Shown here: one piece after another, positions 1 to 64,000 of the stretch | Layout: each line of letters opens with the position of its first letter | How positions within the stretch are numbered: the first letter of the stretch is position 1 | Assembly (NCBI RefSeq): GCF_002752355.1 | Contig: NZ_MRAV01000009.1 | Coordinates: 1 to 64,000, forward strand | Origin: Leucobacter sp. OLIS6 | GTDB lineage: Bacteria; Actinomycetota; Actinomycetes; Actinomycetales; Microbacteriaceae | Direction of reading: 5' to 3' | Length of the DNA: 64,000 nt | Made by a program: the position numbers and the translations under genes | Notes under the pieces: generated by a model | What the model saw: the letters and a program-made list of their open reading frames with translations, nothing else | The model's database searches: none | What the model was told of the DNA's origin: nothing

Positions 1-48
1 CAGTTGCACCGCCGCCATCCCCGGCCCCCGGCACCGCCCGACCCGCGA

Positions 49-825
49 CTACAGCACGCTGCGGATGAAGCCGCGGGTGCGCTCGTGTTCGGGCTCGTCG
101 ATCACCCGCGCGGGCGGCCCGCTCTCGACCACGACGCCGCCGTCCATGAACACGACCTCGTCGGCGACCTCACGGGCGAAGCCGATCTCGTGGGTCACGA
201 CCACCATGGTCATGCCCTCGGCCGCGAGCTCCTTCATCACGTCGAGCACGTCGCCGACGAGCTCGGGATCGAGCGCCGAGGTCGGCTCGTCGAACAGCAT
301 GAGCTTCGGTTTCATGGCGAGCGCCCGGGCGATGGCGACGCGCTGCTGCTGCCCGCCGGAGAGCTGCGACGGATAGTGGTCGGCCCACGCGTCGAGGCCG
401 ACGCGGCGCAGCAGCTCCCGCGCGTTCGCGATCGCCTCTTCCTTGCCGCGCCGCGAGACGACCATTGGCGCCTCGATGATGTTCTCGAGCGCGGTCTTGT
501 GCGGGAACAGGTTGAAGCGCTGGAACACCATCCCGATGGATCGGCGCTGGCGCGCGACCTCGCGGGGGTGCATCTCGCGCAGGTGGTCCCCCGCTTCGCG
601 ATAGCCGACGATCTCGCCGTCGACGGTGATGCGTCCGCCGTCGATCGATTCGAGGTGGTTGATGCAGCGCAGCAGCGTGGATTTGCCCGAGCCGGACGGC
701 CCGAGCAGCACGGTCACCTGCCCCGCGTGCACGTCCATGGAGATGCCCTTCAGCACCTCGAGCGGGCCGAAGTGCTTGCGCACTCCGCGCAGTTGCACGA
801 GTGCCTGATCGCTGAGCTCAGCCAT
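49..825 (-). CDS. Polar amino-acid ABC transporter ATP-binding protein
   Basis: Cytoplasmic ATPase of a GlnQ/HisP-type importer, 258 aa, the usual length for the family. Walker [10 protein letters not shown] is at residues 42-50, the Q-loop Gln at about 102, the signature LSGGQQQR at 155-162, Walker B plus D-loop [12 protein letters not shown] at 175-186 and the switch His at 212, so the ATPase looks intact. It is the last gene of the minus-strand order decarboxylase, binding protein, permease, ATPase, and its start overlaps the permease stop by 8 nt, implying translational coupling. The exact amino acid carried cannot be read from this subunit. The 48 bases downstream to the window edge hold nothing I recognise. 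Confidence 0.95.
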
Positions 826-1786
826 TGCTCCGCGCTCCCTTCTTCCTGCCGCCCTGCAGCTGCACGGCGATCGCCCCGGTGAACTCCTTCGCCTTCTGCA
901 GCGGGGTGGCCGGCGCGTTGCGCTCGACTCCCCTGCCGAAGTGGCGCTCCAGGTAGTACTGCGGGACCGACAGCAGCGAGACGATGAGCAGGTACCAGAG
1001 ACTCACGACGATGAGCAGCTCCACCTGTTTGAGGTTCTGCGCCGATATCTGCGTCGCCCGGGTGTAGACCTCCATGACCGCGATGAGCGACAGCAGCGAG
1101 GTGTTCTTGACCATCGAGATGAGCTCGTTGCCGAGCGGCGGGATGATCACGCGCATCGCCTGCGGGAGCAGGATCCGCACGAAGGTCGCGAGCGGGCTCA
1201 TGCCGAGCGATGCGGCGGCTTCGCTCTGGCCGGAGTCGACGGACAGCATGCCGGAGCGGACGATCTCGGCCGAGTAGGCCGCCTCGTTGAGCGTGAGCGC
1301 GATGATGCCCGCGACGAGCGGGGTGAGCAGCGTGTTGGTGTCCTGCTGCCAGAAGACCACGTCGGTGAACGGGATCCCGATCGAGATCTTCTCGAAGATG
1401 AGGCCGAAGTAGCCCCAGATCACGATCTGCACGAGCAGCGGCGTGCCGCGGAACAGCCAGACGTAGAAGGACGAGAACACGACCATGACCGGGTTTCCCG
1501 AGAGCCGCATCGCAGCGAGCACGACGGCGAGCACGGTCGAGATCAGCATCGAGACGGCGGTGATGACCAGCGTGAGGCCGACGCCGAGCACGATGTCCTG
1601 TTTGAAGAGGTACGTGCCGACGACCGAGTAGTCGATGTTCTTGTTGGTCGCGAGCGCCTGGGTGAACCAAGCGGCGAAGAGGACCAGGACGATCGCCCAG
1701 ATCCAGCGGCCGGGCCGCCGGAGCGGCAGGGCTTCGATGTCGAAGCTCCTGTCGCGCTCCGGGGCCGTCGTTGCGGTGGTGCTCAT
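818..1786 (-). CDS. Polar amino-acid ABC transporter permease
   Basis: Inner-membrane permease of the HisMQ/GlnP type, 322 aa. The ATG at 1786 was chosen because the following residues form a soluble 25-30 aa N-terminus leading into the first membrane segment, and it lies 8 nt after the binding-protein stop. The cytoplasmic coupling loop ([15 protein letters not shown] then LLPQAMR) is the classic EAA motif that docks on the ATPase. About five hydrophobic segments are visible. A basic C-terminal tail ([11 protein letters not shown]) overlaps the ATPase gene start. Only one permease gene is present, so it probably acts as a homodimer. Confidence 0.93.
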
Positions 1787-1794
1787 TGCTCGGC

Positions 1795-2721
1795 TCAGCC
1801 TTCCGCGCCGGCGCCGTTGACGATGGCCTGGTCGACGGCGAGGTGGCCCAGGTGCTGCTTTTCGAGGATCTTCTGGTAGACGCCCTCGTCGATGATCGCC
1901 TGCATGGCGAGGCGCAGCGCCTCGGTCAGCTCGGTGTTGCTCTTGAGGGTGCCGATGCCGGTGTAGACGGGGCTGAAGCCCGCCGGGTTCTCGGGGTCGG
2001 CGACGCCCTCGAAGTCCTTGCCGTCGCCGGCGGTCGCGACCGTGTAGGCGGCGACGGGCGCGTCGGTCACGTAGGCATCGACCCGGCCGGCCTTGAGCGC
2101 GGTCTGGGGATCCTGCGCGGTGGGGAGTTCCTGCACCTCGATGCCGGACTTGCCCTTCGCGGTGCACTCGGTGACGAGGTCGCGCAGGATCTGCCCCTGC
2201 GTCGCCGACTTCTGCACGGCGACCTTGTGCCCGCACAGGTCGAGCAGCGTGCCGATCTTCGCGGGGTTGCCCTTCTTCACGACGATCGTGAAGCCGGCGT
2301 GCAGTTCCTCGACGAAATTGAGGGTCTTCTCGCGCTCGACGGTGTCGTTCATGCCGGACATGATGATGTCGAACTTCTTGGCCTGCAGGGACGGGATCAC
2401 GGTCTCGAACGCCTGGTGCGAGATCTGGATCTTCACACCGAGCTTCTCGCCGAGCGCCTGCGCGAGGTCGGGATCCAGCCCGACCTGCTGGTCGTTCTCG
2501 ATCATGATGAACGGCGGGTACGGGATCCCGGCGGCTGCGCGGATGACTCCCGACTTCCGGATCGATTCGGGCAGCGCCTTCGCGGCGGCCTGGTCGACGC
2601 CGGAGGTGAGCTTCTCGGTCTTCGCCGCATCGGCGGGCGCCTCGCTCGCCGAGCAGGCGCTGAGGCCGAGCATCGCTGCTGCGGCCGCTGCGGCGGCGAT
2701 GACGGTCATGGTCTTCTTCAT
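1795..2721 (-). CDS. Amino-acid ABC transporter substrate-binding lipoprotein
   Basis: Extracytoplasmic binding protein of SBP family 3, 308 aa. It begins MKKTM, has an Ala-rich signal segment and a lipobox LSAC at about residues 20-23, so it should be lipid-anchored. The mature part has the family hallmarks: IRAAAGIPYPPF near the first strand, LDPDLAQALGEKLGV, and FDIIMSGMNDTVEREKTLNF. The ATG at 2721 follows a GAGGAA-type ribosome site. It lies 50 nt after the decarboxylase stop and 8 nt before the permease start, so all four genes read as one operon. Ligand specificity is unknown; basic amino acids are an inference from the neighbouring LysA-type enzyme. Confidence 0.93.
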   Translation of the reverse strand: MKKTMTVIAAAAAAAAMLGLSACSASEAPADAAKTEKLTSGVDQAAAKALPESIRKSGVIRAAAGIPYPPFIMIENDQQVGLDPDLAQALGEKLGVKIQISHQAFETVIPSLQAKKFDIIMSGMNDTVEREKTLNFVEELHAGFTIVVKKGNPAKIGTLLDLCGHKVAVQKSATQGQILRDLVTECTAKGKSGIEVQELPTAQDPQTALKAGRVDAYVTDAPVAAYTVATAGDGKDFEGVADPENPAGFSPVYTGIGTLKSNTELTEALRLAMQAIIDEGVYQKILEKQHLGHLAVDQAIVNGAGAEG

Positions 2722-2771
2722 GGTGGTTCCTCTTCCTCGGGGAATCGTTGCGTGATGAATATCGGAGGGGG

Positions 2772-4061
2772 TCAGGCCCAGGCTCCGGGCCCGCCCGAGA
2801 GGTGCGGGGCCAGGAACTCGGCGTAGCTCTGCCGGCGCACGGCCAGGCGCGCGTCGCCGTCCCGGCAGAGCACGACCGCGGGCTTGAGGGCGCCGTTGTA
2901 GTTGTTCGAGAGGGTGTAGCCGTAGGCGCCGGTCGCGGCGAGCACCACGGTGTCTCCGGCCTCGGGCCCGGCGAGGCGGGCGGCATCCACCAGCAGGTCG
3001 CCCGACTCGCACTGCCGGCCGACGAGCTGCGCGGTCGTGTCGGGCTCCCGGTCGGCGCGTTCGGCGATGACGGGCGTGAACTTCGTCGCGGTCAGCGCGG
3101 CGTTCATCTGGTCGGCGAGCCCGCCGTCGACCGCGACGAAGGTCGCGGCCGTGCGCTTCACATTGTTGACCCGGTACACGGTGACGCCGGCGCGGGCGAC
3201 GAGCGAGCGTCCGGGCTCGATCAGGATCCGGCTCTCCGCCGGCAGCAGGCGGCGCGCGACTTCGATGAGCGTATCGAGGTAGGCATCGATCGAGGGGGCT
3301 TCCTGCCCGTCGTGATACTCCGCGCCGAGTCCCCCGCCGAGGTTGTAGATCTCGAACTCGCCGATCCCTGCGATGGCTTCGACGGCCCGCGCGAACGGTT
3401 CCAGGTCGAGGATCTGCGAACCGATGTGCAGGTGCACGCCCCGGACGCGGATCGTGGGGTGATCGCGCAGCCGCTCGATGAGCGCCTGCGCCTGCGGGAT
3501 CGGCAGGCCGAACTTGGACTTCGTGCCGCCCGTCGAGACTGAGCGGTGCGTGCGAGGATCCACCCCGGGGATCACGCGCACGAGCACGTCCTGCGGTCGG
3601 TCCAGCAGCCCGTCGAGGCGTTCGATGTCGGCCTCGCCGTCGACGACGATCAGACCGATACCCGCCTCGAGCGCGAGCCGCAGCTCCTCGTCGCTCTTGG
3701 CGTTGCCGTGCAGGTGGATGAGTTTCGGGTCGACGCCCGCCTCGAGCGCGAGCAGCAGTTCTCCCGCACCGGCGACGTCGATGCCGAGCCCCTCGGCCTC
3801 GGCGATCCCGTAGGCCGCGAGCACCGGCAGCGATTTGGAGGCGAAGGTGACCTGGCTGTTCGGCCAGCGTGCGGCGAGGCCATCGCGATACTCCCGCATG
3901 CGCTCGCGCAGCCCCTGCTCGTCGATCACGTAGAGCGGGGTGCCGTGCTCGTCGGCCAGCTCGGGGACGGAGCATCCGCCGATCTCCAGCGTTCCGTCGA
4001 CGCGGACCTCCGAGTACTTCGGGAAGATCCTCGCCATCCGCCGGTCGTAGAAACCACTCAC
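2772..4061 (-). CDS. lysA: Diaminopimelate decarboxylase-type PLP enzyme (LysA family)
   Basis: Fold-type III PLP decarboxylase expected to convert meso-diaminopimelate to L-lysine, or a related diamino acid. From the GTG at 4061 it is 429 aa. That start has GAAGGAG 8-13 nt upstream; an ATG at 4037 is an alternative. Visible residues: PLP lysine K76 in FASKS, HGNAKS, GVHLHIGSQ, glycine loop GGGLG at 242-246, EPGR at 282-285, and the cross-subunit CESGD with Cys351, all typical of true DapDC. The setting is unusual for biosynthetic lysA, since it heads an amino-acid ABC transporter operon and is divergent from a PucR regulator. A catabolic or salvage role on an imported diamino acid is therefore possible. 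Confidence 0.88.
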   Translation of the reverse strand: MSGFYDRRMARIFPKYSEVRVDGTLEIGGCSVPELADEHGTPLYVIDEQGLRERMREYRDGLAARWPNSQVTFASKSLPVLAAYGIAEAEGLGIDVAGAGELLLALEAGVDPKLIHLHGNAKSDEELRLALEAGIGLIVVDGEADIERLDGLLDRPQDVLVRVIPGVDPRTHRSVSTGGTKSKFGLPIPQAQALIERLRDHPTIRVRGVHLHIGSQILDLEPFARAVEAIAGIGEFEIYNLGGGLGAEYHDGQEAPSIDAYLDTLIEVARRLLPAESRILIEPGRSLVARAGVTVYRVNNVKRTAATFVAVDGGLADQMNAALTATKFTPVIAERADREPDTTAQLVGRQCESGDLLVDAARLAGPEAGDTVVLAATGAYGYTLSNNYNGALKPAVVLCRDGDARLAVRRQSYAEFLAPHLSGGPGAWA

Positions 4062-4135
4062 GCCCCACACTCCTTCGTTTTCGGTGACGGTATGAATGTA
4101 GGAGCACGAAACCGCGGCTCGATCATCGGATTCGC

Positions 4136-4141
4136 TAAAGT
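4136..4141 (+). promoter_or_regulatory. Candidate -10 element of a leaderless pucR transcript
   Basis: TAAAGT ends 6 nt before the ATG at 4148 and no Shine-Dalgarno sequence precedes that codon, which is the geometry of a leaderless actinobacterial mRNA. No clear -35 is seen. Confidence 0.4.
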
Positions 4142-4147
4142 ACGAAC

Positions 4148-5770
4148 ATGGAATCATCGATTTCGAGCATCATCGCGACATCGCCGTTCTCGAGCGGGCT
4201 GCCGCTCTCCGAGCTGCTCGCGCAGCTCGGTCCCACGACGCTGCGACCGGTCGCCCAGGCCGATTCCACCGAACGCGAAGCAGCACCGCCCGTGCAAGGC
4301 GTTGCGTTCCTCGATGCCGACGCCGTCGCACAGCAGTCCGCCGGGCAGCTGCTCCTGCTCACCTCGCACGCGATGCTGCCCGACGAACGCATCGAGGAGC
4401 TCTGCACCGCCGCCTCCGCTTCGCGCGCGAGCGGGATCGTGGCGCGCACGATCCCCGCCGATGCGCCGCTCGCCGCCTCGTGCGCACGCCACGCGATCCC
4501 GCTCTTCGAACTCCACCCGCAGGTCGACTGGCGCCAGTTCGATGCGCTCGTGAGCCGCCTGCTCGGCGAGCACGGATCGGGCCTGCAGCTCGGCCCGACC
4601 TCGGGCGACAAGCTCTTCTCGCTCGCCAACTCCATCGCCGGAGTGTTCCGCGGCTCGGTGGCGATCGAGGATCACCGGCGCAACATCCTCGCCTACTCGG
4701 CGATGCCCGACCAGGCGATCGACGATCTGCGGGCCAACGGGATCCTCTACCGCCGGGTGCCCGACAAGTCGATCAACGAGGTGCGCTACCGCCAGATGTT
4801 CGCCGCGCAGGGCGTCGCGCGATTCCCCCGCAGCGATACCGAGGCACCGCGAGCGGCGATCGCGATCCGGGCGGGCAGCATCCCGCTCGGATCCATCTGG
4901 GCGATCGACCCCGATGGCGAGGACCCCTCCCTCCCGCTTTCGCCGGCGAAGCAGGAGGTGCTCGAGCAGGGCGCCCTGCTCGCAGCCGACTACCTCGTCG
5001 ACGCCTGGCGCTTCGACCACGGCGACTCCCGCTCACGCGAGGCCGCGCTGCGGCGAGCGCTGCACGGCGCTCCGCAGGAGAACGATCCGACGGTGCTCGG
5101 CTTCAGGCCGACCCAGCAGGTGATCCTCGCGGCGCTGCTGCCCGGCGGCGATCGTTCCAGCGATGCCGAGCTCGGCGAGATCCGGACCGGGGCCGCACGG
5201 CACCTCTCGGTGTATTTCCCCGGCAGCGTGTGCGTCGCGCTCGACGGCGTCGTGGTGGCGCTCGTACCGAGCGGATCGCCCGAGGAGGTGGGGCGTTCGT
5301 TCGCGCGGTTGCTGCCCGAGCTCCGACGGTTGACGGGAGCCGAGTGCCGGGTCGGCCTCGACGAGCCGCGCCGGTTCCGGCGTTCCCTCGCCGGGCGTCA
5401 CGAGCGCGCACGGTTGGTGGCGGAGTGCGCCCGGGAGCGGGGGCTCGAGGTCGCGACCACGCGCGAGGTGCAGGCGCAGCTCGTGCTGCACGAGTGCGGC
5501 ACGGCGCTGCGCGGTGCCCGGCTCTCGACGGAGGACGCCGACGCGCTGCTCGAACCCGATGCGGCCGACGCGCGCACGACGCTGCTGGCCTGGCTCGAGG
5601 AGCAGGGCAGCGCGCCGCGGGTCGCCGCGCGACTGAACCTGCACGAGCAGACGGTGCGCTATCGGGTGCGGCAGGCCGTCGCCCGGTACGGGCTCGACCT
5701 CGACGACGCCGACCGCATGCTCGCGCTCTGGGTGCAGTTGCGCACTTCGGCGACGGACCGCCGGGGATAG
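4148..5770 (+). CDS. PucR-family transcriptional regulator
   Basis: 540 aa DNA-binding regulator. The N-terminal about 150 residues resemble a purine-catabolism regulator (PucR) domain, the middle a CdaR GGDEF-like region, and the last 60 residues are the PucR helix-turn-helix (ARLNLHEQTVRYRVRQAVARYG at about 495-517). Proteins with this layout sense small metabolites and control catabolic or transport genes nearby. It is divergent from lysA with 86 bp between, so it is the natural candidate regulator of the lysA-ABC operon. The ATG is probably the first transcribed base. The inducer cannot be predicted. Confidence 0.88.
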   Translation: MESSISSIIATSPFSSGLPLSELLAQLGPTTLRPVAQADSTEREAAPPVQGVAFLDADAVAQQSAGQLLLLTSHAMLPDERIEELCTAASASRASGIVARTIPADAPLAASCARHAIPLFELHPQVDWRQFDALVSRLLGEHGSGLQLGPTSGDKLFSLANSIAGVFRGSVAIEDHRRNILAYSAMPDQAIDDLRANGILYRRVPDKSINEVRYRQMFAAQGVARFPRSDTEAPRAAIAIRAGSIPLGSIWAIDPDGEDPSLPLSPAKQEVLEQGALLAADYLVDAWRFDHGDSRSREAALRRALHGAPQENDPTVLGFRPTQQVILAALLPGGDRSSDAELGEIRTGAARHLSVYFPGSVCVALDGVVVALVPSGSPEEVGRSFARLLPELRRLTGAECRVGLDEPRRFRRSLAGRHERARLVAECARERGLEVATTREVQAQLVLHECGTALRGARLSTEDADALLEPDAADARTTLLAWLEEQGSAPRVAARLNLHEQTVRYRVRQAVARYGLDLDDADRMLALWVQLRTSATDRRG

Positions 5771-5779
5771 GCTTCCCCC

Positions 5780-6514
5780 ATGGCCGCATCAGACACGGAA
5801 TCCGCCGACCCGAGCGCGGCGGAGGCACGGACCGAGGCGGGCTCGCCCGCAGCGAGCGCGGCCGCAAAAACGGGCGCGGTGGTCGGCACGACGGCCGGCA
5901 TCGCGACCCTCTTCCTGCTGCTGCGCCTGCTCGCGGTCTCGGAGTGGAACTGGGGCACGGCCGGCGCCGTCGCCGATTCCTTCGATTTCGGCGACGCGCT
6001 GCCCATCGCGTTCGGCACGCTGTTCGCGCGTCCGGAGCTGACTGGCGCACTCATCGCGCTCCTGCTCCCGCTCGCGCTGCTGCACGTGCTGTGGCCCATC
6101 GGCGGCCGCGTCGGGCCCCCGAGCCTCGCCCGGGTGCTCGCGGCGGTAGCGCTCGTCACGATCGCCTATGTGTGGATCCGCACCTTCCACTCCTGGTGGG
6201 TGGGGATCGGCGCACTCGCCCTCGGCGGGATCCTGGTCGCCGCTCGGCTCATCTGGACTCGCGGCGTCGGGCACCGGATCATCGCCGGCATCATGCGGAG
6301 CGTCGGCGGAATCGCAGTGATCGGCGTGCTGCTGCTCGCCGTCCTGGTCGACACCCCGTGGGTGTCGAAGGAGCGGCTCGAGACCGGCGGCGGCCCGCTC
6401 GAGGGGTGGGTGCTCGAGGTGCAGCCGGGGTTCCTCAAGGTGCTCACCGAGCAGCGCGAGGTCGAGATCCTGCCGATCGCCGACGTGACCTCGCGCCGGA
6501 TCATCGAGGAGTAG
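5780..6514 (+). CDS. Membrane protein of unknown function
   Basis: 244 aa. An Ala/Ser/Glu-rich cytoplasmic N-terminus of about 25 residues is followed by five or so hydrophobic segments (about 35-55, 85-105, 115-135, 140-160, 175-195) and a soluble tail of about 45 residues ending RRIIEE. The tail (GWVLEVQPGFLKVLTEQREVEILPIADVTSR) has a short beta-rich look. It starts 9 nt after pucR, with TAGGCT 7 nt before the ATG as a possible -10 of a leaderless mRNA. I do not recognise the family. Confidence 0.8.
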   Translation: MAASDTESADPSAAEARTEAGSPAASAAAKTGAVVGTTAGIATLFLLLRLLAVSEWNWGTAGAVADSFDFGDALPIAFGTLFARPELTGALIALLLPLALLHVLWPIGGRVGPPSLARVLAAVALVTIAYVWIRTFHSWWVGIGALALGGILVAARLIWTRGVGHRIIAGIMRSVGGIAVIGVLLLAVLVDTPWVSKERLETGGGPLEGWVLEVQPGFLKVLTEQREVEILPIADVTSRRIIEE

Positions 6515-6530
6515 GCGATCCGGAACGCGT

Positions 6531-7295
6531 TCAGCGCGCGGCCATGCGGATCGCGCCGTCGAGCCGGATCGTCTCGCCGTTGATCATGGGGTTCTCGACG
6601 ATCTGGGTGACGAGCAGCGCGAACTCCTCGGGCCGTCCGAGCCGGGCGGGGTGCGGCACCTGGGCGCCGAGCGAGGCGCGCACCTCCTCGGGCAGGCCGG
6701 CCAGCAGCGGCGTCTCGAAGACGCCCGGTGCGATCGACACGACCCGGATCCGATGTTCGGCGAGCTCGCGCGCGATCGGCAGGGTCATGCCGACGATCGC
6801 GGCCTTCGACGCCGCGTACGCCGCCTGCCCGATCTGCCCTTCGAAGGCGGCGACGGAGGCCGTGTTGACGATGACCCCGCGCTCCTCGCCGTCCGCGAGA
6901 TCCTGCTCGCGCATCCGCTCGGCAGCGAGCCGCAGCACGTTGAACGTGCCGACCAGGTTGATGTCGACGACCCTTCGGAAGAGGTCGAGCGGGAACGGGC
7001 CCGAGCGGCCGACGACCTTGGCGGCGTCAGCGACGCCCGCGCAGTTGACGACGAACCGGAGTGCGCCGAGCCCGGCCGCGGCGTCGACCGCCGCGCGCAC
7101 CTGATCCTCGTCGCGCACGTCTGCGGGGACGAAGCGCACGCGCCCCTCGTGCTCCGCGGCGAGCCGCTCCCCCGCGGGACCGGGCAGGTCGACCACCAGG
7201 ACCCGGGCGCCCTGTGCGAGCAGCCGCTGCGTCGTCGCGAGGCCGAGCCCCGATGCCCCTCCGGTGACGATCGCCACCCCGTTCTCGATCCGCAT
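6531..7295 (-). CDS. SDR-family dehydrogenase (3-hydroxyacyl-CoA dehydrogenase type)
   Basis: 254 aa classical short-chain dehydrogenase. The nucleotide site TGGASGLG is at residues 11-18, NCAGVAD at 84-90, and the catalytic set is Ser147, Tyr160 and Lys164 (YAASK). Asp36 after the second strand (VVDLPG) favours NAD over NADP. The sequence style matches the HSD10/FadB2-like group that oxidises 3-hydroxyacyl-CoAs. The ATG at 7295 has GGGGGAGGAAG a few bases upstream. It is convergent with the membrane gene (16 nt apart), and no fatty-acid genes are adjacent, so the substrate is an inference. Confidence 0.88.
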   Translation of the reverse strand: MRIENGVAIVTGGASGLGLATTQRLLAQGARVLVVDLPGPAGERLAAEHEGRVRFVPADVRDEDQVRAAVDAAAGLGALRFVVNCAGVADAAKVVGRSGPFPLDLFRRVVDINLVGTFNVLRLAAERMREQDLADGEERGVIVNTASVAAFEGQIGQAAYAASKAAIVGMTLPIARELAEHRIRVVSIAPGVFETPLLAGLPEEVRASLGAQVPHPARLGRPEEFALLVTQIVENPMINGETIRLDGAIRMAAR

Positions 7296-7418
7296 GACGC
7301 TTCCTCCCCCGGATTCTCGGCCTGTTCGGAGCGTACCCCGGGAGCCTGCGCGCCGACAGGTCGGGTCGCGCTCACTGGGCATTCGCCCGAAGAACATCTG
7401 ATGATGTGCAGGGTGACC

Positions 7419-7424
7419 TAAGAT
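7419..7424 (+). promoter_or_regulatory. Candidate -10 element before the GTG at 7431
   Basis: TAAGAT lies 6 nt before the GTG start, with no Shine-Dalgarno sequence between them, suggesting another leaderless transcript. A small inverted repeat ACATC-TGAT-GATGT at 7394-7407 overlaps the upstream promoter area. Confidence 0.35.
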
Positions 7425-7430
7425 GAATGC

Positions 7431-7859
7431 GTGAATCTCGATCCGCTGCCCTCCGATGAGTTCATCTTCATCGACCCCAACTACCTCGACTGCGTACTCG
7501 GGGCGAGCGGCAGCGACGATCTCGACGGCCTCCGCGCATGGTGCGCGGCGCTGCCCGAGAACAGCTACGGGCACATCTTCATCGAAGCCGAGCCGGCCGA
7601 GCTCGCGGAGCCCGTCACGGCACCGCGCGGCGTCGGCATCACCCGGATCTCCCCCGCCGCTGCACGCGGCACGGCGCTCACCGGCGCCGTCGACGCCTGG
7701 CTCGACGAGTGGCTGCGCGGCGACCCGATGAGCGGCCGCCACTTCCTCATGTGGACCGGCGCACGCGACCTGCCGAACGTTCGCGAGTACTGGAACCGGA
7801 TCGAGGCCGAACTGGCCGAGGTCTGGGCCTCGGCAGCAGAACGGCGACCGACGCTGTGA
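7431..7859 (+). CDS. Stand-alone SIP C-terminal-domain-like protein
   Basis: 142 aa, GTG start. The order of elements resembles the NAD-binding C-terminal half of siderophore-interacting proteins: a helix ending in ALP, a strand HIFIEAEP, a strand GVGITRI, then an acidic stretch, a strand HFLMWTGAR and a C-terminal helix REYWNRIEAEL. Compare LPADITATAIIEVADP and YAWIACEA in the full-length SIP at 37461-38249. The FAD-binding RxYT half is absent, so it cannot be a complete ferric reductase. The assignment is by eye, and the protein could be an unrelated small domain. Confidence 0.55.
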   Translation: MNLDPLPSDEFIFIDPNYLDCVLGASGSDDLDGLRAWCAALPENSYGHIFIEAEPAELAEPVTAPRGVGITRISPAAARGTALTGAVDAWLDEWLRGDPMSGRHFLMWTGARDLPNVREYWNRIEAELAEVWASAAERRPTL

Positions 7860-7884
7860 AGCGCCGGTCGCCGTTCCGATGGTT

Positions 7885-7905
7885 CGCGCGGCCCGAGGCC
7901 GCGCG
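7885..7905. terminator. Stem-loop between convergent genes
   Basis: Perfect 9-bp stem CGCGCGGCC / GGCCGCGCG with a 3-nt loop, sited between the stop at 7859 and the convergent dps stop at 7930. There is no T-tract, as is common for actinobacterial terminators. Confidence 0.5.
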
Positions 7906-7929
7906 GTGCCGCTGGGGCACCGATCAGGA

Positions 7930-8421
7930 TCAGTCCGCGTAGTGCGAGAAGAGGAACCAACGATCCTTGTCGAGCTCCTGGGCCACCGCGATCGCGATGT
8001 CCTGGCTCACGGGATCGATGTCGTCGAGGCCCTTGACCGCCGCGTAGACCGTGGCGATGACGGCGTCGAGCTGCGCCACGACCGCGCGGACCGTGTCGGC
8101 CGACTGCTGGAAGCCTGCGCTCAGCTCGGGAGTCGTCGTCTGCGCGGCGACCGAACCGATGCGGGCGTCGACCGGCAGGCCGAGGGCGACGATCCGCTCG
8201 GCGACGGTGTCGGCACCGTCCTGCGCATGGGCGACGACCTGGTCGAGGAACTCGTGCACGCCGATGAAGTTCGCCCCGCGCACGTGCCAGTGGGCCTGCT
8301 TGCCGTTGACGGCGAGCGCCACGAGATCGCGCACGACCGGGCCGAGGTATCGCTCGACGCCCGCCGCGCGATCGAGGTCGCCCTTGGCGACGGTGACGGT
8401 GGGGTTCTGGGTGGAGGTCAT
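7930..8421 (-). CDS. dps: Dps-family DNA-binding ferritin
   Basis: 163 aa dodecameric mini-ferritin that oxidises and stores iron with peroxide and shields DNA. Family hallmarks are KQAHWHVRGANFIGVHEFLD at residues 41-60 with the intersubunit ferroxidase ligands (His44, His56, Asp60), and a helix-rich remainder ending DKDRWFLFSHYAD. The ATG at 8421 is preceded by GAAGGAAAGGA at a spacing of about 11 nt. Length is typical. It is divergent from the nitroreductase-like gene across 157 bp. No IdeR/DtxR box was obvious in that gap. Confidence 0.93.
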   Translation of the reverse strand: MTSTQNPTVTVAKGDLDRAAGVERYLGPVVRDLVALAVNGKQAHWHVRGANFIGVHEFLDQVVAHAQDGADTVAERIVALGLPVDARIGSVAAQTTTPELSAGFQQSADTVRAVVAQLDAVIATVYAAVKGLDDIDPVSQDIAIAVAQELDKDRWFLFSHYAD

Positions 8422-8578
8422 GAAATCGGGGTCCTTTCCTTCTCCGAGTGCACGGGCCGGGATTCCAGGGGTTCGGATCCGTCCGTTGCCCACCACGCTA
8501 CTCAGATTTCGCGCCGCCACAAGCAAGGAAAGGCTTGCCTGATCAGGACCGGACAGGCGCCCGAACGACGGAGGAACC

Positions 8579-9145
8579 GTGTCAGAACCACGTGCTGAGG
8601 CGCTCGAAGCCGTGCGCAATCGTCGCTCGCACTCGAGCGTCACCGAGGAAGCTCCCAGCTCCGCGGAGCTCGCCGAACTGGTGGCCGCGCTGTCGAGCGT
8701 CGCCGATCACTCGGGGCTGCGCCCCTGGCGCCTGATCGAGCTCCGGGGCGACGACCGGGACGTCATCGCGACGGGTCTCGCCGCGGCCGATGGCGGTGAC
8801 GAGAAGGCTCGCGAGAAGTACGCGAAGAAGGCGAGGCGAGCCCCGCTGGTGCTCGCGATCGTCGTGAAGCCGCGACCGAGCGGGAAGGTGCCCGTGTGGG
8901 AGCAGGAGGCCGTCGCCTCGGGCGTCGCGCACCTGCTGTCGCTGCTGCTGCACGAGGCCGGCTGGGGCGTGATCTGGCGCACCGGCACACTCACCCGCAC
9001 CGAGCCCGTGCACCGCGCCCACCAGCTCGCACCCGACGAGTACCTGCTCGGCTGGCTCTACATCGGCGGGATCCCCGAGAAGGACCGGAAGCAGAAGCCG
9101 CGCAAACCGCTGCGGGTCGACGAGGTGCTGGGCACCCTCGACTGA
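8579..9145 (+). CDS. Nitroreductase-family flavoprotein
   Basis: 188 aa, GTG start with GGAGG 5-9 nt upstream. The N-terminal RNRRSHSSVTEEAP matches the FMN-contacting RRSxR start of nitroreductases, RPWRL-like text (HSGLRPWRLIEL) follows, and LLHEAGWGVIWRTG with a short C-terminal GWLYIGG complete the small single-domain type (RutE/YdjA-like). These enzymes use NAD(P)H to reduce nitro groups, quinones or related electrophiles; the substrate is unknown. It is divergent from dps, which loosely suggests a stress context. Confidence 0.85.
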   Translation: MSEPRAEALEAVRNRRSHSSVTEEAPSSAELAELVAALSSVADHSGLRPWRLIELRGDDRDVIATGLAAADGGDEKAREKYAKKARRAPLVLAIVVKPRPSGKVPVWEQEAVASGVAHLLSLLLHEAGWGVIWRTGTLTRTEPVHRAHQLAPDEYLLGWLYIGGIPEKDRKQKPRKPLRVDEVLGTLD

Positions 9146-9175
9146 CCGGTCGGATCCCGGCTTCAGCACCCGGCT

Positions 9176-9565
9176 TTAGTGCCCGGCTTCGACGACCGCG
9201 CAGGACCAGATGCCGATCAGCGCGATCCCTGCGAGAGCGAGCATGCCGCCGGCGAGGCCGCGAAGCCTCCGGGGGCCCGGCGGCGAGGCGAGGCGGATCA
9301 CGATCATGATCGCGTAGACCAGAGCGATGGTGATCGCGATCACCGTCGCGAGCCCCCGGGATCTTCCGCTTCCGCCGAAGATCAGCAGGCCGAAGGGCAC
9401 CAGCGCGAGCAGCAGGAACAGCCCGCCCATGACGAGCCAGATGCGCCCGCTCGACGTTCGCAGGGCCGGCTGGTTCGCCATCCGCGTTGGATCCGGTTCC
9501 GGACCGACGGACGGCTCCGCTCCCCGATCTTGCGCGGGATCACCCGCGCCGCCCGGTCCGTTCAT
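9176..9565 (-). CDS. Small membrane protein of unknown function
   Basis: 129 aa. A Pro/Gly/Asp-rich soluble N-terminus of about 35 residues is followed by three hydrophobic stretches (about 43-63, 72-92, 103-123). It lies just downstream of the pfpI-like gene on the same strand (10 nt), so it is probably the second cistron of that unit. Family not recognised. Confidence 0.7.
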   Translation of the reverse strand: MNGPGGAGDPAQDRGAEPSVGPEPDPTRMANQPALRTSSGRIWLVMGGLFLLLALVPFGLLIFGGSGRSRGLATVIAITIALVYAIMIVIRLASPPGPRRLRGLAGGMLALAGIALIGIWSCAVVEAGH

Positions 9566-9575
9566 CGTCTCCCCC

Positions 9576-10124
9576 TCAAACGGTCTGCCCCGGATGCGGA
9601 CCCTCGCCGATCTCCTCGACGAGCTTCGCGCAGAACGCGGGCAGGTCGTCGGGGGTGCGGCTCGACACCAGACCCTGATCGACCACGACCTCCTCGTCCA
9701 CCCAGTTGGCTCCGGCGTTCTGGAGGTCGGTGCGCAGACTCGGATAGCTCGTGAGCGTGCGCCCGTCGACCACGCCCGCCTCGATCAGGATCCAGGCCCC
9801 GTGGCAGATGACGCCGACCGGCTTGTGCTGCTCGAAGAAGGCGCGCGCGAAGTCGCGCGCGGCGGCGTCCATGCGGAGCTGGTCCGCGTTCTGCACTCCA
9901 CCGGGCAGGACCAGCGCGTCGAAGCCGTCGACCGAGGCACCGTTGACACCGAGATCCACCCGCTGCTCATGCCCCTTCGCTCCGGTGATCGACCCGCTCT
10001 TCGGCGACACGAGACGCGCGTCCGCGCCCGCCTCAACGACCGCGTCCCACGGTGCGGTCAGCTCGCTGTCCTCGAAGCCGTCCGTCGCCAGGAATGCCAC
10101 GTTCGTCCCCTGGATATCCGTCAT
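9576..10124 (-). CDS. DJ-1/PfpI-family protein
   Basis: 182 aa. It has the nucleophile elbow GVICHGAW with Cys107 and His108 and an upstream acidic residue Glu18 (GFEDSEL), the arrangement of PfpI-like peptidases, deglycases and general stress proteins (YhbO/YraA group). The ATG at 10124 was chosen over an upstream in-frame ATG because GGAAGGAA sits correctly before it and the family begins just there. Whether it is a protease or a glyoxalase/deglycase cannot be told from sequence. Confidence 0.88.
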   Translation of the reverse strand: MTDIQGTNVAFLATDGFEDSELTAPWDAVVEAGADARLVSPKSGSITGAKGHEQRVDLGVNGASVDGFDALVLPGGVQNADQLRMDAAARDFARAFFEQHKPVGVICHGAWILIEAGVVDGRTLTSYPSLRTDLQNAGANWVDEEVVVDQGLVSSRTPDDLPAFCAKLVEEIGEGPHPGQTV

Positions 10125-10245
10125 CTGTTCGTTCCTTCCGCTCCGTTTCCGATCACCTACCGGTCCAGATTCCCAGCCCGTCACGCGGGCTTCCAGGGGG
10201 TGTCAACCCGATGCCGAGCGTGATACGCGGGTCGAGCGGCCAGAA

Positions 10246-10262
10246 TTCTGCTCAGAGCAGAA
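10246..10262. promoter_or_regulatory. Perfect palindrome upstream of the PopR-like gene
   Basis: TTCTGCTCAGAGCAGAA is a perfect 8+1+8 inverted repeat. Its core CTGCTCAGAGCAG (10248-10260) ends 41 nt before the ATG at 10302. An 11/13-identical core lies 41 nt before the clpP start at 11948, so it is a strong candidate operator for the adjacent regulator. Confidence 0.65.
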
Positions 10263-10301
10263 CCCCGCACTCCGCGCGCCCGCCGCGGTTAGCCTCCAGG
10301 C

Positions 10302-10646
10302 ATGAGCAACGACGCACCTGAGACCCGCGACCGCCCCGCACCGCTGCCGCTCTGGCGCCACATGCTCGGCGAGGAGTTGAGGCGGCTCCGGCACGAGCGC
10401 GGCGAGACCCTGGGCGAGACCGCGAAGCACGCCGGCGTCTCGCCCCAGTACCTCTCCGAGATGGAGCGCGGCGTCAAGGATCCGTCGAGCGAGATGATCG
10501 CGGCGGTGGCCGGCGCCCTCGACGCGACGCTCATCGACCTCGCGCGATCGGTCGCCGAGAACCTGAGCGGCGACGCGAACCTGCGCGCGGCCGAGGCGGC
10601 ACCGGCCGGACCCTCCGTCCGAGCCGCATTCGCGCTCGCGGCCTGA
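10302..10646 (+). CDS. PopR/ClgR-like XRE regulator of clpP genes
   Basis: 114 aa. The helix-turn-helix spans about residues 22-75, with ELRRLRHERGETLGETAKHAG, VSPQYLSEMERGVKDPSSE and MIAAVAGAL, which is the wording of ClgR/PopR regulators of actinobacterial Clp genes. The short tail ends AFALAA, resembling the C-terminus of an SsrA tag. In Streptomyces, PopR activates the adjacent clpP3-clpP4 operon and is itself degraded by Clp in a way that depends on its C-terminal alanines; the same logic is inferred here. The gene is convergent with a clpP pair (73 nt between stops) and carries its own palindromic operator. Confidence 0.85.
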   Translation: MSNDAPETRDRPAPLPLWRHMLGEELRRLRHERGETLGETAKHAGVSPQYLSEMERGVKDPSSEMIAAVAGALDATLIDLARSVAENLSGDANLRAAEAAPAGPSVRAAFALAA

Positions 10647-10678
10647 GGCCCCTTCCGACGGCCCAGCGCCCCAGCTGC

Positions 10679-10706
10679 CGGTTGAGCGAGCGGAGCGAGT
10701 CGAAAC
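10679..10706. repeat. Short REP-like motif
   Basis: The gap between the convergent regulator and clpP genes contains GGTTGAGCGAGCGGAGCGAG followed by TCGAAACC. This kind of motif is often dispersed in actinobacterial intergenic regions. Only one copy is in this window, so the repeat call rests on general familiarity. Confidence 0.3.
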
Positions 10707-10719
10707 CCCACCGTCTCCT

Positions 10720-11313
10720 TCACCGCCGCGCGATCACCTCGTCGACGAGTCCGTAGTCGCGCGCCTCGGCCGCCGTGAACACGCGGTCGTGATCCGTGTC
10801 GGTGCGCAGCCGCTCGACCGGCTGTCCGGTGTGCTCGGCGAGCACCGCCTCGAGCTCCGCGCGGATCCGCACCGCCTCGTCGGCCTGCAGGATCAGGTCC
10901 GGGATCGTGCCGCGACGCCCCTGATTCGCGGGCTGGTGCAGCACCACGCGTGCGTGCGGCAGCGCCAGCCGCTTCCCCGGGGCGCCGGATGCGAGCAGCA
11001 CCGCGCCGACGCCGATCGCCTGCCCGACGCAGATCGTGGTGACGTCGGATCGCAGGTACTGCACGGTGTCGGCGATCGCGAGCATGGCGCTGGGATCACC
11101 GCCCTCGCAATTGATCGTGAGCTGAATATCGGTGCCGGGGCTCGACGAGTCGAGATACAGCAGCTGCGCGATGATCGCGTTCGCGACGCCCGAGTCGATC
11201 GGGGTTCCCAGATAGATGATCCGCTCGGTCAGCAGGTGCGAGTAGACGTCCATGATCCGGTCGCCGCGCGGGCTCTCGGAGACCACGCTCGGGATCGTGT
11301 AGCTGCCGCTCAT
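10720..11313 (-). CDS. clpP: ClpP-like subunit lacking the catalytic serine
   Basis: 197 aa Clp peptidase fold. Where active ClpPs have G-Q-A-A-S-M-G-A, this protein has GQAIGVGA: the nucleophile position is Gly101 (codon at 11011-11013). The other two triad residues are retained, His126 (VVLHQP) and Asp172 (TDTDHD). Three adjacent residues differ from consensus, so a single sequencing error does not explain it. The gene overlaps the upstream clpP stop by 4 nt (ATGA), giving equal, coupled synthesis. By analogy to ClpR of plastids and cyanobacteria, it probably forms mixed rings with its active partner and has a structural or regulatory role. Confidence 0.9.
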   Translation of the reverse strand: MSGSYTIPSVVSESPRGDRIMDVYSHLLTERIIYLGTPIDSGVANAIIAQLLYLDSSSPGTDIQLTINCEGGDPSAMLAIADTVQYLRSDVTTICVGQAIGVGAVLLASGAPGKRLALPHARVVLHQPANQGRRGTIPDLILQADEAVRIRAELEAVLAEHTGQPVERLRTDTDHDRVFTAAEARDYGLVDEVIARR

Positions 11314-11948
11314 CGCGCGACCTCCGCCCCGATCGGTGCGCCGAAGCCCAGGCCCGCGGCCCCCGCGCCGCGGGGCATGATCTCGCCGAAGCTCTCGACG
11401 ATGCCGTCGATGAATCCGTAGTCGCGGGCCTCCTCGGCGGAGTACCAGTGGTCGTGCAGCGAGTCTTCGAAGATCCGCTCGACCGGCTGCCCGGTGTCCT
11501 CGCTCGTGAGCCGCAGCAGGGTGTCGCGCGTGTGGCGCAGGTCGCCGGCCTGCAGCTCGACCTCGACGGTGGATCCGCCGATCCCCGCCGATCCCTGGTG
11601 CATGAGGATCCGCGCGTGCGGCAGCGCCCACCGCTTGCCCTTCGTGCCCGAGGTGAGCAGGAACTGGCCCGCGCTGTAGGCGATGCCGAGCGCGAGGGTC
11701 GAGACGTCGTTCGGTACGAGCCGCATGATGTCGCGGATCGCGAGCATGGCCGGAACGGACCCGCCCGGCGAATGGATCCAGAGGGCCATGTCGGCGACGG
11801 GGTCGGCGGCCGACAGCGCCGCGATCTGCGTCGCGAGGAGCATGCCGTTGTCATCGTCGAGGGCGCCGTCGAGCACCAGGATCCGGCGCTCGAACAGTTC
11901 GCGCCGGAACGGCTCGGTGAACACGGGTGGTTTCGGTGATTCGCTCAT
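11310..11948 (-). CDS. clpP: ATP-dependent Clp protease proteolytic subunit (complete triad)
   Basis: 212 aa. Triad residues are Ser92 in GIAYSAGQ, His117 in ILMHQG and Asp162 in FEDSLHD; HSPGGSVPAML at 59-69 is the oxyanion/handle region. It should form a barrel peptidase fed by ClpC or ClpX unfoldases, none of which are in the window. The C-terminal about 20 residues are Gly/Ala-rich and basic at the end. It is first in a two-gene operon with the Ser-less subunit and is likely controlled by the PopR-like protein through the element at 11990-12002. Confidence 0.93.
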   Translation of the reverse strand: MSESPKPPVFTEPFRRELFERRILVLDGALDDDNGMLLATQIAALSAADPVADMALWIHSPGGSVPAMLAIRDIMRLVPNDVSTLALGIAYSAGQFLLTSGTKGKRWALPHARILMHQGSAGIGGSTVEVELQAGDLRHTRDTLLRLTSEDTGQPVERIFEDSLHDHWYSAEEARDYGFIDGIVESFGEIMPRGAGAAGLGFGAPIGAEVAR

Positions 11949-11989
11949 GCCGCCAGCCTGCTCCGGACGGGCCGCCGGCGGGGCGGATC

Positions 11990-12002
11990 CTGCTCACGGC
12001 AG
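11990..12002. promoter_or_regulatory. Candidate PopR-like operator upstream of the clpP pair
   Basis: CTGCTCACGGCAG matches the core of the palindrome before the regulator gene at 11 of 13 bases (both CTGC-N5-GCAG). It ends 41 nt from the clpP ATG at 11948, the same distance as at the regulator. A separate perfect palindrome CGGCAGCGCTGCCG overlaps it at 11997-12010. Confidence 0.55.
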
Positions 12003-12027
12003 CGCTGCCGAGAGCGGCGTCCCCGCG

Positions 12028-13371
12028 TCAGCGCCGATTCAGATGGCGGATCCGCGATCGGCTCGCGACGAACAGCAGCGCCCCGATCGCGAGCAGTCCC
12101 GCCGCGAACAGCCAGACGATGCCGCGCTGCTGCGTCATGAGCAGGACGCAGGAGGCGATGCCGAGGATTGGCACGACCGTCCACACCCGGAAGTGCGGGT
12201 GCTCGACGCGATCCCGGCGGAGCACCAGCACCGACACGTTCGCGCTCAGGAACACGATCAGCAGGAGCAGCACGACGGTCTCGGCGAGCGTCGCGAGGTC
12301 GCCCACCAGCGTGAGCAGCGCAGCGGCGATCGTGGTCACGAGGATCGCGACCCAGGGCGTGCGGCGCTTCGGCAGCACCCGCGAGAGCGCAGGGGGCAGG
12401 AGGCCCTGCTCCGCCATGCCGTAGGCCAGGCGGCTCGCCATGATCATCGTGAGCAGCGCGCCGTTCGCCACCGCGACGAGGGCGATCAGGCTGAAGACGA
12501 CGGGCGGGATCCCCACCCCCGATGCCCGCACGACGTCGAGCAGGGGCCCGCTCGAGTCCGCGAGGCGTTCGGGCGGGACCGCGGTCGCGCTCGCGAGACC
12601 GATGAGCACGTAGACGGCGCCCGCGGTGAGCAGCGCGCCGAACAGCGCGCGCGGGTAGGTACGCGTCGGACGCTGGACCTCCTCGATGACGTTCGCCGAC
12701 GTCTCGAAGCCGACGAACGAGTAGAACGCGATGATCGAACCGGCGAGCACCGCGCCCGCGACCCCAGCGCCGGGCGGCGCCTGGAGCACCCGCGACGGGT
12801 CCCCGCCGCCACCGGCGAGCAGGATCGCGACCACGCCGATCACGATCACCAGCCCGCTCAGCTCGACCGCGGTCATCACGAGGTTCGCGGTGAGCGATTC
12901 CTTGATGCCGCGCGCGTTCAGCGCCGCGAGGATCGCCAGGAAGACGACGGCGACGACCCCCACCGGCAGGTCTACGAAGGTGCCGAGATAGTCGCCGGCG
13001 AAGGCGATCGCGAGCCCGGCCGCGCTCGTCACCCCGGCGGCCAGCATGCTGAAGCCGACGAGGAACGAGACGACCGGGCTGCGGAAGGCGCGCTCCGCGA
13101 ACACCGCGGCTCCGCCCGCTCGGGGGTACTTCGTGACGAGCTCGGCGTACGACCCCGCTGTCAGCAGGGCAAGCAGCAGCGCCAGCAGCAGCGGCGCCCA
13201 CAGCAGCCCGCCCACCTTGCCGGCGAGCACTCCCATCAACGCGTACACGCCCGCGCCGAGCACGTCGCCGAGGATGAAGGCGAACAGCAGCGGACCCGTG
13301 ATCGCCCGTCTCAGCCGGGTCGGTTCCTCGGGGGTGGCGGACGGAGCCTCCGCATCGTTCGTGCGCGTCAT
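12028..13371 (-). CDS. APC-superfamily amino-acid permease
   Basis: 447 aa integral membrane transporter with about twelve hydrophobic segments. The first segment holds FILGDVLGAGVYALMG, the unwound-helix glycine motif of APC carriers, and AFYSFVGFETSANVIEEVQRPTRTYPRAL is the family's conserved loop after helix 6. It imports amino acids by proton symport or exchange; the substrate is not predictable. The ATG at 13371 was taken because no signal or hydrophobic sequence lies further upstream. It ends 79 bp upstream of the clpP start, on the same strand. Confidence 0.9.
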   Translation of the reverse strand: MTRTNDAEAPSATPEEPTRLRRAITGPLLFAFILGDVLGAGVYALMGVLAGKVGGLLWAPLLLALLLALLTAGSYAELVTKYPRAGGAAVFAERAFRSPVVSFLVGFSMLAAGVTSAAGLAIAFAGDYLGTFVDLPVGVVAVVFLAILAALNARGIKESLTANLVMTAVELSGLVIVIGVVAILLAGGGGDPSRVLQAPPGAGVAGAVLAGSIIAFYSFVGFETSANVIEEVQRPTRTYPRALFGALLTAGAVYVLIGLASATAVPPERLADSSGPLLDVVRASGVGIPPVVFSLIALVAVANGALLTMIMASRLAYGMAEQGLLPPALSRVLPKRRTPWVAILVTTIAAALLTLVGDLATLAETVVLLLLIVFLSANVSVLVLRRDRVEHPHFRVWTVVPILGIASCVLLMTQQRGIVWLFAAGLLAIGALLFVASRSRIRHLNRR

Positions 13372-13608
13372 CGCGCCAGGATCGCAGGCGCCCAGCCTGC
13401 GGCACCAGGGCTTGACACCGGCACCCGGGCTTGACAACGGCCCCGCGGCGCACCGCGCCGGCTCGCGCGCCGTCGGGCAGCCGCCCCTGCAGATGTGCGC
13501 CGCCTGGGACCTCGCGGCCCGCAGCGGTATCGCGGTTCCCGTTCCGGAGCCCTCGCCATAGGCTGGCGATACCGCCACCCCGACACCCGACGGACCGGAG
13601 GAACCCGC

Positions 13609-15342
13609 ATGCCGACCATCGCAGACACCATCGTCGCCACGCTGAAGGACGCGGGCGTGCAGCGCGTCTACGGCCTTCCCGGCGACTCGCTCAACGGCTT
13701 CACAGACGCGCTGCGCCGCGACGGCACGGTCGCCTGGCAGCACGTGCGGCACGAAGAAGCCGCCGCATTCGCAGCGGCCGCAGAGGCCGCGCTCACGGGC
13801 GAGCTCACGGTGTGCGCCGGAAGCTGCGGGCCGGGCAACACCCACCTGATCAACGGCCTCTACGACGCCAATCGCAGCCGCGTGCCGGTCCTCGCGATCG
13901 CGGCGCAGATCCCGGGGCCCGAGATCGGCAGCGAGTACTTCCAGGAGACCCACCCGCAGGACCTGTTCCGCGAGGCCTCCGTCTACACCGAGCTCGTGAG
14001 CATCCCCGAGCAGCTCCCCCACGTGCTCGAGATCGCGATGCGCGCCGCCGTCGAGCGGCGCGGCGTGGCCGTCGTGGTGATCCCCGGAGAGATCTTCCTG
14101 AAGGACGCGAGGGATGCCCGGCGCTCCGCACCCATCGCCCAGGCGCGGCGCATCGTCCGCCCCGCCGACGACGAGCTGCAGCGCGCCGCCGAGCTGCTCG
14201 ACGACGCCAAGCGGGTGACGATCCTCGGCGGAGCGGGCGTCGAGGGCGCGCACACCGAGCTCATCGCGCTCGCGGAACGACTGCAGGCTCCGATCGTTCA
14301 CGCCCTGCGCGGCAAGGAGTTCATCGAGTACGACAACCCGTACGACGTCGGCATGACGGGCCTCATCGGTTTCGCCTCGGGCTACCGCGCCATCGAGAAC
14401 TCCGACGTCCTCCTCATGCTCGGCACCGATTTCCCCTACCGGCAGTTCTACCCGTCGAAGGCGAAGATCATCCAGGTCGACATCCGCGGCGAGCACCTCG
14501 GACGCCGCACCCCCATCGATCTCGGGCTCGTGGGCAGCGTGCGCGACACCGTGCGGGCGCTGCTTCCGCTGCTGCGCGAGCGGAAGGACTCGAAGCACCT
14601 CGATGCGGCGACCGCCCACTACGCCAAGTCGCGCAAGGGACTCGACGAGCTCGCCACGAACGACCGCAACCGCACCCCGATCCATCCGCAGTACGTCGCG
14701 AAGCTCGTCAGCGAGCTCGCGAGCGACGATGCCGTGTTCATCCCCGATGTCGGATCACCGACCGTGTGGGCGGCGCGCTATCTCGAGATGAACGGGCGGC
14801 GCCGACTGATCGGCTCGTTCAACCACGGCACGATGGCGAACGCGCTGCCGCACTCGATCGGCGCGCAGTCGGCGTTCCCCGATCGCCAGGTCGTCGCCCT
14901 CGCGGGCGACGGCGGACTCGCGATGCTGCTCGGTGAGCTGCTCACCGTGCGGCAGCTGCACCTGCCGGTGAAGATCGTCGTGTTCAACAACTCCTCGCTG
15001 AACTTCGTGGAGCTCGAGATGAAGGCCGCAGGTTTCGTCACCTACGGCACGGGGCTCGACAACCCCGACTTCGCGGAGGTCGCCCGGGCGGTGGGGTTCC
15101 ATGGTCGCCGCGTCGAACGACCCGACGAGCTCGGGGACGCCCTCGCCGAGGCGTTCGCGCACGACGGCCCCGCGCTCGTCGATGTCGTCACCGCACGCCA
15201 GGAGCTCTCGATCCCGCCGACCATCAGCGCGGCCCAGGCGAAGGGCTTCACGCTCTACGCGCTGCGCACGATCCTGTCGGGACGCGGCGAGGAACTCATG
15301 GACCTGGCCGACACGAACCTGTTCCGCCGACTGTTCGACTGA
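13609..15342 (+). CDS. poxB: Pyruvate dehydrogenase (quinone), PoxB type
   Basis: 577 aa ThDP/FAD enzyme that oxidatively decarboxylates pyruvate to acetate and passes electrons to membrane quinone; E. coli PoxB has 572 aa. The start follows GGAGGAA with a 6-nt gap. The catalytic Glu is in VRHEEAAAF near residue 47, the central FAD/DHS domain covers about 185-330, and the ThDP motif GDGG at about 435 runs to NNSSLN at about 461. The C-terminal tail (ALRTILSGRGEELMDLADTNL) resembles the lipid-activated membrane-binding helix of PoxB. The stop is 6 nt from the convergent ABC-F stop. Related ThDP oxidases are the alternative. Confidence 0.92.
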   Translation: MPTIADTIVATLKDAGVQRVYGLPGDSLNGFTDALRRDGTVAWQHVRHEEAAAFAAAAEAALTGELTVCAGSCGPGNTHLINGLYDANRSRVPVLAIAAQIPGPEIGSEYFQETHPQDLFREASVYTELVSIPEQLPHVLEIAMRAAVERRGVAVVVIPGEIFLKDARDARRSAPIAQARRIVRPADDELQRAAELLDDAKRVTILGGAGVEGAHTELIALAERLQAPIVHALRGKEFIEYDNPYDVGMTGLIGFASGYRAIENSDVLLMLGTDFPYRQFYPSKAKIIQVDIRGEHLGRRTPIDLGLVGSVRDTVRALLPLLRERKDSKHLDAATAHYAKSRKGLDELATNDRNRTPIHPQYVAKLVSELASDDAVFIPDVGSPTVWAARYLEMNGRRRLIGSFNHGTMANALPHSIGAQSAFPDRQVVALAGDGGLAMLLGELLTVRQLHLPVKIVVFNNSSLNFVELEMKAAGFVTYGTGLDNPDFAEVARAVGFHGRRVERPDELGDALAEAFAHDGPALVDVVTARQELSIPPTISAAQAKGFTLYALRTILSGRGEELMDLADTNLFRRLFD

Positions 15343-15348
15343 GCGGGG

Positions 15349-17208
<1,860 letters not shown>

Positions 17209-17261
17209 AACCAGGCAAGTCTACGCGGCGCCGCCTGGGCGGCCGCGCCTATGATGAGCGC

Positions 17262-17810
17262 ATGGCTCGATGGGTCGCGCTGCTGCGCGGAGTGAACGTC
17301 AACGGCATCACCGTGCGCAGCGCCGAGCTGGCGGAGCTGTTCCGCGAGCTCGGCTTCGCCGAGGTGCGCACCGTGCTCGCGTCGGGCAACGTCTGCTTCG
17401 ATACCGAGGATCCGGCCGATGCCGCGGCCGGCGGCGCTCAGGCTACCGAACTGAAGTCGCGGATCGAGCGCGCGCTGGGTGAACGCTTCGGCTACGACGC
17501 CTGGATCGTGCTGGTACCGCTGGACCGTCTCGCCGGCATCATCGACGCGTATCCCTTCGCGCAGGACGCCGAGCACCACGCGTACGTCGTGTTCGGCGCG
17601 GACGAGGACGCGATCCGCGCGGTGCTCGCGGATGCGCCAGAGGTCGCTCCCGACGCCGCGGAGCAGTTCGCACCGGGCGACGGGGTCGTCTACTGGCGAT
17701 GCCCGCGAGGCTCGAGCACCGATACACCGTTCTCGAAGCACCTCGCCCGGGCCCGTTTCAAGACCTCCACGACGACCCGCAACCTCAACACGCTGCGCAA
17801 GCTGGGCTGA
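17262..17810 (+). CDS. DUF1697 family protein
   Basis: 182 aa. It begins WVALLRGVNVNG and continues VRTVLASGNVCFDTEDP, the signature of DUF1697, and ends with FSKHLARARFKTSTTTRNLNTLRKL, also conserved. The family is widespread in actinobacteria and has no established function. It is divergent from the ABC-F gene (53 bp) and ends just before a palindromic repeat element. Confidence 0.9.
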   Translation: MARWVALLRGVNVNGITVRSAELAELFRELGFAEVRTVLASGNVCFDTEDPADAAAGGAQATELKSRIERALGERFGYDAWIVLVPLDRLAGIIDAYPFAQDAEHHAYVVFGADEDAIRAVLADAPEVAPDAAEQFAPGDGVVYWRCPRGSSTDTPFSKHLARARFKTSTTTRNLNTLRKLG

Positions 17811-17826
17811 GCCGAGGCGTTTCCCG

Positions 17827-17889
17827 CGTCATCCTGCGCGAGCTTGCGAGTCGCAGGATCCTGCGACTCCTCCGTCGCGCAGGATGACG
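17827..17889. repeat. Nested palindromic repeat, copy A
   Basis: Outer arms CGTCATCCTGCGCGA (17827-17841) and its exact complement (17875-17889) enclose an inner perfect palindrome with half-site GAGTCGCAGGA (17848-17869). It sits between convergent stops at 17810 and 17900, so it can serve as a bidirectional terminator. Copy B lies at 21207-21267. Confidence 0.75.
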
Positions 17890-17899
17890 ACGGACCGCC

Positions 17900-18400
17900 T
17901 CACCCGTCGAGCGCGCGCATCCAGACCCGCAGCAGCGCGATCATCTGCGCCCGCTGCTCGGGATCGAGCCCCTCGAGCAGGCGGGCCTCGTTGCGCACGT
18001 GCGCGGCGAACGCCTCGTCGATCGCGGCGACGCCCGCCGCGGTCAGTCCGACGACGCGCCCGCGGCCGTCCCGGTCGCTGGAACGCCGCTGCACGTAGCC
18101 CAGCGCTTCGAGCCGGTCGAGCCGCTTGCTCACGGCCCCCGTGGTGACCATCGTGTGCGCGGCGAGTTCGCCGGGCGCGAGCTCGTAGGGCGCGCCGGTG
18201 CGCCGCAGCGTCGCGAGCACGTCGAACTCCCCCTCGCCGAGCCCGTACTCGCGGTAGAGCGCGACGAGTTCGTCGCGCAGGCGTTCGGCGATCCGGTGCA
18301 GACGACCGATTACGCCCACGGGCGATACGTCGAGGTCGGGGCGCTCGACGGACCACTGGGCGAGGATCTCATCGACGCGATCGGGCTCCGGTGCGGTCAT
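17900..18400 (-). CDS. MarR-family transcriptional regulator
   Basis: 166 aa. The winged helix runs from about 45 to 125: FDVLATLRRTG, LAAHTMVTTGAVSKRLDRLEALGYVQR and the wing SSDRDGRGRVVGLT. The ATG at 18400 is preferred over an upstream ATG because it is 7 nt from a TACAAT -10 inside the shared palindrome. It is divergent from the EamA transporter with 40 bp between, and those 40 bp are almost entirely palindromic, so this protein very probably represses itself and the exporter until a ligand binds. Confidence 0.9.
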   Translation of the reverse strand: MTAPEPDRVDEILAQWSVERPDLDVSPVGVIGRLHRIAERLRDELVALYREYGLGEGEFDVLATLRRTGAPYELAPGELAAHTMVTTGAVSKRLDRLEALGYVQRRSSDRDGRGRVVGLTAAGVAAIDEAFAAHVRNEARLLEGLDPEQRAQMIALLRVWMRALDG

Positions 18401-18405
18401 ATGCT

Positions 18406-18435
18406 CGATTGTAGCTTCCCAGGAAGCTACAATCG
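18406..18435. promoter_or_regulatory. Divergent promoter-operator palindrome between marR and eamA
   Basis: Perfect inverted repeat with 14-nt arms CGATTGTAGCTTCC (18406-18419) and complement (18422-18435), spacer CA. It contains a TACAAT -10 on each strand (18428-18433 plus; 18413-18408 minus), each 7 nt from its start codon, so both mRNAs look leaderless and both promoters would be blocked by one bound dimer. Confidence 0.8.
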
Positions 18436-18448
18436 CTTCCATGGAAGC
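18435..18448. promoter_or_regulatory. Second MarR-type operator over the eamA start codon
   Basis: GCTTCCATGGAAGC is a perfect palindrome containing the ATG of eamA. It repeats the core GCTTCC-N2-GGAAGC of the upstream operator (18414-18427) exactly 21 bp away, about two helical turns, placing two regulator dimers on the same face. Confidence 0.65.
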
Positions 18449-19340
18449 AATCAAACGCGGATCGAACGCGAAGTGGATCGCACTGACGGCACTCGCCCCG
18501 ATCGCCTGGGGCGCGAACTACCCCGTCATGCACCACTTCCTCCCGGCCGACGCACCGCTCTGGGGCGCGGCCCTCCGCGCACTGCCGGCCGGGATCCTCC
18601 TCTTCCTGTTCGTCCGCCGCCTCCCCACCGGCTCCTGGTGGTGGCGCGCTCCCGTGCTCGGGCTCATCAACTTCAGCGTGTTCTTCGTCCTCGTCTACGT
18701 CGCAGCGCAGCTGCTCCCCTCCTCCGTCGCCGCGTCGATCATGGCGGGCTCGCCGTTCGTGCTCGGCCTCCTCGGCTGGGCGATGCTCGGCAAACGCATG
18801 AACCTTCCGACGATGATCGGTGCGGTCTGCGGCATCGTCGGCGTGATCCTCATCGTCGGGCTCTCGACGGCGCGCATCGACGGGTGGGGCGTCGCCGCGT
18901 CCATCGCCGCGCTGCTCGTCTTCTCCCTCGGCTCGATCCTCACCCAGCGGTGGCGCGACGACACACCGGTGCTCGACCTCACCGCCTGGCAGCTGCTGTT
19001 CGGCGGCATCGTGCTGGTGGTCATCGCCGCCTGCGTGGAGGGCACCCCGCCCCAGCTCGATCCGAGCGGGATCGCCGCGATCCTGTTCGTCTCGCTCATC
19101 TCCACGGCGGCCGCCTACCTCTGCCTGTTCACCGGCCTCGCGCACCTCTCGCCCGGGGTCGTCGGCCTCGTCGGGCTCCTGAACCCCGTGACCGGCGTAC
19201 TGCTCGGCACGATGGTCGCCGGGGAGACCCTGGCGCCCGCGCAGATGCTCGGGATCGCTCTCGTGCTCACCGGGATCCTGGTCGGCCAGTGGACCCCGCG
19301 CGGGTCCCGCGCGCTCCGCTGCGCACCCGGCGCCGCCTAA
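18441..19340 (+). CDS. EamA/DMT-family transporter
   Basis: 299 aa with ten predicted membrane segments in two EamA halves (about 10-145 and 150-285). WGANYPVMHHFL near the N-terminus and the GVVGLVGLLNPVTGVLLGTMVAGE loop late in the second half are typical. DMT exporters of this class move amino acids, metabolites or drugs out of the cell. Control by the divergent MarR suggests an inducible efflux role. The C-terminus is short and basic (PRGSRALRCAPGAA). Confidence 0.9.
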   Translation: MEAIKRGSNAKWIALTALAPIAWGANYPVMHHFLPADAPLWGAALRALPAGILLFLFVRRLPTGSWWWRAPVLGLINFSVFFVLVYVAAQLLPSSVAASIMAGSPFVLGLLGWAMLGKRMNLPTMIGAVCGIVGVILIVGLSTARIDGWGVAASIAALLVFSLGSILTQRWRDDTPVLDLTAWQLLFGGIVLVVIAACVEGTPPQLDPSGIAAILFVSLISTAAAYLCLFTGLAHLSPGVVGLVGLLNPVTGVLLGTMVAGETLAPAQMLGIALVLTGILVGQWTPRGSRALRCAPGAA

Positions 19341-19375
19341 GCTGGAGCGACACCCGATCAGAGGAGCCGGCACCG

Positions 19376-21193
19376 ATGACCCGACGACCCGGCGGTCCCC
19401 GCCAGCGGAGCATCACGCGCACCTTCGAGCGGGCGGCTCCGCCCGTACGGGTCGCGCTCGGCGCCCTGGCGCTCGCCGCGGGTGTGACGCTCGCGTTCAC
19501 CGATCTCGACATCTTCGCGTTCACGCGCATCGCCGGGATCGCCCTGGTCGCCCTCGGCCTCGGCCTCATCGCGCTCGAAGCCGGCGCCAGCGCGTCCGCC
19601 ACGCCGCGCGAACGCCGCGGCCCCTGGCGCTGGCTCGCGCCGGTCGCGCTCATCCTCACCGGCGCCGTCATCGCGATCCGGAGCGACTTCGGAGCCCCCG
19701 TCCTCGCCGCGCTGATCGGTATCGGCCTCATGGTCTACGGCGTGCTCTCCTCGATGCAGTCGTTCCGCACGCACGAGTCCCGGCGCCTCGCCGGGCTCCT
19801 GTCGGCGGGCGCCAGCATCATCATCGGCTTCGTGAGCCTCACCTGGCCGGTGCTCACCCTCGACTTCATCCGCATCGGTACGGCCGTCTGGCTCGCCTTC
19901 GTCGGCTTGCGCCTCCTGTTCGAGTCCCTGATCCGACGATGGGCGCGCCGCGCGGGCATCACGTGGAGCCCGAAGCTCCGGGTCCGGCACACCCTGGCCG
20001 CCGGCGGTGCGCTCGCGCTCGCGGTGCTGCTCGCCATCGGCAGCGGCTGGCTGCTCCGCAGCGACAACCGGCCGGCCCCCGGCAACTTCTACGCCTCGCC
20101 CGCGAACCTCCCGGGCGAGCCCGGCGAACTGCTGCGATCGGAGCCGCTCACGGCCGGCGTGCCGAAAGGCGCGCGGGCCTGGAGGATCCTCTACACGAGC
20201 ACGAGCGGCGACGGTTCGCCGACCGTGTCCAGCGGCACCGTGCTCGCACCGCTGCACCCCGCATCGGGCGAGGCTCCCCTGCTGAGCATCTCGCACGGCA
20301 CCACCGGCGTCTCGCGCCCCTGCGCGCCCTCGCTCAGCGCGACGCCCTTCGCCGACGGCGCGGCGACCTCGCTCACCGAGATGATCGTCGAGCACGGCTG
20401 GGTGGGTGTCACGTCCGACTACACCGGGCTCGGCACCGAGGGCCAGGAGGCCTACCTCATCGGCGAGGACGAGGCGCGCAACGTGCTCGACGCCTCCCGC
20501 GCGGCTCGTCAGCTCTCGGAGCTGCACCTCAGCCACCGCACCGTCGTGTGGGGGCACTCGCAGGGCGGGCACGGCGCGCTCTGGACGGCGAAGATCGCCG
20601 CGAAGTACGCGCCCGACCTGACCGTCGTCGGCACCGCGGCCATGGCTCCGGCGAGCGACCTCTACGGGCTCGCCGAAGTCGACAAGAGCAATGCGGGAGG
20701 CAAGGTCATCTCCGCCTACATCGCAGCCTCCTGGGACACGCACTACCCCGAGCTGAACCTGCGCGCCCACCTCACCCCGGGCTCGGCGCCCGGCGTCGAC
20801 CGCATCTCGCAGCTCTGCTTCAACGACCAGGACGCGATCGCCGCGATCCTGCGGGGCACGCAGATTCCCAACCAGGTGTTCCCCGACAAGCTCCTCGCGG
20901 GCGAGCTCGGAACGCTGCTGCGCGAGAACTCGCCGAAGGGCCCGTTCGACTCGCCCCTGCTCGTCGCGCAGGGACTCGCCGACCCGCTCGTGCTCCCCCA
21001 GCTGCAGCGCAGTTGGGTGGGTGACCAGTGCGCGGCGGGCGTCCCGCTCGACTTCCGTACCTATCCCGGGCTCGGCCACATGGAGCTCGTCGGCCCGAAG
21101 TCGCCGCTCACCCCGCAGCTCGTGCAGTGGACGCTCGACCGCTGGAACGGGAAGCAGGCGCCGAACAACTGCGGGTCGCTGCCGGCGGGCTGA
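19376..21193 (+). CDS. Membrane-anchored secretory-lipase-type alpha/beta hydrolase
   Basis: 605 aa two-part protein. Residues about 25-230 contain about seven hydrophobic segments in an HdeD/DUF308-like arrangement (LGALALAAGVTLAFTDLDIFAFTRIAGIALVALGLG, cut here as description only by its start and end) and a last anchor at about 212-232. The remainder, predicted outside, is a LIP-type lipase/esterase: nucleophile Ser395 in GHSQGGH, Asp536 in GLADPL, His568 in GLGHMEL. Cys residues at CAPS, LCFND, DQCAAG and NNCGS suit disulfides in an exported domain. The start follows GAGGAG by 10 nt. Stand-alone secreted lipases of this family have only a signal peptide, so the multi-helix anchor is unusual. 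Substrate unknown. Confidence 0.85.
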   Translation: MTRRPGGPRQRSITRTFERAAPPVRVALGALALAAGVTLAFTDLDIFAFTRIAGIALVALGLGLIALEAGASASATPRERRGPWRWLAPVALILTGAVIAIRSDFGAPVLAALIGIGLMVYGVLSSMQSFRTHESRRLAGLLSAGASIIIGFVSLTWPVLTLDFIRIGTAVWLAFVGLRLLFESLIRRWARRAGITWSPKLRVRHTLAAGGALALAVLLAIGSGWLLRSDNRPAPGNFYASPANLPGEPGELLRSEPLTAGVPKGARAWRILYTSTSGDGSPTVSSGTVLAPLHPASGEAPLLSISHGTTGVSRPCAPSLSATPFADGAATSLTEMIVEHGWVGVTSDYTGLGTEGQEAYLIGEDEARNVLDASRAARQLSELHLSHRTVVWGHSQGGHGALWTAKIAAKYAPDLTVVGTAAMAPASDLYGLAEVDKSNAGGKVISAYIAASWDTHYPELNLRAHLTPGSAPGVDRISQLCFNDQDAIAAILRGTQIPNQVFPDKLLAGELGTLLRENSPKGPFDSPLLVAQGLADPLVLPQLQRSWVGDQCAAGVPLDFRTYPGLGHMELVGPKSPLTPQLVQWTLDRWNGKQAPNNCGSLPAG

Positions 21194-21206
21194 TCCGTTT
21201 CGTCGG

Positions 21207-21267
21207 CCTGCGCGACGGACGAGTCGCAGGATCTCGTCCGGATCCTGCGACTCCTGCGTCGCGCAGG
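21207..21267. repeat. Nested palindromic repeat, copy B
   Basis: Outer arms CCTGCGCGAC / GTCGCGCAGG (21207-21216, 21258-21267) enclose arms GAGTCGCAGGATC / GATCCTGCGACTC (21221-21233, 21241-21253). Same architecture and core as copy A at 17827-17889, again between convergent genes (stops at 21193 and 21311). Confidence 0.75.
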
Positions 21268-21310
21268 ATGACCGGAGGGGTGACGACTCACCCGGCGGAC
21301 CCCGGTCGCC

Positions 21311-22459
<1,149 letters not shown>

Positions 22460-22490
22460 TCAGCATCCTGATCCGCCCCGCCCGCTCCGC

Positions 22491-22546
22491 CGAGTGAGCA
22501 GTTGTACACGTTATGCGGCTTCATAACGTGTACAACTGCTCACTCG
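22491..22546. terminator. Perfect 25-bp stem-loop downstream of the copC-like gene
   Basis: Arms of 25 nt (22491-22515 and 22522-22546) are exactly complementary around the loop CGGCTT; the arm begins CGAGTGAGCAGTTGTACACG. It lies 54 nt past the stop at 22601, so a terminator role fits, but there is no T-tract and the arm is only 48% GC, well below its surroundings. It could equally be a regulator-binding site or a mobile palindromic element. Confidence 0.6.
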
Positions 22547-22600
22547 ACGGGTAGGCAGCGGCGCAGATGCGCGCGCCCGCTTCCGTCCCCGCGCGCCGGG

Positions 22601-23236
22601 TCAGCGCCCGGCGCGCGGCTTCCGCAGGATCACCCAGGCGCCCAGCCCGACGACGAGCACCGCCGCGCCGCCGACCCCGGCTCCGATCCAGAGCCCGTTG
22701 CCGGCGCCCTTCGTCTCGGCGAGCCGCTCACCGCCCGCGGGTTCCGAAGCCGCAGACCCAGCCCCGGCGGGCGCGGCCTTGCCGCAGTGCGGCGTCTTCG
22801 AACCCGCGCCAGGCGCGGCCTCACTCGTGTAGGTGAAGGTGAACCGGTCGGCGACGGGGTGCCCGTCGGACGACACGACCCGCCACTCGACCTCGTACTT
22901 GCCGGTCGGGCCGAGCTTCACCGGGGTGGTGACCTGCGTGGCCGACAGCGTCGGGCACGAGGTCTCGTAGTACTTCCCGTCGGGGCCGATCACCTGCACG
23001 AGATTGCCCTCTTCGAGCCCCAGCGGCGAGTTGTTGAACTGCAGTACGACGGAGTCCACCGCACCCGTCGTCGTGTCGGGGGCGGGGGTCGCGTTCATGA
23101 GCGAGTCGTGCGCGAACGCCGCCGGCGCCGCGAACGGGACCGCGACGAGCGCCAGAGCGGCTCCGGCGAACGCGGCGCGGATCCCGTGCGCTCTCCCGCG
23201 GTCGATTCCCGGCCCATTCTCCCGACGCCGGATCAC
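22601..23236 (-). CDS. CopC-domain copper-binding protein
   Basis: 211 aa. A basic N-terminus and hydrophobic signal (about 20-42) end in FA before His43, so mature protein should start HDSLMNATPAPD, the CopC pattern in which the N-terminal His ligates copper. The CopC beta-barrel runs to about 137 (VVSSDGHPVADRFTFTY holds the conserved SxDGHP motif). A low-complexity linker and one C-terminal membrane helix (about 180-203) with RKPRAGR anchor it. No CopD partner domain follows, unlike YcnJ. It overlaps the ycnI-like gene by 4 nt. Confidence 0.9.
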   Translation of the reverse strand: MIRRRENGPGIDRGRAHGIRAAFAGAALALVAVPFAAPAAFAHDSLMNATPAPDTTTGAVDSVVLQFNNSPLGLEEGNLVQVIGPDGKYYETSCPTLSATQVTTPVKLGPTGKYEVEWRVVSSDGHPVADRFTFTYTSEAAPGAGSKTPHCGKAAPAGAGSAASEPAGGERLAETKGAGNGLWIGAGVGGAAVLVVGLGAWVILRKPRAGR

Positions 23237-24009
23237 GCCTGCGGCTTCCGCGAGCGGGCGAACGCCAGCGCGGCGAGCAGCGCCCCGCCGGCTGCGAGCA
23301 CGATCGCGCCGATGCTCAGACCGAGCGACACCGCGCCGGAATCGTTCCCGCCGTCCGACGAACTCTCAGCGGCCTCCCCGTGGTGCGCGTCAGCCTTCGC
23401 CGTCACCCCGGCGTGGTGGTCGCCCGCGGGCGGCGCGTCGTTGATCCAGAGCACGGGCGCAGGTTCGAGGGTGTCGTTCTTCGCGACCTCCTCGGGCGTC
23501 GCCTTCCACTCGACGACCTTGCCGTCGCTGTAGGTCTGGGTGACGGGGATCACGACGTGTCCGGTGTCGGGCACGGGTCCGATCGAGAGCGTGAAGGTCT
23601 GCACCTGGCCGGGCAGGATCCCCGATCCATCGGCGGTCATGGTGACCTCGGTCGGCGCTTCCTCGACGGTGTTCCCCATGACCTTGACCGGCTTCGGCAG
23701 CTTCTGCTGGGCGACCGCCGTCTTCCAGCCCGGGGTCGGCTGGTACGAGACGTGGGTGAAGGGGGTGTCCTTCGGCAGGTGCACCTCGAGCTTGGTGGTG
23801 CTCGCGGTGTCGGACTCGGTGGGGACGCGGAACGTGACGTAGCTCCAGCCGCCGGCCTCGACCTGGCCGGGATCGACCGTGACGTGCGCGGACGCCGCCA
23901 TGGGGGCGGCGATCGCGAGCGTCGCACCGAGGCCGAGGGCCGCGATGGATCCGAGCAGGCGCTTCTTCGTGCGGGCGGCGGGGGTGGTGGGCGTGATGTG
24001 AGTGTTCAT
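23233..24009 (-). CDS. ycnI: YcnI-family (DUF1775) copper-associated protein
   Basis: 258 aa. A signal peptide ends ASA, so the mature protein would begin at His42 (HVTVDPGQVEAGGWSYVTFRV), the histidine-brace N-terminus known for YcnI. The DUF1775 domain covers about 42-185 and includes W-containing VVEWKATPEE. A His/Asp/Ser-rich linker (GDHHAGVTAKADAHHGE, about 196-212) precedes a C-terminal membrane helix (225-250). It heads a coupled pair with the CopC-like gene and probably chaperones copper on the outer face of the membrane. Confidence 0.93.
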   Translation of the reverse strand: MNTHITPTTPAARTKKRLLGSIAALGLGATLAIAAPMAASAHVTVDPGQVEAGGWSYVTFRVPTESDTASTTKLEVHLPKDTPFTHVSYQPTPGWKTAVAQQKLPKPVKVMGNTVEEAPTEVTMTADGSGILPGQVQTFTLSIGPVPDTGHVVIPVTQTYSDGKVVEWKATPEEVAKNDTLEPAPVLWINDAPPAGDHHAGVTAKADAHHGEAAESSSDGGNDSGAVSLGLSIGAIVLAAGGALLAALAFARSRKPQA

Positions 24010-24178
24010 GAGCTTGCTGACTTTCGGTGTGCGCGCACGCCCGGCGCGAGGCCGGTGCGAGCGGTCGGCGAGACGTGTTCGGCGAGACGCGGCGAGGCGT
24101 CGCCGACGCGAGCCGCAGCGGTCGACCGTGCTTCGGAGGACCGCGCGTGCGCAGTGAGAAATGAGTGCGGGGTGCGGG

Positions 24179-24817
24179 CTACGCCGAACGGGGCGGTCCG
24201 CGCAGACGCATCTCCGTCAGCACGACGAGTTTCGGCGCGGTGAAGCGCCAGGCGGCCGCGATCCGCACCGCCGCGCGCTGCGGCGACGGGACCCAGTTCA
24301 GCACGCGCAGCAGGCGATCCCAGCCGAAGAGGTCGAGCAGCGCGCGCAGCGCCTGCTCCCCCGCGCCGAGCGCCGCGACGGTCACCGCTGCGCCGATGAG
24401 GTGGGCGATCCACATGCCCGCTCCAGCGTGCGCGGCGTGCGCGGCCGGCCCGACCGACGCGATCCCGGGCAGGAGCGCCTGCGCGGTGTGCGCCGCGTGG
24501 GCGCTCTGGGCGCCCTGCGCGGCTGCGGCCGCCGCGTCTGCAGCTCCGGGCAGCATCGTGGGATCCGTGATCCCGATCAGCAGCAGCCCGTGGAACACGA
24601 ATTGGCTGAGGCCGACGGCGAGCGAGAGGCGGATCCACGACAGCTCGCGGCCCGCGAGCGCGACGCAGAGTGGCACCGCGAACACGAGCGTCAGCAGGAT
24701 GCCGAGCAGCGGCGCCGGGCGGCCGTCCGCGATGGAGTGCGACAGCACGGCGACGAACACCGCGATCGCGGCGGCGACGAGTCCTCGACCCGTTCGATCC
24801 GCTCGCGATGACAGCAC
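24179..24817 (-). CDS. His-rich polytopic membrane protein next to ycnI-copC
   Basis: 212 aa with about four to five hydrophobic segments (13-31, 36-56, 65-85, 134-152). Between them is an extracytoplasmic-looking loop with paired motifs AHAAH at 106-110 and 126-130, then Met135 and His139, and a further His at 27 and 76 in membrane segments. This spacing of His and Met suits copper binding, and the gene precedes ycnI on the same strand (169 bp gap). I know of similar actinobacterial proteins in YcnI loci but not their function. A role in copper transport is inference from context. Confidence 0.75.
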   Translation of the reverse strand: MLSSRADRTGRGLVAAAIAVFVAVLSHSIADGRPAPLLGILLTLVFAVPLCVALAGRELSWIRLSLAVGLSQFVFHGLLLIGITDPTMLPGAADAAAAAAQGAQSAHAAHTAQALLPGIASVGPAAHAAHAGAGMWIAHLIGAAVTVAALGAGEQALRALLDLFGWDRLLRVLNWVPSPQRAAVRIAAAWRFTAPKLVVLTEMRLRGPPRSA

Positions 24818-24842
24818 GTGTGCGAGTCTACGGCGTTCGCTG

Positions 24843-24869
24843 CCCGAGCGGGATCCGGATCCGCTCGGG
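24843..24869. terminator. Stem-loop downstream of the serine deaminase gene
   Basis: Arms CCCGAGCGG / CCGCTCGGG (24843-24851, 24861-24869) enclose a short, largely self-complementary loop. It lies 29 nt past the stop at 24899. Confidence 0.55.
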
Positions 24870-24898
24870 CTGATGCGCTGGCGGCTGGGCTGTTTGGA

Positions 24899-26293
24899 TC
24901 AGCACTCGACGACGTTGACGGCGAGGCCGCCCGTGCTCGTCTCCTTGTAGCGCTCCGACATGTCGGCGCCGGTCTGCCGCATCGTCTCGATGGTCGTGTC
25001 GAGCGGCACGACGTGCGTGCCGTCGCCGAGCAGCGCGAGCCGGCAGGCGGTCAGCGCCGTCGACGCCGCGACCGCGTTGCGTTCGATGCACGGGATCTGC
25101 ACGAGCCCGCCCACGGGATCGCAGGTGAGGCCGAGGTGGTGTTCGAGGGCGATCTCGGCGGCATTCTCGATCTGGGCGACCGATCCCCCGCGGATCGCGG
25201 TGAGGCCCGCGGCGGCCATCGCGCAGGCGCTGCCGACCTCGGCCTGGCAGCCGGCCTCGGCGCCCGAGATGGAGGCGTTCGCCTTGAACACGGAGCCGAT
25301 GGCGGTCGCCGTCAGCAGGAAGGTGCGGATCGCTTCAGGATCGAAGCCGCCCGGCACGGTCGCGAAGTAGAGCACGGCCGGCAGCACGCCTGCCGCCCCG
25401 TTCGTGGGAGCCGTGACGACGCGGCGCCCGGCCGCGTTTTCCTCGTTCACGGCGAGCGCGTAGAGCGCCAACGCTTCCTCAGCGGTGTCGCAGCCGTCGC
25501 GCTCGCGCAGCTTGCGCAGGCCCTCGGCGGCGCGGCGCTTCACGCCGAGGCGGCCGGGCAGCACGCCCTGCCCCTCGAGCCCGCGCTCGATGCAGGATCG
25601 CATCTCGGACCAGATCAGGTCGAGACCCGCCCGGGCTTTCTCCGCCCCGTGCAGCGCGACCTCGTCCTCCCAGGCGATGTCGGCGATGCGGCGTTCGCCG
25701 ACCACGTCCATCAGCTCGGCGATGCTCGCGTAGCGGTGGCGGAGCTGCGGGGTGGCCGGGTCTTCGTCGCTCGCTGTGGTCGCGTTCGCTGCGTCGCCGT
25801 TTGCGGCGTCGGTCTCGGGATCCCCGACGCGTTCGATGAATCCGCCGCCGATCGAGAGGTAGGTCTCGCTGAGCAGCGTCTCGCCGTCCGCTTCGGCGGT
25901 GAGCACGAGGGAGTTCGGGTGGCCGTCGTGGCGGGAGAACGGGGCGAACACGATGTCGTGCTTGGTCATGGCGACGCCGTCAACGTCGATGGTGTCGCCG
26001 GTGTCGAGGCGATCCCATTCGCCGTGCACGAGGTCGGGGTCGACGGTCTCGGGCTGCAGCCCGCGGAGCCCGGCGATCACGGCGTCGGGCGATCCGTGAC
26101 CGATGCCGGTCGCGGCGAGTGAACCTTGGAGGCGCACGACGAAGCGCGTGACTCGCTCGAGGTCGCCGGCAGCGGCGAGGCGCTCGCGGAACATCGCTCC
26201 CGCACGCATCGGCCCGACGGTGTGCGAACTCGATGGCCCGATGCCGAGCGAGAAGAGTTCGAGCGCTGAGACGTAGACGCCCCGATCAGTCAT
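24899..26293 (-). CDS. sdaA: L-serine ammonia-lyase (single-chain, iron-sulfur)
   Basis: 464 aa enzyme converting L-serine to pyruvate and ammonia. The N-terminal beta domain has [17 protein letters not shown] and [12 protein letters not shown]; the C-terminal catalytic domain has [32 protein letters not shown] and [18 protein letters not shown], supplying the three cysteines that bind the [4Fe-4S] cluster. Length matches the fused type (about 455-460 aa). The ATG at 26293 was chosen since the conserved start [19 protein letters not shown] begins there. No glycine or other riboswitch was recognised upstream; a short palindrome lies at 26376-26389. Confidence 0.95.
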
Positions 26294-26375
26294 GCTGCGG
26301 CCGGTCCTTCCTGAGGCTGCGTCCGACGTTGGACACCAGTCATCGTAGTGCTGGAAACCTTGCCCACCCATCTCA

Positions 26376-26389
26376 CTTCACAGGTGAAG
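26376..26389. promoter_or_regulatory. Palindrome upstream of sdaA
   Basis: CTTCACAGGTGAAG has 6-nt perfect arms and lies 82 nt before the sdaA ATG, in a less GC-rich patch. It could be an operator for a GntR- or TetR-type protein; none is encoded adjacent. Confidence 0.35.
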
Positions 26390-26418
26390 AGACCTCACGG
26401 CCGGAAAACGAGCCCGGC

Positions 26419-26946
26419 TCAGTGCCCCACCAAGATCTTCCCGACCGCGATCCCCGCCGCCACCACGGCGACGCCGACTCCGCTGAGGATCATGCGGAGC
26501 GAGCTCGGCTGCTTGCGAATGCGGGCCACGATCACGCCGGTGAGGCCGAGGCGCACAATCACGTAGATCTCCGCCGCGAGCTGCGCCCACTCCCCCGGCG
26601 CGCCGAACAGCGCCGCCAGGCCGAGCACTGCGGCGGGGAAGACGCCCGAGGTGAGCACCGGCATCGAGTTCCGCAGCTCGTCGCGCGCCTCCTCGCGACT
26701 CAGCCGGTGGTCCGAGCGCACGCGCAGCCCGACGGACTCTGCGAAGGTGTGCGCCAGGAACGTCGTCGCCGAGGCGCCGAGCACGATCCAGAACGACCAG
26801 CCGCTCTGCGCGTCCTCACGCGACAGCGGGATGAGCGTCGCGAGCACGATGATGTTGCCGTACACATACGCGGTGATGCGGCTCGCGACGTCCTCGAGCG
26901 GCAGTTCGCCGCGATCGCGCCGCTTCCGTTTCCGCCCGAATCGCAT
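26419..26946 (-). CDS. Four-helix membrane protein of unknown function
   Basis: 175 aa. A very basic N-terminus (RFGRKRKRRDRGE) is followed by segments at about 25-42, 50-68, 95-112, 118-140 and 150-172. LASRITAYVYGN-like text (EDVASRITAYVYGNIIVLATLIPL) and HTFAESVGLRVRSDH recur in uncharacterised actinobacterial membrane proteins. It is monocistronic. Function unknown. Confidence 0.78.
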   Translation of the reverse strand: MRFGRKRKRRDRGELPLEDVASRITAYVYGNIIVLATLIPLSREDAQSGWSFWIVLGASATTFLAHTFAESVGLRVRSDHRLSREEARDELRNSMPVLTSGVFPAAVLGLAALFGAPGEWAQLAAEIYVIVRLGLTGVIVARIRKQPSSLRMILSGVGVAVVAAGIAVGKILVGH

Positions 26947-27034
26947 GGGATCAGGCTACCGCCGTCCACACGGGCCGACGCCCACCGGCGCCAACACGCA
27001 CCAGAGCACCCGCCCGGATCGCCCGTCACTGCCC

Positions 27035-27562
27035 TCAGAGCAGGTCGTCGCCGGCCTCTTCGAGCGGCCCTGCCCACCAGCCGGACGCCCCGAGCGCGCC
27101 CGGGTCGATGCGGGCGAGCGTCTCGCGCAGGATCCGCAATCGATCGACGTGCGGGACCGGCTCGCGCCGAGCCGCCTCGGGTTTCAGGATTCCGGCCCGC
27201 AGCGCCGCGAGCTTCGCCGCGGCCTGCTCGGCGGTGAGGATCGTGGGCCCGGACGGTGCGGGGCCCGCGGCCAGGTAGTGCGCGAACGCTTCGAGGAACC
27301 CTTCGGCGCTCGCGCGGTCCCGGTTCAGCGGCATGAGTGCGCCGGTCCGAGGATCGAGCACGGCGAGGCTGCGACTCCCGTCGAGTTCGACGATCAGCAG
27401 TTCCCCGTCGAACAGCGTGCCGATGACCCTGCCGCTCGCACCGTCGCCCGCCTCGATCCGACGCACCTCCCGCGCGCCGTCGGCAGCGGCACCAGCACCA
27501 GCACCAGCACCATCCCCAGCACCAAAGAACACCATCCCGAACGGCGGATCCACGTGCGACAT
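27035..27562 (-). CDS. SUKH-like (possible immunity-type) protein
   Basis: 175 aa. The middle, GELLIVELDGSRSLAVLDPRTGALMPLNRD followed by SAEGFLEAFAHYL, resembles the conserved end of SUKH-4/SUKH-5 proteins (a strand, a D-P-x-T-G turn, Asn, then a helix with FLxxF). Many of these are immunity proteins to secreted nuclease toxins. A Gly/Ala repeat GAGDGAGAGAGAAADG lies at about 15-30. No toxin gene is adjacent, so an immunity role is only a possibility. The ATG at 27562 lacks a strong ribosome site. Confidence 0.6.
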   Translation of the reverse strand: MSHVDPPFGMVFFGAGDGAGAGAGAAADGAREVRRIEAGDGASGRVIGTLFDGELLIVELDGSRSLAVLDPRTGALMPLNRDRASAEGFLEAFAHYLAAGPAPSGPTILTAEQAAAKLAALRAGILKPEAARREPVPHVDRLRILRETLARIDPGALGASGWWAGPLEEAGDDLL

Positions 27563-27706
27563 GATCCTCACCCTACCGGCGCGCAGAGGCCCCGTCGGAG
27601 CCCGGCGCGAACACCGAACCTGACCGCCAGGTCCGAACTCCGGATCCCCCTTCCCCGCGCCGACTGAAGCTGAAAGGGTGGGAGCATCCGATTCGGAGAG
27701 GCTGTG

Positions 27707-29146
27707 ATGCAGATGACCGATGAATACGATCTGATCGTGCTGGGCGGTGGGCCGGTGGGCGAGAACGTCGCGGATCGCGCCGTGCAGGGCGGCCTCACGG
27801 CGGTGATCGTCGAGAGCGAGCTCGTGGGCGGCGAGTGCTCCTACTGGGCGTGCATGCCGTCGAAGGCGCTGCTGCGCTCGGGGCAGGCGCTGCGGGCGGC
27901 CCGCCGGGTGCCCGGCGCGGCCGAGGCGGTCACGGGCGAGCTCGACGTGCCGGCGGTGCTCAAGCGCCGCGACGCGTTCACGAGCGACTGGGACGATTCC
28001 GGCCAGGTCGACTGGCTCAGCAGCGCGCATATCGATCTGGTGCGCGGACACGGCCGGATCAGCGGCGAGCGCCGCGTCACGGTGACGGACGCGGACGGCG
28101 GCGAGCGCACCCTGACGGCGCGGCATGCGGTGGCGGTCAGCACGGGATCCGATGCGGTCGTTCCGGGGATCCCCGGGCTGCAGGAGGCCGCCCCGTGGAC
28201 GAGCCGCGAGGCGACGAGCGCGCAGGAGGTGCCGGAGTCGCTGATCGTGGTGGGCGGCGGCGTGGTCGCGGTCGAGATGGCGACGGCGTTCGCGTCGCTG
28301 GGCTCCCGGGTGACCATGCTGGCGCGCAGCGGCGTGCTCGGCGCGTTCGAGCCGTTCGCGGGTGAGCTCGTCACCGAAGGGCTGCGTGAGCTGGGCGTCG
28401 ATGTGCGGACGGGCGTCTCGCCCGCGCGCGTGGATCGGGACGCCGCCGGGGTGACCGTGCGGGTGTCTCGCGACGATGCTGACGACGACGAGCTGCTCGC
28501 CGACGAGATCCTCGTCGCAACGGGCCGCCGCCCCCGCAGCGACGACATCGGGCTCGAGACGATCGGGCTCGAACCTGGATCGTGGATCGGCACCGACGAT
28601 ACGTTGCGGGTCCCGGGCACCGACTGGCTGTACGCGGTGGGCGATGTGAACGGTCGCGCCCCGCTGACGCACCAGGGCAAGTATCAGGCGCGCGCCGCGG
28701 GCGACGCGATCGCCGCACGTGCGCAGGGCGGCCCGGTCGAGGATCGCGCCTGGGGTCGCCACGCGGCGACGGCGGATCGCGCGTCGGTGCCGCAGGTGGT
28801 GTTCTCGGATCCGGAGGTGGCGTCGATCGGCCTCACCGAGGCGGCGGCGCAGCAGGCCGGACGCCGGGTGCGCGCGGTCGACGTCGATTTCTCCTCGGTC
28901 GCGGGTGCCTCGCTGCACGGCGACGGAGCGAGCGGGCGGGCCCGGATCGTGGTCGACGAGGATCGTCGGGTGCTGCTCGGGGCGACGTTCGTCGGACCGG
29001 AGGTCGCCGAACTCGTGCACGCGGCGACGGTCGCAGTGGTCGGCGAGGTGCCGATCCAGCGGCTCTGGCACGCGGTCCCGTCGTATCCGACGGTGAGCGA
29101 GATCTGGTTGCGGCTGCTCGAGGCGTACGGGCGGGATTCGGCGTGA
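27707..29146 (+). CDS. Pyridine nucleotide-disulfide oxidoreductase (dihydrolipoyl/mercuric reductase-like)
   Basis: 479 aa flavoenzyme. FAD motif LGGGPVGENVA is at 12-22, the redox-active pair Cys44 and Cys49 (GGECSYWACMPSK) follows, the NAD(P) motif VVGGGVVAVEMA is near 180, and YAVGDVNGRAPLTH binds FAD again. The C-terminal dimer domain ends HAVPSYPTVSEIW, with the His-x-x-(P)-S pattern of class I enzymes. GGAGAGG precedes the ATG at 27707 by 5 nt; ATGs at 27713 also fit. No lipoyl or mercury genes are nearby, so the disulfide substrate is unknown. Confidence 0.88.
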   Translation: MQMTDEYDLIVLGGGPVGENVADRAVQGGLTAVIVESELVGGECSYWACMPSKALLRSGQALRAARRVPGAAEAVTGELDVPAVLKRRDAFTSDWDDSGQVDWLSSAHIDLVRGHGRISGERRVTVTDADGGERTLTARHAVAVSTGSDAVVPGIPGLQEAAPWTSREATSAQEVPESLIVVGGGVVAVEMATAFASLGSRVTMLARSGVLGAFEPFAGELVTEGLRELGVDVRTGVSPARVDRDAAGVTVRVSRDDADDDELLADEILVATGRRPRSDDIGLETIGLEPGSWIGTDDTLRVPGTDWLYAVGDVNGRAPLTHQGKYQARAAGDAIAARAQGGPVEDRAWGRHAATADRASVPQVVFSDPEVASIGLTEAAAQQAGRRVRAVDVDFSSVAGASLHGDGASGRARIVVDEDRRVLLGATFVGPEVAELVHAATVAVVGEVPIQRLWHAVPSYPTVSEIWLRLLEAYGRDSA

Positions 29147-29195
29147 TCGCGCAACCCCCTCGTGAATGTCGGTGGGGTGCCGTAGTGTCTGAGCG

Positions 29196-30137
29196 ATGAT
29201 CGAGTTCCGCTCCGTATCGAAGAGATTCCCCGACGGCACCCTCGCCGTCGGGGAGTTCAATCTGGTCATTCCGGCCCGGCAGACTACCGTGCTGGTCGGT
29301 TCCTCGGGGTCGGGCAAGACCACCCTGCTACGCATGATCAACCGCATGGTCGACCCCAACTCGGGCACGGTCGAGATCGACGGCGAGAGCGTGCAGGATC
29401 GCGACCCCGTGGCACTGCGTCGCAGCATCGGCTACGTCATGCAGAACTCGGGGCTCATGCCCCACTTCACCGTCATCGACAACGTCTCGACGGTGCTGCG
29501 CTTGAACGGCGCGTCACGGCGCGAGGCGCACGAGCGGGCGCGCGAACTGCTCGACACGGTCGGTCTCGACCGAGCGCTGGCCGACCGCTATCCGAGCCAG
29601 TTGTCGGGCGGGCAGCAGCAGCGGGTGGGCGTCGCCCGAGGCCTCGCCGCGGACCCCAACATCCTGCTGATGGACGAACCCTTCGGCGCGGTCGATCCCA
29701 TCGTGCGCGCCGAGCTGCAGCAGGAGCTACTGCGCCTGCAGCGCGAGCTCGGCAAGACCGTCGTGTTCGTCACGCACGACATCGACGAGGCGCTGCTCCT
29801 GGGCGATCAGATCGTCATCCTCGATGCCGGGGCGCGCATCGTGCAGCAGGGCTCCCCCGACGAGATCCTCGCGAATCCCGCCGACGGCTTCGTCTCGGCG
29901 TTCATCGGCGCCGACCGCGGCAAGCGCGCACTGAGCCTGCGGCAGACGCCCCACGGCACGATCGTGGTGGACGCCGACGGCCGTACGCAGGGCCGGCTCA
30001 TCGCCGATCCGCCCGCCACCGCTCAGCACGGGTCCCGCGCGTCTGTGCCCGCAGTGACCGAGACCGCAGTGGCCGAGCCCGTCGTACCCGAGCCCGTCGT
30101 GGCCGAGCCCGGCACCGGTACGGGAGTGGGCGACTGA
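29196..30137 (+). CDS. opuCA: Osmoprotectant (glycine betaine/choline) ABC transporter ATPase
   Basis: 313 aa. Walker A GSSGSGKTT at 35-43, signature LSGGQQQR at 136-143 and LLMDEPFGAVDP at 157-168, the last being typical of ProV/OpuA/OpuC ATPases. In B. subtilis OpuCA the ATPase is followed by two CBS domains that sense ionic strength; here only about 30 residues of possible CBS remnant follow (TIVVDADGRTQGRLI) and then a Val/Glu/Pro repeat tail. First gene of a four-gene operon, 1 nt before the next start. Confidence 0.92.
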   Translation: MIEFRSVSKRFPDGTLAVGEFNLVIPARQTTVLVGSSGSGKTTLLRMINRMVDPNSGTVEIDGESVQDRDPVALRRSIGYVMQNSGLMPHFTVIDNVSTVLRLNGASRREAHERARELLDTVGLDRALADRYPSQLSGGQQQRVGVARGLAADPNILLMDEPFGAVDPIVRAELQQELLRLQRELGKTVVFVTHDIDEALLLGDQIVILDAGARIVQQGSPDEILANPADGFVSAFIGADRGKRALSLRQTPHGTIVVDADGRTQGRLIADPPATAQHGSRASVPAVTETAVAEPVVPEPVVAEPGTGTGVGD

Positions 30138-30138
30138 C

Positions 30139-30843
30139 GTGACCTGGATCGGCGACAACCTCGGCCTCATCCTCGACCTCACCGCGGTGCACCTGCGGCA
30201 GAGCCTCATCGCGCTCGTGCTCGGCTTCATCATCGCCCTGCCGCTGGGCCGCCTCGCTTGGCGCTACCGCCTCGTGCGCGGACCCATCATCCTGCTCACG
30301 GGCCTGCTCTACACGATCCCCTCGCTCGCGCTCCTCATCCTGCTGCCCGCGCTCCTCGGCTACTCGGCGATCAGCGAGACCAACCTGGTCGTCGCACTCG
30401 CCATCTACGCCGTCGCGATCCTGGTGCGCGCCGTCGCCGACGGACTCGACTCGGTCGACGCCGACGTGCTGCGCTCGGCGACCGCCACCGGCTACGGTGC
30501 CGCGCGGCGCTTCTGGACCGTCGAGCTCCCGCTCGCCGGGCCGGTGATCCTCGCGGGCGTCCGCGTCGCGGCCGTGAGTACCATCGCGCTCGCCACGGTC
30601 GGCACGCTGATCGGCGTCAACAACCTCGGCTACCTCTTCACCAACGGTCTCGACCGTCGCCTGGTCGAAGAGGTCTTCGCGGGCGTGATCGCGGTCGTGC
30701 TGCTCGCGCTCATCATCGACGTGCTGCTCGTCCTGCTCGGCCGGCTGGTCATGCCCTGGCAGCGCGCGAGCACACAGAAGCGCACGCGGCGCGCGAGCGC
30801 CGACGCACACAGCACGCAGCCTCATTCGGAGGCGGTCGCATGA
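30139..30843 (+). CDS. opuCB: Osmoprotectant ABC transporter permease (first)
   Basis: 234 aa inner-membrane permease with about six segments. LTGLLYTIPSLALLILLPALLG and SATATGYGAARRFWTVELPLAGPVILAGVRVA contain the family's hallmark turn and the EAA coupling loop. GTG start one base after the ATPase stop. The C-terminus is a basic, His/Ser-rich tail. Its TGA overlaps the ATG of the next permease. Confidence 0.93.
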   Translation: MTWIGDNLGLILDLTAVHLRQSLIALVLGFIIALPLGRLAWRYRLVRGPIILLTGLLYTIPSLALLILLPALLGYSAISETNLVVALAIYAVAILVRAVADGLDSVDADVLRSATATGYGAARRFWTVELPLAGPVILAGVRVAAVSTIALATVGTLIGVNNLGYLFTNGLDRRLVEEVFAGVIAVVLLALIIDVLLVLLGRLVMPWQRASTQKRTRRASADAHSTQPHSEAVA

Positions 30844-31583
30844 ACCTCTTCGGCGACGCACTCGCCTGGCTGTTCGCCCCCGAGCAGTGGAGCGGCACCT
30901 ACGGTATCCCGACGCTGCTCGGCCAGCACTTGCTCTACACGGCCCTCTCCGTCCTCATCGCCGCGGTGATCGCGGTCCCCGCCGGCTGGATCATCGGCCA
31001 CACCGGCAAGGGCCGCGAGATCGCCGTCGCCATCTCGGGGGCGGCGCGCGCGATCCCGTCCTTCGGCCTCCTCATCCTGCTCGTACTGCTGTTCGGGGTG
31101 CTCCAGGTGCCGGCCGCGGCCCTGCTCACCTTCGTCCTGCTCGCGATCCCCTCGCTGCTGGCCGGGGCGTACACCGGGCTCGAAGCGATTGATCGCCGGG
31201 TCATCGACGCCGCGAAGGCCACCGGCATGACCCAGTGGCAGATCTTCTGGAAGGTCGAGTTCCGCCTCGGGCTCCCCCTCCTCATCGGCGGGCTCCGCGC
31301 CGCTACACTGCAGGTCATCGCGACCGTCACCATCGCCGCGTACGTCAACCTCGGCGGCCTCGGCTTCCCCATCATCCAGGGCATCCCGCTGCGCCGCTTC
31401 GACCAGGTGCTCGCCGGAGCACTCCTCGTCGCGCTCCTCGCACTCATCGTCGACCTCCTGTTCGCGCTCGCCCAGCGCACCGCCGTCCCGGCCGGTGTAC
31501 GCGCGGCCGCAGGTTCCGGCGGTTCCTCCCGCGCCGCGCACCGCGAGCGCCATCGTTCTCAGCCGACCGCCTCGGCCGGCTGA
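30840..31583 (+). CDS. opuCD: Osmoprotectant ABC transporter permease (second)
   Basis: 247 aa paralogue of the previous permease, so the importer uses a heterodimeric channel. ARAIPSFGLLILLVLLFG and AKATGMTQWQIFWKVEFRLGLPLLIGGLR are the equivalents of the coupling loop region, and YVNLGGLGFPIIQGIPLRRFDQ is characteristic of OpuCB/CD. The start codon overlaps the preceding stop by 4 nt. A Gly/Ser/Arg/His-rich C-terminal tail of about 35 residues is probably unstructured. Confidence 0.92.
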   Translation: MNLFGDALAWLFAPEQWSGTYGIPTLLGQHLLYTALSVLIAAVIAVPAGWIIGHTGKGREIAVAISGAARAIPSFGLLILLVLLFGVLQVPAAALLTFVLLAIPSLLAGAYTGLEAIDRRVIDAAKATGMTQWQIFWKVEFRLGLPLLIGGLRAATLQVIATVTIAAYVNLGGLGFPIIQGIPLRRFDQVLAGALLVALLALIVDLLFALAQRTAVPAGVRAAAGSGGSSRAAHRERHRSQPTASAG

Positions 31584-31609
31584 ACCCGACCACCGAAGAA
31601 GGGAACACC

Positions 31610-32524
31610 ATGTTCACCGCTCGAATCACCCGTATCGCCGCCGTCGGCGCTGCCGCGGCCGTCGCGCTCGCGCTCGGCGCGTGCAGCTCCGCGAACCCCC
31701 TCGACGACTCCGGCAAGACGACCTCTTCGGGGTCCAGCGATACCGTCGTGGTCGGATCGCAGGCCTACTACTCGAACGAGATCATCGCCGAGATCTACGC
31801 GCAGGCCCTCGAGAAGGACGGCACGAAGGTCGAGCGCAAGTTCAACATCGGCCAGCGCGACGCGTACATGCCCGATCTCAAGTCGGGAGCGATCTCGCTC
31901 TTCCCCGAATACACAGGCAACCTGCTCGAGTTCCTCGACGGCAAGGCCACCGCCACGAGCCCCGACGACGTCTACGCCGCGCTCAAGAAGGCGCTGCCGA
32001 AGAACCTCACCGCTCTCGACTACGCCAAGGCCGCCGACCAGGACACCTACACGGTGCTCAAGAGCACGGCCGACAAGTACGGCCTCGAATCCATCGGCGA
32101 CCTCTCGAAGCTGCCCGGCAAGCCGACCATCGGCGGCGCCCCCGAGTTCGAGAAGCGCCCCTACGGTCCCGCCGCCGCCAAGGAGCAGTACGGCGTCGAC
32201 CTCGGATTCTCGGCGACCGGCCCGACCACGCTCGACGCGCTGCGCGCCGGCACCGTCCAGGTCGCCGACATCTATTCCGCCGACCCCGCCTTCGAGAAGG
32301 GCGACCTCGTCGCGCTCAAGGATCCGAAGAACATGATCCTCTCGTCGAACGTGGTCCCTATCGCCAGCAGCGACATCGCCGACAAGGTCTCGAAGACGAT
32401 CAACGCGGTCAGCGCGAAGCTCAGCACCGAGGAACTCGTCAAGCTCAACGTCCAGAGCACCGTCGATAAGAAGCAGCCCGCCGACATCGCCAAGGCCTGG
32501 CTCGCGGCCAACGGGCTGAGCTGA
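31610..32524 (+). CDS. opuCC: Osmoprotectant ABC transporter binding lipoprotein
   Basis: 304 aa. Signal peptide with lipobox LGACSS (Cys at about 25) anchors it outside. The mature part begins with a Ser/Gly linker, then VVVGSQAYYSNEIIAEIYAQAL, ISLFPEYTGNLLEFLDG and a late VVPIASSDIADKVSKTINAVSAKLSTEELVKLN, the OpuAC/OsmX (QAT) family pattern. Ligands in this family are glycine betaine, choline, carnitine or ectoine; aromatic-cage residues cannot be settled by eye. It closes the operon, which ends in a strong hairpin. Confidence 0.93.
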   Translation: MFTARITRIAAVGAAAAVALALGACSSANPLDDSGKTTSSGSSDTVVVGSQAYYSNEIIAEIYAQALEKDGTKVERKFNIGQRDAYMPDLKSGAISLFPEYTGNLLEFLDGKATATSPDDVYAALKKALPKNLTALDYAKAADQDTYTVLKSTADKYGLESIGDLSKLPGKPTIGGAPEFEKRPYGPAAAKEQYGVDLGFSATGPTTLDALRAGTVQVADIYSADPAFEKGDLVALKDPKNMILSSNVVPIASSDIADKVSKTINAVSAKLSTEELVKLNVQSTVDKKQPADIAKAWLAANGLS

Positions 32525-32556
32525 CCCCGCGCCCGCACCAGTACACTGATCCGGTA

Positions 32557-32598
32557 GTCCGTCTCGGCGCCCCGCTCCTCGCGGGCGCCGAGACGGAC
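32557..32598. terminator. Terminator of the opuC operon
   Basis: A 16-bp perfect stem (arms 32557-32572 and 32583-32598, left arm GTCCGTCTCGGCGCCC) with a 10-nt loop, 32 nt past the binding-protein stop. No T-tract follows. Confidence 0.75.
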
Positions 32599-32623
32599 CC
32601 GTCGAGAAGATCAGGTACCAACG

Positions 32624-32986
32624 GTGAGCGACGAATCGCGCCCCTCCTTCGCCGCCGGCTGGTGGCCGACCCGGACCCGAGGCATCGTGCGCTGGTGGGA
32701 CGGCGATGCCTGGACCGATCGCATCCTCGTGAACGGCCGCGAGACCACCATCGAGGACCGCAGATCTGCGCTGGGCGATCAGCTGTTCCTCTTCGAGATC
32801 ACCATGATCCTGCTCGGCGTCGTCGCACTCATCGGCGGTGGGGCCGGGTTCCTCCCCGCCGGCATGTCCGGGACGCTGGTCGCGGGATTCACCGGCGCCG
32901 CGATCACGATCCTCGTCAACACCCGGCAGCAGCAGCGGCGCCTCTCGCGCACACGCACCGGTGAGCAGTACCCGCCGGCTCCCTGA
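32624..32986 (+). CDS. DUF2510-type small membrane protein
   Basis: 120 aa, GTG start. The N-terminus FAAGWWPTRTRGIVRWWDGDAWTDR is a variant of the DUF2510 motif (GWYPDP..RWWDG..WT) common in actinobacterial membrane and secretion-related proteins. Two hydrophobic segments follow (about 56-74 and 78-98), then a basic tail. It lies just after the opuC terminator. Function unknown. Confidence 0.8.
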   Translation: MSDESRPSFAAGWWPTRTRGIVRWWDGDAWTDRILVNGRETTIEDRRSALGDQLFLFEITMILLGVVALIGGGAGFLPAGMSGTLVAGFTGAAITILVNTRQQQRRLSRTRTGEQYPPAP

Positions 32987-32996
32987 GACCGGGCTC

Positions 32997-33078
32997 CGGC
33001 AGAACCTGCAGAACCGGCAGAACCGGCGGAACCTGCGGAACCGGCAGAATCCCGGCAGAACCGACAGAACCCCGGCAG
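32997..33078. repeat. 9-bp tandem repeat tract (CGGCAGAAC)
   Basis: Eight imperfect copies of CGGCAGAAC plus a partial ninth, with two 2-nt insertions, fill most of the gap between the stop at 32986 and the convergent stop at 33095. Copies differ mostly at positions 2, 3 and 5. Confidence 0.8.
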
Positions 33079-33094
33079 CGCGCAGGGGCGGCCG

Positions 33095-33292
33095 CTACGG
33101 CGTCGAGATCGGCGCGTGCACCGCGACGCCCACCCCGGTGCCCGCCGCGGGCTGACCGGTGAGCATCGACTGCGTCGTGCCCGTGATCATGAGGAAGAGC
33201 GAGATCGCCGCGACGAACGCGAGCGCGCAGGCCGCTACGAGCGCGACCGCGACGAAGGGAACCGGCTGCTTGAGAGCGTGTGCGACTGTCAT
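33095..33292 (-). CDS. Small single-span membrane protein (hypothetical)
   Basis: 65 aa. One long hydrophobic segment (about 12-36) flanked by a short basic N-terminus and a Gly/Val/Pro-rich outer tail. The ATG has GGAGG only 1-2 nt upstream, which is too close for a standard site, so the true start or leaderless expression is uncertain. No family recognised; it could be a chance frame, but its hydrophobic profile is convincing. Confidence 0.45.
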   Translation of the reverse strand: MTVAHALKQPVPFVAVALVAACALAFVAAISLFLMITGTTQSMLTGQPAAGTGVGVAVHAPISTP

Positions 33293-33355
33293 GCCTCCAG
33301 CATCGCCGCGCGCGCTCCACCGCGCATCGACCCGAGGTACTGACCCGCGTAGGAC

Positions 33356-33895
33356 TCAGGTCTGATCCGCGCGGCCGGGACCGACCCCGGGACCGACCCC
33401 AGGCTTGACCCCACCGGCGCCGACACCCGAATCAGCACCAGCACCAGCACCAGCGCCACCGCCACCGCGGCCGCCCCCGCGGCCGCGCCCCAGCAGCACC
33501 GGACGCAGCAGCCGGACGACGAGCGCGAGCACGAGGAACGCGCACGCCCCCAGGATCCCGGCGTCCGCGGCGAACAGCCACCAGTTCTCGACGCTCGGCG
33601 GCGGATCGACCACGTACTTCCCGCCGATGTAGTCCATGCTCGCCGGATACCGCTGCGGCGCGTACCGGGTCAGGTTCTGCACGGTCCAGGGCAGCGGCCA
33701 TCCGAACTCGACCCGCGTGAGCTGCGCCGCCGAATCGATCGTGGTCGGCAGGGTCCGCAACCACAGCGCGAGCCCGGCCCCGAACGGCATCAGACCGAGC
33801 AGCGGCAGCAGCCAGGACCGGACATGGCCCCGGCGCCGAGCCGGCGCGGGGTACGCGGCGGCGACATCGTCCGCGCCCATCGGGGTCCAGCTCAC
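33356..33895 (-). CDS. Membrane protein with Gly/Ala-rich tail (hypothetical)
   Basis: 179 aa from a GTG that overlaps the preceding stop by 4 nt (GTGA); an ATG at 33880 is the alternative. Two hydrophobic segments (about 30-48 and 112-133) bracket an outer loop rich in aromatic residues (TRVEFGWPLPWTVQNLTRYAPQ). The last 45 residues are a low-complexity tail of Gly, Ala, Arg and Val ending PGRADQT. The tail DNA is itself repetitive (ACCAGC and CCGCC-type units). Function unknown. Confidence 0.65.
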   Translation of the reverse strand: MSWTPMGADDVAAAYPAPARRRGHVRSWLLPLLGLMPFGAGLALWLRTLPTTIDSAAQLTRVEFGWPLPWTVQNLTRYAPQRYPASMDYIGGKYVVDPPPSVENWWLFAADAGILGACAFLVLALVVRLLRPVLLGRGRGGGRGGGGAGAGAGADSGVGAGGVKPGVGPGVGPGRADQT

Positions 33896-34476
33896 TGCGG
33901 ATGCGGCGTCTCGCCGCCCTCCAGCATCGCCAGGATCTTCGCGAGCCGGTTCGCCCGTGTCGTCGCGTTCGACGCGGTCATGAGCCGGTGCAGCACCGAA
34001 TACCGGTTCGCCCCGTTCAACCCCGCGAACACGGCCGCCGCGCTCGGCGACGCCGCCAGGGCGGCCACCAGGTCGTCGGGCACCTCCGCCTTCGACGCTC
34101 CCGCGTACGCGCGATCCCAGCGGCCATCGCCCTTCGCACGCTCGATCTCGGCGTTCCCGCGCTCGCGCATCCGCCCCGCCTCGATCAGCTCCGCGACGAG
34201 TCCGATGTTGCGCTCCGACCACATCGACTGCCTGCGCCGCGGCGTGAAGCGCTGCCGGAACGTCGCCGAGTCGAGGCTCCCCTTCTGCCCGTCGATCCAT
34301 CCGCTGCACAGCGCCTCGTCGAGCGCCTGCGCGTAGCTCAGCGTCGTCGGCTCGGTGGTGCCCTTCTTCGCGAGCACCAGCCAGACACCGTCCGAGGTCT
34401 CCTCGTTCTCGTCGAGCCAGGCCCGCCAGGCAGCGGCATCGGCGAGCGTGAGCAGCGGCGGCAGCGGTGCGGTCAT
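33892..34476 (-). CDS. YdeI/OmpD-associated family protein
   Basis: 194 aa. It has the family order: an N-terminal AWLDENEETSDGVWLVLAKKG, EALCSGWIDGQKGSLDSATFRQRFTPRRRQSMWSERN in the centre, and a C-terminal VPDDLVAALAASPSAAAVFAGL helix pair. The family is annotated YdeI/OmpD-associated or bacteriocin-protection; its biochemical role is not firmly known. Its start overlaps the siderophore ATPase stop by 4 nt (ATGA), so it is transcribed at the end of the iron operon, though the link to iron is unclear. Confidence 0.85.
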   Translation of the reverse strand: MTAPLPPLLTLADAAAWRAWLDENEETSDGVWLVLAKKGTTEPTTLSYAQALDEALCSGWIDGQKGSLDSATFRQRFTPRRRQSMWSERNIGLVAELIEAGRMRERGNAEIERAKGDGRWDRAYAGASKAEVPDDLVAALAASPSAAAVFAGLNGANRYSVLHRLMTASNATTRANRLAKILAMLEGGETPHPQ

Positions 34477-35345
34477 GCCTCCATCGTAGAGAGCGGAGCC
34501 GGGGCGCGGAACTGCGCGACCGGGCGCCTCGGACGCGGGACGAACATGGGGGTGCCCGCGAGCGGATCCGGCACGACGATCCCGTCGAGTCCGAAGACCT
34601 CGGCGACGAGCTCGCTCGTGAGGACGGCCTCGGGCGGCCCCTCCGCCACCACGGCCCCCTCGCTCATCACGATCAGATGCGTCGCGTACCGCGCGGCCTG
34701 GTTCAGATCGTGCAGCACGGCGACGAGCGTGCGCCCGCGATGCCGGTGCAGGTCCGCGCAGAGGTCGAGCAGGTCGAACTGGTGCGCGATGTCGAGGAAG
34801 CTCGTGGGTTCGTCGAGCAGCACGACCTCCGTCTCCTGCGCGAGCACCATGGCCACCCAGACCCGCTGCCGCTGACCGCCCGAGAGTTCGCCGACGAGGC
34901 GCTCCGACAGCTCCGCGGTACCGGTCGCCTCGAGCGCATCGGCGACCGCGGCTTCGTCGCTCTCGCGCCACTGCCGCAGCAGCGTCTGGTGCGGGAACCG
35001 ACCACGCGAGACCAGATCGGCGACGGTGATGCCGTCCGGAGCGATCGAGGTCTGCGGCAGCAGCCCGAGCCGCCGGGCGAACTCCTTGCTGCGGAACGCG
35101 GCGATGTCCTCCCCGTTCAGCAGCACCCGCCCGGTGCGGGGCGGCAGGAGGCGCGCGAGCGCTTTCAGCAGCGTGGATTTGCCACAGGCGTTCGGCCCGA
35201 CGATGACGGTGAATCCGCCGTCGGGGATCCGCACCCCGAGTTCCCGGGCGACGACGTGGTCGTCGTAGCCGACGGTCAGGCCCTCGGCGCGCAGACGGGC
35301 CCCGTCGACCGGAGCGGATGGACTGGAATGCGACACGGGTGTCAT
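34473..35345 (-). CDS. Siderophore ABC transporter ATP-binding protein
   Basis: 290 aa FepC/FhuC-type ATPase. Walker A GPNACGKST at about 50, ITVADLVSRGRFPH (the Q-loop region specific to iron-chelate ATPases), LSGGQRQRVWVAMVLAQ, LLDEPTSFLDIAHQ and VLHDLNQAARY. The start overlaps the permease stop by 4 nt. It powers the two FecCD permeases immediately upstream in the operon. Confidence 0.95.
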   Translation of the reverse strand: MTPVSHSSPSAPVDGARLRAEGLTVGYDDHVVARELGVRIPDGGFTVIVGPNACGKSTLLKALARLLPPRTGRVLLNGEDIAAFRSKEFARRLGLLPQTSIAPDGITVADLVSRGRFPHQTLLRQWRESDEAAVADALEATGTAELSERLVGELSGGQRQRVWVAMVLAQETEVVLLDEPTSFLDIAHQFDLLDLCADLHRHRGRTLVAVLHDLNQAARYATHLIVMSEGAVVAEGPPEAVLTSELVAEVFGLDGIVVPDPLAGTPMFVPRPRRPVAQFRAPAPLSTMEA

Positions 35346-36439
35346 CCTTTCCTGGCCTCGCGGACGAGGAGCCAGACGAAGTAGCCGCCGCCGATCGAGA
35401 CGGTCATGATGCCGACGGGCAGCGGCGTCGGAGCGAACAGCCGCTGCGCGGCCAGGTCCGACGCGATCAGCAGGAGCGCGCCGATCGCCGCGGACGCGGC
35501 CATCGCGGGGCCCGAACTGCGTGTCAGTCTGCGCGCGATCTGCGGGGCGACCAGCGCGACGAACGCGATCGGGCCCACTGCCGCCGTCGCGAGCGCGGTG
35601 AGCGCGACACCGATGAGCATCAGCAGCAGTCTCACGCGTTCCGCCGCGACGCCAGTGGCCCGCGCGGCGTCGTCGCCGAGCTCGAGCTGGCGCAGTGCGG
35701 GCCCGCCGGCGAGTGCGAGCGGCAGCAGGATCGCGCAGAGCAACGAGACCGGGATCAGCTGCTCCACTCGCGCTCCCGACAGGCTGCCGGCGCCCCACAC
35801 CGCGGCGCGCATGGCGACGTCGAGATCGGCTCGCACGATCAGCAGCGTGTTCACCGATGCGAGCGTCGCCGAGACCCCGATCCCGACGATGATGAGCCGG
35901 AAGCCCTGGACGCCGCGACGGTACGCCAGGAGATAGACCGCCGCCGCAGTGAGGATCCCGCCGAGCAGCGACCCCGCGGCGCTCAGCAGATAGCTCCCGC
36001 CGGTCAGCACGATCGTGAGCAGCGCACCGGTGTACGCCCCGGTGGAGAATCCGATGATGTCGGGTGAGCCCAGCGGGTTCCGCGTCAGCGACTGGAAGAT
36101 GGCCCCGCTGACCCCCAAGCAGGCGCCGAGCAGCAGCGCGAGCAGCACCCGTGGCATCCGCCAGTCGAGGACGACCAGGCGTGCTCGACGATCGCCGCCG
36201 CCGAAGAGCGCGGCGACGACGTCGGAGAGCGGCACCGTGACTTCGCCCCAGGCGAGCGAGAGCACAGCGATGACGATGCAGAGCAGGAGCGCGATGAGCG
36301 TGACCGCCGTGCTCCGCCGCCCGATGCGCCAGGCGTGCCGGTGCCCGCGGAGCACGACCGCCGAGTCGCGGAACCGCACGGCACCCCGAGCCGGATCCAC
36401 CGGAGCCGCCGGAGCCTGAGCCGGACCCCGGGCGCTCAC
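35342..36439 (-). CDS. FecCD-family siderophore permease (second)
   Basis: 365 aa with nine to ten membrane segments after a 45-residue Pro/Arg/Ala-rich N-terminus. DWRMPRVLLALLLGACLGVSGAIFQSLTRNPLGSPDIIG is the family hallmark, described here by its ends, and AAVGPIAFVALVAPQIAR the coupling loop region. GTG start at 36439 overlaps the preceding permease stop by 4 nt. Pairs with the next gene as a heterodimer, as in FepD/FepG. Confidence 0.93.
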   Translation of the reverse strand: MSARGPAQAPAAPVDPARGAVRFRDSAVVLRGHRHAWRIGRRSTAVTLIALLLCIVIAVLSLAWGEVTVPLSDVVAALFGGGDRRARLVVLDWRMPRVLLALLLGACLGVSGAIFQSLTRNPLGSPDIIGFSTGAYTGALLTIVLTGGSYLLSAAGSLLGGILTAAAVYLLAYRRGVQGFRLIIVGIGVSATLASVNTLLIVRADLDVAMRAAVWGAGSLSGARVEQLIPVSLLCAILLPLALAGGPALRQLELGDDAARATGVAAERVRLLLMLIGVALTALATAAVGPIAFVALVAPQIARRLTRSSGPAMAASAAIGALLLIASDLAAQRLFAPTPLPVGIMTVSIGGGYFVWLLVREARKG

Positions 36440-37464
36440 AGCCCGCTCGCCTTCGACCGACGGGCGAGCGCGACCAGCACGGGCGCACCGACCAGGGCGG
36501 TGACGATCCCGACCTGCAGTTCCTGCGGGGCGACGACGAGCCGGGCGACGACGTCGGCGATCGTGAGCAGCGCCGGCGCGAGCACGATCGTGAAGACGAG
36601 GATCCACCGCTGGTCGGGCCCGACGAACCATCGGCAGATGTGCGGGACCATGAGACCCACGAATCCGATGGGGCCGGCCGCCGCGGTCGCCGCTCCCGCG
36701 AGCACCGTCACCGCCACGATGACGAGCAGTCTGGTCCGGGCGATCCGCGCCCCCAGCGCACCGGCGAGCTCGTCGCCGAGCGCGACGACGTTGAGCGCCG
36801 GGGCGAGCGCGAGCGCGAGCAAAGTACCGGCCAGGATGACGGGTGCGGCGATGACCAGCACGTCCCAGCCGCGCGCCGATAGGGAGCCGGCGCCCCAGTC
36901 CCGCATCCGGTCGAAGGCGCCCGGATCGAGCAGCGTGATCGCGGAGGTCACCCCGCCGAGCAGCGCCCCCACCGCGACGCCGACGAGCGTGAGGCGGACC
37001 GGCGAGACGCCCCGCCCCGCCATGCCGAGGAACATGACGACTCCGGTCACGGCGGCGGCGCCGAGGAACGCGAACCAGATGTACCCCTGGATCGAGGCGG
37101 CGCCGAACCAGGCGATGCCGATGGTGACCGCGAATGCCGCGCCCGCGTTCACCCCCAGAATCCCGGGATCCGCGAGCGGATTGCGGGTGAAGGCCTGGAT
37201 CAGGGCGCCGGAGACGCCGAGAGCGATCCCGACGACCAGGCCGAGCAGCGCACGGGGAATCCGCGTCTCGCGCACGATGAAGGCATCGTTGTCGTCGCGA
37301 CCGCCCCAGAGGCTGTCCACGACCGCATCGATGCCGATGGGTTTCGCCCCGAGCGCGACGCTCGCGGCGATCACGCAGACGAGTAGGATCACCGCCAGCA
37401 GCAGCCAGACGAGCCGGGTCGGGACCGTGCGCGCGATCTGCCGGGGAGGTGCCGCGACGGTCAT
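36436..37464 (-). CDS. FecCD-family siderophore permease (first)
   Basis: 342 aa. ETRIPRALLGLVVGIALG, QAFTRNPLADPGILGVNAG and GPIGFVGLMVPHICRWFVGPDQRW are standard FecCD motifs. The start overlaps the SIP stop by 4 nt. Together with the following permease and ATPase it forms the inner-membrane importer for a ferric siderophore captured by the lipoprotein at 38253-39239. Confidence 0.94.
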   Translation of the reverse strand: MTVAAPPRQIARTVPTRLVWLLLAVILLVCVIAASVALGAKPIGIDAVVDSLWGGRDDNDAFIVRETRIPRALLGLVVGIALGVSGALIQAFTRNPLADPGILGVNAGAAFAVTIGIAWFGAASIQGYIWFAFLGAAAVTGVVMFLGMAGRGVSPVRLTLVGVAVGALLGGVTSAITLLDPGAFDRMRDWGAGSLSARGWDVLVIAAPVILAGTLLALALAPALNVVALGDELAGALGARIARTRLLVIVAVTVLAGAATAAAGPIGFVGLMVPHICRWFVGPDQRWILVFTIVLAPALLTIADVVARLVVAPQELQVGIVTALVGAPVLVALARRSKASGL

Positions 37465-38249
37465 CCGATCTCGGCAGGGCGATCCCCCGCCAGGTCCTGC
37501 GTCCAGTAGCCGATCGCGTGGTGCCGGTCCCGCGCGAGACCGAGCCGGCCGCGCAGGTCGCCCCGGATCGCCCGACTGGCAGCCGCTTCGCAGGCGATCC
37601 AGGCGTACCAGGGTTCCCCGGGGTCCACGAAGCGGGCGACCTCGTCCGGGAGCGCGCTCGGGCCGATGCCGTTGCCGCTCCCCACGACCCAGTCCACGCG
37701 CAGGCGGGCGTTCGAGGCGAACTCCTGGACGTCCCCCGGATCGGCGACCTCGATGATCGCGGTCGCCGTGATATCCGCGGGGAGCTCCTCGACGATACGG
37801 CCGAGCCCCGGGAGGCCCGTCGCGTCGGCCACCAGCAGCATCGCGCGCGCGTCTCCGGGAGGGGCGTAGTAGGAGGAGCTGCGGTCCTCATCGAACACTC
37901 CGATGAGGTGCCCCGGCTCGGCCCGCTCGGCCCAGGCGGATGCCACCCCGCCCGGGTGCACCACGAAGTCGATGTCGAATCGCAGGCCGCCGTCGTGCAC
38001 CGCCCGGACCGTGTAGTGACGCCAGGGCGGCTCCTCGCCGATCCAGCCTCGACCGTACTCGGGCGAGTTGAAGACGCGGAGCGCCGCCGCGGTCTGCCCC
38101 GGAGCGGGCAGTGCGATGTCGATGCGCTCGTCGCCGACGCCGTCGGTGTGCCAGAGCCAGCCGCCGACGGCCTCGAAGCGGATGCGGACGAGATTCGGGG
38201 AGAGCCTGCGGGTCGAGAGGACGCGGGCCGGTGAACAGGGAATCGCCAC
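37461..38249 (-). CDS. Siderophore-interacting protein (flavin ferric-siderophore reductase)
   Basis: 262 aa cytoplasmic reductase that releases iron from imported siderophore. The FAD-binding motif RHYTVRAV is at about 77-84 (RxYT), followed by DIDFVVHPGGVASAWA (the phosphate-contacting part) and an NAD(P)-type C-terminal domain ending with HHAIGYWTQDLA, the W-containing siderophore-proximal segment. It sits between the lipoprotein (3 nt) and the first permease (4-nt overlap). Confidence 0.93.
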   Translation of the reverse strand: MAIPCSPARVLSTRRLSPNLVRIRFEAVGGWLWHTDGVGDERIDIALPAPGQTAAALRVFNSPEYGRGWIGEEPPWRHYTVRAVHDGGLRFDIDFVVHPGGVASAWAERAEPGHLIGVFDEDRSSSYYAPPGDARAMLLVADATGLPGLGRIVEELPADITATAIIEVADPGDVQEFASNARLRVDWVVGSGNGIGPSALPDEVARFVDPGEPWYAWIACEAAASRAIRGDLRGRLGLARDRHHAIGYWTQDLAGDRPAEIG

Positions 38250-38252
38250 GGA

Positions 38253-39239
38253 TCAGCCCTGCGCGACCTTCTGCAGGATGCTCTCGACGGTGTCGAGGCT
38301 GTCCTGCCCCCACTCGAACGAGGATGTCGCCGGTGCCTCGAACCCCGAGAACACCTTCCCGTTGCGAACCGCCGGCAACGACTTCCAGACGCGGTTGTTC
38401 TCGTAGCGCGAGAGCTGCTCGGGCTCCAGCACGACGATGAACCCGGCGTTGCCGAGCTTCTCGAGCTGCTCGTCGGAGATCCAGGCCCAGTCCGTGCTGG
38501 TCTTGGCCTCGCCATCGGTCGGGGTGCGGAACACGGCATCGATGTCGACCCACGCGGGTGTGGGCCACCCTCCCGGTGCGTAGCTCGCCCAGGTCGCGTC
38601 GTTGGTGTTCAGGGACACCACGGCGAGGGGATTCTCGTCGAGCACCTTCCGGTAGTGCTTGGAGATCCGCTTGGCGCGTTCGTCGTACGAGCGCTGCTGC
38701 TTCTGCGCGGTGTCGAGGTGGTTCGCCGCGTCGGCGATGCTCAGCGCGCGCTTCGACCAGGAACCGGTCAGATCGACCCGGAAGAGCGGCGCGATGGCCT
38801 CGAGCCGCTTGAGCGTCTCGGGTTCCGGGAACGCCGCGTCGACGATGATGAGGTCCGGGTCGAGGTCGAGCACCTTCTCGACGTTGATCTCAGCGTAGGT
38901 ACTGACCTGCTCGACGCCCTTCAACGCGTCGATGTAGCGCTGGGGGCGACTTCCCGGCTCCTGGATCCCCTGCATCACGCCGACGGGGGTGACCCCCACG
39001 TCGACGAGCACGCTCGACGAGAAGAAGTCGGTGGCGACGATGCGCTTCGGGTGGGTCGGGATCCGCACGTCTCCGACGGAGTCGGCGACCGTGCGGGTCG
39101 CCGACCCGCTGTCCGAGGCATCCGCCGAGGCGGCGCAGCCGGCGAGGGCGGACCCGAGCAGCGCGAGGGAGGAGACGGTGGCGACGACGCGCAGGAGGCG
39201 CTTGCGGGCGCGCGGGATCGAGGGAGAAGAGGAGAGCAC
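38253..39239 (-). CDS. Ferric-siderophore-binding lipoprotein
   Basis: 328 aa, GTG start with AAGGA 8 nt upstream. A signal segment with lipobox LAGCAA (Cys at about 35) is followed by the class III binding-protein fold: PKRIVATDFFSSSVLVDVGV, NVEKVLDLDPDLIIVD, a long central helix, and VWKSLPAVRNGKVFSGF. FepB/FhuD-like proteins of this type bind catecholate or hydroxamate complexes; the class here is not predictable. First gene of the siderophore operon, with a DtxR-like box upstream. Confidence 0.94.
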   Translation of the reverse strand: MLSSSPSIPRARKRLLRVVATVSSLALLGSALAGCAASADASDSGSATRTVADSVGDVRIPTHPKRIVATDFFSSSVLVDVGVTPVGVMQGIQEPGSRPQRYIDALKGVEQVSTYAEINVEKVLDLDPDLIIVDAAFPEPETLKRLEAIAPLFRVDLTGSWSKRALSIADAANHLDTAQKQQRSYDERAKRISKHYRKVLDENPLAVVSLNTNDATWASYAPGGWPTPAWVDIDAVFRTPTDGEAKTSTDWAWISDEQLEKLGNAGFIVVLEPEQLSRYENNRVWKSLPAVRNGKVFSGFEAPATSSFEWGQDSLDTVESILQKVAQG

Positions 39240-39266
39240 GATGGTCCTTCTGGACTGAGAACTTCG

Positions 39267-39285
39267 GTTGCTTAGGCAACCCTAA
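39267..39285. promoter_or_regulatory. DtxR/IdeR-like iron box before the siderophore operon
   Basis: GTTGCTTAGGCAACCCTAA matches the DtxR/IdeR consensus (TTAGGTTAGGCTAACCTAA) at 14 of 19 positions. It lies 27 nt before the lipoprotein start, where repressor binding would cover the promoter. Confidence 0.6.
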
Positions 39286-39315
39286 CCATCATCAGACTAT
39301 CGAGCCCGAATCCCG

Positions 39316-40161
39316 CTATTCCGTCCGATCGTGACGGTTTTCGTCGGACGCGGTCGGCAGAGCTGCGACTGCGCACCGACCCGAGAAGTACGCCGCGGGC
39401 GTGGTCCCGACGGCGACCCGGAAGTGATCGATGAAGGTGCTCGCGTTGGCGTATCCGAGCCGCTTGGCGACGGCGACCACCGGCGTCCCCGAACCGAGCA
39501 GCAGGAGCGAGGCGCGCACCCGGGCTCGGATCCTCCACTGGGTGAACGAGAGACCGGTCTCCGCCACGAAACCCCGCACGAACTCGCGCGCGGGCAATCC
39601 CGCCCGCTCCGCCCAATGCTCGGTGGCTCGGAAATCGTGCGGCGCATCGAGGATCCGCTCGGCGACGAGACGCAGCCGCGGACTCTCCGGCATCTGCAGA
39701 TCCACCTGCGCGCTGGGAGCGGGCCGCAGCAGCTCGAGCGCGAGTCCCTGCACGCGCATTCGGGTCTCGGGGTCGAGCGGGCACTCCGCGTTGAGCAGCA
39801 GCAGCTCGCGGATCGTCGGGAGCATCTCGACCACGACGGCCTCCCGCGGCAGGTGCACCGCAGCGCCGCGCGCGACGAAGGTTGCGTGCAGGATCGTGTC
39901 CGCCGCCGCCTCGATGGTGTGCGACACCCCCTCGGGCACCCACACCGACCGGTGCGCGGGCACGGTCCAGATGGCGTCATCGGTCCGCACCCGGATCACT
40001 CCCGCGGTCGACCAGATCAGCTCGTCCCGCGCGTGCCGTTCCGAGGTCCAGGACCGCATGCTCTGCGTCGTGTGCCGCTCGGTGGTGAGGAGGAACCCGC
40101 GAATCCGGTCCCGCACCCGATCGCGCGCGACCGCACCAGCAACCGGGACGTTCACGCTCAC
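39316..40161 (-). CDS. AraC-family regulator coupled to irtB
   Basis: 281 aa. An N-terminal cupin-like sensor (IRVRTDDAIWTVPAHRSVWVPEGVSHTIEA, described by ends) occupies about 50-130, and two helix-turn-helix motifs fill 180-265, the second reading VVAVAKRLGYANASTFIDHFRVAVGTTPAAYF. The GTG start overlaps the irtB stop by 4 nt, so it is made from the irtAB message. It is well placed to control the siderophore operon that starts immediately downstream, possibly by sensing the iron-loaded siderophore as known for YbtA/AlcR-type AraC regulators. That role is inferred. Confidence 0.88.
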   Translation of the reverse strand: MSVNVPVAGAVARDRVRDRIRGFLLTTERHTTQSMRSWTSERHARDELIWSTAGVIRVRTDDAIWTVPAHRSVWVPEGVSHTIEAAADTILHATFVARGAAVHLPREAVVVEMLPTIRELLLLNAECPLDPETRMRVQGLALELLRPAPSAQVDLQMPESPRLRLVAERILDAPHDFRATEHWAERAGLPAREFVRGFVAETGLSFTQWRIRARVRASLLLLGSGTPVVAVAKRLGYANASTFIDHFRVAVGTTPAAYFSGRCAVAALPTASDENRHDRTE

Positions 40162-41924
40162 GCCGAGCGCTCCGCGCCGAGCCGCCAGGCGCTCGCGGCG
40201 TGCTGCTGCCGCCAGAACTCGGCGAAGCGCCCTCCGGCCGCGAGCAGTTCCTCCGGTGAACCGTCCTCGACGATGCGCCCGCCGTCGAGGAACACGACGC
40301 GGTCGGCGGCGCGGATGCTGCTCAGCCGGTGCGCGACGATCACGCGGGTGCGCGGCGTCGGGTCGTCGGCGAGCGCCGCGGCCACGGCCGCCTCGTTCTC
40401 GGCGTCGAGCGCGCTGGTCGCCTCGTCGACCAGGAGCACGGGAGCGCGCGACACGAGCGCCCGCGCGATCGAGACCCGCTGCCGTTCCCCGCCCGAGAGG
40501 GATCCGCCGGCCTCGCCGACCCGGCTCTCCCAGCCGTCCGGCAGGCGATCCGCGAGGGTGTCGACGCGGGCAAGCGCGGCGGCTGCGCGCCAGCGATCCT
40601 CGGAAGCCGTGGGATCGCCGACGAGGATGTTGTCGCGCACGGTGCCGTCGAACAGGTACGGGTGCTGGAACACGACGCTGACGAGTTCGCGCCGCGACGC
40701 CTCACTCAGCTCGGCCAGCGGGACGCCGTCGACGAGCACGCTGCCCGCGCCCGGGCGGCGCAGGCCCGCGAGGAGCTGCAGCACGGTGGTCTTGCCCGAG
40801 CCCGAGGGGCCGACGATCGCGGTCGTCGTGCCCGGAGCGAGCTCCAGGTCGAAGTCCGAGAGCACGCGGGATCCGGCCGACGCGGCGGATCCGGTCGCCC
40901 CGTCGTAGTCGAAGCTCACCCCGCGGAGCGCGACCCGCGGCGCGGAGCCCCGAGCCGGTTCGCGTTCCCCCGCGGGATCGACGGGCGCCTCGAGCACCGT
41001 CCGCATGTTGCGCAGCGCACCGGTCGCCGCTTCGATACCGGGTGCCAGCTCGGCCAGCGCGGTGAACGGCTCGAGGTAGCGCACGATCACGAGCGTGAGC
41101 GCGATCGCCGCGGGTGCCGAGAGCGCGTCGGTCGCCGCGAGCCAGACCGTGGTGCCCGCGAGCAGCAGGAGCGCGAGCTGGGCCGCGAGGCCGAACAGCA
41201 GCTGGCCGGGCACCTGCAGCAGGATCAGCCGGGTCGTGGCGCGGTGCTGCGCGGCGAGGGCGGATCCCGCGAGGCTGCGTGCCGGATCGACGCGGCGCGC
41301 AGCCCGCAGAGCCTGCTGCGTGCGCGCGAACTCGACGATCCGCTCGGTCAGCGCGGTGTTCGCGTCGGCCGCCGCACGGTCGGCGTCCCGGCTGAGCCGG
41401 CCCGCGAGCCAGAAGGCGCCGAACAGGATCGGCACACCGGCCAGCGCCGCGAGCGCGAGCGGCCAGGCGATGGGCAGCAGCGCGACCGCGATGGCGATCG
41501 GCAGCAGGATCGCGCTGAGCACCGGGGTCACGAGATAGATGACGACGCCGACGAGGTCGGGACCGGTCGCGGCGACGGCCTGGCGCGCGGTCGCGGTGCG
41601 CTCGGCGTCGAACCAGGCGAGCCGCACCTCGGCGATGCGGTCGGCGACGGTGCGCTGCCCGCTGTCGAGCAGCGCGAAGCCGAGCGCGAATCCCCGCTTC
41701 GCGGCGGCGGCGTCGACCGCCCAACCGAGCACGGTCGCAGTGGCGAGCGCTGCGAGCCACGGCCAGGCCTCCGCGGGTCTCGGCCCGAAGAGCGCCGAGA
41801 CCAGGGGCACGAGCAGCACGGCGCCGACGGCGCGCAGCAGGATGCCGAGCACGGTGAGACCGAGGTGGGCGCCCACCGCGCGGCGGCGGTTCGCGGGGAG
41901 CAGGCTGAGCAGGGTGCGGATCAT
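40158..41924 (-). CDS. irtB: IrtB-like ABC importer half-transporter
   Basis: 588 aa ABC-exporter-fold protein: six membrane helices in about 1-300, ATPase in about 330-575 with Walker [42 protein letters not shown] and [10 protein letters not shown]. It lacks the reductase domain and pairs with the upstream irtA gene (4-nt overlap). In mycobacteria, IrtAB imports Fe-carboxymycobactin despite its exporter fold. The same role is inferred here from the fused SIP domain in the partner and the flanking siderophore genes. Confidence 0.88.
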
Positions 41925-44650
41925 CGGGTCTGCTCCGTTCCGGCGGCGACGGGTTCGGGGGTGGATTCAGGGGTGGACGAGACCCCGTTCGAGGCCCCGG
42001 ACGCGGCGTCCCAGAGACTCCGGTATCGGCCGCCCCGGCCGAGGAGTTCGTCGTGCGTGCCGGACTCGGCGATGCGGCCGTGGTCGAGCACGACGATGCG
42101 GTCGGCCGAGGCGACGGTGTGCAGCCGGTGGGCGATCACGAGCACGGTGCGGCCCTCGGCCAGACGGCTCAGCGCCCGCTGCACGAGGTACTCGGATTCG
42201 GGGTCGGCGAACGCGGTCGCCTCGTCGAGGATCAGCACGGGAGTGTCCGCCAGGATCGCGCGGGCGATCGTGAGGCGCTGCCGCTCGCCACCCGACAGCG
42301 CGGCGTCGGGGCCGAGAACGGTGCCGTACCCCTCGGGCAGGCGAAGGATCCGATCGTGGATCTGCGCGGCCCGCGCCGCGGCCTCGACCTCGGCATCGCT
42401 CGCGTCGGGCTTCGCGAGGGCGAGGTTGTCGCGCACGGTGCCGTGCACGAGCTGGGTCTGCTGGAACACGAAGCCGACGCGGGCGTAGAGCTCGTCGGGG
42501 TCGAGCGCGCGGAGGTCGTCGCCGCCGACGCGGATGCGACCGGACTCCGGGTCGTGGAAGCGTGCGAGCAGGGCGGCGAGGGTCGACTTGCCGGATCCGG
42601 ACGGGCCGACGAGCGCGGTCACGGTGCCGGGTTCCAGCGACAGGGAGACGTCCTCCAGCACGGGAACGCCCGGCCGGTAGGCGAAGCCGACGCGGTCGAA
42701 CTCGACGCGGCCGCGCGGGACCCGAGGCGCGCCCTCGGCGGGCTCGCCTGCGTCCTCGGTCTCGAGCTCGGGCTCGTCGAGGGCGACCTGGATCCGTCGC
42801 GCGGCGAGCAGACCGGCCCGCAGGCCGCCGAGCCCGTAGCCGATCCCGAGCAGCCGGGATCCGAACGTCGTGCCGAGCAGCAGGAACGGCAGCAGCGCGA
42901 TCGGCTGCATGGTCCCGCCCGTGATCAGCACGGTACCGAGCGCGCAGATGAGCAGCAGGAACGTGGCCGGACGGGTGACGAGGTCGATGAACGCCTTCTG
43001 CCCGCTGAGGGGCCGCTGCCAGCGGTCGAGGAACCCGATGTACTCGCCCAGCCGGGCGCGGAAGCCGGTGGCCGCCGCTCCCCCGAACACGCGGATCACC
43101 GGCTGGCCCTCCAGGTAGGAGCCCGCCTCGCTGTTCATACGTTCCGACCAGCGCAGCGCCTCGGCCGTGCGCGGCGCCGATTGCACGACCATGACAGCCA
43201 TGGCGATCACGTAGACGAGCACCGGCAGGAGGAGCAGGAGCGCGATCCGCCAGTCGACCGCGAACAGGTAGACGAGCACCGCGACGGGCGCGACCACGGC
43301 GGCGACCGCGTCGGGCACGGCGTGGGTCACGAGGTAGTGCAGCGCGAGCGTGTCGTCCTGCACGAGCTGCTTCACCCGGCCGGACCCGCGCGCGTCGTAC
43401 CAGCCGAGCGGCACGCGGGCGAGCTTGCGCAGCAGGCGCTGCCGCAGTTCCCGTTCGAAGCGCGCATCGACCGCGTGGGTCCAGACGAGCAGCGCGGTCG
43501 AGAGCACGACCCCCGCGGCCATCAGTCCGACGGCCCACCAGCCGAGCGCCCAGAGCCGAGACGCCTCGGCGCCGCCGAGCAGCAGGCGGGCGAGCTCGAC
43601 GATCAGCACGAAGGGTGCGAGCTGCAGGAGGGTGACGATCCCCTGCGCGGCACCGGCCGCGACGAGCTTCGGACGCAGCGGGGCGAGCAGCCGCGATCCC
43701 GCGTTCGCCCGCCAGGATCCGCGCGCGGCCGCGGGTGCCTCGGCCGCCTCGGAAGCAGCCGCCTCGCCGACCGCAGCCGGTGCGGGATCCAGTACCGGAT
43801 CCGGTGCGGGACCCGCCGCGATCGCCGCGGCCGCCGCTTCGGTCGTCCCGACCGCATCGGCGGCCGATGCATCCGCCGCGGGCTCCGTTTCGGGCGCGGC
43901 CTTGGAGCGGTTCGCGCCGAACGCGCGGCCGAAGTACCAGTAGGCCTGCGCGTGCGTCTCGCTCTTCGGGAATCCGAACTCGTCGCGCAGGCGACCGCGG
44001 AGGTGCTTGAGCGATCCCGACTCGGGCGCGGCCCACGCGTACCAGTCCGACCAGTCGCGCGACTCGATCGCGGCGGCGAGAGAGGTCTCGCCCTGACGCG
44101 GGACCCAGTGCACGCGAGCGCGCGGGTGCACGTGCAGCGGGATCCTCCGGTCGTCGGGGGTGTGCTCCTCGAGGTAGATCTCGATCGGCACTTCGTCGGG
44201 CACGGTCCCGAGGATCGCGTTGATCGCGGGGATCGACGCGCTGTCGCCGATGAGCAGGTAGCCGGCGGGCAGTTCGTCCGGCAGGTCGAAGCGCGAGGAT
44301 CCGAGGGTCGTGACCGACACCCGGGTTCCCGGGGCTGCTGCGGCGGCCCAGGTGCTCGCCGGCCCGGCGGGCTCGTGCAGGACCATGTCGACCGCGAAGG
44401 TTCCGGCGGCCTCGTCGACCTCGGAGAGCGTGTAGGCGCGCTGCTGCTCGAACTCGGGCCGCTCGGGGTCGGGGAACCAGAAGCGCAGCCAGGCCGTCGG
44501 CGAGACCACCACGTCCTGCAGCAGCGTCGGAGCGCTCATGCGCACCCGCACGAAGTGGGGCGCGAGCGGTTGGACCTCGGTGACTATCGCCTCGTGGTCG
44601 CGGGCTCCGTACCCGCGCATCATCACTCCGGAGAACCCGCGCTTGGCCAT
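41921..44650 (-). CDS. irtA: IrtA-like siderophore reductase-ABC transporter fusion
   Basis: 909 aa. Residues 1 to about 250 are a siderophore-interacting FAD domain (RAYTLSEV is the RxYT motif, [16 protein letters not shown] the phosphate region, [11 protein letters not shown] the C-terminal Trp/Tyr element). An Ala/Pro/Glu-rich linker (about 255-315) leads to six membrane helices (about 325-600) and an ATPase (about 640-890: [56 protein letters not shown]). This is the IrtA architecture: ferric siderophore is imported and reduced on the inner membrane face. A DtxR-like box lies 38 nt upstream of the start. Confidence 0.92.
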
Positions 44651-44688
44651 CGCGCACCCTTCTCGGGGCCCACGTCGAACCCCGTAAC

Positions 44689-44707
44689 TTAGCCAAGCCT
44701 AACTTAC
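44689..44707. promoter_or_regulatory. DtxR/IdeR-like iron box before irtA
   Basis: TTAGCCAAGCCTAACTTAC agrees with the complement of the DtxR/IdeR consensus at 14 of 19 positions and lies 38 nt before the irtA ATG, overlapping the stop of the previous gene. Confidence 0.6.
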
Positions 44708-45816
44708 ATCTGAGGAATGCGGTTCTCCGATCGCAGCGCCGCATCGATCTCCGCCACCGCATCGCGCCCGGCACGGTTCGCGCCGACCGTGGACTGCGAC
44801 GGACCGTAGCCGATGAGGTGCAGGCGGGGTTCCGCGGCCACCCGGGTCCCGCGCATCTCGATCCCGCCCCGCTCATTGCGGAGCCCGAGCGGATCCAGGT
44901 GCGCGATCGACGGCCGGAATCCCGTCGCCCACAGGATCGTGTCGACCGAGGTGAACGAGCCGTCGGCCTCGCGCACGCCGTGCGGCTCGATGGCCGTGAA
45001 CATCGGGCGGCGCACGAGCACGCCGCGATCCCGCGCGGCCCGCGCGTACGGGGTCCAGGCCAGCCCCGTGTACGAGACGACGCTGCCCGACGGGTTGCCG
45101 GCCTCGACGTCGGCGGTGACCCGCTCGATCGTCTCGCGCCCCTCGACCTCCGGACTGAAATCGCCGTCGAGGAACACGGGCTCGCGCCGCGTGTACCAGG
45201 CGACGCGCGCCACCCGCGAGATCTCCTCGAGCTGCTGCACGGCCGAGATCCCGCCGCCGACCACGGCGACGCTGCGACCCGCGAACTCGTCGAGCGAAAC
45301 GTAGTCGCGGGTGTGCAGCTGCCGCCCGAGGAACCGATCGGCGCCGGGCACCTCCGGCAGCACGGGATTCCCCCAGGTGCCGGTCGCGTTGATCACCGCC
45401 CGCGCCCGCCAGAGCCCGGCGCTGCTCTCGATCAGCAGCTCGCCGTCGGGATCCGCGTCGGCGCGGCGCACCGCCGTCACCGAGACCGGGCGCAGGATCG
45501 GCAACCGCATCTTCGCTTCGAACGCGGAGAAGTATCCGGGGACCGCCTCGCGGCTCGGGGTGGCCCGGTCGACCGGGGTCTGCCGGAACCCGGGCAGGTC
45601 GAAGATGTGGTTCACGGTCGCCATCGAGAGGGACTCCCACCGGTGCTGCCAGGCGCCGCCCGGCAGCACCTCACCGTCGAGGATCACGAAGCTCCGCTCG
45701 GCCCCCGGGTCCAGCAGCGCACTCGCGAAGCCGTGACGCTGCAGGTGGTAGCCCGCAGAGAGGCCCGCCTGACCGGCGCCGATCACGACGACGGTCGCGC
45801 GGCGATCACCGCTCAT
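44704..45816 (-). CDS. Flavin-containing monooxygenase-like NAD(P)/FAD oxidoreductase
   Basis: 370 aa. FAD motif VIGAGQAGLSAGYHL at about 11-25, a central NADP motif VAVVGGGISAVQQLEEI and the late ATGFRPSIAHLDPLGL resemble CzcO/YhcX-type monooxygenases. Siderophore N-hydroxylases are related, but this one lacks their length (about 430-450 aa), and its position upstream of irtA is not proof of a siderophore role. The start overlaps the preceding quinone-reductase-like stop by 4 nt. Confidence 0.85.
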   Translation of the reverse strand: MSGDRRATVVVIGAGQAGLSAGYHLQRHGFASALLDPGAERSFVILDGEVLPGGAWQHRWESLSMATVNHIFDLPGFRQTPVDRATPSREAVPGYFSAFEAKMRLPILRPVSVTAVRRADADPDGELLIESSAGLWRARAVINATGTWGNPVLPEVPGADRFLGRQLHTRDYVSLDEFAGRSVAVVGGGISAVQQLEEISRVARVAWYTRREPVFLDGDFSPEVEGRETIERVTADVEAGNPSGSVVSYTGLAWTPYARAARDRGVLVRRPMFTAIEPHGVREADGSFTSVDTILWATGFRPSIAHLDPLGLRNERGGIEMRGTRVAAEPRLHLIGYGPSQSTVGANRAGRDAVAEIDAALRSENRIPQM

Positions 45817-46739
45817 CGCTGCGGCTGGATCACGAGCTTGCCGCGCGTACGTCCGGTACGGCTGGCGCGGAAGGCGTCCCCGACCTCCTCGAGCCCGAAG
45901 GTCCCGGCGACCTCGACCCGGAGGGCACCGCTGCGGGCGAGTTCGGCGAGCCGGGCCGTCTCGGCGCCGTCGACGCGCACCCAGATGATGCGTCCGCCGT
46001 GCTCCACGACCGAGTCGTCGGCGACCGAGACGTGCGGTCCATCGGCGCGGAGCACGGCGAGCGTGGCCTCGAGCTGCCCGCCGACGAAGTCCGCGACGGC
46101 GTCGACCGGGCCGCCCGCCAAAGCGCGCACGCGCTCCGCGAGCCCCTCGCCGTGCGCGACGGGCTCGGCACCGAGGCTCCGGAGGAACTCGTGGTTGCGT
46201 TCCGACGCGGTGCCGATCACCCGAGCACCGCGGGCCACCGCGATCTGCACGGCGAGACTGCCGACGCCGCCCGCCGCCGCGTGCACGAGCAGCACGCGGC
46301 CGTCCAGCTCGCCGAGGGCGTCGACGGCGCGCAGCGCTGTCCCGCCGGCGAGCGGCAGGCCCGCGGCCTGCTCCCACGACAGTTCGGCGGGCTTGAGGGC
46401 GACGGCCTCGGCGGGAACGGCTACCCGCTCCGCGAAAGTCCCCGCCGACACGGTCTCCTTGCGCGCGTACGCGAGGACCTCGTCGCCAACGCGGAACTCC
46501 GGAGTATCGGCGCCGACGGCCACGACCACCCCGGCGACGTCCCACCCCGGGATCACCGGGAACCGCGCGTCGATCATGCCGTCCAGGTACCCCGCCATGA
46601 TCTTCCAGTCGACGGGGTTCACGGAGGCCGCGCGCACCTCGATCAGCACCGAACCGGCGAAGAGCTTCGGCTCCGCCACCTCTCGGACCTCGAGCCCGTC
46701 GAGTTCCTGGCTGTATCGGTCGTAGACGACGGCTCGCAT
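45813..46739 (-). CDS. MDR-family NADP-dependent quinone oxidoreductase
   Basis: 308 aa zeta-crystallin-type reductase of the zinc-free class: VRAASVNPVDWKIMAGY, IPGWDVAGVVVAVG, and the nucleotide motif HAAAGGVGSLAVQIA. The C-terminus SRTGRTRGKLVIQPQR is typical of the family. The ATG at 46739 follows GAGGAG with 7 nt spacing; in-frame codons further up lack a site. Reduces quinones or enones using NADPH; the substrate is unknown. It is divergent from the AhpD-like gene, suggesting an oxidative-stress theme. Confidence 0.9.
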   Translation of the reverse strand: MRAVVYDRYSQELDGLEVREVAEPKLFAGSVLIEVRAASVNPVDWKIMAGYLDGMIDARFPVIPGWDVAGVVVAVGADTPEFRVGDEVLAYARKETVSAGTFAERVAVPAEAVALKPAELSWEQAAGLPLAGGTALRAVDALGELDGRVLLVHAAAGGVGSLAVQIAVARGARVIGTASERNHEFLRSLGAEPVAHGEGLAERVRALAGGPVDAVADFVGGQLEATLAVLRADGPHVSVADDSVVEHGGRIIWVRVDGAETARLAELARSGALRVEVAGTFGLEEVGDAFRASRTGRTRGKLVIQPQR

Positions 46740-46912
46740 GGCGGCTCTCCTCGTGGTTCCCGGGTCGATCCGGGCATCCCGGATCGGATGAAGACTGCGC
46801 TTCCCCGACCCCAACGTCGCCGGCCCCCCTGCCATTCCGAGGGTTTCGCCGGAATACTGGCGCCCATCGGCCGGTTGCCCCCAGCATCGACACCGACCGG
46901 GAAGGAGTCCCC

Positions 46913-47386
46913 GTGCGTCCCTATCTCGACAAGATCGCCCCCGAGGCGTGGCAGGCCGCCCAGGCCTTCTCCGCCTCGATCGCGGACGCCGCGACGCGGC
47001 TCGGGCTCACCCCCGCCGAGACGGAACTCATCAAGGTGCGCGCCTCCCAGCTGAACGGCTGCGCGTTCTGCCTGGATCTGCATTCCCGCGGTGCGCGCGA
47101 GGCGGGTGTGCCGCAGCAGAAGCTCGACCTGCTACCGGCGTGGCGCGAGACCCGGATCTTCGGCGAGCGGGAGGCCGCGGTGCTCGCCATCGCCGACGCC
47201 GCCACTCGGCTCCCGATGAGCGAGGACGCGCAGGCGGACCTCGCCGGCGCCCGCAATGTGCTCGGCGACGAGGCCTTCGTCGCGGCCGAATGGGTCGCCT
47301 CGGCGATCAACGCGTTCAACCGGATATCGATCCTGAGCGAGCACCCGGTACGACCGCGCGACGACGCGGGCAAGCTGCTGCGCTGA
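46913..47386 (+). CDS. AhpD-like carboxymuconolactone decarboxylase-family protein
   Basis: 157 aa, GTG start after GGAAGGAG. The redox motif is Cys50-x2-Cys53 with His57 (LNGCAFCLDLHSRGAREAG), the alkylhydroperoxidase pattern rather than that of true decarboxylases. It probably reduces organic peroxides or serves as a thiol partner. Its divergent partner across 173 bp is the quinone reductase. Confidence 0.92.
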   Translation: MRPYLDKIAPEAWQAAQAFSASIADAATRLGLTPAETELIKVRASQLNGCAFCLDLHSRGAREAGVPQQKLDLLPAWRETRIFGEREAAVLAIADAATRLPMSEDAQADLAGARNVLGDEAFVAAEWVASAINAFNRISILSEHPVRPRDDAGKLLR

Positions 47387-47442
47387 CCCGCTCTCCCCCG
47401 GGTGATCGGGGCCGAGCTCGGCACGCCAGACCCGCAGGCTCA

Positions 47443-47467
47443 CATAATGCACTATTGGTGCATTATG
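47443..47467. promoter_or_regulatory. Inverted repeat operator before the XRE-cupin gene
   Basis: CATAATGCAC-TATTG-GTGCATTATG has perfect 10-nt arms and ends 8 nt before the ATG at 47476. It overlaps the likely -10 (CATTAT at 47461-47466) of a leaderless mRNA and is strikingly AT-rich here, so it is probably the autoregulatory operator. Confidence 0.7.
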
Positions 47468-47475
47468 CTGCACAC

Positions 47476-48075
47476 ATGGATGCAGGTGCAGAGTCGCTGG
47501 CCCGGGTGATCGGAACCCGGGTACGGCAGGAACGGCTCGCTCGAGGCTGGACCCTCGACCAGCTCGCCGAGGCGGCCGGCGTGAGCCGCCGCATGGTCGT
47601 CAGTGTCGAGCAGGGGTCGGTGAATCCGAGTGTCGGCACGCTGCTCCACCTGAGCGACGCGCTCGGCCTCGGACTGCCCGCGCTGGTCGAGCCGCCCGAG
47701 CCGCGTGCGGCGAAGGTGACCCGCGCCGGCGAGGGTGCGATCCTCTGGCGCGGAGCTCCGGGAAGCCACGGCACGCTCATCGTCGGCACCGAACCGCCCG
47801 ACGTCGTGGAACTGTGGGAATGGCTCCTCGTTCCCGGCGACCGCCACGACAGCGAGGCCCACTCCGAGGGCACTCGCGAGCTCCTGCACGTGCACGAGGG
47901 CTCCCTCGATATCGGCCTCGTCGGGCAGACGCTCCGTCTCGACGCCGGGGACGCCATCGCCTTCCTCGCCGACGCCGCGCACTGGTACGAGAACCCGAAG
48001 CCGGAGCCCGCGCGATTCACGCTCGCGGTCTTCGAGCCCGGCGTCGGCATGACCCGTCCCGGCGGTGCCGAATGA
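47476..48075 (+). CDS. XRE-family regulator with cupin sensor
   Basis: 199 aa. The helix-turn-helix at about 10-65 reads VRQERLARGWTLDQLAEAAGVSRRMVVSVEQGSVNP, described by its ends; a cupin domain occupies about 110-185 with HDSEAHSEGTRELLHVHEGSL, His residues at the expected metal positions. Regulators of this layout respond to small metabolites, often amino acids. The stop overlaps the transporter start by 4 nt. No Shine-Dalgarno sequence precedes the ATG. Confidence 0.9.
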   Translation: MDAGAESLARVIGTRVRQERLARGWTLDQLAEAAGVSRRMVVSVEQGSVNPSVGTLLHLSDALGLGLPALVEPPEPRAAKVTRAGEGAILWRGAPGSHGTLIVGTEPPDVVELWEWLLVPGDRHDSEAHSEGTRELLHVHEGSLDIGLVGQTLRLDAGDAIAFLADAAHWYENPKPEPARFTLAVFEPGVGMTRPGGAE

Positions 48076-48944
48076 CCCCGAAACTCGCCTCCGCACGCGT
48101 GCCGGCCTGGTCGATGGCGATCACCGCGATGCTCATGATCCAGGTCTCGAACGCGCTCTCGGTCGGCCTCATCGACGCCATCGGGCCCGCGGGCACCGCC
48201 TGGCTGCGCATGTGCTTCGGCGCGGTGTTCCTCATCGTCATCGCCCGCCCGTCGCTCCGCTCCATTCGTCGCGCCGACGTGCCGAAGCTCATCGCCCTCG
48301 GTGTCGTGACCGGCTTCATGACGGCGTCCTTCCTCGGAGCGGTGGAACGGATCCCGCTCGGGACCGCGGTCGCGATCGAGTTCCTGGGCCCGCTGACCGT
48401 CGCCGCGCTGGCGGGAAAGCACCGCAGGGCGCTGATCTGGCCCGCACTCGCGCTCATCGGCGTCGTGCTGCTCACCGAACCCTGGGAAGGCCGGATCGAC
48501 CTCGTCGGCGTCGGCTTCGCGCTCACCGCGGCGCTCTGCTGGGCGCTCTACAACGTGCTGACGCAGCACGTCGGCGATCGCTTCTCGGGCATCAGCGGCC
48601 TCGCGCTCACGATTCCGATCGCCTCCCTCGCGATCGCACCGTTCGGGATCCCCCAGGCGATCGGCGGCGAGCTGACGTGGTGGATCGTCGCGGCAGCGGC
48701 CGGCATCGCGCTCATCACGCCGGTGATCTCGTTCGGGCTCGAGATGCTGGCGCTGCGCCGCATGACCCACCACGCGTTCGGCACACTGCTCTCGATCGAG
48801 CCCGCGTTCGGCGTGCTGACCGGCATCGTGGTGCTCAGCCAGACACCGAGCCCGATGCAGATCCTCGGCATCGCCCTCGTCGTCATCGCCGGCGCGTCGG
48901 CGCAGCGCGGTGGCGCCCGACCGCCCACCGCCGGGACGGCCTGA
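48072..48944 (+). CDS. EamA-family exporter (RhtA-like)
   Basis: 290 aa with ten predicted membrane segments. SNALSVGLIDAIGPAGTAWLRMCFGA, ERIPLGTAVAIEFLGPLTVA and the late LLSIEPAFGVLTGIVVLSQ resemble RhtA, a threonine/homoserine exporter. Co-translated with the XRE-cupin regulator, which probably induces it when its substrate accumulates. Substrate specificity is inferred only from similarity. Confidence 0.88.
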   Translation: MTPKLASARVPAWSMAITAMLMIQVSNALSVGLIDAIGPAGTAWLRMCFGAVFLIVIARPSLRSIRRADVPKLIALGVVTGFMTASFLGAVERIPLGTAVAIEFLGPLTVAALAGKHRRALIWPALALIGVVLLTEPWEGRIDLVGVGFALTAALCWALYNVLTQHVGDRFSGISGLALTIPIASLAIAPFGIPQAIGGELTWWIVAAAAGIALITPVISFGLEMLALRRMTHHAFGTLLSIEPAFGVLTGIVVLSQTPSPMQILGIALVVIAGASAQRGGARPPTAGTA

Positions 48945-48988
48945 CTGCGGAGCCGGGCCCAGCCCCGTTCCCCGATACTGGAGCAGTG

Positions 48989-49891
48989 ATGAGCATGTTC
49001 ACCGGCCTCAGCGCCTTCCCCCTCACGCCCCTGCGCGACGACCGGATCGATGAGGGAGCCTTCGTCGGGCTGATCGAGCGACTGCGCTCCGCCGACGTGG
49101 ACTCGATCACGGCGCTCGGGTCCACCGGCTCGTACCCGTACCTCGATCGCGCCGAACGCGCCCGCGTCGCCGGGCTCGCCGTCGAGCACGCGGCAGGCGC
49201 TCCCGTCTTCGTCGGGGTTGGCGACCTGCGCACCTCGCGGGTCCTGCACCACATCGACGACGCGGAAGCGGCGGGGGCTTCAGGCCTGCTGCTGCCAGCG
49301 ATGAGCTACCAGCGGCTCACCGACGACGACGTGTTCGAACTGTTCCGCACGGCGACGGAGCACACCGAGCTGCCCGTCATCGTCTACGACAACCCGGGCA
49401 CCACGCACTTCTCGTTCTCCGTCGAGCTCATCGGTCGCGTCGCCGCGCTCCCCGGGATCGGCGCCGTCAAGATCCCGAGCGTGCCCGCCGATCCGGCGGC
49501 CGCCCGCGAGCGCGTCGATGCCGTGCGCGCCGCAGTGCCCGCGGACGTCGCAGTGGGCGTCTCCGGCGACGCGTCGGCGGCAAACGGCTTGAACGCCGGC
49601 TGCGACGCCTGGAACTCGGTGATCGGAGGCGTGCTGCCCGCGCCGGCGCTAGAGATCACCCGCGCGGCGCAGGAGGGACGCCCCGCCGGCGCGGTCGCGG
49701 CCTCCGAACGCCTCGCTCCGCTCTGGAACCTGTTCGCCGAGTTCGGCGGCAGCATTCGCGTCGTGGCCGCGATCGCCGAACTGCTCGGCCTCGTCGGCGA
49801 GCGCTCGCTGCCGCTGCCGATCCGCTGCCTCACCGTGCCGCAGCGGACTCGGGTCGCCGAGGTCGTGCGCGAGCTCGGACTGACGGCATAG
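48989..49891 (+). CDS. Dihydrodipicolinate synthase-family aldolase
   Basis: 300 aa class I aldolase barrel. The Schiff-base Lys161 (AVKIPS) and Tyr133 (VYDNPG) fall at the same numbers as in E. coli DapA, and ITALGSTGSYPYL holds the GxTGE-like loop with Ser/Tyr in place of Glu. That substitution suggests a lyase for another 2-keto acid rather than biosynthetic DapA. It follows the EamA gene by 44 nt and may belong to the same transcript. Confidence 0.88.
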   Translation: MSMFTGLSAFPLTPLRDDRIDEGAFVGLIERLRSADVDSITALGSTGSYPYLDRAERARVAGLAVEHAAGAPVFVGVGDLRTSRVLHHIDDAEAAGASGLLLPAMSYQRLTDDDVFELFRTATEHTELPVIVYDNPGTTHFSFSVELIGRVAALPGIGAVKIPSVPADPAAARERVDAVRAAVPADVAVGVSGDASAANGLNAGCDAWNSVIGGVLPAPALEITRAAQEGRPAGAVAASERLAPLWNLFAEFGGSIRVVAAIAELLGLVGERSLPLPIRCLTVPQRTRVAEVVRELGLTA

Positions 49892-49892
49892 G

Positions 49893-49916
49893 CCGGGGCG
49901 GTCCACCCAGCCCCGG
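49893..49916. terminator. Stem-loop between convergent genes
   Basis: Arms CCGGGGC / GCCCCGG (49893-49899, 49910-49916) lie between the aldolase stop and the ferrochelatase stop. Confidence 0.45.
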
Positions 49917-49933
49917 ACGCACGGCGCGGATAC

Positions 49934-51154
49934 TCAGGGCGCGATTCCGGCGATCGCGGGGCCGGGCTCCACACCGGCCTTCGCACAGCATCCGGGCCGG
50001 CAGACGTCGAACCACGGGCCGATCGAGGTCGTGTTCGCGCGCTTCCCGACGGGACGGCCGATCACGCGCTCGCGAACGAGGTCGACGAGGGCGTCGACGA
50101 ACGCCGGATGGATCCCGGGGGTCGCGACGCGTCGCGCCCAGAGTCCGGCCTCCTCGGCGCTCTCGAGCGCTTCCCGGTCCAGGTCCCAGAGCACCTCGAG
50201 ATGGTCGCTCACGAAGCCGATGGGAACGATGATCACCGCGCTGCGGTCGCGCAGCTCCGCGATCGCGTCGTTGATGTCGGGTTCGAGCCACGGGGTCGAG
50301 GGTGCGCCCGAGCGGGACTGGTAGACGAGCCGCCAGGAGACGCCGGGCGCGGCTTCCCGGATCACCTGCTCTGCGACGGCGAGGTGCTGAGCCGCGTACC
50401 CGCCGCCGTCGATGTCCGAGAACAGCCCCGCTCCGGAGAGCTCAGCGTCGGCCGTCGGAATGCTGTGGGTGGTGAACAGGATCTCGATGCGCTCCCGGGC
50501 ATGGCCCGCGCGCTCGGCCTCGGCGAGCGCGCTCCACACCCCCTCGATGAACGGCTGCACGAAACCCGGGTGCGAGAAGAACTGCCGCACCTTGTCGATC
50601 TGCAGTTCGTCCTGCAGGCCGGCGGACTCGAGGGCGTCCGCCCAGTCCTCGCGGTACTGCCGGCACGAGGAGTAGGAGGAGTAGGCGCTCGTCGGGATCG
50701 CGAGCATGCGCCGGACCCCGTCGCCGGCGGCCTGCGCGAGGACGTCGTCGAGGTAGGGCGCCCAGTTGCGGTTGCCCCAGTAGACCGGCAGGTCGATCCC
50801 GGCGTCCCGAAGCGCAGCGCTGAGCGCCGCGCGCAGCTCCCGGTTCTGCTCGTTGATCGGGCTCACACCGCCGAAGTGACGATAGTGGTGCGCGACCTCT
50901 TCGAGGCGCTCGTCGGGGATCCCGCGTCCGCGGGTGACGTTGCGCAGGAACGGCATCACGTCGTCCTGCCCCTCCGGCCCGCCGAACCCGGAGAGCAGGA
51001 TCGCATCGTAGGCGACGGGCTCGGTCACGTGCTCGGGACCTGCCTGCGCCGCGGGCGTCGCCGAGGCTACCACCGCGCCGGGAGCCAGTGCGGCCGCGGT
51101 GGCCCGGCTCGGTTTGACCTCGCGTCGCGCTGAATCCTGGATCGTTTCGTTCAC
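49934..51154 (-). CDS. hemH: Ferrochelatase (coproporphyrin III type)
   Basis: 406 aa. Inserts iron into coproporphyrin III in the actinobacterial heme route. AILLSGFGGPEG opens the domain, NWAPYLDDVLAQA, FTTHSIPTADAELSG (with catalytic His) and IVPIGFVSDHLEVLWDLDREA follow. Cys164 (SSCRQY) and a C-terminal Cys385-x3-Cys389-Cys390 cluster are the likely [2Fe-2S] ligands found in actinobacterial enzymes. The GTG at 51154 has AGGAG 6-10 nt upstream. A Pro/Ala-rich N-terminal extension of about 45 residues is unusual. It is divergent from a MarR gene. Confidence 0.93.
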   Translation of the reverse strand: MNETIQDSARREVKPSRATAAALAPGAVVASATPAAQAGPEHVTEPVAYDAILLSGFGGPEGQDDVMPFLRNVTRGRGIPDERLEEVAHHYRHFGGVSPINEQNRELRAALSAALRDAGIDLPVYWGNRNWAPYLDDVLAQAAGDGVRRMLAIPTSAYSSYSSCRQYREDWADALESAGLQDELQIDKVRQFFSHPGFVQPFIEGVWSALAEAERAGHARERIEILFTTHSIPTADAELSGAGLFSDIDGGGYAAQHLAVAEQVIREAAPGVSWRLVYQSRSGAPSTPWLEPDINDAIAELRDRSAVIIVPIGFVSDHLEVLWDLDREALESAEEAGLWARRVATPGIHPAFVDALVDLVRERVIGRPVGKRANTTSIGPWFDVCRPGCCAKAGVEPGPAIAGIAP

Positions 51155-51206
51155 GTCGACTCCTGATGCTCTCGGCACGTGTCCGACTCCGAGTTCGGAC
51201 ACGCAG

Positions 51207-51249
51207 TATTTCTTTAGCTTGGCGAGAGATTAACCTAGCATGAGAAATA
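51207..51249. promoter_or_regulatory. Imperfect inverted repeat between hemH and marR
   Basis: TATTTCTTTAGCT (51207-51219) and AGCATGAGAAATA (51237-51249) are inverted copies with 10 of 13 matches, separated by 17 nt, in an AT-rich patch. TATAGA at 51248-51253 is a likely -10 for a leaderless marR mRNA (ATG at 51262). Probable site for the adjacent MarR protein. Confidence 0.45.
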
Positions 51250-51261
51250 TAGAATGGACGC

Positions 51262-51831
51262 ATGACCTCGCGAGCCCCGCATCCACCGCACGACCGGCGC
51301 GCCTCGGTGGCGCCCGAACTGCTGGATTTCGGGGACCTGCCGGAGGTCGAGGCGGAGCAGGCGCTCGAGGTCATGGCCCAGCTCGAGCGCTGGCAGCGCG
51401 CCTCGCGCGAACTCGCCGAATCCTCCGCCAAATACATGCGGCTCAATGAGACCGACATGCGAGCGATCCGGATGATCATGCGCGCGCAGCGGCGCGGCGA
51501 GATCGTCACCCCAAAGGACATCGCCCGCGAGACCGGCATCTCGAGCGCATCGACGACCAAACTCGTCGATCGCCTGGTCGACGGCGGACATCTGACCCGT
51601 ACCGCACACCCGAACGACCGTCGCACGGTGAGCATCCGGGTGACGGATCGCACCCGCCGCATCGCCCGAGACACGATCGGGCGACAGCACACGCGACGCC
51701 TCGCGGTCGCAGCTGCCATGACTCCGAATGAGCGCGCGACGGTCATCGCATTCCTCGCACGCCTCGCGGAGGCGGACGATCCCCAGGCCGCACTGTTCGA
51801 GGAGCACCCCGCATCCCCCGAGCGCCCGTGA
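51262..51831 (+). CDS. MarR-family transcriptional regulator next to hemH
   Basis: 189 aa. The winged helix spans about 65-145: KYMRLNETDMRAIRMIMRA, IARETGISSASTTKLVDRLVDGGHLTR and wing HPNDRRTVSIRVT. N- and C-terminal helices for dimerisation flank it. Divergent from ferrochelatase across 107 bp, so heme or iron supply is a plausible theme, but MarR ligands are diverse and the link is inferred from position only. Confidence 0.9.
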   Translation: MTSRAPHPPHDRRASVAPELLDFGDLPEVEAEQALEVMAQLERWQRASRELAESSAKYMRLNETDMRAIRMIMRAQRRGEIVTPKDIARETGISSASTTKLVDRLVDGGHLTRTAHPNDRRTVSIRVTDRTRRIARDTIGRQHTRRLAVAAAMTPNERATVIAFLARLAEADDPQAALFEEHPASPERP

Positions 51832-51876
51832 CTCGCGGCACCCGCCGAGCGGGCTACGCACCTCGCCGAGAACGAG

Positions 51877-51902
51877 AAAACCCCCGCCGGAGCGGGGGTT
51901 TT
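51877..51902. terminator. Bidirectional intrinsic terminator
   Basis: AAAACCCCCGC / GCGGGGGTTTT forms an 11-bp stem with a 4-nt loop and has T-runs in both directions. It separates the plus-strand marR gene from the minus-strand tRNA. The best canonical terminator in the window. Confidence 0.9.
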
Positions 51903-51908
51903 ACTTTG

Positions 51909-51980
51909 CTGGGATACCAGGACTCGAACCTAGAATGACGGTACCAGAAACCGTAGTGTTGCCAATTACACCATATCCCA
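51909..51980 (-). tRNA. tRNA-Gln (anticodon CUG)
   Basis: 72 nt cloverleaf on the minus strand: acceptor TGGGATA pairs with TATCCCA, discriminator G at 51909, D-arm TGGTGTAATTGGCA, anticodon stem ACGGT/ACCGT around loop TTCTGGT (anticodon CTG at 51947-51945), T-loop TTCGAGT. The 3' CCA is not encoded. Confidence 0.95.
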
Positions 51981-52148
51981 ATGGTGAGATTCCGAAGCCC
52001 GGAGGACTGCGGCACCGAGAGACAACTCTACATCGAACCTCGGTAAAGTTCAAAACGCGGCCGCCCGGGCGCGCCCCGACGCGGGATACTGGAGCGGGAC
52101 GAGCCCGGAGCACCCGCTCCCCCGCTCGCACGACCAGAGGAGCCACCC

Positions 52149-52532
52149 GTGATCGATCGCTTCGGCAACGTCATGATCTACGTCACCGACCCGCGCGCCG
52201 TCGCCGACTTCTGGGTCGGCACCGTCGGCTTCACCGAACTCTCGTCGCAGGAGCTGGACGGCAAGACGCTCTCGGTCGAGATCGCGCACACCCCCGACTC
52301 GGAGGCGGCGCTCACCCTGTTCGACCGCGCAGTGGTCGCCCAGATGTCGCCCGAGCTCGACCTCGCGACCCCGTCGATCCTGTTCGCGAGCCGCGACGTG
52401 CGCGCCATGCGCGATGAGCTCGAAGCGCAGGGCGTCACCGTCGGCCCGATCGCCGAGCACGGCGGGCAGACCACCTTCAACTTCGCGGACCCCGAGGGCC
52501 ACTACTTCGCCGTGCGGGAAATCGCCGGCTAA
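52149..52532 (+). CDS. VOC-family (glyoxalase-like) protein
   Basis: 127 aa, GTG start after GAGGAG. It has the two-module beta-alpha-beta-beta-beta fold: GNVMIYVTDPRAVADFWVGTVGF at the start, TPSILFASRDVRAMRDELEAQGV and GGQTTFNFADPEGHYFAVRE at the end. Metal-binding candidates are few, so it may be a non-metal binding member. Substrate unknown. Confidence 0.9.
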   Translation: MIDRFGNVMIYVTDPRAVADFWVGTVGFTELSSQELDGKTLSVEIAHTPDSEAALTLFDRAVVAQMSPELDLATPSILFASRDVRAMRDELEAQGVTVGPIAEHGGQTTFNFADPEGHYFAVREIAG

Positions 52533-52584
52533 CGCAAGATCGCCGACTCACACGCGTCACCGACAAGTATCGGTGCGGGCGAGC

Positions 52585-52619
52585 ACGGGGCCGCAGCTCA
52601 GCATGAGCCGCGGCCCCGT
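52585..52619. terminator. Stem-loop between convergent genes
   Basis: Outer 10-bp arms ACGGGGCCGC / GCGGCCCCGT, one mismatch, then inner GCTCA / TGAGC around GCA. It lies between stops at 52532 and 52647. Confidence 0.7.
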
Positions 52620-52646
52620 TCCGCATCGGAGCGCCGCCGCGACGAC

Positions 52647-53096
52647 TCAGATCAGGTCGTCGACGGCGATCGGACGGATACCGTCGCTGTGCAGCAGGAA
52701 CTGCGCGCGGACCGGCGGCCCGCCGCCCGCGGTCGCCGCTGAGAAGGCACGCGCCCAGCTGAGGTCGGCGTTCGAGAACTTCGCCGGTCCACGGCGTTCC
52801 CACACCAGCACGAGCGATGCCGCGCCGACCATCTTCGCGATCTCGCCGATGCGATCCCACAGCACGTCGATGACCGGGTCGTCAGCTCGCCCTTCGACTT
52901 CGGATGGGCCGTCGGGACTGATCGGGTAGTCGTCCATCGGCATGAGCGGGCCGACGATGCGCCGCGTGCCGTCGAGGAAGATCAGCCAGAACTGCCGCTG
53001 ATTGGCCTCGCGGAGCAGGAGTCGCAGGACCTCCTGGAGGTCGTGGTCGGTGGCGAGGACGCGTTCCGGGTCGAGCCGGGAGTCTGAAGTTCTCAT
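52647..53096 (-). CDS. Actinobacterial protein of unknown function
   Basis: 149 aa soluble protein. DLQEVLRLLLREANQRQFWLIFLD, VGPLMPMDDYP and ASLVLVWERRGPAKFSNADLSWARAF and a terminal LLHSDGIRPIAVDDL make a pattern I associate with uncharacterised actinobacterial proteins of about 140-170 aa. No catalytic motif is evident. It stands alone between two convergent/tandem genes. Confidence 0.72.
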   Translation of the reverse strand: MRTSDSRLDPERVLATDHDLQEVLRLLLREANQRQFWLIFLDGTRRIVGPLMPMDDYPISPDGPSEVEGRADDPVIDVLWDRIGEIAKMVGAASLVLVWERRGPAKFSNADLSWARAFSAATAGGGPPVRAQFLLHSDGIRPIAVDDLI

Positions 53097-53199
53097 GTCT
53101 TCGACTCTGCCGTCCGGCAGGCGGGCACGGGGCCCGATCCGGGAATCTGTGGATGGATCGCGTCTGTGGAGGGCGATACTCCCTCCGCTCAGCTCCGCA

Positions 53200-54153
53200 T
53201 CAGCTCTCGACCGGGTCCGCTCCGGGACTATCGAGCGAATCGATGTACCGCAGCACGATCCCCTCGCGCAGCGCCCACGGCGAGATCGTGAGGGTGTCGA
53301 CCTCGAACACCTTCATCGCGGTGCGCAGCACGACCGCGCCGGCCATGATCTGGTAGCCGCGCTCGGGCGTGATCCCGGGCAGGTACTCGCGCACCGAGCC
53401 CGGCATCTCGCGCAGCGAGGGCTCCCACTCGCGCAGACCGACGTAGTGCAGCGGCGCCAGATCCCCGGTGATCGGATCCGACGGCCCGCCGATGAGCCGC
53501 GCGAGCGAGCGAATCGTCTTTGACGTCCCGACGACGCGCTTCGGGCGCGGACGCTCCGAGAAGAGTTCCTCGCGCACCCGGGTGAACTCGGCCCGCGCGT
53601 GGGCGCGCAGCAGGGAGACGGCCTCGCGCGGCGGCGGATCCTCGGCCAGGAAGTTGATCGTGGACCGCCCGGCCCCGAGCGGCAGCGACACCTGCACATC
53701 GGGGTACTCGTCGGCGCCCTGGGCGATCTCGAACGAGCCGCCGCCGATGTCGAACAGCAGGATCTCGCCCGCCGACCAGCCGAGCCAGCGCCGGACGGCG
53801 AGCATCGTGATCCGGGCCTCGTCCTCGCCCGTCAGCACGCGCAGCGTGATCCCGGTCTCGCGCTCGATGCGGGCGAGCACCTCCTCGCCGTTGGCCGCCT
53901 CGCGGATCGCCGACGTGGCGGTGGCGATCAGGTCGTCGACGCCGATCTCGGCGACCGTGTCCCGGGCCTCGCGGATCGCGTCGACGATGCGCACGACGCC
54001 CTCCTCGACGATGGCACCGTCGGAGTCGAGGTAGCGCATGAGCCGCAGCACCGAGCGCTGCGAGTGGTACGGCACGGGGCTCGCGCCCGGGTGCGCGTCC
54101 ACCACCAGCAGGTGGACGGTGTTTGATCCGACGTCGATCACTCCGAGGCGCAT
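53200..54153 (-). CDS. Ppx/GppA-family exopolyphosphatase / pppGpp phosphatase
   Basis: 317 aa, the short single-domain form found in actinobacteria. ASKHA-fold motifs: DVGSNTVHLLVVD at 6-18, ATSAIREAANGEEVL, LFDIGGGSFEIAQG and a final VDTLTISPWALREGIVLRYID. Mycobacterial homologues hydrolyse short polyphosphate rather than pppGpp. The ATG at 54153 was chosen because the conserved strand begins immediately after; an upstream ATG would add a 19-residue unrelated stretch. Confidence 0.92.
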   Translation of the reverse strand: MRLGVIDVGSNTVHLLVVDAHPGASPVPYHSQRSVLRLMRYLDSDGAIVEEGVVRIVDAIREARDTVAEIGVDDLIATATSAIREAANGEEVLARIERETGITLRVLTGEDEARITMLAVRRWLGWSAGEILLFDIGGGSFEIAQGADEYPDVQVSLPLGAGRSTINFLAEDPPPREAVSLLRAHARAEFTRVREELFSERPRPKRVVGTSKTIRSLARLIGGPSDPITGDLAPLHYVGLREWEPSLREMPGSVREYLPGITPERGYQIMAGAVVLRTAMKVFEVDTLTISPWALREGIVLRYIDSLDSPGADPVES

Positions 54154-54257
54154 GTCGAAAGCATAGTGCCGCCGCGGCCCGGAATAGCGCGGGGCGGATC
54201 CGGGTTGCACCCGCGGTGCCGATGCGCGCGCATCGCACGGTTCTCGAAAGGACTCCC

Positions 54258-54623
54258 ATGCAGATCGCCCTCTGGATCGTCTCCGGCCTGCTCGCGGCCG
54301 TCTTCCTCATGGCCGGCATCGCGAAGATGTCGACGCCGAAGGAGAAGCTGGCCGAGAAGATGGCCTGGGTGAACGACTACTCCCCCGCGGGCGTGAAGCT
54401 CGTCGGACTCGCCGAGGCCCTGGGCGGCATCGGCCTGATCCTGCCGCAGCTCACCGGGATCCTGCCCGTGCTGACGCCGCTCGCGGCGACCGGCCTCGCC
54501 GTGGTGATGGTGCTCGCGATCGTCTGGCACGTGCGCCACGACGACACCAAGGCGATCGGCATGAACATCGTGCTGCTCGCAGCCTCGCTCTTCGTCGCCG
54601 TGTTCCGCTTCATCGGGTTCTGA
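54258..54623 (+). CDS. DoxX-family membrane protein
   Basis: 121 aa with four membrane segments (about 3-22, 45-65, 70-90, 100-118). FLMAGIAKMSTPKEKLAEKMAWVNDY and GLAEALGGIGLILPQLTG are DoxX-like. AAAGGA lies 7 nt before the ATG. Family members take part in redox or sulfur stress in some species, but no role is evident here. Confidence 0.85.
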   Translation: MQIALWIVSGLLAAVFLMAGIAKMSTPKEKLAEKMAWVNDYSPAGVKLVGLAEALGGIGLILPQLTGILPVLTPLAATGLAVVMVLAIVWHVRHDDTKAIGMNIVLLAASLFVAVFRFIGF

Positions 54624-54677
54624 TCGGGCGCCCGGGCGACCCGCGCGACCCCGCCGACGTCGGACGGTCCTCGCGCG

Positions 54678-56156
54678 CTACCGCGCGGGGACGCCCGACG
54701 GGCCGCCGATCTCGCCCATCTCCCCGGGAGGGGCGGAGTCGTCGGCCTCGGTCAGCGCTTCGCGCTTGGTCTTCACCCAGGACCGGATCCCGAACAGCTG
54801 CCGGAACAGCGCCCGATAGACCACCGGGTAGATGATCCAGGAGTAGATCAGGTACCCGTGCGCGATCAGCAGGTCGACGAGGATGTCGCGCACCCGGCGG
54901 CCGTGGCGCGCGTGCAGCACGCCGATGATGCCGGGCACCGCGGTGAACAGGTAGAACAGCACGGCCATGATGATGGTCCAGTGCGGCCGCACCTCGCCGG
55001 TGATGAGGAACACGATGCTCAGCACGACGGACAGGCCGACGCAGGATTGCACGATCGGCGTCGCGAGGTACCAGAGCTGGCTCAGCTTCGCCATGATCCC
55101 GTGCGATCGGTCGCGCAGCACCGCTCCCGCGAGATCGATCACCTGCCAGCCGCCCTGCGCCCACCGCGTGCGCTGACGGTAGAGCATGCGCAGCGAGTTG
55201 AGCCCCTGCTGCGAGACGGTGATGCTGCGGGCCTGCTCACCGCGCCAACCGGCGTGCAGGAGGCGGAGCCCGATGTCCTGGTCCTCGGTGAGGCGGCCCG
55301 CCCGCCAGGGGCCGAGGCGCCCGCGGTCATCGCGCACGGCCACGCTGTCGAGCGCCGCGAGCCGGTTGAATTGGCCGTTACCGCCCATGTTCGCTGTGCC
55401 CCACGCCATCCGCCCGCGCTGCAGCAGGTTGCCGAACACCCCGAACTCGACGTCCTGGGCCCAGGTGAGCGGGGTCGTCCGGTTGTAGATGCGCACGAGC
55501 GACTGCACGCCTCCGACCTCGGGATCGCGGAAGTGCCAGCTCACGCGCCCGGCACGCGGATCCAGGCGCCCGTCGGCATCGACGATCGTGAAGATCACGC
55601 GCTCGACCGGCCATTCCGCCCACCGACCGACCCGCAGCACGCGCTCGTGCAGGTGCCGCCAGGCCGCGTTCAGCGCCTCAGATTTGCCCTCGCGGGCTTC
55701 GGGCGGCACGCGGGACAGCACGGTGAGCTCGGGCAGGTCGAGGCCCGCGAGGATCTCCCCCGTGCGGTCGTCGGATCCGTCGTCGATCACGAGGATCACC
55801 CGGTTGCGCACCTCGACCTCGGCCAGACGCCCCACGGAATCCGCGATCGTCACCTCCTCGTTGAGCGCGGGCACGACGAACACCCAGAGGAAGTCCGACT
55901 CATCGAGCTCCGGCAGGTCCCGATCGTCGTCGCGCTCGCGGCGCCCCTCGCTGCGGGATCGGTTGCCGAGGATCAGCGTCGACAGCACCGAGACCAGGAT
56001 CAGGGCCAGCGCGATGGCGAAGATGGGCTGGCACCACGGGGGCGAGCCGTCGAACAGGTGCGCCATGGCGTAGGCCGTGCGGTCGATCTCGTCCTGCAGC
56101 GAGGCGGGCGCGACGATCGCCTGCACGAGCAGCACCGGACTGCTCCCGCCGCTCAT
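54678..56156 (-). CDS. Processive family-2 glycosyltransferase
   Basis: 492 aa membrane glycosyltransferase. One membrane helix (about 45-64) precedes the GT-A domain with VPALNEEVTIADS, VIDDGSDDRTGEIL, TIVDADGRL (DxD) and EDQDIGLRLL, then QRTRWAQGGWQ, the QxxRW motif of processive enzymes such as cellulose and hyaluronan synthases. Four to five C-terminal helices (about 355-465) could form the export channel. The gene is coupled to wecB by a 4-nt overlap, so it probably polymerises a polysaccharide containing ManNAc-derived sugar; product unknown. Confidence 0.9.
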   Translation of the reverse strand: MSGGSSPVLLVQAIVAPASLQDEIDRTAYAMAHLFDGSPPWCQPIFAIALALILVSVLSTLILGNRSRSEGRRERDDDRDLPELDESDFLWVFVVPALNEEVTIADSVGRLAEVEVRNRVILVIDDGSDDRTGEILAGLDLPELTVLSRVPPEAREGKSEALNAAWRHLHERVLRVGRWAEWPVERVIFTIVDADGRLDPRAGRVSWHFRDPEVGGVQSLVRIYNRTTPLTWAQDVEFGVFGNLLQRGRMAWGTANMGGNGQFNRLAALDSVAVRDDRGRLGPWRAGRLTEDQDIGLRLLHAGWRGEQARSITVSQQGLNSLRMLYRQRTRWAQGGWQVIDLAGAVLRDRSHGIMAKLSQLWYLATPIVQSCVGLSVVLSIVFLITGEVRPHWTIIMAVLFYLFTAVPGIIGVLHARHGRRVRDILVDLLIAHGYLIYSWIIYPVVYRALFRQLFGIRSWVKTKREALTEADDSAPPGEMGEIGGPSGVPAR

Positions 56157-57448
56157 GCGCCGCCCTCGATCGGGTCCGGGAGCCCGAGGCGGCGACGCAC
56201 GCCCGCGCGCACTTCCCGCTCACGCGCGCTCATCGCTCCGGGATCATCGCTGAACACCGCGTCGAGGATCCGCGCGATCCGTGCCGACGCGGTGCCGTCG
56301 CCGTAGGGGTTCCGTCGGGATCCGCGCTCCGCGCGCATCGCCGGGTTCTCGATCAGAGCGCTCCCTTCCGCCACGATCCGCTCGGGATCCGTGCCGACGA
56401 GCACGAGGGTCCCCGCTTCGACGCCCTCGCTCCGCTCCGTCGTGTCCCGCGTGACGAGCACGGGGGTGCCGAGCGCCGGCGCCTCCTCCTGCACCCCGCC
56501 GGAGTCGGTCAGCGCGAACAGCGCCCGATCCATGAGGTGCGCGAACGCCACGTAGCCGCGCGGCTCGACGAGCCGCGCGTTGGGCAGGTTCGCGAGCGCG
56601 GCCAGCAACGGGCGGCGCGCGACGGGGTTCGGGTGCAGGGGCACCACGAAGCGGACCTCGGGGAACCGCTCTGCGAGCGCGCGCACGCCCGCGGCGATGC
56701 GGTCGAGGCCGATCCCCCAGTTCTCGCGTCGGTGCGCGGTGACGAGCACGAACGGGGCGTCGGGATCCGCGATGAGGTCCTCGAGGCCCGGACCGAAATC
56801 GAGCGGCTGCCGCGTCGCCCACTCGAGCATGTCGATGGAGGTGTTGCCCGTCACGACGATCCGGTCGTCGTCGATCAGCTCAGCACGCAGGTTCTCGCGA
56901 TTCGTCTCGGTCGGCGCGAAGTGCAGGCCCGCGATGCGCGAGATGAGCTGCCGGTTGCCCTCCTCGGGGAACGGCGACAGCAGGTTCGAGGTGCGCAGCC
57001 CCGCCTCGACGTGCACGACGGGCAGCTGCAGGTTGAACGCGGCGAGCGCCGCCGCCGCCGCGGAGCTCGTATCGCCGTGCACGAGGCAGGCGAGCGCCCC
57101 GTCGGGACCGCGTCGGCCGTCGGAGCGATTGCGCTCGGGCACGGCCTGCACTCGCCAGATCCGGTCGATCCCCGTGATCACCCGCGCGACCATCTCGTTG
57201 AGCGTGGGCCGCCGGTCCTCACCCGAATCGGGATCGTGCACGGGATCCGCGACGCGCAGGTCGGCGTCGATCCGCTTCCCCTGTGCCTCGAACAGTTCTC
57301 GCACCATCTGGGTGTGCTGCCCGGTCGAGATGACGACCGGGCGGATCCGAGCGCCGTCGTCGAGCGCCCGGATCACCGGGATCATCTTGATGGCTTCCGG
57401 CCGCGTGCCGACGATGACGAGCACACGCTGCAGTCTCTCTTCGACCAT
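56153..57448 (-). CDS. wecB: UDP-N-acetylglucosamine 2-epimerase (non-hydrolysing)
   Basis: 431 aa. VIVGTRPEAIKMIPVIRAL at the start, VHVEAGLRTSN, VTGNTSIDMLEWA, TAHRRENWG and ALTDSGGVQEEAPALGTPVLVTRDTTERSEGVEAGT are diagnostic. It interconverts UDP-GlcNAc and UDP-ManNAc. At 431 aa it is about 50 longer than usual because of an insertion around 85-115 (RVQAVPERNRSDGRRGPDG) and a longer C-terminus. It supplies substrate to the coupled glycosyltransferase. No UDP-ManNAc dehydrogenase is in the window. Confidence 0.93.
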   Translation of the reverse strand: MVEERLQRVLVIVGTRPEAIKMIPVIRALDDGARIRPVVISTGQHTQMVRELFEAQGKRIDADLRVADPVHDPDSGEDRRPTLNEMVARVITGIDRIWRVQAVPERNRSDGRRGPDGALACLVHGDTSSAAAAALAAFNLQLPVVHVEAGLRTSNLLSPFPEEGNRQLISRIAGLHFAPTETNRENLRAELIDDDRIVVTGNTSIDMLEWATRQPLDFGPGLEDLIADPDAPFVLVTAHRRENWGIGLDRIAAGVRALAERFPEVRFVVPLHPNPVARRPLLAALANLPNARLVEPRGYVAFAHLMDRALFALTDSGGVQEEAPALGTPVLVTRDTTERSEGVEAGTLVLVGTDPERIVAEGSALIENPAMRAERGSRRNPYGDGTASARIARILDAVFSDDPGAMSAREREVRAGVRRRLGLPDPIEGGA

Positions 57449-57637
57449 CGGTCCCCCCGGATCCGCCCGCGGAGGTCGGATCCGCGGTTGGGGATATCTT
57501 CACGCGTCCGTGCCGAGCTGCCAAGGGGATCCGGGGAATCTCGCAGTGTGCGCATAGGATCGCCCCCGCACGGCGACGCGCTGGTCGCGGTGCGGGTGCG
57601 GGTGCGGGGCGCGTTGAGCGGCGAGCGCCGCGCGGGA

Positions 57638-60262
57638 TCAGACCCCCGACAGCGGTCCGACGCGTTCCACCCGGATCACCGGTTCGCCCTCGGACTCGGA
57701 CTCGCCGAGGTCGACGACACCTTCGATGCCCCAGTCGCGGTCGCCGGCGGGGTCGAGCAGCACCTGGCGGAACCGCCAGACCCCCTCGCTCACCGCCTCG
57801 GATCCGCGATCGATCTGCAGCAGGTTCGCGGCGCGCGCGTCGGCGTCGACCCCGATCTCCTCGTACTCGGTGAAGTATCCGTCGAGCGCATCGCGCCAGC
57901 GATCCTCGCCGAAACCGCCGGGCCCGTCGAGCTCCGCGAGCTCGTCGTAGCGCTCGAACGCCGCAGCCTGGACCCGGCGGAACAGCGCACCGCGGATCAT
58001 GACCAGGAAGGCGCGCTCGTTCCCGAGCAGCGATCGCATGGCGGGAGGCGCGACGGGGCCCTCCGCGGAGGCGCGCTCCGCGGCCTCGTGAGCCGCTGCA
58101 TCCGGGTGCGCGAGCTCCTCCCACTCGTCGATCAGGCTCGAATCGACCTGGCGGACGAGCTCGCCGAGCCAGTCGATCAGTTCGTCGAGCTCCTCGGTCT
58201 TCGACTGCTCGGGCACGGTGCGTTCGATGGCGCGGAACGCGTCGGAGAGATAACGCAGCACGCCACCCTCGGCGCGTCCCAGCCCGTAGAACGACACGAG
58301 GTCGCGGAATCCGAAGCCGCGCTCGATCATGTCCCGCACCACGGTCTTGGGGCTCAGCCGGTAGTCGCGCGCCCACGGCACCTCGGCCGTGTAGGCCTCG
58401 TAGGCCTCGTCGAGCAGCTCCTTGAGCGGCTGCGGGTGCGTGATCTGCTCGAGCCGCTCCATCCGCTCGTCGTACTCGATCCCCTCGGCCTTCATCGCCG
58501 CGACCGCCTCGCCGCGGGCGCGGTGCTCCTGCGCGCGCAGGATCTGACGCGGATCCTCGAGCGTCGCCTCGATGATCGAGATGACGTCGAGCGAATAGGT
58601 GGCCGAATCGGGATCCAGCAGCTCGATGGCGGCGAGCGCGAACGGCGACAGCGGCTGGTTCAGCGCGAAGTTCGCCTGCAGGTCGATGGTGAGACCGAGG
58701 AGGCGCTGGGTCTCGCCGGTGGCGGGGTCGACGTGCTCGCGCACCTCGACGATGCCGCCGTTGCGGAGGGTGCGGAAGATCTCGAGCGCGGTGCGAGCGT
58801 GCGCGAACTGGGCCGCCCGCGGCTCGTGGCTGTCGAAGATCAGCATCTGCATCGTGTTGAGGGCCTCGCCCTCCCATTCCTCGCCGCGGCCGATGACGCC
58901 GAGCACCATGGAGTGCGTGACCCGCATGCGGCTCACGAGCGGTTCGGGTTCGGACGCGATGAGCTTGTCGAGGGTCTGCTCGCTCCACGCGACGAAGCCC
59001 TGCGGCGGCGCCTTCTTCTTGACCGGCTTCGCCTTCTTGCCGCCCTTGCCGTCGGCGGCCTTGGCCGCGGCCTTCGCGACCGCGCGGGCGTTCTCGATCT
59101 CGTGCTCGGGCGCGAGCGCGATCACGTCGCCCTCGGTGTCGTAGCCGGCGCGGCCGGCGCGCCCGGCGATCTGGTGGAACTCGCGGGCGGAGAGGCGGCG
59201 CATCTTCTCGCCGTCGAACTTGGTCAGCGCGGTGAGCACGACCGTTCGGATCGGCACGTTGATGCCGACACCGAGCGTGTCGGTGCCGCAGATGATGCGG
59301 AGCAGGCCGCGTTGCGCGAGCTGTTCGACGAGGCGGCGGTAGCGCGGCAGCATGCCCGCGTGGTGCACGCCGATCCCCGAGCGGACGAGCCGCGAGAGCG
59401 TCGTGCCGAACCCGGTCGAGAAGCGGAAGTCGCCGATCGCGGCGGCGATCTCGTCGCGCCCCGCACGATCCACGATCCTGATCGACGCGAGCGCCTGCGC
59501 CTGCTCCACCGCGTGCGACTGGTTGAAGTGCACGAGGTAGGCGGGGGTCTCGCGATCGGCGATGAGCTGCTCGACGACCTCGTGCACCGGCGCGACCTCG
59601 TAGCTGAAACTGAGCGGGACGGGGCGTTCGACGCCGGTGACCAGCGCGGTGTCGCGGCCGGTCGCCTCGCTCAGGTCCGCGGCGAGCGCGGTGACGTCGC
59701 CGAGCGTGGCCGACATCAGCAGGAACTGCGCGTCGTGCATGAGCAGCAGCGGCACCTGCCAGGCCCAGCCGCGGTCGGGATCGGCGTAGTAATGGAACTC
59801 GTCCATCACCACCTGGGTGATGCCGCCGGCCTCCGGATTGTCGACGTCGCGGTCGCGGATCGCGAGGTTCGCGAGGATCTCGGCGGTGCAGCACAGGATC
59901 GGGGCGTCGGCGTTGATCGCGGTGTCACCGGTGACCATGCCGACGTTCTCGGCGCCGAAGATCCCGACGAGGTCGAAGAACTTCTCGCTCACCAGGGCCT
60001 TGATCGGCGCGGTGTAGACGGTGCGGCGGCCCGCCGCCACCGCGATGAAGTGCGCGCCGATCGCGACGAGCGACTTGCCCGTTCCCGTCGGGGTCGCGAG
60101 AATCACGTTGCTGCCGAGCGTGATGCCGAGCACGGCCTCCTCCTGGGCGGGGTAGAGGCTGAGGCCGCGCTCCTCGAGCGCCCACTCCTCGAACGCCGCG
60201 AACGCCTCCTCGGGATCGCCGTCGTTCTCGCGGACCGCGTCGAGGGCCTGCTGCAGGCTCAT
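57638..60262 (-). CDS. DEAD/DEAH-box RNA helicase with DUF3516 domain
   Basis: 874 aa Ski2-like helicase. Walker [10 protein letters not shown] at 56-64, [16 protein letters not shown] box at 154-157, [17 protein letters not shown] and motif [19 protein letters not shown] Lys/Ala-rich insert ([21 protein letters not shown]) follows the second RecA domain at about 395-420 and is probably disordered. The C-terminal half (about 520-874) is DUF3516. Probably remodels structured RNA; no ribosomal genes are adjacent. The start overlaps the DUF2130 gene stop by 4 nt. Confidence 0.92.
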
Positions 60263-61581
60263 GTGTCGGGATTCTCCTTAGAGTCCGGCGCGGATTCCGC
60301 CGCCGCGGACGTCGACTGCTCGATCTCGGCGAACTTCGCCTGCATGGTCGGATTGCCGCGCGTGAGCCTCTTGATCGTAACGCCCTGCGCCTTGTCGTTC
60401 GCGAGGCGCAGGTTGTTCTCGGACTTCAGCAGGTTGTCTTTCACCTTCTGCATCTCGGCGATCGAGGTGTCGATGCGCTTGATCGCCTCCTGGAACTGCC
60501 GCGAGGCGAGGTCGTAGTTGCGCCCGAACGCGTCCTTGAACGTCTCGAGGTGCTCCTCGAACTGCGTGATGTCGATGTTCTGCGCGCGCACCTGCTCCAG
60601 TTCGGCCTTGTACTGCAGGGCGTTCAGCGATCCGTTGCGCAGCAGCGCGATGAGGGGCAGGAAGAACTGCGGCCGCACGACGTACATCTTCGGGTAGCGG
60701 TGCGAGACGTCGACGATCCCGTCGTTGTAGTACTCGCTGTCGGGTTCGAGCAGCGAGACGAGCACGGCGTACTCGCACCCCTTCTCGGTACGGTCCTTGT
60801 CGAGCTCCCGCAGGAAGTCCTCGTTCTTCTTCTTGGTGGCCGTCTCGTCGGCCTCGTTCTTCATCTCGAACATGATCGAGACGAGCTCGATGCCCCGGTC
60901 GTCGTAGTCCCGGAAGATGTAGTCGCCCTTGCTGCCGGTGCGCGCGTCGTTGTCCTTCTCGAAGTAGGCGTTCGGGAACGCCATGGCTCGGGCGCGGTTG
61001 AAGGTGTTCTCGCAGTGCAGCTCGAGCGTCTCGCCGATCATCTTCGTCGACAGGCGCGCCTTCATGTCGCGCAGGCGCTCGATCTGGTCGTCACGGTCCT
61101 GCAGCTGGATGGCGTAGCGCTCCCGCAGGGACTTCTCGGCGAGCTCCTTCTCGAGCGCAGCGCGATCCAGTTCGGCCCGAAGCTCGTCGCGCTGCTTCTC
61201 GACGGCGCCCACCGCATCGCTCACCGCGAGCTTCCGCGCGAGCTCGGCGCTCTCGAGCTGCGCCCGCAGTTCGTCGCGCTCCTTCTCGAGCGCGCCGCGC
61301 GCCTCGGCGACGGCGAGCTTGCGCGCGGTCTCCCCCGCGTCGAGCCGCGCCTGCAGCTGCTGGATCTCGGCGTCCTTCGCGGCCGCCGCGCGCTGCAGCT
61401 CGCCCGCGGCCCGCTCGCTCGCGAGTTCCAGGGCTTTCGCCTTGTCGCGTTCGGCGAGTTCGAGACGTTCGTGCAGCTGCTGCTCGAACGCGGCGTCGCG
61501 CACCTGCGCGAGGATGTCGGCGTACCCGGCCTCATCGATGGTGAAGGCCTTGCCGCAGTGCGGGCACTTGATCTCGTGCAT
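60259..61581 (-). CDS. DUF2130 coiled-coil protein
   Basis: 440 aa. The N-terminus [21 protein letters not shown] carries Cys6 and Cys9, a half zinc-ribbon. A long Ala/Glu/Arg-rich coiled coil covers about 30-165, then the DUF2130 domain (about 190-330) with [28 protein letters not shown], where acidic D-x(n)-E-x-K residues resemble a PD-(D/E)xK nuclease core, and a second helical region follows. Translationally coupled to the helicase, so a joint RNA/DNA role is plausible. Confidence 0.9.
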
Positions 61582-61700
61582 CGCTCCGATCCTCTCTCGC
61601 GGGTGCTGTGGGCGGACCCGTCCAGATTGGCAGATCCCTCGGACATCGGACAGTCGGCCGCCGGGCGATCGCTCGGCGAACCGGAGTACGCTCGCTGACC

Positions 61701-62783
61701 ATGGCCGACCCGTTGCTCTTCCGTCCCATTCGCCTGCGAGACACGGAGGTGCGCAACCGCATCTGGGTGTCGCCCATGTGCCAGTACTCGGCCGACGCGC
61801 GGGACGGCATGCCGACGGACTGGCATCTCGCGCACCTCGGGGGTCTCGCCCGCGGCGGCGCCGGGCTCGTGATCATGGAGGCGACCGGCGTCGTGCCCGA
61901 GGGCCGCATCTCGCCGTTCTGCCTCGGACTCTGGAACGACGCGCAGGAGGCCGCGTTCGCGCGCCTGGCCGAGATGGTGCACGGGCACGGTGCGAAGCTC
62001 GCCGTGCAGCTCGGCCACGCGGGGCGCAAGGCATCGACCTACCCCTGGATGCCCGGCGGTCCCGAGGGCTCGGTTCCGGTGAGCGCGGGCGGCTGGCCGA
62101 CCGTCGCGCCGTCCGCCGTCGCCTTCGACGACTTCGCGGAACCCCGGGCGCTCGACTCCGACGAGCTGCCCGACCTGGTGCGCGCGTTCGTCGACGCGGC
62201 CTCGCGGGCGGTGCGCGCCGGGCTCGACGCCGTCGAGATCCACGCGGCGCACGGGTACCTGCTGCACCAGTTCCTCTCGCCGCTCTCGAACTTCCGCACC
62301 GACGCGTACGGCGGATCGCTCGAGAATCGGGCACGCCTGCTGCGCGAGGTCGTCGGCGCCGTCCGCGCCGAGCACCCCGCGCTCCCGATCCTGGTGCGGA
62401 TCTCGGCGACCGACTGGATCCCCGGCGGCTTCGAGCTGCACGAGGCGCAGCAGGTCGCCGTGTGGATCGCCGAGGACGGCGCCGATCTCGTCGACTGCTC
62501 CACGGGCGGCAACGCGCCGAGCGCGCCGATCCCGGTCGGTCCCTCGTACCAGGTGCACTGCGCCGCGGCCGTGCGCGAAGCGGGGATCCCGACGGGTGCG
62601 GTCGGTCTCATCACCGAGGCTGCGCAGGCCGAGGGCATCCTCGTCACGGGCCAGGCCGACGTGGTGCTGCTCGGTCGCGCACTGCTGCGGGATCCGCACC
62701 TGCCGCTGCGCTGGGCGCACGAACTGCGGGCACCGGGTGCGGACGCGCTCGTCCCCCGGCAGTACTGGCGGGCCCGCTTCTGA
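61701..62783 (+). CDS. Old-yellow-enzyme family NADPH dehydrogenase (YqjM-like)
   Basis: 360 aa FMN barrel. [19 protein letters not shown] with Cys27 is the thermophilic-like OYE redox-sensing Cys, [27 protein letters not shown] (substrate His pair region), [16 protein letters not shown] and a final PRQYWRARF are diagnostic. Reduces activated alkenes using NADPH. It is divergent from the DUF2130 gene with 119 bp between; no clear ribosome site precedes the ATG, which may be leaderless. Confidence 0.93.
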
Positions 62784-62825
62784 CCGTCCCTCCCCGATGT
62801 CGGCGGGCACCCCTAGAGTGATGCC

Positions 62826-64000
62826 ATGACCGACCCCGCGCTCTCCGCCGGCACCGCCGACCTCATCGGCTGGCGCATGCGCTCGCTCGGCCTCTGGGCG
62901 GCGTTGCCCGGTGCTGCTGCCACGGAGCAGCCCGACGGCGCCGAGCAGCCCGACGGCGCCGAGCGCGTCCACGCGGTCGCGCAGGGCCTGCTCGCGCTCC
63001 AGGGGCAGGACTGGCACGCCTCGCGCTGGGCGCTCGGGCTCCGAGCGCCGGGCACCTCCGACACCGACGTGCGCGAGGCGTTCGCCCGCGGCCTCGTCGT
63101 GCGCTCCTGGCCCATGCGCGGCACCATCCACGTCGTACCCGCCGAGGACATCGGCTGGATGCAGCAGGCCACGAACCACCGGGTACTGCCCGGGGCGGCC
63201 AAGCGCCGAGCGGTACTCGGCCTCGACGACGAGTCGCTCGCGCGCATGACCGACGTCGCCGTCGCCGCGCTCACCGGCGGGAGGTCGCTCTCGCGCGACG
63301 AACTCGCCGAGGCCTGGGCCGAGGCCGGCATCGAGGTGCAGAGCGCCTGGCGCTACCACGTGGTCTGGTGGCTCTGCCAGAACGGCCTGCTCGTGCAGGG
63401 TCCCAGCACCGACGGCGGCGAGCCGCGACTCGTGCTCGCCGAAGAGTGGATCCGCGCGCCGCGCGCGCTCGACGGCGATGAAGCGCTGGCCGAACTGGCG
63501 GCGCGGTTCGCCCGCGGTCGCGGTCCGGTTCAGGATCGCGACTTCGCCTGGTGGACCGGCCTGCCCGTCACCGTCGCCCGCCGGGGCATCGCCGCGGCGG
63601 CGTCCGAGCGGCGGCTCGCACCCGTCGAGGTCGACGACGCGCGCTACTGGGCGGAGCCCGCGCTGCTCGACGGTCCGAGCACGATCCTCACGGGCGATAC
63701 CGCGGCCGCGGCGGGCGTGCCCGAGGTGCTGCTGCTCCCCGGCTTCGACGAGCACCTGCTCGGCTACACCGAACGCTCGTCCGTGCTCGCCCCCGAGCAC
63801 TTCGAGCGCATCGTCCCCGGCCGCAACGGCATGTTCCGAGCGACGGTGGTCGAGCGGGGACGCGTGCGCGGCATCTGGCTCAGGACGCCACGCGCGAAGG
63901 CGACCCGCATCGACGCGGAGCTCTTCCCCGGTGGCGGCAGGCTCGGCGCACGCGCGCTCCGGCCGCACGCCGCGGCCTGGGGCGCGTTCCAGGGCGTCAC
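62826..64000 (+). CDS. Winged-helix DNA-binding (AlkZ/HTH_42-type) protein, 3' end outside the window
   Basis: Open from the ATG at 62826 to the window edge (391 codons, no stop). GLVVRSWPMRGTIHVVPAEDIGWM and the later LLLPGFDEHLLGYTERSSVL, with GMFRATVVERGRVRGIW, match the AlkZ-like/DUF1006 family, which includes DNA glycosylases that unhook cross-links; the AlkZ QxQ/QxD element appears as LQGQDW at about 56-61. An 18-bp tandem duplication (62925-62960) adds a repeated EQPDGA near residue 34-45. Repair activity is inferred from family. Confidence 0.85.
   Translation, partial: MTDPALSAGTADLIGWRMRSLGLWAALPGAAATEQPDGAEQPDGAERVHAVAQGLLALQGQDWHASRWALGLRAPGTSDTDVREAFARGLVVRSWPMRGTIHVVPAEDIGWMQQATNHRVLPGAAKRRAVLGLDDESLARMTDVAVAALTGGRSLSRDELAEAWAEAGIEVQSAWRYHVVWWLCQNGLLVQGPSTDGGEPRLVLAEEWIRAPRALDGDEALAELAARFARGRGPVQDRDFAWWTGLPVTVARRGIAAAASERRLAPVEVDDARYWAEPALLDGPSTILTGDTAAAAGVPEVLLLPGFDEHLLGYTERSSVLAPEHFERIVPGRNGMFRATVVERGRVRGIWLRTPRAKATRIDAELFPGGGRLGARALRPHAAAWGAFQGV
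62925..62960 (+). repeat. 18-bp in-frame tandem duplication
   Basis: GAGCAGCCCGACGGCGCC occurs twice in immediate succession inside the AlkZ-like gene, inserting six extra residues without a frameshift. It looks recent because the two copies are identical. Confidence 0.9.

Follow-up and report, generated by a model that had tools for sequence, protein, structure and literature searches.

The best-described counterpart of the locus presented here is the ClpP3P4 core of Streptomyces, reported as a backup that is made upon failure of ClpP1P2 (PMC9765437, PMC12607617). S. lividans was described to require either of the two pairs and, since it lives on either, ClpP3P4 works in vivo (PMC9765437). 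The target of its regulator PopR was given as TCTGCC-N3-GGCGAATCTGCC-N3-GGCAGA, and two C-terminal alanines were considered very likely to be the chief site by which substrates of this kind are recognised for ClpP1/ClpP2-dependent degradation (PMC9775585). Within the Streptomyces ClpP1P2 core it is ClpP2 that reportedly recruits the ATPases, and the nucleophile was found dispensable in ClpP2 but not in ClpP1, for instance in a core of ClpP1 and ClpP2(S131A) that was fully active with ClpC1 on casein (PMC9765437). Similarly, in M. tuberculosis ClpX and ClpC1 were described to be supported by the ClpP2 face only, and the conserved N-loop is that of ClpP2; degradation was reportedly not much slowed by inactivating either subunit (PMC4416901), so that the split between a cutting ClpP1 and a docking ClpP2 would not be equally sharp everywhere.

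Catalytically silent ClpP paralogues are described as established in the form of ClpR (cyanobacteria, plastids and apicoplasts), which in Synechococcus was reported to share mixed rings with ClpP3. Another described deviation is ClpP-ADEP of Streptomyces hawaiiensis, said to pair with ClpP2 and to disturb ClpP1P2 formation. The literature searched contained no statement of catalytic loss in ClpP4, nor did the passages on the ClpP3P4-PopR system of S. lividans; the original Streptomyces papers and supplementary files lie outside that scope, and an earlier remark there is possible. A search on ClpP pseudoproteases in Streptomyces returned nothing on point by title.

The clpP3clpP4 pair and its regulator in Leucobacter

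The window (the whole stretch of 64,000 nucleotides of Leucobacter sp. OLIS6 that was analysed) holds two clpP genes that overlap by four bases and a regulator gene that converges on them (Table 1). Their products, of 212 (clpP3) and 197 (clpP4) residues, matched the Pfam CLP_protease family (209.5 and 166.6 bits for the two proteins, cut-off 20.2) but scored below threshold with every NCBIfam ClpP model. The pair and its regulator are flanked by genes of the DJ-1/PfpI family (9576-10184, minus strand) and of an amino acid permease family (from 12028, minus strand).

Table 1. Positions of the elements of the clpP3clpP4/popR locus within the window
Feature	Position	Strand	Basis
clpP4, subunit of the ClpP2 lineage lacking the nucleophile (Gly101, His126, Asp176)	10720..11313	-	ORF, alignment, Pfam, trees
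clpP3, ClpP1-lineage subunit, triad intact (Ser92, His117, Asp166), N-terminus short and degenerate	11310..11948	-	ORF, alignment, trees
ATGA shared by the clpP4 start and the clpP3 stop (ATG 11313-11311, TGA 11312-11310)	11310..11313	-	sequence
GGC codon of Gly101, nucleophile position of clpP4	11011..11013	-	sequence, alignment
CEGGDP strip, clpP4 residues 69-74 (SPGGS in active ClpPs)	11092..11109	-	alignment
N-terminal axial-loop region retained in ClpP4 (Pro8, Gly17, Arg19, Asp22)	11233..11304	-	alignment
popR-like HTH regulator (ClgR/PopR type), C-terminus LAA, convergent to clpP4	10302..10646	+	ORF, profiles
PopR-box palindrome, exact, TCTGCTCAGAGCAGA, upstream of popR	10247..10261	.	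motif scan
Inverted repeat resembling a PopR box, upstream of clpP3, with 2 mismatches to TCTGCY-N3-RGCAGA	11989..12003	.	motif scan
Another such repeat directly adjoining the previous one, with 3 mismatches	12004..12018	.	motif scan

In ClpP4 the nucleophile motif reads GQAIGVGA, and Gly101 aligned to Ser97 of E. coli ClpP; alignments to solved ClpPs were unambiguous at this site. The Ser-His-Asp triad is therefore absent in ClpP4, which retains the histidine and the aspartate, and complete in ClpP3. The initial annotation had described just such a pair, with a serine to glycine change next to a retained His126, a partner with Ser92, His117 and an acid, and a 4-nt overlap of the genes, all of which agreed with the alignment to E. 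coli ClpP and with the ATGA at the junction. It was also right that both proteins keep the aspartate, but its numbers (172 and 162) were four too low: the counterpart of E. coli Asp171 is Asp176 in ClpP4 and Asp166 in ClpP3. ClpP4 is thus, like ClpR, a ClpP paralogue without the full triad.

The regulator is a 114-residue HTH protein located 73 bases from clpP4, with a match to HTH_31 and a score of 59 bits against the NCBIfam ClgR model (cut-off 170). An exact TCTGCY-N3-RGCAGA box precedes its gene, and two degenerate copies stand in tandem before clpP3. Boxes and regulator were conserved across relatives. The best box upstream of clpP3 had 0, 1, 2 or 3 mismatches in 81, 66, 38 and 1 of 186 cases (one of the 187 upstream regions was too short to be counted), for a Markov-shuffle expectation of 0, 0.5, 8.2 and 52.8; a box with at most two mismatches was thus found in 185/186 (8.7 expected). 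Tandem boxes with at most five mismatches in all preceded clpP3 in 168/186 (0.2 expected), and among the 156 with at most four mismatches the spacing was 15 bases in 153. A regulator convergent to clpP4 was present at 175 of 188 loci, in 151 of them within 200 bases; LAA was the C-terminus of 158 and AA that of 167 of these 175 regulators. None was found at the remaining 13 loci, about five of which had less than 400 bases of sequence left. A box with at most one mismatch was observed in 66 of 174 popR upstream regions (0.4 expected), which suggests autoregulation of popR.

Given a second clpP pair, a convergent regulator ending in AA, tandem boxes and a Streptomyces-like gene order, we took the locus as a clpP3clpP4/popR system. 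The order clpP3>clpP4><popR is common to the window and S. fungicidicus, and tandem boxes and a regulator with C-terminal AA are also described for S. lividans; the circuit of the latter is in print, whereas that of the window is read from the sequence. The suggestion that an active and a silent subunit form a dedicated pair under a regulator of their own is hence supported by the triads and the popR-like gene. The idea of a distinctive one-off is not, as the locus matches the PopR-controlled backup system known from Streptomyces, and many Actinomycetes have it. In S. fungicidicus (4739-6130 of the region examined) a stress island is hinted at by the genes next to the operon, which encode a sigma factor of the SigB/SigF/SigG type and an ATP-binding protein.

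Four CLP_protease matches were found in the genome (3.33 Mb, 22 contigs), two of them being the pair of the window. The remaining two form a canonical pair on contig 11, with Ser, His and Asp (SHD) in both proteins and an AAA_2 gene nearby. We found no strong match to a Clp unfoldase (AAA_2) near the pair of the window: the three matches above 100 bits are all on other contigs, and of two weak matches (<30 bits) one is on the contig of the window, outside the window itself.

Catalytic triads of ClpP3 and ClpP4 across relatives

Among the 80 named loci, the best of 514 confirmed relatives and thus tilted toward the clade of the window, the nearest were Leucobacter (95%, 80% and 75% identity). 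ClpP3 was SHD in 80/80, and ClpP4 carried A,H,D in 60, G,H,D in 15, S,H,D in 3, G,H,E in 1 and D,H,D in 1. The comparison of relatives proposed in the initial annotation thus revealed conserved silence, and with the serine also missing in 77 of these best 80 the loss of the nucleophile is not due to chance. In the pairs assigned to Streptomyces (from an 87% match to S. fungicidicus) the triad is broken elsewhere: the serine that is replaced by Gly in the window is retained and the histidine is changed to Gly in 26/26 pairs, one of which also has Glu for Asp, with ClpP3 intact in all 26.

For a broader count, further loci and 60 hand-picked regions were added, the latter nearly all taken from listed matches (a few proved to be canonical ClpPs), and identical sequences were collapsed. 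Removal of low-coverage rows reduced the sets from 417 to 415 and later from 516 to 515, and one weak ORF match at locus L010 was also removed. The resulting 188 ClpP4 sequences form an uneven sample because of the hand-picking. The triad was broken in 153 of the 188, through Ser, His or Asp; the common combinations were AHD (75), SHD (35), SGD (31), GHD (23) and SHN (4), followed by GHE, WHT and EHN (3 each), EHH and SHS (2 each) and single cases of DHD, WHD, FHN, AQD, SDD, SHH and SGE. The unusual letters were located in clearly alignable motifs. An intact SHD was found in ClpP3 in 187/187, in ClpP2 in 60/60 and in ClpP1 in 50/52 (the other two being SHE), with 27 ClpPs outside the P1 and P2 clades, all SHD by subtraction, left out of these class counts. 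The pair counts also lack the ClpP3 of L010, which is SHD but whose row was among those removed; the ClpP4 of that locus was counted.

Serine in a relative would have spoken against silence according to the initial annotation. Within the closest clade this was rare (3/95), and many distant ClpP4 proteins do bear it, being silent through His or Asp or intact. An early ClpP4 clade was intact in 17 of 18 members which, together with the 35/188 intact sequences, means that the pair can exist without silence. ClpP3 had Ala98 alongside a silent ClpP4 in 107/152 cases versus 6/35 alongside an intact one; this may simply follow the clades, and no co-evolution is claimed.

Several individual loci deserve mention. 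In L010 (5383-6591 and 5522-6007; an Acidipropionibacterium MAG) Asp occupies the nucleophile position of ClpP4, and the ClpP3 frame looks short or split. Embleya sp. NBC_00888 (Streptomycetaceae; L173) has a ClpP4 of type AHD, unlike the His to Gly type of the sampled Streptomyces. The two ClpP1-type proteins with Glu for the catalytic Asp (L264, 2196-2867, and L270, 695-1423, both of family f106) were the sole departures among the 112 canonical ClpP1 and ClpP2 compared. On a 465-kb plasmid of Microbacterium sp. NIBRBAC000506063 (L174) a trigger-factor gene is followed by a ClpP pair with SHD in both, which groups with canonical ClpP1 and ClpP2.

Descent of ClpP4 and number of losses

When 515 ClpPs were placed in a tree with E. 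coli ClpP as the root, ClpP4 grouped with ClpP2 and ClpP3 with ClpP1, which gives the accessory pair the look of an ancient duplication of the complete operon. Both subunits thus group with the lineages of the actinobacterial core in which labour is split between ClpP1 and an ATPase-docking ClpP2, but the full triad is present in ClpP2 in 60/60 and in ClpP4 in 35/188. The likeness to ClpR is that of a silent paralogue which, in the case of ClpP4, would work with an active ClpP. The differences are that ClpP4 groups with actinobacterial ClpP2 (in a tree that contains no ClpR sequences), that it usually lacks one triad residue and retains the others, and that ClpR of Synechococcus is described in rings shared with ClpP3.

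The number of losses was estimated on an IQ-TREE of 64 ClpP4 and 18 ClpP2 representatives, calculated with the triad columns removed. Parsimony gave nine changes between active and silent; counted by position, the letters changed 16 times at Ser, 3 times at His and 10 times at Asp. In our reading, the triad was lost six times and Ser was regained three times, where six is an estimate as some inner forks are weak (17/79 open). The losses would be those of the Streptomyces clade, of a clade formed by families f94/f96 (by change at Asp), of L215, of L222, of a clade of nine rows (showing Trp, Phe, Ala or Gly) and of a 26-row clade that includes the window. All three regains (L048, L068 and L069) fall inside the latter clade and were taken as back-changes because these sequences carry strips of the CEGGDP type (CEGGDP, CSGGDP and CEGGDL, respectively). 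A single loss, with one silent ClpP4 clade, was rejected by the AU test: placing the 44 silent rows together lowered the log-likelihood by 350, for a silent group that was defined after the alignment had been seen.

Constraint on the silent subunit and its possible role

Over 12 hand-chosen pairs dN/dS ranged from 0.02 to 0.25 for silent ClpP4 and from 0.07 to 0.28 for the ClpP3 partners, indicating that purifying selection acts on silent ClpP4. The axial-loop motif (Gly13, Arg/Lys15) was found in 182/188 ClpP4 and 55/60 ClpP2 sequences and in none of the 187 ClpP3 and 52 ClpP1 sequences; the Pro4 position held Pro in 187/188 ClpP4 and in 41/187 ClpP3 (with an uncertain alignment of the ClpP3 N-terminus). 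At the positions that we take to form the docking pocket (23, 60, 62, 90, 92, 112 and 114, presumed numbering), Leu23 and Leu114 were constant in ClpP4 and Tyr62 was present in 184/188, the ClpP4 of the window being one of the four others (Thr); under the same presumed numbering positions 60, 90, 92 and 112 are mostly unlike E. coli. More of the pocket is gone in ClpP3, with Arg at the Phe112 position in 83/187.

A further observation concerns the SPGGS strip, which in a 95-member clade that includes the window has become CEGGDP (Cys 96%, Glu 93%, Asp 100%, Pro 95%). SPGGS is retained in the Streptomyces ClpP4 sequences shown, and Ser65 was found in 96% of the rest of the ClpP4 clade. At 24 positions the 95-member clade differs from ClpP2 although each of the two groups is at least 85% uniform there. 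That CEGGDP is so uniform where the site is dead suggests that a new constraint of some kind is at work.

We consider it probable that the locus encodes a PopR-controlled backup Clp core in which ClpP3 cuts and silent ClpP4 docks and gates. PopR would be held low by the housekeeping ClpP1P2 through its C-terminal alanines, as in print for S. lividans; upon failure of ClpP1P2 it would build up, bind the tandem boxes before clpP3 and switch on the second core. Catalysis would come from ClpP3, of the ClpP1 lineage, and ClpP4, of the ClpP2 lineage, would be the silent subunit, most likely in a heptameric ring of its own that serves as axial gate and as docking face for housekeeping unfoldases. With the loop and part of the pocket retained and the nucleophile of ClpP2 dispensable in Streptomyces, ClpP4 looks like a ClpP2 whose dispensable site has been given up. 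What counts against this reading is that 35/188 ClpP4 are intact, that the ClpP4 of the window has Thr for pocket Tyr62 and several other pocket positions of ClpP4 are unlike E. coli, that the M. tuberculosis core tolerates inactivation of either subunit, and that 13 loci gave no convergent regulator. Of the docking or gating by a silent ring proposed in the initial annotation, the retained axial loop and part of the pocket are in favour, but no strong unfoldase match lies near the pair. The mixed rings that it derived from the gene overlap are unsupported; by analogy with the ClpP1P2 cores, to which the pair is related, each subunit would form a ring of its own. Near-equal synthesis, which the overlap implies, and the Synechococcus ClpP3/R precedent would suit heptamers in which ClpP3 and ClpP4 alternate; such an assembly is nevertheless unlikely in our view, given that the two group with ClpP1 and ClpP2, that the M. 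tuberculosis core is described as capped on the ClpP2 side only (PMC4416901), which fits separate rings, and that the axial-loop features segregate by subunit.

Why ClpP4 became silent can be read in two ways. We tentatively propose, short of conviction, that selection repeatedly and convergently silenced the backup docking ring and that the dead site of the largest clade was remodelled into a new, conserved acidic CEGGDP element with a positive role, for instance in handing over substrate to the ClpP3 ring or in locking the rings into a one-way, single-sided protease. It is also possible, though we would not favour it, that constraint was merely relaxed, mutations drifting into a dispensable ClpP2-type site and the silence having no function. 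The dispensability of the ClpP2 nucleophile in the published Streptomyces ClpP1P2 tests (PMC9765437) agrees with this, as do losses at each of the three triad positions, to many different letters; canonical ClpP2, equally dispensable in those tests, is however intact in 60/60, and the largest silent clade has the nearly fixed CEGGDP and the 24 positions that are uniform but unlike ClpP2. That ClpP4 would be an inhibitory subunit, poisoning or retuning ClpP1P2 instead of partnering ClpP3, recalls the reported behaviour of ClpP-ADEP, but we regard it as improbable in view of an intact clpP3 partner in all 187 pairs analysed and the reported survival of S. lividans on clpP3clpP4 without clpP1clpP2 (PMC9765437). 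The lost catalytic residue might finally mark a decaying pseudogene pair in this strain, an explanation to which we give hardly any credence: the frames are open, dN/dS is low, boxes and regulator are conserved and the nearest relatives have the same residue. A one-off mutation was likewise rejected on the shared loss of Ser in relatives and the low dN/dS.

The backup operon itself is known, and what is new is the comparison, which reveals a recurrent silencing of ClpP4 beside an intact ClpP3. The purpose of silent subunits in double-ring proteases has so far been asked mainly for ClpR. Here one operon appears as a natural experiment run several times, in which ClpP3 stayed intact in 187/187 and ClpP4 lost its triad through different residues in different lineages. 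Because some of these natural pairs are silent and others intact, they allow the division of labour between the two subunits of such Clp cores to be put to the test.
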